Below, in pieces: positions 1 to 49,022 of a DNA stretch of 49,022 nt. The position numbers and the translations under genes were made by a program. Below the pieces are notes generated by a model. It was not told the origin of the DNA and did no database searches. It worked only from the letters and a program-made list of their open reading frames with translations. The stretch is from Myxococcales bacterium (GTDB taxonomy: Bacteria; Myxococcota_A; Polyangia; GCA-2747355), in the NCBI GenBank assembly GCA_020431405.1, contig JAGQIK010000021.1:1-49022 (forward strand), read 5' to 3'. The stretch's first letter is position 1; each line of letters begins with the position of its first letter.

Positions 1-580
1 CTTCGTCGCGCTGCTGCTGATCGCGAGCAGCCGGCGCGCGCGCCGAGAGCAAGCTCGAGAGCAGCGCCGGCGCGCTCGCCGCCGCGAGCACGAGCAGCAC
101 GATGCTGTCGCTGCCGGCGCGGGCACGCAGCCACGGCGTCAGTGCGCACAGCGCCAACGCCGCGTAGGCTCCGGCGTGGCTCGCCGCCACCGCACCCGCG
201 CGCCCCGTCGCCGCGGTCACGAGCGCCGCGCCGCCGGCGAGCGACGCGGTGGCACCTGCGGTCACCGCGGCGAGCAGCGCCGCTTGCACGAGCTGCGGAT
301 CGCTGGCGAAGCGCGCGACGATGAAGGGCAGCGCCAGCAGCGTGGCGAGCAGCAGCGCCAAGAGCCCGGCGAGGGTGCGCTGCTCGCCGCGCGCGGCGCG
401 CATGCGATCGATCAGCGGCGCCCACAGCGCGGCGCCGAGCACCGGCAGCGCCAGCCACACCAGACGGTGCGCCTCTTCGAGCGACAGCCCGCGCGCCAGC
501 AGCAGCGACGGCAGCGCGATGGCGCTCATCGCGAGCGGCAGCGTCTGCGCCAGGCCGACGGCGAACGCGCGCACGATCAT
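1..580 (-). CDS. MFS-like permease, 3' end cut by window edge
   Basis: Reading the minus strand from the ATG at 578-580 gives an open frame of 193 codons that runs off the left end. The protein starts MIVRAFAVGLAQTLPLAMSA and is almost entirely hydrophobic helices broken by short charged loops such as the LIDRMRAARGEQR stretch, which resembles the helix 2-3 loop of major facilitator permeases. At least five membrane segments are visible. The frame uses G/C at nearly every third position, as real genes here do. Substrate unknown. The gene stands apart from the next minus-strand gene by a 275-bp spacer with heptamer repeats. It could be another multi-helix transporter family. Confidence 0.6.
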   Translation of the reverse strand, partial: MIVRAFAVGLAQTLPLAMSAIALPSLLLARGLSLEEAHRLVWLALPVLGAALWAPLIDRMRAARGEQRTLAGLLALLLATLLALPFIVARFASDPQLVQAALLAAVTAGATASLAGGAALVTAATGRAGAVAASHAGAYAALALCALTPWLRARAGSDSIVLLVLAAASAPALLSSLLSARAPAARDQQQRDE

Positions 581-628
581 GCGCAGCCGATCTGCGCGCG
601 CGGCGGGCGGTCACATCGTGCCGGCTGG

Positions 629-658
629 GGCCTCAGGCCTCGGGCTTCAGGCCTCGGG
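629..658 (+). repeat. Heptamer array GGCCTCR, left arm
   Basis: Four head-to-tail heptamers (GGCCTCA, GGCCTCG, GGCTTCA, GGCCTCG) followed by GG. The array is roughly the reverse complement of the one at 798-829, and the same kind of unit recurs at 22350-22380. Confidence 0.75.
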
Positions 659-797
659 ATCGCGCGCCGGCGGCCGGGCCGCTTCGCCGCATCGCTGTCG
701 AACTGGGGTCTGGCGCCGCGAACGTCACGCTCGCGCGGGCACGCCGAGATGCATCTTCGAGTGCTGCGGCGTAGCGTGCGCGGAGTTGGCGAACGAG

Positions 798-829
798 CCC
801 GAGGCCCGAGGCCCGAGGCCCGAGGCCCG
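798..829 (-). repeat. Heptamer array GGCCTCG x4, right arm
   Basis: On the minus strand this is four perfect GGCCTCG heptamers in tandem. It can fold back on the 629-658 array to form a long imperfect stem. Confidence 0.75.
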
Positions 830-855
830 CCGCCGACGCTGGAGCAGATCACATC

Positions 856-1647
856 CTAGGCCGCGTGGTGCCGCTCGAGCCCCAGCGCGTCGAGCAGCTG
901 GCGCGGCTCGACCGACTCGACGTTGACGCCGCTGACCTCGCTGGCGTCGATCTCGAGCGACGCCAGCCGGTGCTCTTGGCCGAGCACGAGCGCCTCGATG
1001 TGCGAGGCCGGCGCGCGCTTGGCCGCGCGCTGCAGCAGCGCCGCCAGCGCGCTGTCGACCACCGGCCAGTCGGGCGTATCGTCAGCGCAGGCGATCTCGA
1101 TCGCGCAGTGCTCGCTGTCGATCTCGATCGCGCAGCCGGCGTCGCGCGCGTCGCGCCACGACAGCTTGGCCGCGCGGTCCTTGCCCAGCACGTCGAGCAG
1201 CGACGTGACGCGCTCGGCGGTCTGCTCGAGCGGCAGCGTCTGGCGCGTGCTGTAGCTCAGCTCGAAGCGCGAGTGGCTGACGCTGCCCGACAGCTCGGCC
1301 TCGGCCAGCTCGCGGCGCAGCGAACCGAGGCTTCGCCCGCGCGTCAGCACCGCCAGCACGGCGACGTCGCGCTCGCCGATCTGGCCGTCGAAGCACTCGG
1401 CGACCAGTCGAGTTTTGGCGTAGCTGCTGGTGATGGCCCAGATGAAGACCGCCACCAGCCCGATGGTGATCAACACCGCCGATCCGATCACCGAGCGGGC
1501 GCCGAACGACTCGCTCGCCGCGGCGCAGCTGACCACCGAGCCGGCGAAGGCGATGAGGCCGATCCAGCGCGCGCCGCGCGCGACGCGAAGAAGTTGATCC
1601 ACCGACTGTTTGGACAGCGATTCGACGCTGCGTTGAGATAGCACCAT
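856..1647 (-). CDS. Hypothetical membrane-anchored protein (263 aa)
   Basis: I do not recognise the family. Residues about 26-46 and 52-74 form two hydrophobic helices joined by a short loop (ESFGARS). After them comes a soluble domain of about 185 residues rich in charged amino acids, probably cytoplasmic. Part of the soluble domain is locally duplicated: the peptide CAIEI appears twice because a 16-bp stretch is repeated about 28 nt apart near 1092-1135. The gene lies 15 bp downstream of ctaA on the same strand and is probably co-transcribed with it, so a link to membrane or respiratory chain assembly is possible but unproven. Confidence 0.65.
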   Translation of the reverse strand: MVLSQRSVESLSKQSVDQLLRVARGARWIGLIAFAGSVVSCAAASESFGARSVIGSAVLITIGLVAVFIWAITSSYAKTRLVAECFDGQIGERDVAVLAVLTRGRSLGSLRRELAEAELSGSVSHSRFELSYSTRQTLPLEQTAERVTSLLDVLGKDRAAKLSWRDARDAGCAIEIDSEHCAIEIACADDTPDWPVVDSALAALLQRAAKRAPASHIEALVLGQEHRLASLEIDASEVSGVNVESVEPRQLLDALGLERHHAA

Positions 1648-1662
1648 GTTTGAAACCTCGCG

Positions 1663-2787
1663 CTACGGCTTGGCGACCAGCGCGTCGGGGCGCACGCGAA
1701 AACGGTGCCCCGCGACGATCAGCAGCGACACGAGCAGAAAGCCCAATGCCTGATGGGCGGTCGCCCACGCGATATGTACGTGCGTTAGCACCGTCAGCGC
1801 GCCGAGCACGAGCTGACCGCACGTCGCGACCAGCACCCACGTTACGGCGCGACGCTGGCGCGGCTCGTGCGCCCTGCGGCGCGCGAAGAAGAAGTAGACC
1901 AACACCGACGCGAGCACTACGTAGGCGAGCGTGCGATGAACGAAGTGAATGCCGGCTGGATTATCGAGCAGGTTCTGCAGCAGCGACGGCATGGCGAAGG
2001 CCGCGTCGGGCGCGAACGAGCCATACATGTCCGGGAACGTCGGGTACATCGCGCCGGCGCGCTTGCCCGCCATCAACGCGCCGTACACCACCTGCAGCGC
2101 GGCGAGCGCGAGCAGCGCCCAGGTGAAGCGGCGCACGGCGCGCTCGCCGTCGCGTTCGCCAAACGAGCTCTTGACCACGTCGAGCCCGGCGGCGCGCATC
2201 GCGCCGCGTTGTCTGAGCGCGAGCACATCGAGCATGAGCCACAGCACCCAGCCCGCGACCGCGAAGGCGAGAATCAGGTGCGCGGCCAGTCGGTAGTGGC
2301 TGACGGACGGCTCGTTGACGAGCCCGCTGCGCACCATGATCCAGCCCAACACGCCCTGCAGCCCGCCGAGGGCGAAGGCGATCGCCGAGCGCCAGGCGAT
2401 CTTTCCGCGCAGCCGGCGTCGGATGACCAGAAACAGCCACGGCACGATAAACACGACGCCGATGAGGCGTCCGAACAACCGGTGCAGATACTCCCAGAAG
2501 AAGATGCGCTTGAAGTCGCGCATGGTCATCCAGTGGTTGACCTTCTGGTACTGCGGCGTGCGCTTGTACTTGTCGAACGTCTGCTGCCAGGCGCTGTCGC
2601 TGAGCGGCGGCAGCGCGCCCATCAGCGGGCGCCACTCGACCATCGAGAGGCCCGAGCCGGTCAGGCGCGTGATGCCGCCGATGAGCACCATGGCGAAGAT
2701 CATGGCGTAGACCGCCACCAGCCAGCGGACCACCGAGCGCGGCGGAATCTCCACGCGGTCGGTGTTTTGAGGCGCGCTGGTGCTCAT
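1663..2787 (-). CDS. ctaA: Heme A synthase, COX15/CtaA family
   Basis: Converts heme O to heme A in the inner membrane for aa3-type cytochrome oxidases. The 374-residue protein has about eight membrane helices and the family motifs: GGITRLTGSGLSMVEWRP near the N-terminus, then EYLHRLFGR, SHYRLAAHL, HFVHRTLAY and ATAHQALGF, which carry the conserved heme-ligand histidines. The long loop with WQQTFDKYKRTPQYQ is typical of the COX15-like (type 2) branch. I chose the ATG at 2785-2787 (MSTSAPQN); an in-frame extension further upstream would run into the neighbouring gene and looks non-coding. It is followed 15 bp later by a small membrane protein gene and preceded 40 bp earlier by the arsC-like gene. 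Confidence 0.92.
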   Translation of the reverse strand: MSTSAPQNTDRVEIPPRSVVRWLVAVYAMIFAMVLIGGITRLTGSGLSMVEWRPLMGALPPLSDSAWQQTFDKYKRTPQYQKVNHWMTMRDFKRIFFWEYLHRLFGRLIGVVFIVPWLFLVIRRRLRGKIAWRSAIAFALGGLQGVLGWIMVRSGLVNEPSVSHYRLAAHLILAFAVAGWVLWLMLDVLALRQRGAMRAAGLDVVKSSFGERDGERAVRRFTWALLALAALQVVYGALMAGKRAGAMYPTFPDMYGSFAPDAAFAMPSLLQNLLDNPAGIHFVHRTLAYVVLASVLVYFFFARRRAHEPRQRRAVTWVLVATCGQLVLGALTVLTHVHIAWATAHQALGFLLVSLLIVAGHRFRVRPDALVAKP

Positions 2788-2827
2788 CGCCTGCTGCTTT
2801 ACATCCCGGTCGAGACGCTGTCCAGCG

Positions 2828-3229
2828 TCACAAAGCGGCGAAATATTGCTCGAGGGCGGCGCGGATTTGGTCGCGCACGCGCCGAAAGGCCGCCGGCTCG
2901 TCCGCGGCACCCGCGGGATCGTCGAAAGGCCAGTGCAACCGCGTTACTTCCCCAGGGAAAACAGGACAGTACTCTTCCTGGCAGAGCGTGATGACCACGT
3001 CCACGCGGGCCTTGGGCAGCGCGTCGACAGACTTGGAGCGGTGCGCCGAGAGATCGATGCCGAGCTCGGCCATCGCCTCGACGGCGTTGGGATTGACCCG
3101 CGTCGGCGCCGAGCCGGCGCTGAAGTACTCGATATCGTGCGGGCCGAAGGCGCGCGCGAGGCCCTCGGCCATCTGGCTGCGGGCGGAGTTGGCGACGCAC
3201 AAGAACGCGATAGCGCGAGGTTTTGCCAT
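2828..3229 (-). CDS. arsC: Arsenate reductase / low-molecular-weight tyrosine phosphatase-like protein
   Basis: The 133-residue protein starts [29 protein letters not shown] matches the CX5R anion-binding P-loop of low-molecular-weight phosphatases, and the Asn-Ser-Ala version is the one used by thioredoxin-coupled arsenate reductases. A second block, [13 protein letters not shown], contains the Cys pair that relays the disulfide in those enzymes, so reduction of arsenate to arsenite is more likely than protein phosphatase activity. The ATG at 3227-3229 is preferred to an upstream start because the family begins right before this strand. It probably leads an operon with ctaA. No arsB or acr3 efflux gene is adjacent, which is unusual for arsC. 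Confidence 0.82.
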
Positions 3230-3282
3230 GGGCGAAGGCTGGCGCTGCCGCCGGCGCGCGGTCAAGCGCCGTTTGTGCGGGG

Positions 3283-3297
3283 CTCGCGTGACGCGAG
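3283..3297. other. Small perfect hairpin between divergent genes
   Basis: CTCGCG-TGA-CGCGAG forms a 6-bp perfect stem in the divergent spacer between the arsC-like gene and the kinase gene. Its role is unknown; it could be part of a regulatory site. Confidence 0.35.
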
Positions 3298-3426
3298 AAC
3301 GTCATTGCTCATGTGAGGGCGTGACCCCCAAGCCGGGGAGCGCCCGCTCCAGCGCGGCATCGAAAATCCTTCGAAGATCCAACGGGCGTGATCGCGCATG
3401 TTCCTTGCATCACGTCGACGTTGACT

Positions 3427-6400
3427 ATGTCCACTCTCGCTACTCGGCTCTCATTGCCGCTGGGCGCTGTCCCGGCGCCCGAGCCGCGCGTCGTCGTCGA
3501 GCCGCAGCGCATCGGGCGCTTCGAGGTGCTCTCGACGCTGGGCGAGGGCGGTATGGGCACGGTCTACCGCGTGCGCGACCCGCGCCGCGGCGACGAGCTG
3601 GCGCTCAAGCTGCTCGGCGGCGCCTCGCGCTCGTGCGACGCGCTGCGGCTGCGCCGCGAGTTTCGCGCCATCCGGCGTCTCGACCACCCCGGCATCGTGC
3701 GCGTCTACGAGCTGGGCGTCACCGACGACGCGCGCGACTTCTACACGATGGAGATCGTGCGCGGCACCAACGTCGCCGCCTATCTCGCGCGCCGCGCGGC
3801 CGCTGGCGCTGCCCGCGTCGACCTCACGCTGCCGCTGGCGGCGCAAGTCGCCGAGGCGCTTTCGTACCTGCACGCGCAGCGCCTCGTGCACCGCGACCTC
3901 AAGCCCGACAACATCCTCATCGGCGACGACGGCACGGCCAAGCTCGTCGACTTCGGCCTCGCGCAGGATCTCGCGCGCCCCGCCAGCCGCCTCACGCGCG
4001 AAGACGCGGTGATGGGCACGGCGCTCTACGTCTCACCCGAGCAGGCGCGCGGGCTGCAGGTAGACAACCGCTCCGATCTCTACTCGCTGGGCGTGCTGCT
4101 CTACGAGATGCTCAGCGGCAGCCCGCCGTTTCGCGACAAGTCGGCGATGACCGTGCTCTACAAGCACGTGCACGATCCACCGCCGGCGCTCACGGGCGTT
4201 CCGCGCGCGCTCGAGGCGCTCGTCATGCGCCTGCTCGCCAAGAACCCCTTCGATCGCCCGCGCTCGGCGAGCGAGGTCGTCTGCGCGCTGCGCGCGATGA
4301 TCGAGACGCGCGGCGCCGGAAGCCACGCGCGCGAGCTCGGCGACACCGTCGAGCTGACCGTCGAGGAGAGCGTGCGCGCGCTCGGCGAGCCGCGACTGGT
4401 CGGACGACACGGCGTGATGCAGGAGATCGCACGCGCCGTGTGCGACCTGCGCCGCGGCGAGGCCAACGGCGGGCTGGTAGTGATCGAGGGCGCGCTCGGC
4501 CGCGGCAAGACGCGCCTGCTGCGCGAGATCGCGGCGCTGCCGCCGCTCGCCGACGCGTGGCTGCACCAGATGCGGCTGCATCGCGACGACTCGCGCGTGC
4601 CCTATGGCGGCTGCGCGTCGCTGCTCACCGCGGTGGCGCGCGAGCTGACCGGCGAGGACGAGCGCGCCGACGCGCGCACGCTGCGCTGCGCGGCGGGCAC
4701 GGCCTCTGACAGCGGCGACGTGCGTCCGCCCGGCGGTGTCGTCTCGGCGGCGCTTGTCGGCGGCCTGCGCCGCATCGCGCGCGAGCGCTCGGTGGTGCTG
4801 CTCGTCGACGATGGCCAGTGGCTCGACGCCGCCAGCGAGCAGCTGATCGCTGCCATCGCCGAGCTCGCCAGCGAAGAGCGGCTGCTGGTGTTCGTCACGC
4901 GCGACGAGCTGCCGCCACAAAGCCGCGCGCCGATGCGCGTGCTCGAGCAGACCGCGCGCCGCTCGGTGACGCTCGACCCGCTCGATCGACGCGCCGTGGG
5001 CCAGATGATCTCGGGCATGCTCGGCGCCGATCAGGTGCCGGACTCGCTCACCGATCGTGTCGCGGCCGAGTCGGCCGGCAACCCGCTGCTGGTGCAGGAG
5101 ATCATCAAGGTGCTCGTCGAGCGGCGCTGCCTCGGCTGGAGCGCGCGCGGCTGGGTGCTCGACGAGAACGAGGATGTATCGACGCCCTCGGCCCGCCGCA
5201 GCGGCGACGTGCCGGCCACGCTCGCCGACGCTGCCGCGCGCCGACTGCAGCGGCTCGACGACGACGCGCGCGACGTGCTCGCCTGCGCCGCGGTGATGGG
5301 GCGCGAGCTTTCGTTCCGCCGGCTCGAAGCGGTGACCGGCCTCGCCGAAGAGGCGCTCTTCGATGTGGTCAACGATCTGATCCGCCACGATCTGCTTCAG
5401 CCCGCTGCGACGTCGAGCGAGAGCGCGCGCATCTATCGCGCCAGCGACGACGGGGTCGACTCGGCCGACGCGGCGGCGCGCAGCGCGGGCAGCGAGCGCT
5501 ACGCCTTCACCTCGGCGGTGTTTCCCGGGGCGGTGCTGTCGGCGATGTCGCCGGCGCGCCGCGCCGCGCTGCACCGGCGCCTCGCCGAGGCCATCGAGCG
5601 CTTGGCCGAGCACGAGCCGCGCGGCAGCGTGCTCTTCGAGCTGGCGCACCACTACGACGAGGCCGGCGACGCCGAGCGCGCGCTCGACTACTGCCGACGT
5701 TCGGCGGAGCTGGCGATGTGTCGCCACGACCCGCGCTCGGCGCTGTCGTTCTACGAGCGCGCCTCGGAGCTCGCGTTGGCAAGCGAAGCACCGCGCGACG
5801 TACCGCGCAGCCTCGACATCGCCCGCGCGGCGTGTCTGGCGCAGCTGCGCGACTGCGACGCCGCGCTCGAGCTCGCGCGGCCGCTGCTCGACGGCGCCAC
5901 CTGCGCGCTCGAGCGCGCTTCGCTGCACGAGACCATCGGCGACGCGCAGATCGGGCGCGGCAACTACGAGGCTGGCATCAACTCGTTGCTCAGCGGCCTC
6001 GCCGTGCTCGGCGAGCGCATGCCGCGCGGCGTGCTCGGCGTCATCTTTGGCCTGCTCGCCGCGACCTGGAACGGCTTCGTGCGTCGCGTCAGCGCGGGCG
6101 TGCTGCGCTTGCTCGGCCGCGACACGCGCCTGTCGGACGGCGACGCGCTGCGACGGCGCCTCTATCAAGAGCTGATCCCGCTGTTCGCCATCACGCCGCA
6201 CCAGTATCACCGGCTGTCGTTCATCGTCGTCGGCGCACGGTTGGTGGCGCTGTCGGGCGGCGGCAACGATCTCGATCGCGCCGACGCCTACTTCATGTCG
6301 TCGATGAAAGAGATCCTGCTCTTCGGCGCGCTGCCATTTCGTGTGCGGCGCCTGGTGCGCAAGGGCGTACGGCTCGAAGCGCGCCTCAGCGATCCGATGG

Positions 6401-7326
6401 CGCGCGCGCGGCTGTGCGTGTATCGCGGTTGGCTGGCGCTCAACGGCGGCATGTTCGCCCAGGCCACCGCCGAGCTCGAGCACGGCGTCGAAGCGGCCGA
6501 GCTGACCGGTGATCGCTACGCGGCGGCGATCGGCACGCGCGTGCTGCTCGAGACGCTGGCCTACATGGGCGACTTCGAGGCCACCGCGCGACACTCGCCG
6601 CGCGCTGTGCAGTACGGCACCAGCGCCGGCGTCTACGGCATCGCCGCGCAGGTGTTCTTCATCGACGGCTACTGGCGCGCCTTCCGCGGTGACCTCGAGC
6701 GCGCGCGCCGCGCAATCGCCCGCGGCGAGGCGCTGCAGCAGCACGAGAGCAACCTGATGGCCGCGTACTACTACCGGCTGTCGCACATGACCTACGCGAT
6801 CTGGGACGCCGACTACGACGCCGCCATCGCCCACGCCAAGGCCGCCATCGAGCGCTGCCGCGGCTGCGGCCAAAACCTCAAGGGCGCGACGTACACGATG
6901 CTCGCCAAGGCGCAGCTGTTCTCGAGCGACTTCGAAGGGGCGGCGGCGACGATGAACGCCGTGGGGCGCTACGCGCGCCGCATGCCGATGATCGGCGGGC
7001 TGCACCAGCTCATCTGCGCGCACGTCAGCATCACGCGCGGACAGCGCGGGCGGGCGGTGCAGCAGCTGCGTCGCGCCTTCGAGCTGTTCGGTCGCTGCCC
7101 GGCGGCGATGTGGCAGGCCTGGTCGCTGATGCTGCTCGCGCGGCTCGAGGGCGACGACGCGAAATACGCCGAGGCGTGCGCGATGGCCGAAAAGCTCGGC
7201 GGCCTGCACATGCTCGAGGCCACCGACCGCATCCTGCTGCGCCCGCTGGTCGAAGGCCGTCCCTGTCCCGAGCGGCTGCCCGGCTGCGCGATGGCGCAAC
7301 CCGGCGAGCGCTCCGCCTGGCCCTAG
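3427..7326 (+). CDS. Ser/Thr protein kinase fused to AAA-type ATPase and helical repeat region
   Basis: A cytoplasmic signalling protein of about 1299 residues. Residues 28-290 are a Hanks-type kinase: glycine loop LGEGGMGTVY, LALKLL with the ATP-binding Lys, catalytic HRDLKPDN (His155), DFG at 175-177, and GTALYVSPEQARG in place of the usual APE. From about residue 320 there is a predicted ATPase: VGR start motif, Walker A GALGRGKTR near 355, Walker B VVLLVDDGQW near 458. The last 600 residues are helical TPR-like repeats. This kinase-ATPase-TPR layout is common in Myxococcota and resembles PknK or regulatory STAND proteins. I chose ATG 3427; a GTG at 3388 would add 13 residues. No transmembrane segment is evident. 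Target unknown. Confidence 0.9.
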   Translation: MSTLATRLSLPLGAVPAPEPRVVVEPQRIGRFEVLSTLGEGGMGTVYRVRDPRRGDELALKLLGGASRSCDALRLRREFRAIRRLDHPGIVRVYELGVTDDARDFYTMEIVRGTNVAAYLARRAAAGAARVDLTLPLAAQVAEALSYLHAQRLVHRDLKPDNILIGDDGTAKLVDFGLAQDLARPASRLTREDAVMGTALYVSPEQARGLQVDNRSDLYSLGVLLYEMLSGSPPFRDKSAMTVLYKHVHDPPPALTGVPRALEALVMRLLAKNPFDRPRSASEVVCALRAMIETRGAGSHARELGDTVELTVEESVRALGEPRLVGRHGVMQEIARAVCDLRRGEANGGLVVIEGALGRGKTRLLREIAALPPLADAWLHQMRLHRDDSRVPYGGCASLLTAVARELTGEDERADARTLRCAAGTASDSGDVRPPGGVVSAALVGGLRRIARERSVVLLVDDGQWLDAASEQLIAAIAELASEERLLVFVTRDELPPQSRAPMRVLEQTARRSVTLDPLDRRAVGQMISGMLGADQVPDSLTDRVAAESAGNPLLVQEIIKVLVERRCLGWSARGWVLDENEDVSTPSARRSGDVPATLADAAARRLQRLDDDARDVLACAAVMGRELSFRRLEAVTGLAEEALFDVVNDLIRHDLLQPAATSSESARIYRASDDGVDSADAAARSAGSERYAFTSAVFPGAVLSAMSPARRAALHRRLAEAIERLAEHEPRGSVLFELAHHYDEAGDAERALDYCRRSAELAMCRHDPRSALSFYERASELALASEAPRDVPRSLDIARAACLAQLRDCDAALELARPLLDGATCALERASLHETIGDAQIGRGNYEAGINSLLSGLAVLGERMPRGVLGVIFGLLAATWNGFVRRVSAGVLRLLGRDTRLSDGDALRRRLYQELIPLFAITPHQYHRLSFIVVGARLVALSGGGNDLDRADAYFMSSMKEILLFGALPFRVRRLVRKGVRLEARLSDPMARARLCVYRGWLALNGGMFAQATAELEHGVEAAELTGDRYAAAIGTRVLLETLAYMGDFEATARHSPRAVQYGTSAGVYGIAAQVFFIDGYWRAFRGDLERARRAIARGEALQQHESNLMAAYYYRLSHMTYAIWDADYDAAIAHAKAAIERCRGCGQNLKGATYTMLAKAQLFSSDFEGAAATMNAVGRYARRMPMIGGLHQLICAHVSITRGQRGRAVQQLRRAFELFGRCPAAMWQAWSLMLLARLEGDDAKYAEACAMAEKLGGLHMLEATDRILLRPLVEGRPCPERLPGCAMAQPGERSAWP

Positions 7327-7510
7327 GCCACCGGCCGCTGAAGTCGCCCGACCCCGCGAATTCTCAGATCACGCGAGATAGTAAATCGGCGGCAACCAAG
7401 CCTGCCGATCGCGGCCTGCCCTCGCCTGCATTTCACGTTGAAAATATGGGGTTTTTCTTAGTGTGTCCGGATTGCCACAGCCGGAATGGTCCTTGCAGAC
7501 CCCAGCGTCG

Positions 7511-9094
7511 ATGCCCGTTTCCGCTGTCGACCAACCGAAGCCACGGTTTTCGGTGACCTTGCTCGCCCTGCCGCTCTGCACGGCCGCGGCCGTCTGGGGC
7601 ATCGTCTCGCCCAAGACGCTGACCGCCGCCTGTGACCAGCTGATCGACACGACCTTCGAGGCCGCCGGCTCGGTGGTGATGTGGGCAGTGACCGCGTTCG
7701 TGGTGCTGCTCGTCGGTCTCGCCGTATCGCGTGTCGGCCGCCTGCGCCTCGGCAACGCCGATGACCGCCCCGAGTTTTCGACCCTCTCGTGGCTGGCGAT
7801 GTTGTTCGCCGCGGGCATGGGTGTGGGGCTGCTCTTTTGGGGCGTCGCCGAGCCCATCAGTCACTTCGCCAATCCGCCTGCAGGCGCCGCGTTCTCGGCC
7901 GAGTCCATGCGCCGCGCGATGGTGCTGACGTCGTTTCACTGGGGGCTTCACGCCTGGGCTGTCTACGCGGTCGCCGCGCTGGTGCTCGCCTACTTTGGCT
8001 TTCGCCGCGGCCAGCCGGCCCTTCCGAGCGCGCCGCTGCGCGCCACGTTCAAGGGACGCTGGGTCAAGCCCGTCGCGGGCTTTGCTGATCTGCTCGCCAT
8101 CGTCGCCGTCGCCTTCGGTGTAGCGGGGTCGCTGGCGATGGGCGTGCTGCAGCTTCACGGCGGGCTCGCGGCGAGCACCGCCATCCCGGCCAAGTCGACG
8201 CTGGTGCCGATCCTGATCCTCGCGGCGTTGACCATCGCCTATCTACTCTCGGCGGCGACGAGCCTCGACAAGGGCATCAAGTGGCTCAGCAACATCAACA
8301 TGGCGCTGGCCGTGATCCTGCTCGTGCTGGTCTTCGCCTTCGGTCCCACGCTCGAGCTGCTCGGCGGCTTCTTTCGCTCGCTCGGCGACTACGTCAGCGC
8401 GCTGCCGCTGCTGCAGACCGAGACGCTCGGCTACACCGCCGATCGCTGGGTGCAAAAGTGGACCCTGACCTACTTCGTGTGGTGGATCGCGTGGGCGCCG
8501 TTTGTCGGGATCTTCATCGCGCGTATCAGCCGCGGCCGCACCATCCGCCAGTTCGTCGCCGGCGTGCTGCTGGTGCCGACGGTCTTTTCCGTGCTGTGGT
8601 TCGCCGTGCTCGGCGGCACCGGCGTGCACGAGCAGCTGCACGGCGGCGGTCAGCTCGCCGCGATGGTCGCGAAAGACGTGACGGCGGCGCTCTTCGCGCT
8701 GTTTGACACGCTGCCGCTTAGCGGGCTGCTCAGCGCGCTGGCGCTGACGTTGGTGTTCGTCTTTCTCGTCACCAGCGCCGACAGCGCGACCTACGTGCTG
8801 GGGATGCTCTCGAGCCGCGGCGCCCTCGACCCCTCGCGCAAGATCAAGATCGCGTGGGGCATCGGCATCGCCGTGCTCGCCGCGGCGCTGGCGCTCTCGC
8901 ACAGTATCGACGTCGTTCGCGCGATCACCATCACCGGCGCGCTGCCCTTCACCGTCGTGCTGATCCTGCAGGTGCTCGCGATGCTCGCCGCGATGGTGCG
9001 TGACCCGGAGCTGCGTCGTTCGCGCTATGCTGAGGAGCAATGTCCGTCCTCCGACAGCTCCTACAGCTCTTCGTCGCCGGCGCGCTCTTCGTAG
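7511..9094 (+). CDS. BCCT family transporter (betaine/carnitine/choline type)
   Basis: Secondary transporter for quaternary ammonium compatible solutes or their precursors, driven by Na+ or H+. About twelve membrane helices are visible in 527 residues. Family landmarks are AAGMGVGLLFWGVAEPISHF, the helix-8 block YFVWWIAWAPFVGIFIARIS followed by RGRTIRQF, and TSADSATYVLGM near helix 10. The start is uncertain: ATG 7511 gives MPVSAVDQPKP; a GTG at 7463 would add 16 residues, and neither has a clear Shine-Dalgarno site. The last 20 residues, rich in Ser, are read from DNA that also encodes the next gene's signal peptide, so the natural stop may once have been earlier. Exact substrate not predictable. 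Confidence 0.9.
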   Translation: MPVSAVDQPKPRFSVTLLALPLCTAAAVWGIVSPKTLTAACDQLIDTTFEAAGSVVMWAVTAFVVLLVGLAVSRVGRLRLGNADDRPEFSTLSWLAMLFAAGMGVGLLFWGVAEPISHFANPPAGAAFSAESMRRAMVLTSFHWGLHAWAVYAVAALVLAYFGFRRGQPALPSAPLRATFKGRWVKPVAGFADLLAIVAVAFGVAGSLAMGVLQLHGGLAASTAIPAKSTLVPILILAALTIAYLLSAATSLDKGIKWLSNINMALAVILLVLVFAFGPTLELLGGFFRSLGDYVSALPLLQTETLGYTADRWVQKWTLTYFVWWIAWAPFVGIFIARISRGRTIRQFVAGVLLVPTVFSVLWFAVLGGTGVHEQLHGGGQLAAMVAKDVTAALFALFDTLPLSGLLSALALTLVFVFLVTSADSATYVLGMLSSRGALDPSRKIKIAWGIGIAVLAAALALSHSIDVVRAITITGALPFTVVLILQVLAMLAAMVRDPELRRSRYAEEQCPSSDSSYSSSSPARSS

Positions 9095-9425
9095 GCTGCG
9101 GCGCGGGCCTCGCCAGCGGCGTCTATCGGCTCGACATCAACCATCTCGAGGCGCAGATGAAGGCGCGCGTGGGTGCCATGCCAGCGCGAGTGCGCGCCAA
9201 GATGCAGGCGGCTGATCTGCGTCTGTCGGTCGATGGTGACACGGCGAAGCTGCTCTCCAATGCGGCGGCCAAGGGCGAGCCGCCGCGCTTTCACGTGCGC
9301 TGGGACGGAAAGCGCTTCGTGCTCGAGGCGAAGCGCGGCCCCAACGTGTCGTGCACGCGCGTCGACGCGCGCAGCCTCGACTGCACCATGCCGCACGGCG
9401 CCAAGATGCGCTTCACGAGGGCGCC

Positions 9426-9429
<4 letters not shown>
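9040..9429 (+). CDS. Small predicted lipoprotein (129 aa)
   Basis: Starts at ATG 9040 directly after a GAGGAG ribosome site. The N-terminus is a hydrophobic signal ending in a lipobox-like FVGC (Cys20). The rest, about 105 residues, has two cysteines near the end and no family I recognise. It overlaps the BCCT gene by 55 nt in another frame and overlaps the following metzincin gene by 4 nt (ATGA), so the three are probably translated as a coupled set. It could alternatively be a signal-anchored periplasmic protein. Confidence 0.65.
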
Positions 9430-10589
<1,160 letters not shown>

Positions 10590-10618
10590 TGCGACGGAGT
10601 GGCGGCGACGCTCGCGCG

Positions 10619-12211
10619 CTAATCGTCTAGGACGTCGGTCATCACGCGGCCGTCGAGGCGCAGGCGCTGTTTGCCCCAGCCGGCCCAGCGCTTGGGCCAC
10701 GACATGCCCATCAGGTAGGCGACGGTGGGCGCGATGTCGACCAGGCGCGCCGCTTTGATCTTGCGCCGTTGCCGCAGGCCCGCGCCCGCGCCGATCATGA
10801 AAGCGCGCATCTTGTGCATGCTCGGCAGGTAGCCGTGCGAGCCGACGGCGTAGCGGTGGCGCCGGTAGACATAGCGGCGGCGAGGGTTGCCGTTGCGGAA
10901 GTCGCAGTCGGCTTTGGAGAGCACGACGAGGCTCGGTGCGGAGCGGTGCGTGCCGGCGCGCGGTTTGCGCGCGTGCGTCGGGACCGGCAGGCCGAGCTTG
11001 CGGTACTCGCTCGGAGCGTACACGCCTGCGATGCAGCGCTTGTACTTGTCGTGGTGCAGCAGCTTGACCAGCTCGGGCAGCCGTTTGCGATCGCGCGCGC
11101 GGCGCGCGTAGATGTAGGCGACCTGGCTGTTGAAGACCGTCAGGAAGTGCTCGCGGCGCGCCTGCCGCGTGCTGCGCAGCGTGCGGTAGCGGTTGAAGCC
11201 CTTGTCGTAGAGCAGCTGTCTGAGGTCGACGGCGTGGCTGACGTTGAGAAAGCCGTGGTCGGAGACGACGAAGAAAGCGGTGCGCTCGGCGATGCCCGCC
11301 TCGCCGTAGGCGTTGATCAGCGAGCCGACGTAGCTGTCGATGCGCTTGAGCGCGCCGAACAGGTAGCGCGAGGTGCGGCCGCCCGCGTGCTGCACCGTGT
11401 CGGTGGTGACGAAGTGCACGAGCATCAAGCGCGGCGTGTTGCGCCCGTCGACGAGCTTGCGCGCGATGTCGCGGCTGAAGCGATCTGCGCGCAGGTTCTC
11501 GTGCTGCAGGATGCGTCCGACGCTGGTGGTGATGTCGACGCGCGGGCCCTCGGCGTTGCGCTGCGCCACGCTGGCGACGACGGTGCGCAGCGGCTTGGAC
11601 ATATAACGGTAGGCGTACTTGGGGCTGTACATCGTCTCGGGCAGGTTGAAGGTGATGCCCTTGGCGCGCTGCGTGGCCGGCCAGTTGATGGCGGCGCTGG
11701 TCCAGCCGCGCTTGGCCGTCAGGTCATAGAGCGCCGGCGTGCGAATGCGGCGCTGCGTCTCGACAACGCTGTACATGTAGGGCAGCACGAACCTGCGGTG
11801 GTCCCACCAACGGTTGCCGAGCACGCCATGGTGGCGCGGGTACTGGCCCGTCACCACCGAGACGTGCGCCGCCCAGGTCACGCTCGGGAAGACCGTGTAG
11901 GCGGGGCGGAAGAAGCCGCGATCGACGAGATCCTTGAGGTGCTTGAGCTTGCCGAGGTGCTTTTCGAGCACGTCGTAGTTGATGCCGTCGATGGAGATGA
12001 TCAGCGCGTACTTGGCTTTGCCGCGCGCTTCGGTGTGTTTGGCGAAGGGGATGGCCGGGGCACGGATCCGGTAGGGGGCTGGATCCGTCACCAGCGACAG
12101 CGCGCCGCGGGACAGCTGCACGGGGCCGCGTGCTCGCGCGGCGGTGGGGGCGGCGGCGGCGACCGTAAGAAAAAGCAATGAAAATCGGGCGACTATGCGT
12201 GCCTGAGACAT
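10619..12211 (-). CDS. Exported nucleotide pyrophosphatase/phosphodiesterase (alkaline phosphatase superfamily)
   Basis: 530 residues with a Sec-type signal at the N-terminus (LLFLTVAAAAPTAARA). The alkaline phosphatase-superfamily metal centre is visible: Asp75 in ISIDGINYD, the nucleophile block FPSVTWAAH (Thr112), then TTDTVQH and VVSDHGF, which supply the second set of Asp and His ligands. This order is that of ectonucleotide pyrophosphatase/phosphodiesterases. It likely hydrolyses nucleotide or phospholipid phosphodiesters outside the cytoplasm. The C-terminal region is rich in Arg, Tyr and Lys and less recognisable. It is transcribed divergently from the transferase gene at 12495. Confidence 0.86.
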   Translation of the reverse strand: MSQARIVARFSLLFLTVAAAAPTAARARGPVQLSRGALSLVTDPAPYRIRAPAIPFAKHTEARGKAKYALIISIDGINYDVLEKHLGKLKHLKDLVDRGFFRPAYTVFPSVTWAAHVSVVTGQYPRHHGVLGNRWWDHRRFVLPYMYSVVETQRRIRTPALYDLTAKRGWTSAAINWPATQRAKGITFNLPETMYSPKYAYRYMSKPLRTVVASVAQRNAEGPRVDITTSVGRILQHENLRADRFSRDIARKLVDGRNTPRLMLVHFVTTDTVQHAGGRTSRYLFGALKRIDSYVGSLINAYGEAGIAERTAFFVVSDHGFLNVSHAVDLRQLLYDKGFNRYRTLRSTRQARREHFLTVFNSQVAYIYARRARDRKRLPELVKLLHHDKYKRCIAGVYAPSEYRKLGLPVPTHARKPRAGTHRSAPSLVVLSKADCDFRNGNPRRRYVYRRHRYAVGSHGYLPSMHKMRAFMIGAGAGLRQRRKIKAARLVDIAPTVAYLMGMSWPKRWAGWGKQRLRLDGRVMTDVLDD

Positions 12212-12494
12212 GCCTGCCTAGATTGTGTTTGGGTCTTGTCCTACGAAGAGGTCGTAACAAGAGGCCGTTGTCTTGTAACGTCCGCCACGTAGGACGACTG
12301 TCCCGATCATGATAGCATCCGTGGGCGCCACGTCGACTTTCTGGCCCAACAAATATGTGATTTTTGTGATCCAGTGGGGTTCCGAGGCCGTGTCCAACAG
12401 GCGACGCCGGCTGGATCCGGCGGTGGCGAGCACGTGACATGTAACGGCCCCCACGCCATGGCGTATGCTCGACGCGAGGGCTATTCTCACCGTG
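12212..12494. other. Divergent spacer with nested inverted repeats
   Basis: No gene seen. It is richer in A/T than its surroundings and must hold promoters for both neighbours. GTCCTACG near 12238 pairs with CGTAGGAC near 12288, with ACAAG and CTTGT inside, giving a possible nested hairpin. A 12-bp perfect palindrome ACGCCATGGCGT lies at 12453-12464. Confidence 0.4.
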
Positions 12495-13277
12495 ATGTCC
12501 CCCAACACGCAGCGGGCTTGCAGCGACCACGATGCCGATGCGCAGCGACGTGATGTCGCGCTGGTGTTGTTCGCTCGGCGGCGCGAGCACCGCGGCAAGG
12601 CGCTCGGCCTGGGACGCGCCAATGCGCGGCTGAGCAAGCTGCTGCTCGAGCACGCGTTGCACACCACGCGCGCGGCGGCCGCCGGACGCATGGCGCTCGC
12701 CGTGGTCACCGACGAGCCGCTGGCGGAGGGCGCCTTGGCGCCGCTGCACGGCCGCGGCGACGACGACGTGATGCAGCTGCTGCAGCAGGGCGACGACTTC
12801 GAGAGCCGGCTGCTCGATGCGCTGCGCCGCGTGGCCGCGCGCGGCTATCGCCGCCTGGTGCTCGTGGGCTCTGACACGCCGTCGCTGGCGAGCGCCGACC
12901 TCGAGCGCGCAGCCGTCACCGACAGTGCGCGCGCGGTGCTCGGACCCTGCCCCGACGGCGGCTTCTACTTGCTGTCCATCGACAGCGCGCACCTCGACGC
13001 GCTCGCCGGTCTGCCCTGGCGTCGCGCGAGCCTCTATCGCGCGCTGCGCCAGCGCCTCGTCGCGCGCGGGCTCGCCATCGAGACGTTGACGTCGCGCGCC
13101 GACCTCGACAGCGCGCGCGATGTGCAGCGCGCCTTCGCGCTGCTCGACGCGCTCTCGCGCCACTACCTCGCTCGGTCTCTAGTCGACGCGCCGGCCGCGC
13201 ACGCTCGCAGTGGGCGTCGCAGCGACCTCGCGCCGCGCTCGCGCTGCGACGGCGCCCGCGCTCCGCCGCTCGCCTAG
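12495..13277 (+). CDS. DUF2064/TIGR04282-type glycosyltransferase-like protein
   Basis: Resembles the radical SAM/selenodomain-associated transferase 1 family (TIGR04282, DUF2064), a GT-A fold group related to CofC-type nucleotidyltransferases. The best blocks are LVLVGSDTPSLASADLERA, with the metal-binding Asp region, and GPCPDGGFYLL. The N-terminal nucleotide loop, usually GxxKTRL, is here GKALGLGRANAR, a divergent form that may lower or change activity. The 260-residue length from ATG 12495 is slightly longer than usual, with an Arg/Ala-rich tail of about 35 residues. An ATG at 12465 would add 10 residues. The following gene is the ArsS-like radical SAM enzyme with which this family is known to co-occur. 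Confidence 0.78.
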   Translation: MSPNTQRACSDHDADAQRRDVALVLFARRREHRGKALGLGRANARLSKLLLEHALHTTRAAAAGRMALAVVTDEPLAEGALAPLHGRGDDDVMQLLQQGDDFESRLLDALRRVAARGYRRLVLVGSDTPSLASADLERAAVTDSARAVLGPCPDGGFYLLSIDSAHLDALAGLPWRRASLYRALRQRLVARGLAIETLTSRADLDSARDVQRAFALLDALSRHYLARSLVDAPAAHARSGRRSDLAPRSRCDGARAPPLA

Positions 13278-13336
13278 CTGCGCCCTCCGACCCGACGAAG
13301 AGATCGAAACGACGCTCGAGCAGAGCGTGACGCTGT

Positions 13337-13358
13337 CGCGGACACACGTGTCTCCGCG
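13337..13358. promoter_or_regulatory. 22-bp near-perfect palindrome before arsS-like gene
   Basis: The half-site CGCGGA-C-ACAC is mirrored with a single mismatched pair around a central ACACGTGT. It sits between the transferase gene and the radical SAM gene, ending 17 bp before the ATG and just upstream of the AAAGGA ribosome site. It could be a repressor operator or an RNA hairpin. Confidence 0.5.
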
Positions 13359-13375
13359 GCCAAAGGACATCTGTC

Positions 13376-14497
13376 ATGGCTGAAAACGCCGCCGTGCTGA
13401 AGGTCGACGCAGCCGACGTCGAAGGCCCCAAGGCGACGCAGTCGCTGCGCTCGCGCCGCGCGCCGCTCGCCCCGGCCGAAGCGCAGCTCGACGTGCTCGC
13501 CAAGCTCGAGCTCGCCGGTGCGAGCTGCGAGCGCGCGGACTTCGACGCCGACCTCGCACCGCATGGCTTCGCGCCGCTCGCGCCGGCCGAGCTCGAGATC
13601 TTTCAGATCAACGTCGGCAAGCTGTGCAACATGACGTGCCGTCACTGCCACGTCGACTCGGGCCCCGATCGCACCGACGCGGTGATGACACGCGAGACGG
13701 TCGACCAGTGTCTCGCCGCGCTCGACAAGACCAACGCGCACACCGTCGATCTCACCGGCGGCGCGCCCGAGCTCAACCCGAGCTTTCGCTATCTTGTCGA
13801 CGCGTGCATCGAGCGCGGCAAGCACGTCATCGATCGCTGCAACCTGACAGTGCTGTTGGTGCGCAAGAACGAGGACCTGCCCGAGTGGTTCGCCGAGCGC
13901 GGCGTCGAGGTCGTCTGCTCGCTGCCGCACTACCGCAAACGCAACACCGACGCGCAGCGCGGGCTCGGCACCTACGACAAGTCGATCATCGCTCTCGAGC
14001 GGCTCAACGCCGCAGGCTACGGCAAGGGCGACCCGAAGCGCGTGCTGACGCTGATGTCCAACCCCGCGGGCGCGTTCCTCTCGCCCAACCAGGCGCACAT
14101 GGAACGCGAGTGGAAGGAGGGGCTCGCGCGCAATCACGGCGTGACCTTCGACCGCCTCTTCGCGCTCAACAACATGCCGATCTCGCGCTTCCTCGAGTGG
14201 CTGCTCGACTCGGGCAACCTCGAGGCCTACATGGAGCGGCTGGTCAACGCGTTCAACCCGTCGGCCATCGCCGGGCTGATGTGCCGCAACACGATCTCGG
14301 TCTCGTGGGACGGTCGCCTGTTCGACTGTGACTTCAATCAAATGCTCGAGCTCGAGTGCGAGCTGCCCGGCGACGCGCGCCCGCACATCTCCGAGTTCGA
14401 TCCCGCGCTCTACGCCGAGCGCCGCGTGCGCACCGCGCGTCACTGCTACGGCTGCACCGCCGGCGCGGGCTCGTCATGCGGCGGCGCGACGGTATGA
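13376..14497 (+). CDS. arsS: ArsS-like radical SAM/Cys-rich domain protein (TIGR04167 type)
   Basis: 373 residues. The radical SAM cluster motif is CNMTCRHC (Cys84, Cys88, Cys91), followed by HVDSGP and the SAM-binding LTGGAPEL. The C-terminal DUF3641-type domain ends in CYGCTAGAGSSCGG, the hallmark of the arsenosugar biosynthesis radical SAM family, some members of which use selenocysteine; here standard Cys codons are used throughout. The family is proposed to attach the deoxyadenosyl group to methylated arsenic, but no ArsM methyltransferase is next to it. About 75 N-terminal residues before the core are variable, and ATG 13376 has an AAAGGA site upstream. It follows the partner transferase by 98 bp, with a palindrome between them. 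Confidence 0.85.
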   Translation: MAENAAVLKVDAADVEGPKATQSLRSRRAPLAPAEAQLDVLAKLELAGASCERADFDADLAPHGFAPLAPAELEIFQINVGKLCNMTCRHCHVDSGPDRTDAVMTRETVDQCLAALDKTNAHTVDLTGGAPELNPSFRYLVDACIERGKHVIDRCNLTVLLVRKNEDLPEWFAERGVEVVCSLPHYRKRNTDAQRGLGTYDKSIIALERLNAAGYGKGDPKRVLTLMSNPAGAFLSPNQAHMEREWKEGLARNHGVTFDRLFALNNMPISRFLEWLLDSGNLEAYMERLVNAFNPSAIAGLMCRNTISVSWDGRLFDCDFNQMLELECELPGDARPHISEFDPALYAERRVRTARHCYGCTAGAGSSCGGATV

Positions 14498-14500
14498 TGG

Positions 14501-14517
14501 GCGCCGCTTCGCGGCGC
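14501..14517 (+). terminator. Hairpin just after arsS-like stop codon
   Basis: GCGCCGC-TTC-GCGGCGC is a perfect 7-bp stem starting 4 nt after the TGA stop. There is no T-run, as is common in very GC-rich genomes, so it may slow or stop transcription or protect the 3' end. Confidence 0.45.
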
Positions 14518-14720
14518 GGGTCGTTTCGGGCGGGCGCACTCGCCGTTGTGTTGCCGGCGGTAACGGACGCCTCGGGGTCTGCGTCGCGGTTGCGTATGAG
14601 GCGCCGCTGTGACCATCTGTTGACGGCGTGAATCTCTCGCTACAGACAGAGATCACACTCAGCACCGCGCATCTCGCGCTTTCGTCACAGCTCTCCACCG
14701 CTTAGGCGCTGCGCGGCTCG

Positions 14721-14738
14721 CTGGCACGCGCGCTGCTT
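14721..14738 (+). promoter_or_regulatory. Sigma-54-like promoter (-24/-12)
   Basis: CTGGCACG, four bases, then CTGCTT. The invariant GG and GC are exactly ten bases apart, and the -24 element matches the consensus TGGCAC fully. It lies 36 bp before the ATG of the lipoprotein gene at 14775, which leaves a short leader containing a GGGGG ribosome site. Transcription from it would require an enhancer-binding activator; none is encoded in this window. Confidence 0.65.
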
Positions 14739-14774
14739 TATCCCCCTGCGTCCGAAGAACTAAAGGGGGCTCCC

Positions 14775-15215
14775 ATGAAGCGGCTTACGATCCTGCTTTC
14801 CACCGTCGCACTCACCGCCATCTTCGCCACCGGCTGCTACGTAGCCGTCGACGACGACCTGCTCGACATCTTCGAGAGCGATCTGCGCGTCAGCTGGCGT
14901 GTCGATGGCTCGCAGCGCACGTCGCTCTGCGACACCTACGGCATCGAGAGCTGGCGCATCAGCGTCAGCGGACCCGACGCGCGCAGCATCACGCTCAGCT
15001 GCCGCGACAACTGGTGGAGCTCGGAGAGCGACTTCTACTCGCTGACCCACGGCACCTATCGCGTGACCGTACGCGCGCTCGACGCCGACGGCGCCACCAT
15101 CGGATCGCGCACCCGCAGCATCGCCGTCTACAGCGACTTCGGCACCTTCGACCTGCCCATCGACTTCAGCGCCGCCGACTTCGACGCGTCGGCCAAGAAG
15201 AGCGCCACCAAGTAG
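14775..15215 (+). CDS. Predicted lipoprotein, possibly sigma-54-controlled (146 aa)
   Basis: The N-terminus MKRLTILLSTVALTAIF followed by ATGC is a clear lipoprotein signal (Cys21). The mature part of about 125 residues is acidic, with predicted beta strands and a Cys pair (SLCDTYG and LSCRDN) that could form a disulfide, suggesting a single beta-sandwich domain. I do not recognise the family. A good sigma-54 promoter and a strong ribosome site lie upstream. The next gene starts 41 bp after the stop, so read-through is possible. Confidence 0.75.
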   Translation: MKRLTILLSTVALTAIFATGCYVAVDDDLLDIFESDLRVSWRVDGSQRTSLCDTYGIESWRISVSGPDARSITLSCRDNWWSSESDFYSLTHGTYRVTVRALDADGATIGSRTRSIAVYSDFGTFDLPIDFSAADFDASAKKSATK

Positions 15216-15256
15216 CTTTGAAGCCATCGCGCCGGCGTGCTACACGTCCGGCGCCG

Positions 15257-16936
15257 ATGGCCGATGACGCTCCCAAGACCGCCGAACACCGTGGCTCGCG
15301 CCTGCCCGCGCGCCCCGACGCCCTCGAGCAGCGCGTGGCCGACGCGACGGCGCTGCTCGAGTCGATCGTCTCCGATCGCGGCGTGCTCGCACACCTCGAC
15401 GAACAGGCGCGCACGCGGCTGCTGATGGCGGCTGGCCAGGCCGCCGGGCCCGACAAGCGCGCGCGGCGCAAGCTGGCGCGCGCGCGCCGGCGCAAGACGC
15501 AGCTCGATACGCGCGCCGCCGACGAGGCCGTGCTCTCGGCGACAGGCATCCGCGAGAAACGCCGCGCCGACGTCTTCGAGACGCCCGCGCCGGCGCTCAG
15601 CGCCGCGCCGCCGAGGCATCTGCCGGCGCCGCCGCTCGAGATGGCGGGCGGCTCGTACGGCGTCGAGGCCGAGGCTGGCGTCGAGGCCGAGGCTGCCACC
15701 GAGCCGCCGGCGTCGCGCACCGTCAACGAGCCGCGCAAGTGCTACGTCTGCAAGGCGCCGTTTGTCGAGCTGCACGCGTTCTACGACGCGATGTGCGCCG
15801 ACTGCGCCGAGCTCAACTGGCGCAAGCGCAACCAGACGGCCGACCTTCGTGGCCGGGTGGCCATCGTCACCGGTGCGCGCGTGAAGATCGGCTATCAGGC
15901 CGCGATCAAGCTGCTGCGCGCCGGTGCGCACGTGATCGTCACCACGCGCTTTCCCCGCGACGCCGCCACGCGCTACGCGCGCGAGGTCGACTTCGCGGAC
16001 TGGCGCGAGCGCCTGACCATCTTCGGCCTCGACCTGCGCCACACGCCGAGCGTCGAAGGCTTCTGCCGCCACGTGGCAAAGACGCGCGATCGCCTCGACT
16101 TCATCATCAACAACGCCTGTCAGACCGTGCGCCGCCCGCCCGGCTTCTACGCGCACCTGATGCAGGGCGAACGGAAGCCGCTCGCTGCGCTGCCCGACAC
16201 CGAGCGCGCGCTGGTGCGCGAGCACGGCGTGCTTCACGGCGACGCGTCGACATCGCACGCGGCGGGGCGCGAGGCGCTCGACGAGAGCGAAGCCTCGCGC
16301 TACCTGCAGCGCGGCGGCATCGCCGGCCTTGCCGCCTGGTCGGCCGAGCTGACGCAGGTGCCGCTGCTCGCCGAAGACCTGCGCGGCGGCGACGCGCTCT
16401 TCCCACGCGGCGCGCTCGACGCCGACCTACAGCAGATCGACCGGCGCGACATCAACAGCTGGCGCCTGCAGCTCGCCGAAGTGCCGGCAGTCGAGCTGCT
16501 CGAGGTGCACCTGGTCAACGCCGTGGCGCCCTTCATCCTCAACGCGCGCCTCAAGCCGCTGATGACCGCCACGCCGGAGCGCGACAAGCACATCGTCAAC
16601 GTCTCGGCGATGGAGGGGCAGTTCTATCGCGCCTTCAAGACCGACAAGCACCCGCACACGAACATGGCCAAGGCGGCGCTGAACATGATGACGCGTACGT
16701 CAGCGGCGGACTACGTCGCCGACGGCATCCACATGAACAGCGTCGACACGGGCTGGGTCACCGACGAGGACCCGATCGAGATCGCGCGCCGCAAGACCGC
16801 CGAGCACGGCTTTCATCCGCCACTCGACATCGTCGACGGCGCCGCGCGCATCGTCGATCCGATCTTCGATGGGTTTCTCAGCGGGCGTCACGTCTGGGGC
16901 CTGTTCCTCAAGGACTACAAGGCTGTCGCCTGGTGA
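15257..16936 (+). CDS. SDR-fold protein with N-terminal zinc ribbon and degenerate catalytic site
   Basis: 559 residues. Residues 1-150 are helical and Arg/Ala-rich. A four-cysteine metal site follows: CYVC at 162-165 and CADC at 180-183. From about 198 there is an NAD(P)-binding Rossmann domain with TGARVKIG (Thr205) and an INNACQTV block equivalent to the NNAG motif. HIVNVSAMEG supplies the expected Ser, but the YxxxK motif reads T468-N-M-A-K472, so the catalytic Tyr is replaced. A large insertion (about residues 300-420) separates the cofactor and active-site parts. It may be a non-canonical dehydrogenase or a nucleotide-sensing pseudoenzyme. The thioredoxin-like lipoprotein gene starts 27 bp later. 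Confidence 0.75.
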   Translation: MADDAPKTAEHRGSRLPARPDALEQRVADATALLESIVSDRGVLAHLDEQARTRLLMAAGQAAGPDKRARRKLARARRRKTQLDTRAADEAVLSATGIREKRRADVFETPAPALSAAPPRHLPAPPLEMAGGSYGVEAEAGVEAEAATEPPASRTVNEPRKCYVCKAPFVELHAFYDAMCADCAELNWRKRNQTADLRGRVAIVTGARVKIGYQAAIKLLRAGAHVIVTTRFPRDAATRYAREVDFADWRERLTIFGLDLRHTPSVEGFCRHVAKTRDRLDFIINNACQTVRRPPGFYAHLMQGERKPLAALPDTERALVREHGVLHGDASTSHAAGREALDESEASRYLQRGGIAGLAAWSAELTQVPLLAEDLRGGDALFPRGALDADLQQIDRRDINSWRLQLAEVPAVELLEVHLVNAVAPFILNARLKPLMTATPERDKHIVNVSAMEGQFYRAFKTDKHPHTNMAKAALNMMTRTSAADYVADGIHMNSVDTGWVTDEDPIEIARRKTAEHGFHPPLDIVDGAARIVDPIFDGFLSGRHVWGLFLKDYKAVAW

Positions 16937-16963
16937 CGGCGCGCGCGTGCGATACTGCCTGAG

Positions 16964-17443
16964 ATGTCGCGCGACCTGGTCCTGGCGGCGCTCGTGCTGC
17001 TCGCCGCGTCCTGTACCCAGAGCAACGGCGCCCCTCGTGCGCGCCCGCGCGTGATCCTCGCGCCGGCGGCGGGCGAGGTCGCTGCGCTCGTCAGCGCCCA
17101 GCGCGCGCGCAGCGGCGCCGCCGGACGCGAGCTGATCGTCTACGTCGGCGCCAAGTGGTGCGAGCCATGCCGTCGCTTCATCGGCGCGCTGCACGCGGGC
17201 AAGCTCGACCGCGAGTTTCCGCGGCTCGACGTGCTGAAGTTTGATCTCGACCGCGATCGCGCGCGCCTTGCCGCCGCCGGATATCGCTCGCGCCTGATCC
17301 CGCTCTTCGCGCGCCCGCGCCGCGACGGCCGCGCCAGCGGCCGCATGATCCAGGGCTCGGTCAAGGGCACAAAAGCCGTCGCCAACATCACACCGCGCCT
17401 GCAGCGGCTGCTCGCCGCCAACATGGAGGCCGGCAAGCGATGA
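16964..17443 (+). CDS. Thioredoxin-like lipoprotein
   Basis: 159 residues. The signal LVLAALVLLAASC is a lipobox (Cys17), so the protein should be membrane-anchored and face the periplasm. YVGAKWCEPCRRF holds the redox motif WCEPC (Trp65, Cys66, Cys69) of thioredoxin-fold proteins. A typical cis-Pro is expected near RLIPLFA. It likely reduces, or forms, disulfides in exported proteins. Its stop overlaps the next start by 4 nt (ATGA), so it is translated together with the DAC-like gene. Confidence 0.8.
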   Translation: MSRDLVLAALVLLAASCTQSNGAPRARPRVILAPAAGEVAALVSAQRARSGAAGRELIVYVGAKWCEPCRRFIGALHAGKLDREFPRLDVLKFDLDRDRARLAAAGYRSRLIPLFARPRRDGRASGRMIQGSVKGTKAVANITPRLQRLLAANMEAGKR

Positions 17444-18834
17444 GCACGGCGATGTTTTCGGTGGCGCCCAAAGAGCTGCTCGAGCGCATCGCCGATGACT
17501 GGCAGCGCGCAGCCTCCGAGCGCCGCAAGGGTCTGCCGCCGATGCCGGCGCTGCCCCCGCGCTCGGCCATCGAGCAGATCCTCGAGGCCGCCTTCTGGGC
17601 CAGCATGCGCACCGAGGAGAAGCGCTTCCTGTCGTTTCGCGTGGCCTACTGCACGCCGCGCGAGCTCGCCACGGCGGAGGACTTCGTCGGCGAGCGCCGC
17701 ATTATCGGCGGCGGCGAGCGCGAGGCGCTCGAGTTCTCCGACATCGTGCCGCTGTCGCCGATGCGGCTAGGCAGCCTCTGTCCGGCGCTCGACTTTCGCC
17801 AGGCGCTCGTCGCGTGCTCGACCGCCGAGGCGCTGCGCGCCGAGGACATCTTCGTTCCCGACGCGATCGAGCCGCAGCGCATCGTGATCTGGGGGATCAT
17901 CGACACGGGCCTTTCGTGGTGGGAGCACACCAACGCCGAGCCGCGCCGGCGCGTGCATCGCAGGCCGCCGCCCGACTGCTTCACGGTCTCGTCGCGCCAA
18001 GCGGGGACCTTCGACATCTCGTGTCGCGGGCGCGTGGTGCTCTCGGTGCGCGAGGGGCTGATCGTGCCGCCGCTGCCCGACACGCTGCGCAGCGGGCCTA
18101 TCGGCGAGTTCTTCGGCGAGCCGGCGCAGCGGCTTGTCGACGAGGTGGCCGAAGACCTCGGTATCGATTGGAGCACCCTCGACGACGAGACGCGCCGCGA
18201 CGTGGAGCGTTTCTACGGGCGCTTCATCGAGCGCATGCTGGCGAGCATGCGCGAGCTGCGCGACGGCGGCGCCGTGATCTTCGTGCCCGACGACTTCGAC
18301 GCCGAGAAGCTCCTGCTGTTCAAGTTCCGCACCAACGCGTCGAGCACCTGGTCGCTGCTCAAGGAGTCGCTGCGCACCCTGCGTCACTCGGTAGACGTCG
18401 CCGATCGCGCCTTCGCGGCGGATTCGATCTCGCGCGAGATGTTTCTCGACTTCGCCGTCACGCGCCAGCTTCGCGTGCAGAGCGACGACCGGCTGCGTGA
18501 TCGCGCCACGCTGCTCGCGTCGTTGACGCGCGTCGACGGCTCGCTGGTGCTCAGCAAGTCGCTCGAGCTGGTGGGCTTCGGCGCCGAGGTGATCACCGGC
18601 GGTCCGCGTGTGGTCGATGTCTGCCGCGCGCTCGACGTGCAGGCCAACGCGGTCGAGCCGCTGCCGATGATGCGCTTCGGCACGCGCCACCGCTCGGCGT
18701 TCAGGCTCTGCGCGCACAGCCCCGAGGTGCTGGCGATCGTGCTCTCGTCGGACGGCGGCATGCGCGTCGTGCGCCGCGTGGGCGAGCGCGTGGTGGTCTG
18801 GAACGGGCTCGACGCCTCGGCGTTAGGGCTCTAG
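17440..18834 (+). CDS. Putative diadenylate cyclase-like (DAC domain) protein with N-terminal sensor region
   Basis: 464 residues. The last 110 residues match the DisA_N/DAC nucleotide-binding domain: VDGSLVLS (Asp366, the DGA motif with Ser for Ala) and FGTRHRSAF (Arg416-His417-Arg418, the RHR motif), followed by the strand AIVLSSDGGMRVV as in c-di-AMP synthases. The first 340 residues are not recognised in detail; they could correspond to one of the DAC-associated sensor domains described by comparative genomics (DACNV type). No membrane helix is seen. If active it would make c-di-AMP in the cytoplasm. It overlaps the thioredoxin-like gene by 4 nt. Activity is inference; fold assignment is moderately strong. 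Confidence 0.68.
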   Translation: MSTAMFSVAPKELLERIADDWQRAASERRKGLPPMPALPPRSAIEQILEAAFWASMRTEEKRFLSFRVAYCTPRELATAEDFVGERRIIGGGEREALEFSDIVPLSPMRLGSLCPALDFRQALVACSTAEALRAEDIFVPDAIEPQRIVIWGIIDTGLSWWEHTNAEPRRRVHRRPPPDCFTVSSRQAGTFDISCRGRVVLSVREGLIVPPLPDTLRSGPIGEFFGEPAQRLVDEVAEDLGIDWSTLDDETRRDVERFYGRFIERMLASMRELRDGGAVIFVPDDFDAEKLLLFKFRTNASSTWSLLKESLRTLRHSVDVADRAFAADSISREMFLDFAVTRQLRVQSDDRLRDRATLLASLTRVDGSLVLSKSLELVGFGAEVITGGPRVVDVCRALDVQANAVEPLPMMRFGTRHRSAFRLCAHSPEVLAIVLSSDGGMRVVRRVGERVVVWNGLDASALGL

Positions 18835-18847
18835 CGCGCGCCGTCGC

Positions 18848-20218
18848 CTAGTTAAAGAGCGCTACACGGCCCGGTGCGGCGTTGCGCTGGGTGGCGGCGC
18901 CGAAGCGCACCTCGAAGATCAAGGTCAGCTGGTTGTTGACGCCGCTGGCGATGAAGTTCGAGGGCGGGTCGGTGACGTTGTCGGTGACGTCGCGGCGGAA
19001 GTACCAGTAGTGCGCGAAGGTCATGCCGAAGCGATAGCGACCCCAACGGTAACGCACGCCGGTGTGCAGGCCGAGGTGATCGAAGGTCGGCTGGTCGAGG
19101 CTGATGGTGCGATTGGGCGCCGGCGACTTGTCCCAGTGCACGCCCGCCATCAGCTCGAGCTGCGGGTGCGGCGGCAGCTTGACCAGCACGCCGCCAGAGA
19201 CCTGGTAGGAGTCGCTGTAGTCCTTGGGCACGACGAGCTCGCTGATGAGGTTGATGCCGTCGATCTTGGAGCGCTGCTCTTTGAGCGAAGAGTAGGTGTA
19301 GTAGCGCAGCTCGGCGCCGATCTCGACGTACTTGGTAACGTCCCAGTTGGCGCCGAAGTGAAACGACCACGGGATCAGCAGCGCGGTGGCCTGTGTGCCC
19401 GAGAGCTTGGTGCCAGGCTTGGTCGGCGCGCCGGGGCCGAGGATCACGTCGACGTCGCCGGTGAGGTTCATGTCGATGCGGCTGATCATGGCGATGCCGA
19501 TGGTCAACGAGCGAAACGGGCGCAGCAGGATGCCGGCGTTGGCCCCAGGGCGCACGTCCTCGCCGACGAGGTCGATGTCGCTCTCGCCGCCGAGCAGACC
19601 GCTGAGGTTGGTGCCCGCGAGCTCGGGGTAGAGCTTGCGTTTGGCGCTGATGCGTACGTAGGCGAGGCTGAAGCCCGCGCCGACGGAGAGCCAGTTGGTG
19701 ACGCGCCAGGCGAGGCTCGCGGTGGCGAAGCCGGCGATGAGGTAGCTCGTCCCGGCGTGGTAGCGCGCCGGTCCGTCGTCGACGACGATGCCGATGGCGT
19801 TGGGCACGTAGAACGACAGCGCGCCGTAGAGCTTGTCTTTGTAGATGTTGCTCGACAGCACGAGCATCGGGATCGCGCCGAAGCCGGCCGGGCTGATGCC
19901 TGGATAGAAGCCTTCGCTGTCCACCGGGTACTTGATGTAGTTGCTCGAGTTGCCCCACTGGCGCAGGCGAAAGTCGGTGTCGATGAAGGCGAGGCCCACC
20001 GATGCGTAGAGGCGAATGCCGTCCTGCATCGTGAGGCCGGCGGGGTTGTGATAGACGGCCGACGGGTCGTCGGGACGGCCGATGACGGCGCCCATGCCGT
20101 TCTTTCGGGTGCCCATCTCGACGATGGTGAAGCCGCCGGCGCTCGCGCGGCGCTCGGCGGCGCCCAGCGCGCATAAGGTGATGACGACGAGGATCGCGGC
20201 GTGAGCAGTCGAGCGCAT
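18848..20218 (-). CDS. FadL/OmpP1/TodX-type outer membrane porin
   Basis: 456 residues with a Sec signal (AAILVVITLCALGAAERRASA) and an N-terminal block GTRKNGMGAVIGRPDDPSAV followed by YHNPAGLT, the hallmark NPA segment of FadL-type hydrophobic compound channels. The remainder alternates aromatic/Gly strands typical of a 14-strand outer membrane barrel and ends ...NQLTLIFEVRFG before a short tail. It probably admits fatty acids or other hydrophobic molecules. Start ATG 20216-20218 is set by the signal peptide. It converges with the DAC-like gene, leaving only 13 bp, and is divergent from a small lipoprotein gene. Confidence 0.85.
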   Translation of the reverse strand: MRSTAHAAILVVITLCALGAAERRASAGGFTIVEMGTRKNGMGAVIGRPDDPSAVYHNPAGLTMQDGIRLYASVGLAFIDTDFRLRQWGNSSNYIKYPVDSEGFYPGISPAGFGAIPMLVLSSNIYKDKLYGALSFYVPNAIGIVVDDGPARYHAGTSYLIAGFATASLAWRVTNWLSVGAGFSLAYVRISAKRKLYPELAGTNLSGLLGGESDIDLVGEDVRPGANAGILLRPFRSLTIGIAMISRIDMNLTGDVDVILGPGAPTKPGTKLSGTQATALLIPWSFHFGANWDVTKYVEIGAELRYYTYSSLKEQRSKIDGINLISELVVPKDYSDSYQVSGGVLVKLPPHPQLELMAGVHWDKSPAPNRTISLDQPTFDHLGLHTGVRYRWGRYRFGMTFAHYWYFRRDVTDNVTDPPSNFIASGVNNQLTLIFEVRFGAATQRNAAPGRVALFN

Positions 20219-20284
20219 GGCGGCCGATACTAGCAGGGATCTCTGCCATCGCGTCCGCGTGGCGAGAGCGCTATGCTCTCGGCC

Positions 20285-20530
20285 ATGCGTATGGTGCTCG
20301 CTGCAGCGTTGCTCGTGGTCGCTCTCGGCGGTTGCGGTCCGAAGAAGCCGCCGCCGCTCAAGCCGGTGCCTACGCACGTCGACGTGCCGGACAAGGTGCC
20401 GCAGACGCGCACCTTCTGGACGCCCACGGACAAGCCGTGTCCCGTCTTCAAGAGCTACTTCAAGTGTCGCAAGGTGACGCAAGGCGAGTGCGTCGAGCGC
20501 CGCGGCACGCGCAACACCTGTAAGTCGTAG
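20285..20530 (+). CDS. Small lipoprotein (81 aa)
   Basis: MRMVLAAALLVVALGGC is a lipoprotein signal with Cys17. The mature peptide of 64 residues begins with a Pro/Lys-rich stretch (GPKKPPPLKPVP) and has four cysteines near the end, suggesting two disulfides. No family recognised. Start chosen at ATG 20285; an ATG four codons earlier is also possible. It ends 10 bp before the convergent permease gene. Confidence 0.65.
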   Translation: MRMVLAAALLVVALGGCGPKKPPPLKPVPTHVDVPDKVPQTRTFWTPTDKPCPVFKSYFKCRKVTQGECVERRGTRNTCKS

Positions 20531-20540
20531 CAGTCGTAGC

Positions 20541-21386
20541 TCAGGGCGCCTGGCGCGCTTGGCGGCGCAGCAGCCACGCGCGCGCCGGCAGCGAGAACAG
20601 CAGCGCGGCGCCGAGCCAGGCGACCAGCGAGCCGAGCGCGGGGCCGAGTCGCGGCAGCGTCTCGCTGGCCAGCAGCGCGTAGCCTGCGACGGCGCTCGAG
20701 CCGAGCATCATCGGACCGACCGCACCGGCCTGCACCGCCTCGCCCTGAGCGAGCCACAGCGCGATCATCGCGGTGATGAAGATCGCCGGGAAGCACGAGG
20801 CCATGCCGGCTGCGATCTCGATGCCCGAGCGGGCCATGGCGGTGGCGACGCCGATGGAGGTGGCGGCCAGAGCGGCGCGCAGGATCAGTGTCGTGACGGT
20901 GACGCGGCGCGTGCCGCGCGGTGCCGGGCGCACGCGCCAGCAGGCGGCGACGCCGACGACCACGATCACGCCGGTGGTCAGCGCGCCGAAGATGCGCATG
21001 GCGAGCGCGGCGCGCGGAAGCTGGCGCAGGACGAGCACCAGCGCGGCGGCGGCCACACCCCAGGCGCCGAGCGAGATGGCGCTCATCAGCGCCAGGCGTT
21101 GGCCGAGCGAGCCGCGCCCCAGGCGCGCCGGGACGACGCGCCAGAGCAGCAAGAAGAGCGCATTGAGCAGCATCGCGGCGGGTGCGGTGTTGACGGCGCG
21201 CAGGAAGCCATCGAGATCGCGCGCCTCGGCGAAGAAGCCGAGGGTGGCGGGCACGATGGTGGTCGGCAGGGTGCCGATCACGCCGCCCACCACGCCGCCC
21301 CAGCGCTCGATCGCCACCGTGACGCCGATGGCGACGGCGCCGGCAAAGCCGGCCGAGAGCAGGATTGTCTGATAGCCGCTCGACAT
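20541..21386 (-). CDS. Multi-helix membrane protein, permease-like (281 aa)
   Basis: About nine to ten hydrophobic helices and almost no soluble loops. Helix 2 contains GGVVGGVIGTLPTTIVPATL, a glycine-rich conserved-looking block with a Pro-Thr-Thr turn. The C-terminus ends in a basic tail. I cannot name the family; it could be a DUF-class integral membrane protein or small transporter. The start at ATG 21384-21386 is set by the divergent neighbour 51 bp away. Confidence 0.68.
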   Translation of the reverse strand: MSSGYQTILLSAGFAGAVAIGVTVAIERWGGVVGGVIGTLPTTIVPATLGFFAEARDLDGFLRAVNTAPAAMLLNALFLLLWRVVPARLGRGSLGQRLALMSAISLGAWGVAAAALVLVLRQLPRAALAMRIFGALTTGVIVVVGVAACWRVRPAPRGTRRVTVTTLILRAALAATSIGVATAMARSGIEIAAGMASCFPAIFITAMIALWLAQGEAVQAGAVGPMMLGSSAVAGYALLASETLPRLGPALGSLVAWLGAALLFSLPARAWLLRRQARQAP

Positions 21387-21437
21387 ACCGTCGGGGAGTT
21401 TATGCAGTATGCTCAGCCACTCTGCTAGGAGGACAGC

Positions 21438-22325
21438 ATGGCGAGACACGCGCGGCGATGGCTCTGTCTGCTCGCGGCGTTGGCGGTTGCTGCTGGCGTC
21501 GGCGCCTGCAAGACCAGCAAGACGGGCGGCGGCAGCGCGAGCGGCAGCGGCAGCGGCAGCGGCGGCGGCGGTGGCAACGATCCTGGCAGCGGCTGGGGTT
21601 CGGGCTCGGTAGTCACGCCGAGCAAAGGCGAGTGCGGTCGCGAAAAACAGGTCGTGACCTTCAAGACCGAAGACGGCGTCAAGCTCGAGGGCGACTTCTA
21701 CCCGGCCGGTGAAAAGAAGAAGGCCGCGGTGGTGCTGCTGCACATGATCCCGCCCAAGTACAATCGCCAGAGCTATCCGCAGAAGTTTATCGACGCGCTG
21801 ACCACGCGAGGCATGAGCGTGCTCAACCTCGATCGCCGCGGCGCCGGCAAAAGCGGCGGCGATGCCAAAGAGGCCTATCGCGGCAAGAAGGGCGGGCTCG
21901 ACGCCAAGGCCGCGTTCAACTTCCTCGCTGGCCACCCCTGCCACATCGACACCAAGCGCGTGGTGTTCGTCGGCGCCTCCAACGGCACCACCACTGCGCT
22001 CGACTTCACGGTCGCCGCGGCCACCGACCCGACGGTGGAGTGGCCCAAGGCGTTGGTCTTTCTCACCGGCGGCACCTACACCGAGAACCAGAACCAGATC
22101 TCGAAGCACAAAGAGCTGCTCGACTCGATCCCGATCCTGTTCGTCTACTCGAAGGCCGAGCGCACTTGGAGCGTGGCGCAGCAGGACAACAAGTCGACGG
22201 TGTGGCAGTTCAAGGAGTACGAAGGCGGCGCGCACGGCACGAAGATGTTCGGCGCCAAGCCCGAGTCCATCGACGAGGTGGCCAAGTTCATCGCCGCCGC
22301 GGTCAAGTCCGAGGCCTACAACTAG
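21438..22325 (+). CDS. Alpha/beta hydrolase lipoprotein
   Basis: 295 residues. The signal ends in the lipobox GVGAC (Cys24). A Gly/Ser-only linker of about 25 residues follows, then an alpha/beta hydrolase fold. VLLHMIPPKY is the oxyanion-loop region, NLDRRGAGKSGG the turn after strand 4, and VGASNGTTT the nucleophile elbow (Ser181 in GxSxG). EGGAHGTKMF supplies the catalytic His. The protein is therefore a surface- or periplasm-anchored hydrolase of dienelactone hydrolase-like type. An AGGAGG ribosome site lies 7 bp before the ATG. A perfect 10-bp hairpin overlaps the stop codon. Confidence 0.85.
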   Translation: MARHARRWLCLLAALAVAAGVGACKTSKTGGGSASGSGSGSGGGGGNDPGSGWGSGSVVTPSKGECGREKQVVTFKTEDGVKLEGDFYPAGEKKKAAVVLLHMIPPKYNRQSYPQKFIDALTTRGMSVLNLDRRGAGKSGGDAKEAYRGKKGGLDAKAAFNFLAGHPCHIDTKRVVFVGASNGTTTALDFTVAAATDPTVEWPKALVFLTGGTYTENQNQISKHKELLDSIPILFVYSKAERTWSVAQQDNKSTVWQFKEYEGGAHGTKMFGAKPESIDEVAKFIAAAVKSEAYN

Positions 22326-22349
22326 CGGCGTCGCTGTTGCGACGCCGCT
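22324..22349 (+). terminator. Hairpin after hydrolase gene
   Basis: AGCGGCGTCG and CGACGCCGCT form a perfect 10-bp stem with a 6-nt loop, starting within the stop codon. No T-run follows; instead a heptamer repeat begins directly after. A factor-assisted or GC-type terminator is plausible. Confidence 0.55.
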
Positions 22350-22380
22350 GGCCACGGGCCTCAGGCCACGGGCCACAGGG
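22350..22380 (+). repeat. Heptamer array GGCCWCR x4
   Basis: Units GGCCACG, GGCCTCA, GGCCACG and GGCCACA in tandem, the same unit type as the arrays at 629-658 and 798-829. It lies directly after the terminator-like hairpin and before the small membrane protein gene. Confidence 0.7.
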
Positions 22381-22396
22381 GTGCTCGAGGTAGCGC

Positions 22397-22756
22397 TTGT
22401 CTGACGAGCAGCCGTTCGATCCAGGTGAGATCGAGATCGGGTCGCGGCCTGCGCGCGATGCCGACGGTGGCGATGCGCCCGCGGTGCGCGCGCCGGCGCG
22501 CAGCTCGCAGCGAACCATCGGATTGTTGCTGGTCGTGGTGGCGGGCGTGGCGTTGTTTGTCGGCGGTGCGTTGATCTACGTCGGCACGCAGCGGCTGCCG
22601 TCGCGGCTGCCGCCGCCGCAGATGGCGCAGGTGTTGGAGGTGGCGCGCGGGTATCTGCGCGCGGCGGCCTACGCGATGATGGGCGGCGGATTCGTGGCGC
22701 TGCTCGGTTGGCGCATGCTGGTGGCGGCGCGCCGCAGGGAGCGAGCCGATGGATAG
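22397..22756 (+). CDS. Small hypothetical membrane protein (119 aa)
   Basis: Begins with a TTG codon; a GAGG ribosome site sits 8 nt before it and supports this start. Residues 1-38 are acidic and Pro/Ala-rich, then two membrane helices (about 41-64 and 88-107) follow, with a short basic tail. No known family. It overlaps the following SDR gene by 8 nt, so the pair is coupled. Confidence 0.55.
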   Translation: MSDEQPFDPGEIEIGSRPARDADGGDAPAVRAPARSSQRTIGLLLVVVAGVALFVGGALIYVGTQRLPSRLPPPQMAQVLEVARGYLRAAAYAMMGGGFVALLGWRMLVAARRRERADG

Positions 22757-23480
22757 GCGCGTGGTGCTGGTGGCGGGCGGCGCGCGCGGCATCGGCGCCG
22801 CGGCGGCGCGCGCGCTGGCGGACGAGTGGCGCGTGGTGATCGGCACGCGGCGCAGCCTCGACGCCGCCGAGGCGCTGGCCAGCGAGATCGCCGATGGTGG
22901 CGGCGAGGCGCACGTGCTGCAGGCCGACGTGGCGCGCCCCGACGAGGCCGAGGCGTTGGTGGCGCGCGCGGCCGAGCGTTGCGGGCGGCTCGACGCGCTG
23001 GTCTGCGCGGCGGGCGACTTCGTGCGCGCGCCGCTGCTCGAGCAGCCGCGCGACGCCTGGCGTGCGGTGTTCAACAACAACCTGCACTCGGTGCACTCGC
23101 TGGCACGCGCGGCGGTGCCGCACATGCGGCGCGGCGGCTGGGGGCGCATCATCACGTTCGGCGTGGCCAACGGGCGCGCCGCGCGCGCGCAGACGCACGT
23201 GACGGCCTACTACATCGCCAAGGTTGGCGTTCAGATCCTCACGCGCTCGCTGGCCGAGGCGCTCGGCCCCGACGGCATCACCGTCAACTGCATCTCGCCG
23301 GGCTTCATCGACACCGGCGTCGATCACGGCCCCGCGCTTCGCCGCGTGCAGCGCGACATCCCGCTCGGCCGCGTCGGCGAGGTCGGCGACGTGGTGGGCG
23401 CGCTGCGCTTTCTGCTCTCCGACGAAGCGAGCTACGTCAGCGGCGCCGATCTTCAAGTCAGCGGCGCCTGGGGCGTCTAG
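22749..23480 (+). CDS. SDR-family oxidoreductase (FabG-like)
   Basis: 243 residues, a classical short-chain dehydrogenase: GGARGIG cofactor loop (usual TGxxxGIG with Ala for Thr), ADVARPDEAEAL, CAAGDF as the NAG equivalent, then AYYIAKVGV, which supplies the YxxxK catalytic pair, and the CISPGFIDTG loop. The expected catalytic Ser before Tyr is not obvious: the strand reads ITFGVANG. The C-terminus YVSGADLQVSGAWGV is typical of FabG/3-oxoacyl reductase-like enzymes. Cytoplasmic. Substrate unknown. Overlaps the upstream membrane protein gene and converges with the P450 gene. Confidence 0.88.
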   Translation: MDRRVVLVAGGARGIGAAAARALADEWRVVIGTRRSLDAAEALASEIADGGGEAHVLQADVARPDEAEALVARAAERCGRLDALVCAAGDFVRAPLLEQPRDAWRAVFNNNLHSVHSLARAAVPHMRRGGWGRIITFGVANGRAARAQTHVTAYYIAKVGVQILTRSLAEALGPDGITVNCISPGFIDTGVDHGPALRRVQRDIPLGRVGEVGDVVGALRFLLSDEASYVSGADLQVSGAWGV

Positions 23481-23506
23481 CGCCTGATCCGCCAAGGCGG
23501 CCGCTA
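23478..23506. terminator. Possible bidirectional terminator between SDR and P450 genes
   Basis: A core CCGCC-AA-GGCGG stem is enclosed by a TAGCG...CGCTA pair in the spacer between two convergent genes. Confidence 0.4.
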
Positions 23507-24940
23507 GCGCGGCGTGACGTGCATGCGCAGGCCGTAGCGCGGCCGCAGCGTCACGCTGGGCTCGATCTCGATGCGCTGGCCGTCGAGCAGCTCGAAGCGC
23601 AGCGCGCGCCCCAGGGTGGCGAGGATGATGACGGCTTCCATCTGCGCGAAGTGATCGCCGATGCACTTGCGCGGGCCGTGCGCGAAGGGCAGGTAGGCCA
23701 GCTTGGGCCGCTCGGCGACGCGTTCGGGCAGAAAGCGATCCGGATCGTAGCGCTCGGGATCGGGCCAGTAACGCGGGTTGCGGTGCACGGCGTACTGCGC
23801 GATGTAGACAAACGAGCCGGCAGGGATGTCGTAGCCCTGGATCACGTCGGCCTCGCGCGCGCGGCGCGCGATCATCCAGGCCGGTGGATAGAGGCGCATC
23901 GACTCGAGCAGCGTGCGGTGCGTGTACTCGAGCCGGCTGACGTGTGACGCGTCGGGCGTGCCGTCGCCGACCACGGCGTCGACCTCGGCGGCGACGCGGT
24001 CGGCGATCTGCGGATAGCGCGCGTAGAACATCAACGTCCAGGCCAGCGCGTTGGCGGTGGTCTCGTGGCCGGCGAGCAGCATCGTCATGATCTCGTCGCG
24101 CAGCTGCTCGCGGCTCATCTGCTCGCCGCTCTCGGGATCACGCGCTGCCATCAGAAGACCGAGCAGGTCGGCGCGGTACTCGGCGTCGCCGCGGCGCGAG
24201 TCGATGATCTCGCGCACCACGCGATCGAGCGTGCCGATGGCGCGCCAGAACTGGAAGTTGCCGCGCGTGGGCAGGTACTCGGGGTAGGGCAGCGGCATCA
24301 TCGTCAGCCAGTCGATGTGCCGCAGCGTCAGCTTGAGCGCCTTGCCGACCGCCTGCGTGTCGCCGCCGAGGTCGATGCCGAACAGCGTGTGGCCGGCGAC
24401 CTCGAGCGTCAGCGCGTTCATCGCGCGCGCGATGTCGAGCGGCTGCGCGCCGGCGGCGCGTTCGCGCCAGCGACTGGCCAGCGCGTCGGCGTGCTCGCCG
24501 ATGACGCCGCCGAGGGCCGCGACCGTCTTGCGGCGAAAGGCCGGCTGCGCGATGCGCCGCTGGCGCTTCCACAGCTCGCCTTCGCTGGTCAGAAGGCCCT
24601 TGCCGAGCACCAGCGAGAGCTTGCGGTAGTCGCGCGTGCCCTTGCCGTAGTTTTCCTGCCGCGCCACCAGCACGTGATGCAGGCTCTCGGCGTCGTAGAG
24701 CATGTACACGTGGCGGTAGAGCATGCGCAGGCGCGCGATGTCGCCGCACTCGCGGTGCGTGCGCATCACCATGCCCACGGGGTCGCGGACCATCGGCGCG
24801 AGGTGGCCGGCGAGGTCGAGCGTGGGGATGGTCGGTGGATGGCGCAGGCGTCGCGGCGTGCTCGAGGCGCGCGCGGATACCGACGGCGAGGACGAGGACG
24901 AGGACGAGGACGACGAGGACGCGGTGGGTGAAGCGGTCAT
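23504..24940 (-). CDS. Cytochrome P450
   Basis: 478 residues. The three P450 landmarks are visible: the I-helix oxygen-activation motif AGHETTAN, the K-helix ESMRLYPP (ExxR), and the heme-binding loop PFAHGPRKCIGD with Cys426 as thiolate ligand. RYDPDRFLPER is the meander. The layout and the N-terminal PTIPTLDLAGHLAPMVRDP resemble class II-like bacterial P450s that act on fatty acids or lipids. A run of 11 Ser lies near the N-terminus, coded by a six-base tandem repeat at 24888-24920. I prefer ATG 24938-24940 because GGGAG lies 5 nt before it; an ATG five codons upstream is possible. No redox partner is encoded nearby. Confidence 0.93.
   Translation of the reverse strand: MTASPTASSSSSSSSSSSPSVSARASSTPRRLRHPPTIPTLDLAGHLAPMVRDPVGMVMRTHRECGDIARLRMLYRHVYMLYDAESLHHVLVARQENYGKGTRDYRKLSLVLGKGLLTSEGELWKRQRRIAQPAFRRKTVAALGGVIGEHADALASRWRERAAGAQPLDIARAMNALTLEVAGHTLFGIDLGGDTQAVGKALKLTLRHIDWLTMMPLPYPEYLPTRGNFQFWRAIGTLDRVVREIIDSRRGDAEYRADLLGLLMAARDPESGEQMSREQLRDEIMTMLLAGHETTANALAWTLMFYARYPQIADRVAAEVDAVVGDGTPDASHVSRLEYTHRTLLESMRLYPPAWMIARRAREADVIQGYDIPAGSFVYIAQYAVHRNPRYWPDPERYDPDRFLPERVAERPKLAYLPFAHGPRKCIGDHFAQMEAVIILATLGRALRFELLDGQRIEIEPSVTLRPRYGLRMHVTPR
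24888..24920. repeat. GAGGAC hexanucleotide microsatellite
   Basis: Four GAGGAC units plus partial copies, read on the minus strand as an 11-residue Ser run in the P450 N-terminus. Unit length is a multiple of three, so slippage would change only the Ser count. Confidence 0.75.
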
Positions 24941-24961
24941 CGAGACTCCCGGCATGAAGCT

Positions 24962-25007
24962 GAGCGATCGCTCGCATTATAATGTGAGCATCCACTCGCT
25001 TTTTCAA
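24962..25007 (-). promoter_or_regulatory. Palindrome-rich promoter of the P450 gene
   Basis: On the minus strand TTGAAA (25002-25007) is followed by CATTAT at 17-bp spacing, with an overlapping perfect TATAAT. Two perfect palindromes lie on it: CATTATAATG at 24975-24984 and GAGCGATCGCTC at 24962-24973, the latter between the promoter and the start codon. This A/T-rich patch stands out in GC-rich DNA. A TetR- or MarR-type repressor site would fit. Confidence 0.55.
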
Positions 25008-25021
25008 GAGGGCCTCTCGAT

Positions 25022-26971
25022 CTACTCGTGCTCCTTCGCCTTTCTTCCCCTGGCGACGCCGCGAGGGCCCACCGCGCGCGCAGCCTCGAAGGCTGGCGCC
25101 AGGTCGAGCCGGTAGCTGCCCCACGCGTCGTCGAGCACTTGCGCCTTCAGCGCACGCCCTGCCTTGTCGACGCAGAAGCTGTCGCGCAGGCGTGCCCACG
25201 CCGGCGTGTCGTGCTGCTTGGCGGGCTGCAGCGCGGCCGGATAGTCGAAGCGCGCCAGCTCCACGCACCCTTGCAGATCGAAGCGCGAGATGCGCCCCCC
25301 TTCGAGGTCGATCAACAGCGTCTCGCCGCTCTCGGCGTCGTGGGCTGCCACGTGTTGAAAGAAGCGCGGACCGATGGCGCGCTTGTAGCCTTTGGGCGTC
25401 TTGCCGCGCCACGTCTCGCCATCGAGCAGCGCCGCTTCCTCGTAGCCAAAGCGCACGAGGCACCCGAGCGTCGTGTCGAAGGTGCAGGTGAAGTCGATCG
25501 TCGTGCCGCCGCGTCCGCTCGCCGCGGCGAAGTCCTTCGGCTTGTCCGACTTGCCCTTGAGCTGGCGCCAGTCGCTCGCCTCGAGCAGCAGCGTGTTGTT
25601 CGACTTGCGTCCACGTAGCTTGCCGCCCCAAGCGAGCACGCGTCCGCCGGGCTCGCACGCGAGCATCGCCTCCTCGCGCTGTTTGAAGACCGCTGACGCC
25701 GCGCAGCGCTGCGTCCAGTCGTCGCCGTCGAAGGCGAAGACGGCGCCGCTCTCCGCCACGGCGAGCAGGCCTTCGGCGCTGGCGACAAGCTGCATCGGCG
25801 CCCAGCCCCACAACGCCTCGCCGCGCGCCTTGTCGACGAGCTCGACCCAGCCTCGGGCCTCGTCGAAGCGCCAGGTCTGCAGGCAGTGCGTGGCGACCGC
25901 GTACCAGCCGCCGCGCCAGCAGCTGAGGTGGACCTTGCCATAGCTGGCCTTGGCTAGCGGCGAGTCCGCGCTGACGACGCCCATGCGTTGCCAGCCGCTC
26001 GCCTGCTGCAGATAGAACAGCCGCTGCTGGTCGGCGCCGCCGCTGTCACCTTCGTGAAAGCCGGGGCCGATCACGAGCGCCTCGAGCCGCGCATCGAAGC
26101 ACATGTGCGCGTTGCCCATGCGCGGTGGGCCGCGCTCGTTGTGGCCTTGCAGCGCGTGCCAGCCGTCGTCGCCGAGCGCGAACAGCCCATGCTCGTCGCC
26201 GGCGTAGAGCACTACGCCGTGCTCCGGGTGCGCGCTGAGGACGCACCCCGGCTGGTAGAGCCCGTAGTGAAGCGCCTCGCGCGGCAGGCCATCGAGCGTG
26301 ATCTCTTCGAGGGTCGCGCCATCCCAGCCGAGCAGCACGTAGCGGTAGTCGCCGCCCTTCTGCTGAAAGCAGTAGAGAACGCAGCGCGCGCGCTTGGCGT
26401 CGTAGAGGCCGCCGAAGCCGTGGTCGTTCCAGCGCGCCGGCAGCAGCGACGCGTCCTCGCTGACGCGGCGCCACGCATTGTCGGCCGCGAGCTCGTAGAC
26501 GCCGCTGCTGCAGACGGCGACCCAAACGCCGCGTGCGGCGTGGAACGCGATAAGACCGGCGCCGTCGTTGTCCTCGTCAACGCGCGGCGTCTCGCCGCTG
26601 GTCTCTAGCTCGCTCGCGACGCCCGCGATGATCAGCATGGCGCGCGGTACGAGCCCGTCGCCATCGTCGGCGTAGCCCCAGCGCCAGGCAACGATGCCAC
26701 CGCGCACGGCGTCATAGTCGCCCTGATGGATCGCCTCGCCGTCGAGCGAGATCTTCTGCTCGCCGAGCGCGCGCCAGCCCTGCTCGCGCCCCTCGAGCGC
26801 GTAGCTCTCGCCGAAGCCGTCGTAGCCGGGGCCGCAGACATAGACGCTGCGCTGCAGCTTCTCGTCGAAACACAGCAGATACCCGTCGAGCAGCATCGAG
26901 ACGGGCGGCACGTCCTCACCTTCGGGTCGCGCCGGGCCGATGGCCTGCCAGCTCAGCCTCTGCACGCTCAT
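25022..26971 (-). CDS. Large repeat protein, probable beta-propeller (649 aa)
   Basis: No signal peptide or membrane helix, so probably cytoplasmic. The sequence cycles through about seven or eight similar segments, each with a hydrophobic strand, a Gly/Asp turn and a Trp at the end: GREQGWRALG, ADNAWRRVSE, GDDGWHALQG, ASGWQRMG, ARGWVELVD, GDDWTQRC, ASDWRQLKG. This pattern fits a beta-propeller built from Kelch- or WD-like blades. I do not recognise the family. The C-terminus is basic. It overlaps the upstream lipoprotein gene by 4 nt and is translated after it. Confidence 0.65.
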   Translation of the reverse strand: MSVQRLSWQAIGPARPEGEDVPPVSMLLDGYLLCFDEKLQRSVYVCGPGYDGFGESYALEGREQGWRALGEQKISLDGEAIHQGDYDAVRGGIVAWRWGYADDGDGLVPRAMLIIAGVASELETSGETPRVDEDNDGAGLIAFHAARGVWVAVCSSGVYELAADNAWRRVSEDASLLPARWNDHGFGGLYDAKRARCVLYCFQQKGGDYRYVLLGWDGATLEEITLDGLPREALHYGLYQPGCVLSAHPEHGVVLYAGDEHGLFALGDDGWHALQGHNERGPPRMGNAHMCFDARLEALVIGPGFHEGDSGGADQQRLFYLQQASGWQRMGVVSADSPLAKASYGKVHLSCWRGGWYAVATHCLQTWRFDEARGWVELVDKARGEALWGWAPMQLVASAEGLLAVAESGAVFAFDGDDWTQRCAASAVFKQREEAMLACEPGGRVLAWGGKLRGRKSNNTLLLEASDWRQLKGKSDKPKDFAAASGRGGTTIDFTCTFDTTLGCLVRFGYEEAALLDGETWRGKTPKGYKRAIGPRFFQHVAAHDAESGETLLIDLEGGRISRFDLQGCVELARFDYPAALQPAKQHDTPAWARLRDSFCVDKAGRALKAQVLDDAWGSYRLDLAPAFEAARAVGPRGVARGRKAKEHE

Positions 26972-27429
26972 GGACAGCGCCTGACCTCGAAGGTGCCGTT
27001 GAGCCCGTAGGTCTCACCCTTGTCTTCGAATGAGAAGCTCACCGAGCCCGCGACGCTCTCTGCGGTCGAGGCGGTGATCTCCACGTCGGCGCCATTGGAG
27101 CCCTTGCCCTCGAACTGGCCGACGTTGTGGTAGAGGTTGACGAAGATGCCGCTGTAGGTGCCGACATCGAACGACGGCGGTCGCATCACCGCGTTGTTGC
27201 CGTCGGGCGGCTCGGTGTCGTCGACACTGTCGCAGTTGAGCGGCCCCTCGCCGATGGCGATCAAAAAGGTCTCGCCGCGCGAGCGCGCGAAGCCGTTGAC
27301 GCCCTGAAACGTGACGCCGCTGCCGTACTGACCGGTGACGGTGCTTGAGAGCACGGGCAGCGGGTCGTCGCCGCATGCGCCGAGGGCGAGCCCCAGCGCG
27401 AGCACTAGTAGAGCTTGCTTGATTGCCAT
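26968..27429 (-). CDS. Lipoprotein, beta-rich (153 aa)
   Basis: MAIKQALLVLALGLALGAC is a clear lipoprotein signal (Cys19). The mature part has strand-rich segments with many Gly and polar residues and two Cys (NCDSV and RRCP) that could form one disulfide. Family not recognised. It overlaps the propeller gene by 4 nt and follows comM by 9 bp, so it is likely in one transcript with both. Confidence 0.7.
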   Translation of the reverse strand: MAIKQALLVLALGLALGACGDDPLPVLSSTVTGQYGSGVTFQGVNGFARSRGETFLIAIGEGPLNCDSVDDTEPPDGNNAVMRPPSFDVGTYSGIFVNLYHNVGQFEGKGSNGADVEITASTAESVAGSVSFSFEDKGETYGLNGTFEVRRCP

Positions 27430-27438
27430 GCCGCCATC

Positions 27439-28953
27439 TTATCCGAGCCAGCGCGCTCGCTGCATCGACAGCGCACACAGCACGTGCTCGTCGCTGACCT
27501 CCTCGCAGCCGGCGAGGTCTGCCAGCGTTCGCGCCACACGACACGAACGATGCAGCGCGCGCGCGCTGAGGCTGTAGCGGTTGATGTACTCGCCAACGAC
27601 GTGTCGTAGGTGGCGCCGCAGCGGCACGAAGCGCCGCAGGTGCCGCGCGCTCATCTGCGCGTTGCAGTAGATCGCCTCTCCCGCGAAGCGTTGCTGCTGC
27701 CGAGCACGCGCGTGCGCCACGCGCTGGGCGATGCTTGCCGACGCCTCGGCGCGCCGCCCGTCGAGCAGACGCTCTGTCTGTACCGGCGCGACGTGCACGA
27801 AGAGATCGAAGCGGTCGAGCAAGGGCCCCGACACGCGCGTGCGATAGCGCATCGCCGTTTGTTCGCCGCACACGCAGACGCGCACCTCCGTGCCGCGAAA
27901 GCCGCAAGGGCAGGGGTTCATCGCCGCCACGAGCATGAAGCGCGCCGGGAAGGTCACCGCCAGCCGCGCGCGCACCACCGAGACAGCACGGTCTTCGAGC
28001 GGCTGGCGCAGCGCCTCGAGGGCCGAGCGCTGAAACTCCGGCAGCTCGTCGAGAAACAGCACCCCGTTGTGCGCCAGGCTGACCTCGCCAGGACGCGGCA
28101 TGCTGCCGCCGCCGACAAGCCCAGCGCACGAGCCCGAGTGGTGCGGCGCGCGAAAGGGGCGGGTCTGCACCAGCGCTTCACCGCGCAGAAGCCCTGCCAC
28201 GCTGTGGACCTTGGTCGTCTCGATGGCCTCGTCGCGCGTCATCGGCGGCAGAATGCCGGCGATGCGGCGCGCGATCATCGTCTTGCCCGATCCGGGTGGG
28301 CCGATGAGCATCAGGTTGTGTCCGCCGGCGGCGGCGACCTCGGCCGCCCAGCGCGCCTCGCGCTGACCGCTGACGTCACAAAAGTCGGCGGCCTCGTGGC
28401 ACGGCTGCATCGCCGACGCGTCGGGCGCGGCTGGCTGCACCTCGCCACGACCCTCGACCAGCGCCACGGCTTGCGCCAGGTCGGCTACGCCGAACGCTTC
28501 GACGCCGTCGACTAACGCCGCCTCGGGCGCGTTGGCGCACGGCAGCACGACGCCGCGCAGCCCTTGCGCGCGCGCCGACTCGGCCAAGGAGAGCGCGCCG
28601 CGGATCGGTCGCAGCGCGCCGTCGAGGCTCAGCTCGCCGGCGAACAGCAGATCGTCGCGCGCGACCTGAATCAGCTCGCGCGAGCCGAGACAGCCGAGGG
28701 CGATGGGAAGCTCGAGGGCCGCCGCATCCTTGCGCACCTCGGCCGGCGCGAGATTGACCGTGGTGCGCAGCGAACGCAGGTCGTAGCCGCTGTTTTCGAG
28801 CGCGGCGCGCACGCGCACGCCGCCTTCGCGCACCGCGCCGCTGGGCAGTCCCACCAGGTGAAATCCGGGTAGGCCGCGCGCGGTGTCGACCTGCACCTCC
28901 ACAGGGACGGCGTCTATGCCGATGATCGTCGCTGTCTTGAGCGTGCAGAGCAT
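27439..28953 (-). CDS. comM: ComM/YifB-family Mg-chelatase-like AAA+ ATPase
   Basis: 504 residues. N-terminal ChlI-fold domain (VQVDTARGLPGFHLVGLPSG, then VNLAPAEVRKD), a central AAA+ domain with Walker A LIGPPGSGKTMIARR, Walker B VLFLDELPEF and sensor AAMNPCPCGF, and the C-terminal helical region with VSGPLLDRFDLFVHV. This is the full layout of ComM, a hexameric helicase promoting branch migration during natural transformation. The MNPCPCGF...CVCG segment has Cys residues that often form a small metal site in the family. Start ATG 28951-28953 matches the family's usual beginning. Confidence 0.95.
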   Translation of the reverse strand: MLCTLKTATIIGIDAVPVEVQVDTARGLPGFHLVGLPSGAVREGGVRVRAALENSGYDLRSLRTTVNLAPAEVRKDAAALELPIALGCLGSRELIQVARDDLLFAGELSLDGALRPIRGALSLAESARAQGLRGVVLPCANAPEAALVDGVEAFGVADLAQAVALVEGRGEVQPAAPDASAMQPCHEAADFCDVSGQREARWAAEVAAAGGHNLMLIGPPGSGKTMIARRIAGILPPMTRDEAIETTKVHSVAGLLRGEALVQTRPFRAPHHSGSCAGLVGGGSMPRPGEVSLAHNGVLFLDELPEFQRSALEALRQPLEDRAVSVVRARLAVTFPARFMLVAAMNPCPCGFRGTEVRVCVCGEQTAMRYRTRVSGPLLDRFDLFVHVAPVQTERLLDGRRAEASASIAQRVAHARARQQQRFAGEAIYCNAQMSARHLRRFVPLRRHLRHVVGEYINRYSLSARALHRSCRVARTLADLAGCEEVSDEHVLCALSMQRARWLG

Positions 28954-29115
28954 GCGCGCGTGTAAAGCACGTCGCGCGCCAGATCCTCCGCTCGGGCAAT
29001 TCGCGGTACTTGCGCGCCAACGTCGTGCGTCCGCGCGTCCGCGCGTGCGGATAGCGGTCCGGCGCCGCACGACATCCGCACGGCATCCGCGCTGCGCCCG
29101 AGCGGCGTCGTAGGT

Positions 29116-30381
29116 ATGCTGTCAGGCGTGCAGCGTGGCCTATATATGATCGTCTTGGCGGTCCTCGCCGGCTGCTCGTCGAGCACGCCCGCCGCCGATA
29201 CGCGCGCGGGCGACAGCACACGCGACAGCGCCGCACGCGACATCGCTCGCGCCGACGCCGACGGCGCCGGCGACGACGCGGGCGTGGCGCTGCCGCGCTG
29301 TCCGCAAGTCACGCCCACCGCGCCGCCCGTTGCCCTCGGCCTCGATCCCTTCTACACGCAACACGTAGACGCCGGCGGCATTCCGATCGTCGGCTCGGCC
29401 AAGGTGCCCGCTGCGGCCTTCGCCCAGGCCTACTACATCCTCGCCAACATACTGCGCCAAAGACCCTGCATCCGGCTGGCGCTGATCCGCGCGCGCATCC
29501 GCGTCGGCATCATCGCGCGCGACGAGGTGCCCACCGACATGCCCGAGTACAGCGACCTCAACACGGCATTTCCCGGCACCGACTGGAACGCGCGCGGGCG
29601 TGGCTACGGCGCGACCTTGCTGCGCCCACTGACCAGCGGCGCCGTGGAGAACCTGCTCGGCGAGCCGGGCGATCGCTGGTTCGGCGAGCTGATCCTCCTT
29701 CACGAGCTGGCACACACCGTCTTCGATCACGGCGTGGTCGTGCGCGACGACGGACCGGCGCAGGCGGCCACGTTGCAGGCGCTCTACCAGGCGGCTCTCG
29801 CCAAAGGGCTGTGGGCCAACACCTACGCGGCCAGCACTGTCGCCGAGTACTGGGCCGAAGGCGTGCAGGACTTCTTCGACGACAACAAGCAGGCCTCGCC
29901 GCCCGACGGCATCCACAACCACGTCAACACGCGCGCCGAGCTCGCCGCCTACGATCCCGATCTGTCCGCGTTCATCGGCAAGCAACTGGCGCCGCCGCTC
30001 GCCGCGGCCGGCTGCGTGCCCGACGGCGCCATCGCCTGGCAAGATCCGACCCCCGCTAACCCGCTGGCCGCCAGCTGCACCTTCGCCTCGGGTTACCCCG
30101 ACGACGAAGGCTGCGGCGCCACGGCACCGAGCGCGTCGCCGCCGCCGCCGCCGACGGCCGACGCCGAGCTCGTCGTGGTCAACCGCAGCCATGACCAAGC
30201 GGTCGAGCTCAGCTGGCTCGACACTAACGGCCAGGCCGTCGCGCGCGGCAGCGTGCCCCCGCGAAATCAGCGAACGCTCGCCAGCGCGGTGGGGCAGGTC
30301 TACCAGCTGCGCCGCGGCGGCGCCTGTCTTGCGACCTATAGGTTGCGGTATCCACAGCGCAATATCGTCGCCGCCGAGTAG
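29116..30381 (+). CDS. Zinc metallopeptidase-like lipoprotein with C-terminal VHL-beta-like domain
   Basis: 421 residues. The lipobox VLAVLAGC (Cys20) is followed by an Asp/Ala-rich linker of about 40 residues. A catalytic domain holds LLHELAHTVFDHG (His196, Glu197, His200) and, about 48 residues on, AEYWAEGVQDFFD, where Glu248 or Glu244 could be the third zinc ligand, so a gluzincin-like peptidase is likely. A poly-Pro hinge near 345-350 leads to about 70 residues that begin VVVNRSHDQAVELSWLD and continue with PPRNQRT and VYQLRRGG, matching the beta domain of the von Hippel-Lindau protein in the same order (NRS, W, PP, R-rich strand). Start ATG 29116; GTG 29128 is an alternative. Function in protein degradation or sensing is inferred. 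Confidence 0.75.
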   Translation: MLSGVQRGLYMIVLAVLAGCSSSTPAADTRAGDSTRDSAARDIARADADGAGDDAGVALPRCPQVTPTAPPVALGLDPFYTQHVDAGGIPIVGSAKVPAAAFAQAYYILANILRQRPCIRLALIRARIRVGIIARDEVPTDMPEYSDLNTAFPGTDWNARGRGYGATLLRPLTSGAVENLLGEPGDRWFGELILLHELAHTVFDHGVVVRDDGPAQAATLQALYQAALAKGLWANTYAASTVAEYWAEGVQDFFDDNKQASPPDGIHNHVNTRAELAAYDPDLSAFIGKQLAPPLAAAGCVPDGAIAWQDPTPANPLAASCTFASGYPDDEGCGATAPSASPPPPPTADAELVVVNRSHDQAVELSWLDTNGQAVARGSVPPRNQRTLASAVGQVYQLRRGGACLATYRLRYPQRNIVAAE

Positions 30382-30445
30382 CGTGCTTGGTTTCGGACGT
30401 CTTCTCGCAGTACCCTAACCAGATACCCTTACCGGAGAATCAAAG

Positions 30446-31333
30446 ATGCACCGTGGTCTCGTGCTCTCCCTGGCAGCCTGCGCGGCGCTATTGATCGCCA
30501 TCGGCTGCGGTGATGATCGCCAGCCCGTCGGCGATGGCGGCGGCAAAGATCAGATCGTCAACAACGACACCGGCCCGACCGACGGCACGCCGCCGCCCAC
30601 CGACGGCACGCCGCCGCCCACCGACGGCACGCCGCCTGGCGACGCGCCGCCCGCCGCGCAGTGCACCAGCGCCGCGCAGTGCAGCGGCTACGCCTGCAAC
30701 CTGCAGTCGATGACCTGTCGCACCACGTGCACGCAAGGTAGCCACTGCGCCAACGGCTACACCTGCAACGCCAACAACCAGTGCGTGCAGCCCGCGGCCT
30801 GTCCGCCCGAGAGCGCCTGCGGCGGCTACGCCTGCAACGCCGCGCAGGGCATCTGTCGCGTTTCGTGCAGCCAGCAGTCGCACTGCGCGCAGGGTTACAC
30901 CTGCAGCAACGGCGCGTGCATCCAGACGATCCAGTGCCAGAACGACACGCCGTGCATGGGCTACACCTGCAACACGACGCAGGGCGCCTGCCGCACCAGC
31001 TGCAACACGTTCGTCGGCTGCGCCCAAGGCTACGCCTGTCGCAACAACACCTGCGTGCAGCAAGCGCAGTGCACCACCGACGCGCAGTGCAACGGCTACG
31101 CCTGCATCACCCAGCAGAACATCTGCCGCATCAGCTGCCAGCAAAACGGCCACTGCGCGCAGGGCTACGGCTGCAACAACCAGCAGATGTGCGTGCAGGC
31201 CGTGACCTGTCAGAACGACAACCAGTGCAGCGGCTACGAGTGCAATAACGGCACCTGTCGCACGGCCTGCCTCTTCTCCGGCCACTGCGCGCAGGGCTAC
31301 GTCTGCCGCCAGTTCGCCTGCGTCCAGCCCTAG
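30446..31333 (+). CDS. Cys-rich repeat lipoprotein (295 aa)
   Basis: MHRGLVLSLAACAALLIAIGC is a lipoprotein signal (Cys21). A linker of about 50 residues contains three TDGTPPP units coded by a 21-bp tandem repeat (30577-30640). The remainder is five tandem units of about 41-45 residues with the plan C-x5-CxGYxC-CRxxC-CAQGYxC-CVQ; spacing differs slightly between copies. Each unit has about eight Cys and would form a disulfide knot, as in EGF-like or similar surface modules. Family not recognised. A GGAG ribosome site lies a few bases before the ATG. Confidence 0.8.
   Translation: MHRGLVLSLAACAALLIAIGCGDDRQPVGDGGGKDQIVNNDTGPTDGTPPPTDGTPPPTDGTPPGDAPPAAQCTSAAQCSGYACNLQSMTCRTTCTQGSHCANGYTCNANNQCVQPAACPPESACGGYACNAAQGICRVSCSQQSHCAQGYTCSNGACIQTIQCQNDTPCMGYTCNTTQGACRTSCNTFVGCAQGYACRNNTCVQQAQCTTDAQCNGYACITQQNICRISCQQNGHCAQGYGCNNQQMCVQAVTCQNDNQCSGYECNNGTCRTACLFSGHCAQGYVCRQFACVQP
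30577..30640 (+). repeat. 21-bp tandem repeat x3
   Basis: Three direct copies of ACCGACGGCACGCCGCCGCC plus C, the last copy divergent at its end, coding TDGTPPP in the linker of the Cys-rich lipoprotein. In-frame, so copy changes would alter linker length only. Confidence 0.8.
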
Positions 31334-31370
31334 GGCAGGGCGCTCGCCGCGTGAGCCCCGGCGCCGCGAG

Positions 31371-32837
31371 ATGAACAGCAGCATCTCGCCGGCGCTGGGC
31401 GTCTCCGTCCTCCTCGCCTACCTCGCCGTGATGGCCTGGCACGCCTTTCGAGGCGGCCGCGCCACGCGCGACGTCAGCGACTACCACGTCGCTGGCCGCA
31501 GCGTTTCCGGCGTCACCATCGGCCTGTCGTTCTACGCGACATACATGTCGACCAACTCGTTCGTCGGCCACGCGGGCAAGTCGTGGTCCTTCGGGCTGCT
31601 CTACACGCTGATCGCGCCGCTGTTTGTCGTCGCCGCCTGGAGCAGCTGGACCTTCATCGGTGGGCCGCTGCGCCGCCGCAGCGAGGCGCTGGGCGTGATC
31701 TCGCTGGCCGAGTACTTCGGCGCCGCTTTCGCATCGCCGAGCTACCGGCGCGCCGCCGCCGCGGTGATCGTCTTTGCCAGCGCGCCCTACCTGCAGGCCG
31801 TCTTCAAGGGCTGCGCGCTGGTGCTGATGCAGCTGACGGGGCTTTCGATGATGCCGTCGCTGGCCCTGGTGTGGCTCGTGGTCGTCGGCTACACCGTGGC
31901 GGGCGGCTTTCACGCGGTGGTCAAGACCGACGCCACGCAAGGCATCGTGATGCTCGTCGCCGCGTTGGCGCTGCCGCTCGCCGTCGTGATGCACGGCGGC
32001 GGCCTTGGCGCCACGCTCGCTGCCACCGCGCGCGCCGCCAAGGTCGACGGCGTCGGCGGGCTCTTGCTGATCGGCGATCTCGGCGTGCTGCTCGGCATCG
32101 GCATCGCCGGCGGCTTCAAGATGCTCTCCGAGCCGCGCCAGCTGTCGCGCTTTTTCGCCATCGACCAGACGCAGCTTCGCATCGGCCGGCTCGTGGCGCT
32201 CGCCACGCTGCTCTTCTCCTACAGCTTGCTGCTGCCGGTGGGGCTGCTCGCGCGCGGCATGATCAGCACGCTCGAGCACGGCACCGACGGCATCGTGCCG
32301 CAGTTGCTCGCGCGCGGCGACGTGCTGCCGAGCCTCGCCTCGGTGCTCGTGCTCGCCGCGCTGCTCTCGGCCGCCATGAGCAGCATCGACTCGGTGCTGC
32401 TGGTGGTCTCGGCAGCGATCCAGCGCGATCTGCTCGGCTGGACCGACGGGCGCGGCCCGCTGCCCGAGCTGACCATGACGCGCGTCTGGATCGTGCTCTA
32501 CAGCGTGATCCCGGCGGTGCTGGTGCTCGTGCTCGAAGGCGGTATCGTCGAGCTGACCACCTACTCGGGCGCGATCTACGGCGCCGTGTTCCTGCCGCCG
32601 CTGATCTACAGCCTGCGCGGCGACGACGACCTCGCGCGCGCACCTGCCGCTCCCGCCTGGACGTCGCTCCTCGTCGGCGCCGCGCTGGTGCCGCTGTGGG
32701 CGCACGGCGTGCGGCGCTGGATACCCGCGCTGCGTCCCGTACACCAGGTGGTGGCGAGCGCGGTCGGCTCGTTTTTCGCGTACGCCATCGCCGCGCGCTA
32801 CAGCTCGGCACGCGCCGCAGCTCGGCTGCGTCGCTGA
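31371..32837 (+). CDS. Sodium:solute symporter family (SSS) transporter
   Basis: 488 residues with about thirteen helices. The SSS signature is visible: GGFHAVVKTDATQGIVML in the middle and AALLSAAMSSIDSVLLVVSA later, plus SEPRQLSRFF after helix 7. It takes up a small organic solute (for example amino acid, sugar or carboxylate) with Na+; the substrate cannot be read from the sequence. The start ATG 31371 follows the Cys-rich lipoprotein gene by 37 bp. Confidence 0.9.
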   Translation: MNSSISPALGVSVLLAYLAVMAWHAFRGGRATRDVSDYHVAGRSVSGVTIGLSFYATYMSTNSFVGHAGKSWSFGLLYTLIAPLFVVAAWSSWTFIGGPLRRRSEALGVISLAEYFGAAFASPSYRRAAAAVIVFASAPYLQAVFKGCALVLMQLTGLSMMPSLALVWLVVVGYTVAGGFHAVVKTDATQGIVMLVAALALPLAVVMHGGGLGATLAATARAAKVDGVGGLLLIGDLGVLLGIGIAGGFKMLSEPRQLSRFFAIDQTQLRIGRLVALATLLFSYSLLLPVGLLARGMISTLEHGTDGIVPQLLARGDVLPSLASVLVLAALLSAAMSSIDSVLLVVSAAIQRDLLGWTDGRGPLPELTMTRVWIVLYSVIPAVLVLVLEGGIVELTTYSGAIYGAVFLPPLIYSLRGDDDLARAPAAPAWTSLLVGAALVPLWAHGVRRWIPALRPVHQVVASAVGSFFAYAIAARYSSARAAARLRR

Positions 32838-32858
32838 CATCACCCACGCAAGCGCGAT

Positions 32859-34487
32859 CTAGGGAGCGTGCAGCTCCAGCGGCAGCGTGTCCCAAAAATC
32901 GCAGGTCGCGGACTGCAAGGCGCTGCCCTCCTTCTGCGTGACCCCGATCTCGAGGTACTTGCCGCTTGCCGCATCGTAGCGTGGCCACGCGGCGGCGCCG
33001 CCACCGTTGGGATCGCTGGTCTTCGCGAAGCGCGTCCAATAGCCCTGAATCGCCGTCGCGACGGGCTTCTCGCTTGCTGGGAGGGGGGCTGGGATCGGCA
33101 TGCCGAATAGGTAGAGCAGCTCGGCGCCGTGGGGCGAGCGCAGAAACGCATCGACCGCGGCGAAGACTGAAGGCTCGTGCGTGAACTGGTAGAGGTATAC
33201 GGGCTGCCCCGCGGCGGCGACGGCGCGGGCCATGCGTCGCACCGCGCAAGTGAAGATGCTGTCGGTGATGAGCGCGACCATCGCTTCGACCGGGCTGCCG
33301 TAGCTGCTGGTGTCGTAGCGCGCGAGGATCTTGTCGGCGTCGGCGGAGCTGAAGGCGTTTTCCACGAGCTGGCGCATCGTCGCGGTGTCCATCGCCTTGA
33401 GCTCGCTGGTGTTCAAGAATAGGGTCGCCTCTGTCGCGTTCGACCCGATGATCAGAGGCACCTTGTTGAAGTTGCCGTTGGCGAGGGCTTCGGGCGGTTG
33501 CTCGAGCAAGGTGTCGCCATCGACGAACGGCATCATGAACGGCCGCGCGTCGTAGTGCAGGCGCAGTGGCAGCTCCATCGCTTCGGCGAGGCGCTTGGCG
33601 CTCGTGTCGCGCAGACACTTGGCCTCGTCGCTCGCCGTGTCGCACCCCACGGCTTTGGATACCAACTGGCCGTAGCTCTCGGCCTGTGCCCGCGTGCGCA
33701 TCTTCATGCAGGTGCCGCTCTGCATCACGGCGCGATGGAACAGGTCCTTGCTCTTTGGCGAGACGAGGTGATAGCAGCACGAGAACGCGCCGGCCGATTC
33801 GCCGAAGATCGTGACGTTCTCGGGGTCACCACCGAAGGCGCGGATGTTGTCTTGCACCCAGCGCAGGGCGGCTTGCTGATCGAGCAGTAGAAAGTTGCCC
33901 GGGCCCTGGCCCAGCGCGGGGTGCGCCATCATGCCCAGCGGCCCCAGCCGATAGTTGACCGCGACCACGACGACGTCGTGCAACGCCGCCAAACGCTGTC
34001 CCGAAAACAACTCGGTCGCGGCGCCGCCAATGGCGAAGCCGCCGCCGTGAAACCAGACCATCACCGGCGCCTTCGCGGGCGCGGGGTTTGGTGACCAGAC
34101 CGCGAGACTAAGGCAGTCCTCGTCGAAGTTCTCGGCGACGCTCACGCCGAGCACCGGCTCGGTATAGGGCTGCCAGCACGATGGACCGTGCTGGGTCGCG
34201 TCTCTCGGCGTCGTCCAGGCTTTCGGTGGCTCTGGCGGTTTCCAGCGCAGGTCGCCTACCGGCGGCGCCGCGTAGGGAATGCCCAGGCACGCGCGAAACC
34301 CTCCGATGACCTTGCACTTGATCGGCCCCTGCTGGGTAGTGACGAGCGTGGGATCACCAGCGTCTGCCGGTGTCGCGTCGCCGACCCCATCGCCGACGCC
34401 CATGTCACCAGGCTGACTGCTGCTGGAATCGCAAGCGGCTGCGAAGGTGAACAGGCACACCACGGCAAGCCGAACGACAATGCGCAT
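32859..34487 (-). CDS. Carboxylesterase lipoprotein A (type B carboxylesterase/lipase)
   Basis: 542 residues. The signal VCLFTFAAAC is a lipobox, followed by an Asp/Gly-rich linker up to GDPT. The catalytic core has the oxyanion HGGGFA, the nucleophile elbow GESAGA, an acid in GSNATEATLF and a His in SPHGAELLYLFG, all in type B carboxylesterase positions. It should hydrolyse esters at the cell surface. An AGGGAGG ribosome site precedes ATG 34485-34487; a GTG directly before it is an alternative. It is a close relative of the esterase at 36495-38108, the two flanking a radical SAM gene on the same strand with only 43 and 80 bp between genes, so a three-gene operon is likely. Confidence 0.9.
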   Translation of the reverse strand: MRIVVRLAVVCLFTFAAACDSSSSQPGDMGVGDGVGDATPADAGDPTLVTTQQGPIKCKVIGGFRACLGIPYAAPPVGDLRWKPPEPPKAWTTPRDATQHGPSCWQPYTEPVLGVSVAENFDEDCLSLAVWSPNPAPAKAPVMVWFHGGGFAIGGAATELFSGQRLAALHDVVVVAVNYRLGPLGMMAHPALGQGPGNFLLLDQQAALRWVQDNIRAFGGDPENVTIFGESAGAFSCCYHLVSPKSKDLFHRAVMQSGTCMKMRTRAQAESYGQLVSKAVGCDTASDEAKCLRDTSAKRLAEAMELPLRLHYDARPFMMPFVDGDTLLEQPPEALANGNFNKVPLIIGSNATEATLFLNTSELKAMDTATMRQLVENAFSSADADKILARYDTSSYGSPVEAMVALITDSIFTCAVRRMARAVAAAGQPVYLYQFTHEPSVFAAVDAFLRSPHGAELLYLFGMPIPAPLPASEKPVATAIQGYWTRFAKTSDPNGGGAAAWPRYDAASGKYLEIGVTQKEGSALQSATCDFWDTLPLELHAP

Positions 34488-34530
34488 CACGCCCCTCCCT
34501 ATACAGTGCCGCCTGCGCTGCGGCGTCCCG

Positions 34531-36414
34531 CTAGTTGCCCTGCGCGCCGTCCTTCGGGCCCGCGTCCATCGGCGGCGGCGGCGCTTCGATGACGCCGAAG
34601 TCCTCGCGCACGTCGACGCTGAGGTCCATCGGCGGCGGCGGCGCTTCGATCACGCCGAGGTCCTGTTTCACGTCCACGCGCATGTCCATCGGCGGCGGCG
34701 GCGCTTCGATCACGCCGCTGTCCTGCTTGGTGCCGTCGCCGTTGCAGCTGGCGATGCCGAGCGCTAGCACCAGCGCCGCGGCGTGGCGCGGGATGCGCGA
34801 GAGCAGGCTCGCCGAGCGGCGCGTGATCGGCTTCGATGGCTCGAGGCCGAGCTTGCGATAGGACTGCGTGCGCAGCGCCTCGCGCAGCTCGCAGGCGCGC
34901 TGCTGCAGCACGTGTGTCGTGGCGCGCTCGTGCTGGTGAAGCTCGGCGAGCTCACGCGAGAGCGCCTCCGACTCGAGGCTCGGGTTGGCCTCGCAGGCGT
35001 CGATCAGGCGCGCGATGAGCTCGACGCTGTCGCTGTTGACGTCGTACTGGAAGGCGCGCATCTCGGCCACCAGCGCGTCGACGTCGGGGCCGACGTAGAA
35101 GTGACGGTAGACGGCGGCGAGGTGGTCGAGCTGGATCGCCTGGCCGAGCAGGTTCTGCTGGCTCCAGCAGCGATCGCGCAGCAACTCGACGCCGGCCTGC
35201 CAGATCACGGGCACCACGTCGTCGCTGTAGCTGTAGCTGCGCGCCAGGTAGTCGCCGCGCGCGCGACCGGCGTCGAGCATGCGCTGCTCGAGCGGCGTGC
35301 CGCGATAGGCTTCGGCGCGGCAGAAGCTGAGCGGGTGCTGGATGTGGCGCCGCGCGAAGTCGAGGTCGTCGCGCATGGTCTGCGGCGTCGCCTCGGGGTG
35401 GAAGGTGATGATGGTGTACTGCGTGGAGATGCCGAGCTCGGCGCAGACGTCGAGCGCGCGATGTTCCTGCGCGACGGTCTGCTGCCTGCGCCCGAGCGAC
35501 GCGAGGCCGGCTGCCGACGCCGACTCGATGCCGAGAAACACGCGCAGCAGGCCGAGCGCCTTGAGGCGCTCGAAGACCTCGGCGTCGACATCGGCGGGGC
35601 GGCACTTGAGCACAAGGCCGATGCTCTCGACGCCGCGTTCTTCTAGCGCCGTGGCCAGCGCGTCGATGCGTTGCAGGTTGTGCGAGACCTTGGGCACGAG
35701 GAAGTTGTCATCGTGAAAGACGAACTGCCGCACGCCGCGCCCGTGGTAGAGCGAGGCCATCTCGTCGGCGATCTTTTCGGGCGCGCGTTGGCGAAAGCGG
35801 CGTCCCGGCGCGAGCCGATGAAGCGTCGTGATCGCGCAGTAGTCGCAATTGCTGACGCAGCCGCGGCTGCCCATCATGTAGGCCGTCGGCACGCCGACGA
35901 CCAGGCGCGCCGGGCCACTGCGATCAGCCCACGGCAGCGTGTCGAGGTCAGCGACGATCGGCCGCGGTGCGGTGTGCTTGACCATGCCGTCGGTGTCGCG
36001 GAAGGCGATGCCGCGCACGTCGGTGAGCGTCTCCGGCGAGATCGCGTCGAGGGAGGCCAGCTCGACGATCGTGCGCTCGCCTTCATGGATCACGATCACG
36101 TCGAAGACGGGATGAAACGCGAGCAGCTCGCCAGCGGCGCACGAGGCGTAGTGTCCGCCGACGATGATCGGGCGCTCCGGCCGGTCGGCGCGCAGCGCCT
36201 TGGCCAGGTCGATGAACTCGCGCGCACGGATCTGGTAGCACAGCGAGAGCGCGACGAGATCGGCCCGCTCGCAGGCGGCGCGCACGTTTTCGAAGTCGGC
36301 GTCGGTGTCGAAGGCGATGATCCGAGGCGTGTGACCGGCCTCTTGGAGCGCGGCCGAGAGGTAGCGGATGGAGAGGTTCTCTTCGAGATCCGGACCGATC
36401 AACGCGACACGCAT
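34531..36414 (-). CDS. B12-binding radical SAM protein with lipoprotein-like C-terminal repeat tail
   Basis: 627 residues. Residues 1-150 are a cobalamin-binding-type fold (MRVALIGPDLEENLSIRYLS and VGGHYAS) without the usual DxHxxG. The radical SAM cluster motif is GCVSNCDYC (Cys186, Cys190, Cys193), and the core continues to about 460. After a helical linker comes a hydrophobic segment AAALVLALGIASC that looks like a lipobox, then three 20-residue repeats with GVIEAPPPPMD and a short acidic end. No in-frame ATG, GTG or TTG precedes the signal-like part, so the tail is fused to the enzyme. A GGAGG site precedes ATG 36412-36414. The tail might be a self-substrate, or a once-separate precursor lipoprotein; the enzyme would then modify its Pro or other side chains. 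Substrate and fold of the tail are not known to me. Confidence 0.8.
   Translation of the reverse strand: MRVALIGPDLEENLSIRYLSAALQEAGHTPRIIAFDTDADFENVRAACERADLVALSLCYQIRAREFIDLAKALRADRPERPIIVGGHYASCAAGELLAFHPVFDVIVIHEGERTIVELASLDAISPETLTDVRGIAFRDTDGMVKHTAPRPIVADLDTLPWADRSGPARLVVGVPTAYMMGSRGCVSNCDYCAITTLHRLAPGRRFRQRAPEKIADEMASLYHGRGVRQFVFHDDNFLVPKVSHNLQRIDALATALEERGVESIGLVLKCRPADVDAEVFERLKALGLLRVFLGIESASAAGLASLGRRQQTVAQEHRALDVCAELGISTQYTIITFHPEATPQTMRDDLDFARRHIQHPLSFCRAEAYRGTPLEQRMLDAGRARGDYLARSYSYSDDVVPVIWQAGVELLRDRCWSQQNLLGQAIQLDHLAAVYRHFYVGPDVDALVAEMRAFQYDVNSDSVELIARLIDACEANPSLESEALSRELAELHQHERATTHVLQQRACELREALRTQSYRKLGLEPSKPITRRSASLLSRIPRHAAALVLALGIASCNGDGTKQDSGVIEAPPPPMDMRVDVKQDLGVIEAPPPPMDLSVDVREDFGVIEAPPPPMDAGPKDGAQGN
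34564..34716 (-). repeat. 60-bp tandem repeat coding EAPPPPMD units
   Basis: Three in-frame units of 60 bp at the 3' end of the radical SAM gene (last unit partial). The DNA of the conserved part, covering GVIEAPPPPMD, is nearly identical in all three; the nine-residue spacers vary (MRVDVKQDL, LSVDVREDF). It appears under selection for the repeat core. Confidence 0.85.
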
Positions 36415-36494
36415 TGCGCCTCCTATGTCATCCCAGGGCAGCGATGTTAGGAGAGCGCGCGGTTGTCGCGCATGATGTCTGTCAGGCGGGAGTG

Positions 36495-38108
36495 CTACAG
36501 CGGCAGATCGCGCCAGAAGTCGCAGGTGTCGCGCTTGAGGGCGTTCTTCTCGGTCTGCTGCTCGGCGTCGAGCTCGAGGTGCTTGTCGCTCGTCGCATCG
36601 TAGCGGGGCCACGGCACGGCGCCGTCGCCGTTGGGATCGCCGGTCGAGGCGAAGCGCGCCCAGTAGCCCGTCATCGTGTCGACGAGCGGCTTCTCCTTGG
36701 CGATGAACGGCAGCGGTGTCGCGGGGATGCCGAATACGAAGGGCAGCTCGGCGCCGTGCGACGCGCGCAGATAGGGATACAGCGAGTAGTGGCTCGGCGC
36801 GTAGACCCATTGGTAGAGATAGACGGTCTCGCCCGCGGCGGCGACGGCGCGCGCGGTGCGGCGCGTGGGACAAGCGAAGATGCTGTCAGTGACGACCTCG
36901 GCGAGCGCATCCCGCGGCGTGCTGTAGCTGGCGCTCGGGTAGCGCGCGATGACCTTGGCGGCGTCCGCGGCCTCGAAGGCGTATCCGATGCGCTCCTGGT
37001 ACTTCGCGTCGTCCATCGCCTTGTGCTCGTCGCCATTGAGAAACAGCGTGCCTTCGTTGGCGTTGCTGCCGAGCAGCACGGACACCTTGTTGAAGCTGCC
37101 GGCGGCGAGCGTATCCACGGGCTGCTCGACGAGGCTGTCGCCGTCGACGAAAGGCAAGAGCAGCGGACGCCCGTCGTAGTGCAGCAGCAGCGGCAGCGGC
37201 GCGGCGAGGACCAGCTCCTCGGCGGTCTTGCCGCGCAGACACGCGGACACGCTGGTCGCCGTGTCGCAGCCGACGGTCGTCGCCAGCTGCTGGCCGAACG
37301 CTTCTGCATCGGCGCGCGTTGGCAGCTTCAGACACGCGCCGCTCTGCATGATGCCGCGCTGAAAGAGCCCCTTGCTCTTGGGCGAGGCGAGGTGCAGGCA
37401 GACGCTGATGCCGCCAGCGCTCTCGCCGAAGAGGGTCACGTTGTCGGGATCGCCGCCGAAGGCAGCGATGTTGTCTTTGACCCAGCGTAGGGCCGCCTGC
37501 TGGTCGAGCAGCCCGAAGTTGCCCGAGCCGCTGCCCAGCGCCGCGTGCGCGAACTGTCCCATGGCACCGAGGCGGTAGTTCATCGCGACGACGACCATGC
37601 CGTGCTTTTCTGCCAGGCGGTAGCCAGCCCAGCCGGGCACGGCTGCGCCGCCGAGCGCGAAGCCGCCGCCGTGGATCCAGACCATCACGGGCGCTTTGCG
37701 CGGCGCCGGGTCGGGCGTCCAGACCGCGAGCGTCAGACAGTCCTCGGAGAGCTTGTCGAGCACGATGATCGAGTTCTTCGCCTGCACGCACGACGCGCCA
37801 TACTCGGTGGCGTCGTGCGGCGCGGTCCACGGCTGCGGCGGCTCGGGTGCTTTCCAGCGCAAGTCGCCGATGGGCGGGGCGGCGAAGGGGATCGAGAGGA
37901 AAGCGCGGTATCCGCTCTCGACTTTGCCCTTCACGGGGCCGTTGGTGGTCACGACGAGGGTGGGATCGCCGGCGTCGCCGTCAGGTCCAGCGTCGCCGGG
38001 CGCCTGCTCGCCGCTCGACGTGTCGTTCGCTGGCGTGTCGTCATCGCTGCAGCCCGGCGTGCCGAGCTGTAGTAGGACAATCAACGCAGCCGTCGTCGTT
38101 AGTCGCAT
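36495..38108 (-). CDS. Carboxylesterase lipoprotein B (type B carboxylesterase/lipase)
   Basis: 537 residues, same plan as the esterase at 32859-34487. Signal ALIVLLQLGTPGC with lipobox Cys20, Asp/Gly-rich linker ending GDPTLV, then HGGGFALGG, GESAGG with the nucleophile Ser, acid in GSNANEGTLF and His in ASHGAELPFVFG. Clear paralogue of esterase A along its whole length. A strong GAGGAGG ribosome site precedes ATG 38106-38108. It is the first gene of the likely esterase, radical SAM, esterase operon. Confidence 0.9.
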   Translation of the reverse strand: MRLTTTAALIVLLQLGTPGCSDDDTPANDTSSGEQAPGDAGPDGDAGDPTLVVTTNGPVKGKVESGYRAFLSIPFAAPPIGDLRWKAPEPPQPWTAPHDATEYGASCVQAKNSIIVLDKLSEDCLTLAVWTPDPAPRKAPVMVWIHGGGFALGGAAVPGWAGYRLAEKHGMVVVAMNYRLGAMGQFAHAALGSGSGNFGLLDQQAALRWVKDNIAAFGGDPDNVTLFGESAGGISVCLHLASPKSKGLFQRGIMQSGACLKLPTRADAEAFGQQLATTVGCDTATSVSACLRGKTAEELVLAAPLPLLLHYDGRPLLLPFVDGDSLVEQPVDTLAAGSFNKVSVLLGSNANEGTLFLNGDEHKAMDDAKYQERIGYAFEAADAAKVIARYPSASYSTPRDALAEVVTDSIFACPTRRTARAVAAAGETVYLYQWVYAPSHYSLYPYLRASHGAELPFVFGIPATPLPFIAKEKPLVDTMTGYWARFASTGDPNGDGAVPWPRYDATSDKHLELDAEQQTEKNALKRDTCDFWRDLPL

Positions 38109-38214
38109 CGCTGCCTCCTCGAGCTGCTGCTACCGCAGGCGCGACGATCCGTACATGATAGCCGTCAACGCGCGAGGGGCGACAGCAGGCGGCGATCTAG
38201 TGCACGCTGTCGCC

Positions 38215-38931
38215 ATGACTGAGGTACGGGCTTTCGTGGCAGGCGCCACCGGCCACACCGGACGCGAGGTCGTGCGCGAGCTGCGCGCGCGCGGCGTATC
38301 CACCGTCGCCCACGTGCGCCCCGATTCGTCGCGCCTCGCGCATTGGCGCGCGTCTTTCGCCGAGCTCGGCGCCGAGGTCGACGTCACGGCGTTCGAGCTC
38401 GACGCGCTGTGTGCCACCTTCGAGCGCCTCGCGCCGACACACGTCTTCTCTTGCCTCGGCACCACGCGCGCGCGCGCCAAGCAGGTCGCGCGCGCCGGCG
38501 ACGCGCCGCCGACCTACGACAGCGTCGACTACGGGCTGACGGCGCTGCTCGTCGACGCGTTGGCGCAGAGCCGCAGCGAGGCGTGCTTCGTCTACATCTC
38601 GGCCGCAGGCATCTCGCCGAACACGCGCTCGGCCTACATGCGCGCGCGCGTCAAAGCCGAGGCGCACATCCGCGAGAGCGGGCTCGCGGCCGTCATCGCG
38701 CGCCCGTCGTTTATCGTCGGCGATCGCGACGAGCGGCGCGTAGGCGAGCACGTTGGCAGCGTCGTCGGCGACGCGGTGCTCGGCGTGCTCGGCGCGTTCG
38801 GCGCACGCAAGCTGCGGGCGCGCTATCGCTCCACCACGGGCGCCGAGCTGGCGCGCGCTCTCGTCGCGCACGCGCTGGACCACGGCGGCGGCGGCGTCAG
38901 CGTGATCGAGGCCGACGACCTGCGGGTCTAG
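38215..38931 (+). CDS. NAD(P)H-binding (NmrA/HTATIP2-like atypical SDR) protein
   Basis: 238 residues. The N-terminal FVAGATGHTGREVVREL is the GxxGxxG nucleotide motif of atypical short-chain dehydrogenases. VYISAAGISP and the YMRARVKAEAHIRES block supply the active-site or structural Tyr/Lys, and IARPSFIVGDRDERR completes the family pattern seen in HTATIP2- and NmrA-like proteins. It may be a redox-sensing or reductase protein. Start ATG 38215 is 106 bp from the divergent esterase gene. It leads a run of five same-strand genes with spacing of 22 bp or less. Confidence 0.82.
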   Translation: MTEVRAFVAGATGHTGREVVRELRARGVSTVAHVRPDSSRLAHWRASFAELGAEVDVTAFELDALCATFERLAPTHVFSCLGTTRARAKQVARAGDAPPTYDSVDYGLTALLVDALAQSRSEACFVYISAAGISPNTRSAYMRARVKAEAHIRESGLAAVIARPSFIVGDRDERRVGEHVGSVVGDAVLGVLGAFGARKLRARYRSTTGAELARALVAHALDHGGGGVSVIEADDLRV

Positions 38932-38953
38932 CGTTGAGCTAGACTGGTGCGAT

Positions 38954-39499
38954 ATGCGCGCGGTGCGGCCACGCTACGAGGAGCGCTTCGATGTCTCCAC
39001 CGAGACGGCGCTCGCGCGCGCCAAGGTGATGCTGACCGCCGAGGGCGGGCCGTTCGAGGGCAACGTGCTCGACCGCTTCGTCGACATCCACATCCGGCAG
39101 GCTGACCGACACTTCTGGTCGCCGTGGCTCAACGTCGAGGTCGAGCCGCTCGAAGGCGAGCAGACAGGCTGCTTCGTGCACGGGCGCTTCGGGCCGCATC
39201 CCAACGTGTGGACGCTGTTCATGATGCTCTACGGCGTGCTGTCGATGCTGTCCTTCGCGGCCTTGATGTGGGGCCTCTCGCAGCTGATGGCCGGCGAGTA
39301 CGCCTGGACGCTGTGGGGTCTGCCGCCGCTCTTTCTGCTCGCGACGCTGCTCTACTTCGCCTCGCAGGTGGGCCAGCGCCTCGCAGCGCCGCAGACCGAG
39401 CTGATCATCGAGCGCCTCACCGCTGCACTGCGCGGCGCTGATGCGCCGGCCGCGGCGCCGTCGTCCGCGGGCAATGGCGACAGCGAGCCGTCGTCGTGA
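38954..39499 (+). CDS. Hypothetical membrane protein (181 aa)
   Basis: Residues 1-90 form a soluble mixed domain with many charged residues, followed by two membrane helices (about 94-114 and 121-139), a short helix and an Ala/Ser-rich end. Not recognised. The last codons overlap the start of the serine hydrolase gene by 4 nt (GTGA), which suggests coupling. Confidence 0.65.
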   Translation: MRAVRPRYEERFDVSTETALARAKVMLTAEGGPFEGNVLDRFVDIHIRQADRHFWSPWLNVEVEPLEGEQTGCFVHGRFGPHPNVWTLFMMLYGVLSMLSFAALMWGLSQLMAGEYAWTLWGLPPLFLLATLLYFASQVGQRLAAPQTELIIERLTAALRGADAPAAAPSSAGNGDSEPSS

Positions 39500-40824
39500 G
39501 AGCCGTGACGCTCGCCCTGCTGCTATTTGGCTGCAGCCCTGCACCCGAGCTCGTGGATGCCGACGCGAGCGCCGATGGCGTCGGCCTCGCCGACGCGGGC
39601 GTCGACGCGGACACCGCACCGCGCGCGGACGCGAGCGCCGACGCGGCGTCGCGCGACAGCGCGGTCTCGGACGTCATCGCCGACGCGCCGAGCGCGCTCA
39701 ACGCTGCCATCGACAAGGCGGCGCGCGCCATGCAGGCCTCGCAGCAGCTCGTCGGGCTCGCCGTCGGCGTGGTCTACAAGGGCAACGTGGTGCACCTCGG
39801 CGGCTACGGCCTCGCCGACCGCGAAAACAACCGCTCCGTCGATCCGCGCGTCACGCGCTTTCGCTGGGCCTCGATCTCGAAGACCGCCACCGCGGTGGTG
39901 GCGCTGCGCCTCGTCAAGTCGGGCGCGCTCGCGCTCGACGAGCAGGTCTCGGCGCTGCTTCCCGGCTACGCGCCGCCCACCACCTTCGTCGAGCCCTGCG
40001 GCAGCCAGACCACGCGCACGTACAAGGGGCAGACCATCAGCTGCTACCTCGGCCTCTTCGAGATGCCGCTGGCGCCCGCCGAGCAGGCGCTAAGCCTCGC
40101 GCAGCTGCTCGGTCACCTCGGCGGCATTATGCATTACACCAACGGGCGCGGCTCGCCGGTGCCGCCCGACGCGCTGGCCTCCGACCCGAAGGTCAACACC
40201 GGCGTCGCGTGGGCGCTCTCCTATCTCACCGACAAGCCGCTCGTCGCGATCCCCGGCACGCGCTACAGCTACTCGACCTTCGGCTTCAACCTCGCCGGCG
40301 CCGCGCTCGCGGCGCGCAGCGGTCAGAGCTTCGCCGCGCTGATCAAGATCCACGTGGCGCAGCCCGCAGGCGCGCCGAGCATCGAGCCCGATCACGAGTG
40401 GCTCGCCACGAAAGAGCGTGCGGCCGGCTACGCCATGTCCGGCGGCAGCATCGTGCGCCAGGGCAGCACCGACGTGAGCTGGAAGCTGCCAGGCGGCGGC
40501 CTGCACTCGACGGTGCAAGACATCACACGCTACTGCCGCGCGCTCGACGACCACACACTGCTCGACGCGACGCAGCGCGCGCAGGCCTTCACGGCGCAGA
40601 AGACCAGCGACGGCAAGTCCACCGGCTACGGCCTCGGCTTCGATCCCGGCAGCCGCGCCGGGCGCCCCTACGCACAACACAGCGGCTCGCAGCAGAAGGC
40701 GCGCACGCAGCTGCGCCTCTACTTCGAAGACAACCTCTGCATCGTGGTGATGAGCAACTCGACCTACGCCGACACCGGCGCGCTGGTCAACGGCATCGAG
40801 GATGCGGTGCGGCCGCTGCTATGA
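39496..40824 (+). CDS. Beta-lactamase-fold serine hydrolase lipoprotein
   Basis: 442 residues beginning at GTG 39496. The signal VTLALLLFGC is a lipobox (Cys13), followed by an Ala/Asp-rich linker of about 55 residues. The catalytic domain belongs to the beta-lactamase/transpeptidase-like class C family: SISK (SxxK), RYSYSTFGFN (Tyr-Ser motif), and QHSGSQ (HxG, replacing KTG). Such enzymes act as esterases, D-aminopeptidases or penicillin-binding proteins. The lipobox places it in the envelope. Coupled to the preceding membrane protein and followed by the propeller lipoprotein 10 bp later. Confidence 0.85.
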   Translation: MRAVTLALLLFGCSPAPELVDADASADGVGLADAGVDADTAPRADASADAASRDSAVSDVIADAPSALNAAIDKAARAMQASQQLVGLAVGVVYKGNVVHLGGYGLADRENNRSVDPRVTRFRWASISKTATAVVALRLVKSGALALDEQVSALLPGYAPPTTFVEPCGSQTTRTYKGQTISCYLGLFEMPLAPAEQALSLAQLLGHLGGIMHYTNGRGSPVPPDALASDPKVNTGVAWALSYLTDKPLVAIPGTRYSYSTFGFNLAGAALAARSGQSFAALIKIHVAQPAGAPSIEPDHEWLATKERAAGYAMSGGSIVRQGSTDVSWKLPGGGLHSTVQDITRYCRALDDHTLLDATQRAQAFTAQKTSDGKSTGYGLGFDPGSRAGRPYAQHSGSQQKARTQLRLYFEDNLCIVVMSNSTYADTGALVNGIEDAVRPLL

Positions 40825-40834
40825 TGGCCGTCTC

Positions 40835-42580
40835 GTGAAGCGCCTGCGCAAGCCGCTGCTCTGTCTGCTCGTCGCGCTCGCTGCCGCCGGCTGCGCCGCC
40901 GACAAGGTCACCGAGATCGTCGTGCGCGTCGACACCGACCTCGCCGTGGGCGCGGGTATCGACATGCTCGGTTTCTCCGTGCGCTACCTCGATCGCAGCG
41001 AGACGCTACTCGACGTCAACTGGGACGTCGACCCGAACGTCGCCGACCACGTGGTGTTTCCCGTGGAGCTCGGGATCCTGCCAGGGCGCGATCCTTCGCG
41101 CGTGGTGCACTTCGAGGCGCGCGCGCTGCTCGACGGCAAAGAGCGCGTCAACCGCCGCGCGGCGCTGACCTTCGCCACTGACCGCATCGTGCTGCTGCGC
41201 CTCAACCTGCTCGATCGCTGCATCGGCAAGACCTGCGCCGAGGACAAGACCTGTGGCGAGCAGGGCTGCGAGGACGTGCTCAAGGACGCCGACAAGCTGC
41301 CCGACTACGCCGCGGGCGACGCGGGCACGCCCGACAGCGCCGGCGATGGTGCGCGCGACGGCGGTGGTGGCGACGGAGACGCCAGCGACGACGCGCCGCG
41401 CGAGGCGGGCGGCGGCGACGGCGCAGACAGCGGCGCCGATGGCCCCGGCGTCGACGCGGTGGTGCCGACCAAGACCGAGTGCAACCAGACCGACGTGCCC
41501 GTCGTCGACCTGCAGCCCACCACGGTCAAGCAGTACGAGATGACCTGGGCTGTCGACCGCGCCCAGCAACCGCATTTGGCCTATTGGGACCGTGGCGCGA
41601 TCCGCCCCGACTTTCATCACTACGCCTATCAGGGTGGCGTTTGGGTGAACGAGACGGTCGGCATCGCAGACCTCGGGATCACCGGGACGCTGCGCCATGC
41701 CGGCGTGGGGTTCGACCGACGCGACCGCATGCACATCGCCGGCGTCGACAACAACCTCGGTACGCTGATCCTCTCCACGCGCGCGGCGAACGCCTTCGCC
41801 GCGAGCTGGCCCGCCGCCGGTGTGCTTGGCCCGTTCGAGGCCACGCGCTTCGTTCAATTCGACCGCGACGCGCTCGACCCGACGCTGGCCGTCACGCTCA
41901 GTGACGACAGGACGCTCGTGCGCTACGACGGCACCACGGCAGGCGCCACGCTGTCCTTCGCGCGCGCGCTGCATCGCCAGTGCGCCACGTGCGGCCCCTA
42001 CGTCAACGGTCCGCGCTCGGTGGCGCGCAGCGGGGCGCTGCTGGTCACCGGCGCCTTTCGCAGCGGGCAAGGCCCGGGCTACGAGCTGAGCGCGTCCAAC
42101 GCCAGCGGTCCGTTCGATGCGTTCAACGTCGGCGAGGGGCGCCCCGGCGATGTGGCCGTCGCCATCGACTCCAAGGGCGTCGTGCACATGGTCTACAACC
42201 TCGGCGTCAGCACATCCGAGGGCAAGCTCACCTATCGTCGCTGGCAGCCCGGCGCGGCGCCCGGCAGCGAGCACAGCGTCGACCCGTCGACCACGGTCTC
42301 GCTGCGCGGTGTCGACATCGTGATCGGCCCCAACGACACGCCCTACATCGGCTACTACGAGCACGTGACGGTGACGAGCTCGGCGCGCGTACACGTGGTG
42401 TCGGTCACCGGCGTCGCCACGCCGCAGTTCCTGCCGGCCAACGCGCCGCTGCTCAGCAACGCCGCAGCCCTCGGCTTTCTCGACACCAGCTTCTTGCGGC
42501 TCGCGCACCTGTCCGGCCGCTTTCACGTGCTCTACTCGGACACGACCCAGAAGCTGCGCTACCGCTGCTACGAGCCATGA
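40835..42580 (+). CDS. Lipoprotein with Asp/Gly-rich linker and beta-propeller-like C-terminal domain
   Basis: 581 residues from GTG 40835, chosen because it places the lipobox LLVALAAAGC normally; an ATG at 40802 would overlap the previous gene. Residues 20-140 are a beta-rich domain with four Cys at the end (CIGKTC, CGEQGC). Then follow about 85 residues of Asp/Gly/Ala-rich linker and a 330-residue domain with repeated strands ending in aromatic residues (PHLAYWD, GGVWVNE, GVVHMVYN, TPYIGYYE, RFHVLYSD), consistent with a BNR-type propeller. It overlaps the sulfatase start by 4 nt and is probably co-translated with it. Confidence 0.72.
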   Translation: MKRLRKPLLCLLVALAAAGCAADKVTEIVVRVDTDLAVGAGIDMLGFSVRYLDRSETLLDVNWDVDPNVADHVVFPVELGILPGRDPSRVVHFEARALLDGKERVNRRAALTFATDRIVLLRLNLLDRCIGKTCAEDKTCGEQGCEDVLKDADKLPDYAAGDAGTPDSAGDGARDGGGGDGDASDDAPREAGGGDGADSGADGPGVDAVVPTKTECNQTDVPVVDLQPTTVKQYEMTWAVDRAQQPHLAYWDRGAIRPDFHHYAYQGGVWVNETVGIADLGITGTLRHAGVGFDRRDRMHIAGVDNNLGTLILSTRAANAFAASWPAAGVLGPFEATRFVQFDRDALDPTLAVTLSDDRTLVRYDGTTAGATLSFARALHRQCATCGPYVNGPRSVARSGALLVTGAFRSGQGPGYELSASNASGPFDAFNVGEGRPGDVAVAIDSKGVVHMVYNLGVSTSEGKLTYRRWQPGAAPGSEHSVDPSTTVSLRGVDIVIGPNDTPYIGYYEHVTVTSSARVHVVSVTGVATPQFLPANAPLLSNAAALGFLDTSFLRLAHLSGRFHVLYSDTTQKLRYRCYEP

Positions 42581-44307
42581 TCGACCCACGCGACGTCACG
42601 CTGAAGGCTGTCACGCACCTCTTTCGCGGCGCTTTCGAGCTGCGCCGGCTCGGCGCGCGCTTCGGCCGCGACCCAGACGCGCGATCTGCTGCGCCGCAGC
42701 CGCGGTACGCTCGCGCACGCGCCGGCGACGCGCAGCGCCGCAGCATCCTCTTCATCACCAGCGACCAGCAGCGCTACGACGCCCTCGGTGTCAACGGCGG
42801 CTCCGTCGCGCGCACGCCGGCGCTCGACGCGCTCGCCGCCGCCGGCGTCAACTACCAGCGCGCGCACGTGCAGAGCGTGGTCTGCATGCCGTCGCGCAGC
42901 ACGATGCTGACCGGCCAGCACCCGCGCACCCACGGCGTGCTGGCCAACGGCATTCCGCTGCCGGCCGCCGCGCCGAGCGTCGCCGAGCTGATGCGCGCCG
43001 CCGGCTATCGCACCGCGCTGATCGGCAAGGCGCACTTTGATCCGCACTTCGATCCGACGCTCTCGTTCTTCGAAAATCGCTGCGCCGCCGAGCGACGCGA
43101 CGGGCCGTGGCACGGCTTCGAGCACATCGAGCTCGCCACGCACGGTCCCGTGGGAGGCCACCACTACGCCGATTGGCTCTGGCGCAACGGGCGCGAGCAC
43201 ATCGGCGGCTTCGGCGGCGTGCTCACCGGCGCACCCGGCGGCGACACCGGCGCGCCCGAGGTAACGCTCAACCCGGTGCCGCGCGATCGCTACCACACCG
43301 ACTGGGTCGCCGAGCGCGCGCGCGCCTGGCTCGACACGCTGGCGCCCGACGAGCCGTTCTTCCTGTGGGTCAGCTTTCCCGACCCGCACCCCCCGTTCGA
43401 CCCGCCGGCCGTCGAAGGGCGCCCGCGCGTCGACTGGCGCGACCTGCCGCTGCCGCGCGGCTACCCGGGCACGCCGCGCCACGCCGCCGAGCTGCTCGCG
43501 GGCCGGCCGCAGCACTGGCTCGACTGGCTCGAAGGGCGGTTTCGCAACCCCGAGGGTGGCCCGATCAGCTTCGCGCCGGCGCGCCTCACCGAGGATCAAG
43601 TGCGCGAGGTCAACGCCATGATCCACGTCGAAAACGAGCTCATCGACGAGGCCTGCCAAAGCCTCGTCGCGCATCTCGGCCGGCGCGGCGTCGAGCAACG
43701 CACGGATATCTTCTACACCTCCGACCACGGCGAGCTGCAGGGCGACCTCGGCCTGATGTTCAAGGGCCCCTACCACGTCGAGTCGCTGCTGCACGTGCCG
43801 CTGATCTGGCGCCCGGCGCCGTGCGCTGACGTGGCGCCGGCCGTCGTACCGGAGCCCGTCGGGCATGTCGACTTGGCGCCGACGTTCTGCCGCATCGCCG
43901 GCCTCGAGGTGCCGTCGTGGATCGAGGGGCGCGCGCTGCCCGTCGCCGCCGGCGAGAGCGGGCGCGAAGCGGTGCTCACGACCTTCGATAGTCAGTTCGC
44001 CGCCGTCGGCATGCACCTTCAGACCGTCTTTGTCGACGGCCACATCTTCACGCGCTACGCGCCGAGCACGCGCGACGCGGGCGGACGCTTTCCGCTCTAC
44101 GAGCTGGTGTGGCTGCGCGGCAGCCGCATCCCGCGCTACGACGGCAGCGAAGGCGAGCTATACGACTGTCGCGAAGACCCGCTGCAGTTTCACGATCGCT
44201 TTCGTGACGCGGGCAAGGCGGCGATCAAACGCCGCTGCATCGAAGCGCTCGAGGCGCTGCTGCCGCCGCTGCGCGACCCGCCGCTGCCCGTGGCCGCGCC
44301 GACCTAG
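42577..44307 (+). CDS. Sulfatase / phosphonate monoester hydrolase family enzyme
   Basis: 576 residues. LFITSDQQRYDALG starts the metal-binding region. CMPSRSTMLTG (Cys103) is the sulfatase signature whose Cys is converted to formylglycine by a maturation enzyme. YTSDHGELQGD provides the second metal motif. IGKAHFDPHFDP fits the phosphonate hydrolase/choline-sulfatase branch. There is no signal peptide, so it acts in the cytoplasm, unlike many arylsulfatases. Overlaps the propeller lipoprotein gene by 4 nt and ends the five-gene run. A formylglycine-generating enzyme is not in the window. Confidence 0.88.
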   Translation: MIDPRDVTLKAVTHLFRGAFELRRLGARFGRDPDARSAAPQPRYARARAGDAQRRSILFITSDQQRYDALGVNGGSVARTPALDALAAAGVNYQRAHVQSVVCMPSRSTMLTGQHPRTHGVLANGIPLPAAAPSVAELMRAAGYRTALIGKAHFDPHFDPTLSFFENRCAAERRDGPWHGFEHIELATHGPVGGHHYADWLWRNGREHIGGFGGVLTGAPGGDTGAPEVTLNPVPRDRYHTDWVAERARAWLDTLAPDEPFFLWVSFPDPHPPFDPPAVEGRPRVDWRDLPLPRGYPGTPRHAAELLAGRPQHWLDWLEGRFRNPEGGPISFAPARLTEDQVREVNAMIHVENELIDEACQSLVAHLGRRGVEQRTDIFYTSDHGELQGDLGLMFKGPYHVESLLHVPLIWRPAPCADVAPAVVPEPVGHVDLAPTFCRIAGLEVPSWIEGRALPVAAGESGREAVLTTFDSQFAAVGMHLQTVFVDGHIFTRYAPSTRDAGGRFPLYELVWLRGSRIPRYDGSEGELYDCREDPLQFHDRFRDAGKAAIKRRCIEALEALLPPLRDPPLPVAAPT

Positions 44308-44319
44308 CGCGCTAGACAA

Positions 44320-45753
44320 TCAAACGATCAGCGCGCTGATCGGATCGCTGGCCACGCGCGGGCCGCCGTCGCTGTTCTGCTGGCCGATCTTCGCCAGCGG
44401 GATGCCGACCGCGCGCACCGCGGTGAGCAGGCACTTGGGCGCGTCTTGGTTGCCGCTCGGGCTCGCGTGGCGCCAGTGCACGCCCTTCTTGATGCCGCCG
44501 CCCGCGCCGCCGACGTAGACGTACGGATGATCGGTGTAGTTGTGGCTGCCGGCGTTGGCGTGCGCCGAGGTGCCGAGGATCAGCGTGTGGTCGAGCAGGT
44601 TGCCGCCGGCCACCGGCTGCTCGTACAGCTTCTGCGCCAGGTAGGCGAAGTTCTTCATGATGAACTTCACCACGTTCTTCATCTCGGTGCCGGTGCTGGC
44701 GTTGTGGCTCAGCTCGTGGTGCTCGGTGCTCGAGCTGACCTCCCAGTAGACCGCCTCGGACTGCGTCGCCGACCACTCGTAGGAGAAGACGCGCGTCAGA
44801 TCGCAGGCCATCGCGATGGCGAGCAGCTCGGAGAAGAGCTTGCTCTTGGCTTCCTTCTCTTCTTTGCTGCCGCCGTCGCCGAAGTTGGTCTTGCTCGGGC
44901 GCGTCGCCGTCGGGCAGGTCGGGCCGGCAGGCGTCGGCACGCCGCGCGCCTGCAGCTGGCGCTCGATGGCGCGCAGGCCTTCGAGGTGCTGGTCGATGCG
45001 CTGCTTGTCGGCGTTGCCGAGGCGCGAGCGCAGGCGGTTGGCATCGACGAGCACCGCGTCGAGCATGCTCTTTTCGAACGCGGTGCTGGTGGCGAGCAGC
45101 GGATCGGGCGTCGGCGTGCTGCTGCCCTGCTGGTTGGAGAAGAGGCGATCGAAGAGCGCCTGCGGCGACGGCTCGTGTCGGTTGTAGCCCGAGCCGCCGC
45201 GGTTCCACGACGAGTTGCTCTTGTAGGGGCCTTTGCGGCAGATGCCGACGCCGACGTGGTCGAACTGCGCCTGACCCTTCCACGCCTCGGCGACGATAGC
45301 GTCCACCGACGGTTCGGGGTGGCTCTGGCCGCGGTAGGTGCCGACGCAGCTGCCCTGGCAGACCGTCATGTCATGCGACGACGAGAGCGCCAGGCCGCGC
45401 GCCGGGATGTGGCCGGGGCTCGAGTTGCGGTGGTTGGTGCCGGTGGCCATGCTGACGTAGCCGGCGAGGGCGCCCGAAAACGGCGAGAGCGCGTCGGGCA
45501 GCGCGAAGCCGGAGCCCTGTGCGCTCGGCACCCACGTCGAGTGCACGATGCCGCAGCCCCAGTAGAAGACGCCGAAGCGGCGCGGGATCGCCGAGCCGCT
45601 GGCCGCGTAGGCCGTGCCGTTGCCGTCGAGCATCGCCTCGAGCGTGGGCAGCGCGAGCGCCACCGCGGCGCCGCCGAGCATCCCGCGCAGAAACGTGCGC
45701 CGCTGCAGCGCGGGCGTCCCGGTCGTCTTCTTGGTCGTGGTCTTGATCTTCAT
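44320..45753 (-). CDS. DUF1552 family protein with Tat signal
   Basis: 477 residues. Residues 18-44 contain RRTFLRGMLGGAAVALALP, a twin-arginine signal, so the folded protein is exported. The rest matches the DUF1552 family: FGVFYWGCGIVHSTWVP, MATGTNHRN, an HSxxDHTL-like LDHTLILGTSAHANAG, and NYTDHPYVYVGG with His residues that may bind metal. The function of DUF1552 is unknown. It overlaps nothing and follows the DUF1592-type gene by 5 bp, its usual partner in Planctomycetes and Myxococcota. Confidence 0.88.
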   Translation of the reverse strand: MKIKTTTKKTTGTPALQRRTFLRGMLGGAAVALALPTLEAMLDGNGTAYAASGSAIPRRFGVFYWGCGIVHSTWVPSAQGSGFALPDALSPFSGALAGYVSMATGTNHRNSSPGHIPARGLALSSSHDMTVCQGSCVGTYRGQSHPEPSVDAIVAEAWKGQAQFDHVGVGICRKGPYKSNSSWNRGGSGYNRHEPSPQALFDRLFSNQQGSSTPTPDPLLATSTAFEKSMLDAVLVDANRLRSRLGNADKQRIDQHLEGLRAIERQLQARGVPTPAGPTCPTATRPSKTNFGDGGSKEEKEAKSKLFSELLAIAMACDLTRVFSYEWSATQSEAVYWEVSSSTEHHELSHNASTGTEMKNVVKFIMKNFAYLAQKLYEQPVAGGNLLDHTLILGTSAHANAGSHNYTDHPYVYVGGAGGGIKKGVHWRHASPSGNQDAPKCLLTAVRAVGIPLAKIGQQNSDGGPRVASDPISALIV

Positions 45754-45758
45754 AGCTC

Positions 45759-47432
<1,674 letters not shown>

Positions 47433-47515
47433 GACGAGAGAGGAGTGCGTGCGAGCCCAGGTTTGTGCGCGCGGGCGGGCGAATTATTTGCAAGAGCCTG
47501 TATTCGCGTCGGTTT

Positions 47516-47653
47516 TTTCGGCGACAGCCGGATCGGGTGGGCCAGCTGCCGAGCAATAGCGCGCCGCGCATCCACGTCGTCGCGCGCAACAACGTGGCGC
47601 ACGTGTTGCTGGTCGACACCAACGGGCTCGACTACTTCTGCCGAAAGTACTGA
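47516..47653 (+). pseudogene. Possible 3' gene fragment related to the propeller lipoprotein
   Basis: Codons 47516-47653 show very high third-position GC and end ...VLLVDTNGLDYFCRKY. This resembles in length and pattern the C-terminus of the propeller lipoprotein (RFHVLYSDTTQKLRYRCYEP): a strand, an Asp, then an aromatic-Cys end. Upstream of about 47515 the DNA is A/T-richer and not coding-like. A complete gene is not supported; the remnant may be a degraded duplicate. Confidence 0.35.
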
Positions 47654-47662
47654 GCCTGGCCG

Positions 47663-48340
47663 CTAGAGCGTGACCAGCCGCTCGAGGGCCTTGCGCCCCA
47701 TCTCCTGGCGGATGCGCTTCTTGGTCGCCGCCCAGCCGCAGATCGGGCACGCGATCAGATCGTGATGGCGCGCCGGGCAGTGCTCGCGGCCGAAGAAGAT
47801 CATCTGCAGGTGCAGCGAGTTCCACAGCGCGCTGTCGAAGGTGCGCTTGAGGTCGCGCTCGGTGGTCTGCACGTTGCGTCCGCTGGAGAGCCCCCAGCGC
47901 GCGGCGAGGCGGTGGATGTGCGTGTCGACGGGAAACGACGGCACGCCGAAGGCCTGGGCGAGCACCACCTGCGCTGTTTTGTGTCCGACGCCCGGCAGCG
48001 CCTCGAGCGCCTCGATGTCGCAGGGCACCTCGGCTTCGTGCAGCTCGACCAGCTTCTTGCTCATCGCCTTGACGTTTTTCGCCTTGGTCGGCGCGAGGCC
48101 GAGCGCGCGGATGTGACGGCGGATGGTCGTCACCGGCAGCGCGGCCATGTCGGCCGGCGTCGAGGCCTCGGCGAAGAGCGCGGGCGTGACCTCGTTGACC
48201 TTCTTGTCGGTGGACTGCGCGCTGAGCATCACCGCGACGAGCAACGTGAACGGATCGACGTGCTCGAGCGGCGGCGCGGTATCCGGGTAGAGCTCTTCGA
48301 GGATGGCGACGATGCGCTCGGCCTTCTCTGCGCGTTTCAC
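47663..48340 (-). CDS. nth: Endonuclease III
   Basis: Base-excision DNA glycosylase/AP lyase of 225 residues. The helix-hairpin-helix LEALPGVGHKTAQVVL contains the catalytic Lys; FPVDTHIHRLAARWGL contains the catalytic Asp. MLSAQSTDKKVNEVTPALF is the family's N-terminal block. The iron-sulfur region reads CPARHHDLIACPIC with no fourth Cys where CX6CX2CX5C is expected, and includes His residues instead. Start is GTG 48338-48340; no ATG is better placed. It follows the fructosamine kinase gene by 16 bp and is probably in its operon. Confidence 0.92.
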   Translation of the reverse strand: MKRAEKAERIVAILEELYPDTAPPLEHVDPFTLLVAVMLSAQSTDKKVNEVTPALFAEASTPADMAALPVTTIRRHIRALGLAPTKAKNVKAMSKKLVELHEAEVPCDIEALEALPGVGHKTAQVVLAQAFGVPSFPVDTHIHRLAARWGLSSGRNVQTTERDLKRTFDSALWNSLHLQMIFFGREHCPARHHDLIACPICGWAATKKRIRQEMGRKALERLVTL

Positions 48341-48356
48341 AGTGGCTCCGGTGCTG

Positions 48357-49022
48357 CTAGACCAGGCGGCGAAGATGCGCGATGCAGCTCGAGCGATAGC
48401 TGCCGCCGAAGAGGTTGAGGTGGTTGAGCAGGTGGTAGAGCTCGTAGACGACGAAGCGGCGCTCGGCGCCCGCGGCGAGCGGCCAGCGCGCCTCGTAGCC
48501 GGCGTAGAACGCGCCATCGAAGCCGCCGAAGAGGCGCGTCATGGCCAGGTCGGCCTCGCGACGCCCGTAGTAGACCGCCGGATCGATGAGCACCGGCGCG
48601 CCGTCCTCGGCGACGAGGTAGTTTCCGCCCCACAGATCGCCGTGCAGCAGACAGGGCGGCTCGTCGGGCTCGCCGATGATCTCGCCGAGGGCTTCGAGCA
48701 GCCGCGCGCCGAGCGTGTCGAGCTCGTCACCGCGCCGCGCGTGGCCGCGTTCGCGCGCCAGCCCGAGCTGGTAGCCGATGCGGCGGCGGCCGAAGAACTC
48801 GACCCAGTCATCGAGCTCGCCGTTGGGCTGTGGTGTGGCGCCGAGATAGTTGTCGTGGGCGAAGCCGAAGCGCGCGGCAGAGGTGCTGGTGTGAAGCTCG
48901 GCGAGCGCCGCGCCGAAGGCGCGCGAAAAGCCTGGCGGGCGTATCGAGGACGTCTCGATGTGCTCGAGCACGATGAACTCGCGCGCCACGGCGACGACCT
49001 CGGGCACGCGCAGCACGTCGGC
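48357..49022 (-). CDS. Fructosamine/ketosamine-3-kinase family protein, 5' end cut by window edge
   Basis: About 221 residues visible, open at the right end. The C-terminal kinase lobe shows LLHGDLWGGNYL (HxDxxxxN catalytic loop) and LIDPAVYYGRREADLAM (the DPA metal-binding segment), then LFGGFDGAFY. These blocks identify the protein as a member of the fructosamine-3-kinase family, which phosphorylates ketosamines so that glycated proteins are repaired. The N-terminal lobe with the ATP Lys lies mostly beyond the window. Confidence 0.88.
   Translation of the reverse strand, partial: ADVLRVPEVVAVAREFIVLEHIETSSIRPPGFSRAFGAALAELHTSTSAARFGFAHDNYLGATPQPNGELDDWVEFFGRRRIGYQLGLARERGHARRGDELDTLGARLLEALGEIIGEPDEPPCLLHGDLWGGNYLVAEDGAPVLIDPAVYYGRREADLAMTRLFGGFDGAFYAGYEARWPLAAGAERRFVVYELYHLLNHLNLFGGSYRSSCIAHLRRLV

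Follow-up and report, generated by a model that had tools for sequence, protein, structure and literature searches.

Does a gene that reads through from a radical SAM enzyme into a repeat-bearing, lipoprotein-like tail encode an enzyme together with its own substrate? The locus that raises this question lies in a 49,022-nucleotide stretch of DNA from a Myxococcales bacterium (assembly GCA_020431405.1, contig JAGQIK010000021.1), the whole of which is called here the window. A preliminary description had proposed an enzyme-precursor fusion and had named three findings that would speak against it, none of which was encountered. Homologues carry the tail rather than all lacking it, the in-frame fusion recurs in orthologues rather than stemming from a sequencing error, and the repeated cores are strongly depleted in nearby genes, lipoprotein-like ones included, rather than being broadly spread in unrelated lipoproteins. 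The proposal is thus supported.

The fused gene and its product

The whole fused gene, for a B12-binding radical SAM enzyme with an export signal and a three-core tail, occupies positions 34531..36414 on the minus strand, as delimited by a single open frame, by the Pfam B12-binding and Radical_SAM domains and by fused orthologues. Its translation gives 627 residues without an internal stop, which confirms the passage in one frame from enzyme into tail that had been noticed earlier. A Shine-Dalgarno-like AGGAGG (36419..36424, minus strand), read directly, precedes the ATG at 36414 with a 4-nt spacer. A longer frame from TTG 36873 was rejected: it overlaps another gene and is not needed.

The B12-binding domain (PF02310, residues 12-119, 36058..36381, minus strand, E 1.2e-15) and the radical SAM core (PF04055, residues 183-354, 35353..35868, minus strand, E 1.8e-16) both score above the Pfam gathering score. 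The cysteine motif reported at residues 186-193 was recovered from sequence and alignments as CVSNCDYC, a CX3CX2C [4Fe-4S] motif (35836..35859, minus strand), and its cysteines C186, C190 and C193 are invariant in alignments of 25 and of 74 relatives. By domain pair and CX3CX2C motif, the product is classed as a cobalamin-binding radical SAM enzyme, with cofactor binding and SAM cleavage predicted.

The AlphaFold2 model shows a confident enzyme fold, with pLDDT above 90 for 495 residues, closed by a long C-terminal helix (residues 483-521, 34852..34968, minus strand, pLDDT about 95 over most of its length); the tail is mostly disordered. In structure comparison, the closest solved folds were OxsB (Z 24), MgmA, AprD4, CysS and TsrM, and a profile search returned the same group of nearest enzymes. 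The target of MgmA, a methylase, is a glutamine in a protein. Ahead of core 3, residues 604-608 are modelled at slightly more than pLDDT 50, and some of the structural alignments extend to 610-616; this is a weak hint, from the model of the window protein alone, that the segment before core 3 may touch the barrel. Core docking was absent in the model of a distant member (L144).

Behind the enzyme, an export segment (residues 530-557, 34744..34827, minus strand) was delimited from sequence and orthologue alignment; it comprises a positive stretch, RHAAALVLALG and a lipobox-like IASC. Its hydrophobic part, RHAAALVLALGIASC (residues 543-557), ends in the lipobox-like Cys557 and precedes three copies of GVIEAPPPPMD, read in the sequence at residues 567-577 (34684..34716), 587-597 (34624..34656) and 607-617 (34564..34596), all on the minus strand. 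The internal signal with its Cys and the three 20-residue units are therefore as first described. In DNA, repeat comparison gave a 60-nt tandem unit in three copies (34564..34743, minus strand), with 100, 83 and 75% identity to the reference copy; the GVIEAPPPPMD array was found once in the 11.2 Mb window genome. At least 90% of the orthologue alignment rows keep R543, H544, A546, A547 and A551 in the hydrophobic segment, as well as G567 at the core. Judged from this alignment, conservation in the hydrophobic segment exceeds the needs of a simple signal peptide.

The fused gene is flanked by two similar carboxylesterase-like lipoprotein genes (window 32859-34490 and 36495-38108, minus strand) in the same orientation, with gaps of about 40 and 80 bp. 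These flanking genes are not common to the loci of relatives, where no conserved neighbours were found beyond the separate precursor genes described below. Elsewhere in the window (30446-31333, plus strand), a lipoprotein-like gene has a PPPTDGT linker repeat and Cys-rich repeats, an ordinary-looking linker in contrast to the cores.

Fused and split relatives

A scan of 84,980 species genomes yielded 80 loci, including orthologues 48-66% identical to the window gene. In these orthologues, enzyme, signal and cores again lie in one frame, and spacers and length vary; the tails carry GVAEAAPPPYD three times (L079 and L084), five VAEA(A/P)PPP cores (L080), MFEAPPPPMGG twice (L078) or SEYAPPPLED (L083). 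Since the same in-frame fusion is present in orthologues from other genomes, a lost stop or a sequencing error is ruled out. Three more subfamily members, 36% identical and each with a tail of its own (VVDPLPPDMGRD three times in L003/L070), are encoded in the window genome, which makes four paralogues in all. A search of 379 genomes from the phylum with the enzyme profile set the subfamily clearly apart: scores were 545-751 bits for complete members, about 320 for a neighbouring subfamily and no higher than 213 for other B12 radical SAM proteins. Because many loci lie on MAG contigs (one, L096, is filed as Nealsonbacteria), phylum names are rough.

With export signals called by hydropathy and Cys pattern, 85 of 90 fused proteins had a hydrophobic segment, 87 a net positive stretch ahead of it and 83 a Cys just after it. 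The first core lies downstream of the segment in 78 of the 82 fused proteins that have cores. Cores number from 0 to 13 per protein (median four, n = 90); their types include EAPPPP, CEMAPPP and VVDPLPPD, often with a folded domain after them. A handful of fused members (L072, L081, L088) lack a clear core and were counted against the explanation that we favour below. Some tails and one split partner have a type-I-like site with no Cys (PLAAAQ in L079, GAHAQQ in L126), which suggests that export, rather than lipidation, is the common feature.

Inspection by eye of the tails of L081, L082, L083 and L088 indicated that the cargo after the signal varies, with thrombospondin-type D-rich repeats, ankyrin-like repeats and a HYDIN-like beta domain. 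The spirochaete orthologue L082 has an in-frame TAG at codon 18 (1883-1936), and its close relative L081 is intact. Members of the neighbouring subfamily (L060-L063, L066-L068, L024-L026; about 300-325 bits for those with a score) likewise have a signal and Cys in a fused tail, but what is conserved there, in place of the acidic-proline cores, is an FPCLA..EC or FPCLADFEICPEF motif at the C-terminus.

In about 36 members the protein stops near residue 545, and for most of these a neighbouring gene encodes an exported, core-bearing protein. The preliminary description had suggested looking for repeats that form a gene of their own, adjoining that of a B12 radical SAM enzyme; this was found several times, in split pairs, in profile matches and in a row of five genes. 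A GYGVVDPLPPPARC core, for instance, is carried by a separate exported protein beside the enzyme, with an MPEVLP leader, and in Hyalangium versicolor H56D21 (L146) the enzyme is paired with a GVVDPLPPPARC neighbour. Partner cores include PPYGVVDPLPPPARC (Hyalangium, L146), CLVMDPLPPPAQC (Archangium, L141), IVCDPLPPPMQC (L046), IVCDPLPPPMNC (L104), AVDPVPPPLQC (L152) and AVDPPPPALQC (L094). Precursors of the GVVDP type often start with the leader MPEVLPxP, followed by R-x-R ahead of the hydrophobic segment. WVEPAHF repeats are one core type of split partners, and EPAHF repeats occur in the partners of Geoalkalibacter (L115) and Methanoperedens (L154). The partner lies upstream of the enzyme in L176 and L178, with GYGVVDPMPPPADC, and in L155, with EPAH repeats. 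Two upstream lipoprotein partners (in L022 and L019, with YDVPAPPDG or YIVPSPPDG) were paired by reading only and count against the favoured explanation, as do the tailless members L040 and L056, for which no partner was found.

As a separate observation, the EPAHF/EPAHW-repeat precursors of L115, L123, L154, L155 and L020, which stand beside enzymes of Desulfuromonadales and methane-oxidising archaea, show no obvious signal peptide.

Low-complexity tail repeats give chance matches across genomes, and a precursor profile was therefore built from eight split precursors, without enzyme sequence. It matched in 11 of 360 genomes, and nine of the 11 matches were beside a subfamily enzyme; four of these nine had seeded the profile and five had not. 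The remaining two were a strong match at a contig end (G311) and a marginal one with no enzyme found (G182). At one locus (L201, G378:C467, 1888-4330), five consecutive precursor-like genes, with one GYxVVDxxPxP core each, follow a single enzyme, the frame of which is broken in that assembly.

In a tree of 131 enzymes, 89 of the 125 classifiable members had a fused tail, and the window gene fell in a clade of ten, all fused. With automatic labels, fused/split state and core type combined required 31 changes, compared to 72.5 when shuffled; once labels had been corrected by reading, there were 4 changes for fused/split state and 5 for core type. So few changes suggest that core type travels with the enzyme clade, and that the fused/split state changed rarely but repeatedly.

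Constraint on the core and alternative explanations

A general core pattern, defined after inspection, occurred 298 times in 62 of the 80 fused tails, compared to 42 +/- 7 times in shuffled tails; the shuffling ignores relatedness, yet with so large an effect chance is an unlikely explanation. Core density was 1.47 per 100 aa in fused tails, 0.046 in neighbouring ORFs (n = 528) and 0.089 in lipoprotein-like ORFs (n = 50), that is, about 16-fold higher in fused tails than in nearby lipoprotein-like genes. Among more distant B12 radical SAM proteins, 19 were compared and none had acidic-proline cores; three of the 19 belong to a side group whose tail is of another type. A plain low-complexity linker is ruled out by the control ORFs and by these other B12 radical SAM enzymes.

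The three cores of the window gene are identical at 32 of 33 DNA positions, one base differing. The copies could therefore be recent, and selection on the core is not demonstrable from this gene alone; the evidence for constraint comes from the relatives. Within genes, core residues are kept between copies, different codons are used at conserved positions in 18-53% of pairs, and flanks are mostly 20-45% identical. Positions fixed by the pattern are identical by construction, so the information lies in what the pattern leaves free: the differences in codons and the conservation of G-V-x ahead of the E-core.

Read together in the sequences, the single frame, the domain order, the recurring fusion, the recurring split pairs, the core enrichment and the clade-matched core types point to a one-gene modification-and-export system, which we consider probable: the enzyme would modify the cores on its own tail in a RiPP-like manner, and the tail would be exported as a lipoprotein. 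Also counted against this explanation are the mostly disordered tail of the AlphaFold2 model, the unusual placing of a signal peptide downstream of 520 folded residues, and the outcome of the domain analysis, in which nothing like a leader-binding (RRE-like) domain was recognised.

The alternative that survives best, which we nevertheless regard as unlikely, is that the tail is no substrate: the hydrophobic segment would anchor the enzyme in the inner membrane, a domain or linker would be placed in the periplasm, and the proline cores would serve for binding or as a stalk. Proline-rich linkers are indeed common in envelope proteins, and many tails end in folded domains, such as the all-beta domain of L144 (residues 689-755 of the AlphaFold2 model). 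In split systems, however, a separate core-bearing protein cannot anchor the enzyme, and up to five core-bearing partners accompany one enzyme. Core type, moreover, tracks the enzyme clade, and other lipoprotein-like genes seldom contain cores.

A tail that is a substrate, but is made as a separate protein from an internal start, would yield two products, the fusion being only genetic; we hold this to be very improbable. Contrary to the preliminary description, which had seen no start codon before the signal, an in-frame ATG at 35061 (codon 452) and a GTG at 34911 (codon 502) precede it, and the leader of 25-60 residues before the signal in split relatives is similar to the length from GTG 502 to the signal. 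However, the 20 nt upstream of each codon contain nothing that resembles a Shine-Dalgarno sequence, and the enzyme frame is continuous in all fused orthologues. An accidental, functionless read-through fusion with a neighbouring low-complexity lipoprotein, which the near identity of the three DNA units at the core and the D-rich linkers common in lipoproteins of the window genome might suggest, has almost no likelihood left, as the same architecture is found in about 90 distinct proteins across the tree and an error would be needed in every orthologue, at 48-66% enzyme identity.

Known systems and proposed mode of action

The arrangement is undescribed in NCBIfam, Pfam or the literature searched, and precedents exist for each half. 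Split precursors matched no NCBIfam or Pfam family at E 0.1; fused proteins gave enzyme-domain matches only, plus one sub-threshold DAHL match (L045). Literature searches, in which coverage of subscription journals was thin, returned nothing relevant for the motif strings and, for radical SAM-precursor fusions, only borosins and general RiPP papers.

Fused borosins (OphMA type) carry the modifying enzyme and a C-terminal substrate peptide on one chain, and split bacterial SonM/SonA also exist (PMC11285071). The window gene resembles them in that a C-terminal tail, the putative precursor, is fused to an enzyme, and in the existence of split versions. Borosin enzymes are conventional SAM-dependent backbone N-methyltransferases, whereas the window enzyme has the domains and fold of a B12-binding radical SAM protein instead, and is separated from the cores by an export signal. 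In MNIO RiPP-lipoprotein hybrids (DybA/ChrA type), cytosolic modification of a substrate whose export signal is of type II or type I is followed by the lipoprotein or secretory pathway, and some substrates exceed 30 kDa (PMC12636315). An export signal with lipobox before the putative modified region is shared; the hybrids, in contrast, use an iron oxidase (MNIO, PF05114), separate genes and a CPACGMG core.

Closer in enzyme type are ApyD, rSAM_ocin_1 (TIGR03975) and MgmA, which have the same domain pair and fold and some of which act on peptides or proteins. Scores were 115 bits for ApyD (NF050148, cut-off 750) and 51 bits for the RiPP maturation radical SAM C-methyltransferase TIGR03975 (cut-off 282); none of the three is known to have a signal-plus-core tail. 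The CUAEP/CCAEP-tail radical SAM (seleno)protein NF040546 (62 bits, cut-off 500) is likewise a radical SAM protein and takes its name from a short motif at the C-terminus; its description is not known to include an export segment or repeats.

We propose that the N-terminal 520 residues would work in the cytosol as a cobalamin-binding radical SAM enzyme on the repeated acidic-proline core of the C-terminal tail (here three GVIEAPPPPMD), either in cis or across partner subunits. With its lipobox-like Cys, the hydrophobic segment would then direct the tail, once modified, into Sec export, and cleavage of the signal peptide would follow, as would lipidation, the latter expected only where a lipobox is present; the modified lipoprotein would leave the cytosol and the enzyme part would stay behind. 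Sister lineages would use the same enzyme with the same kind of core-bearing exported protein, encoded by two adjoining genes. Catalysis on the core, cleavage and lipidation are what we infer from this arrangement; from the enzyme class, one may guess at C-methylation at or next to the acidic/proline core.

In its boldest form, which we hold tentatively and at slightly less than even confidence, the proposal is that one polypeptide would modify its own repeated core by B12 radical chemistry, export and lipidate the core part and shed the enzyme, as a polyprotein family in many phyla with split versions that reach the archaea. Since related bacteria encode both parts fused or adjoining, this looks like a widespread, undescribed route to modified exported, often lipid-anchored, proteins. 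If so, radical SAM chemistry would act on a large, unnamed family of exported proteins. Each enzyme, being physically joined to its substrate, could be paired with it from sequence alone, which would remove the usual obstacle of the field, that of finding the substrate, and make the reaction testable through one gene. The split pairs would allow the reaction to be tested independently with two genes, and in some genomes there are several paralogues whose cores differ.
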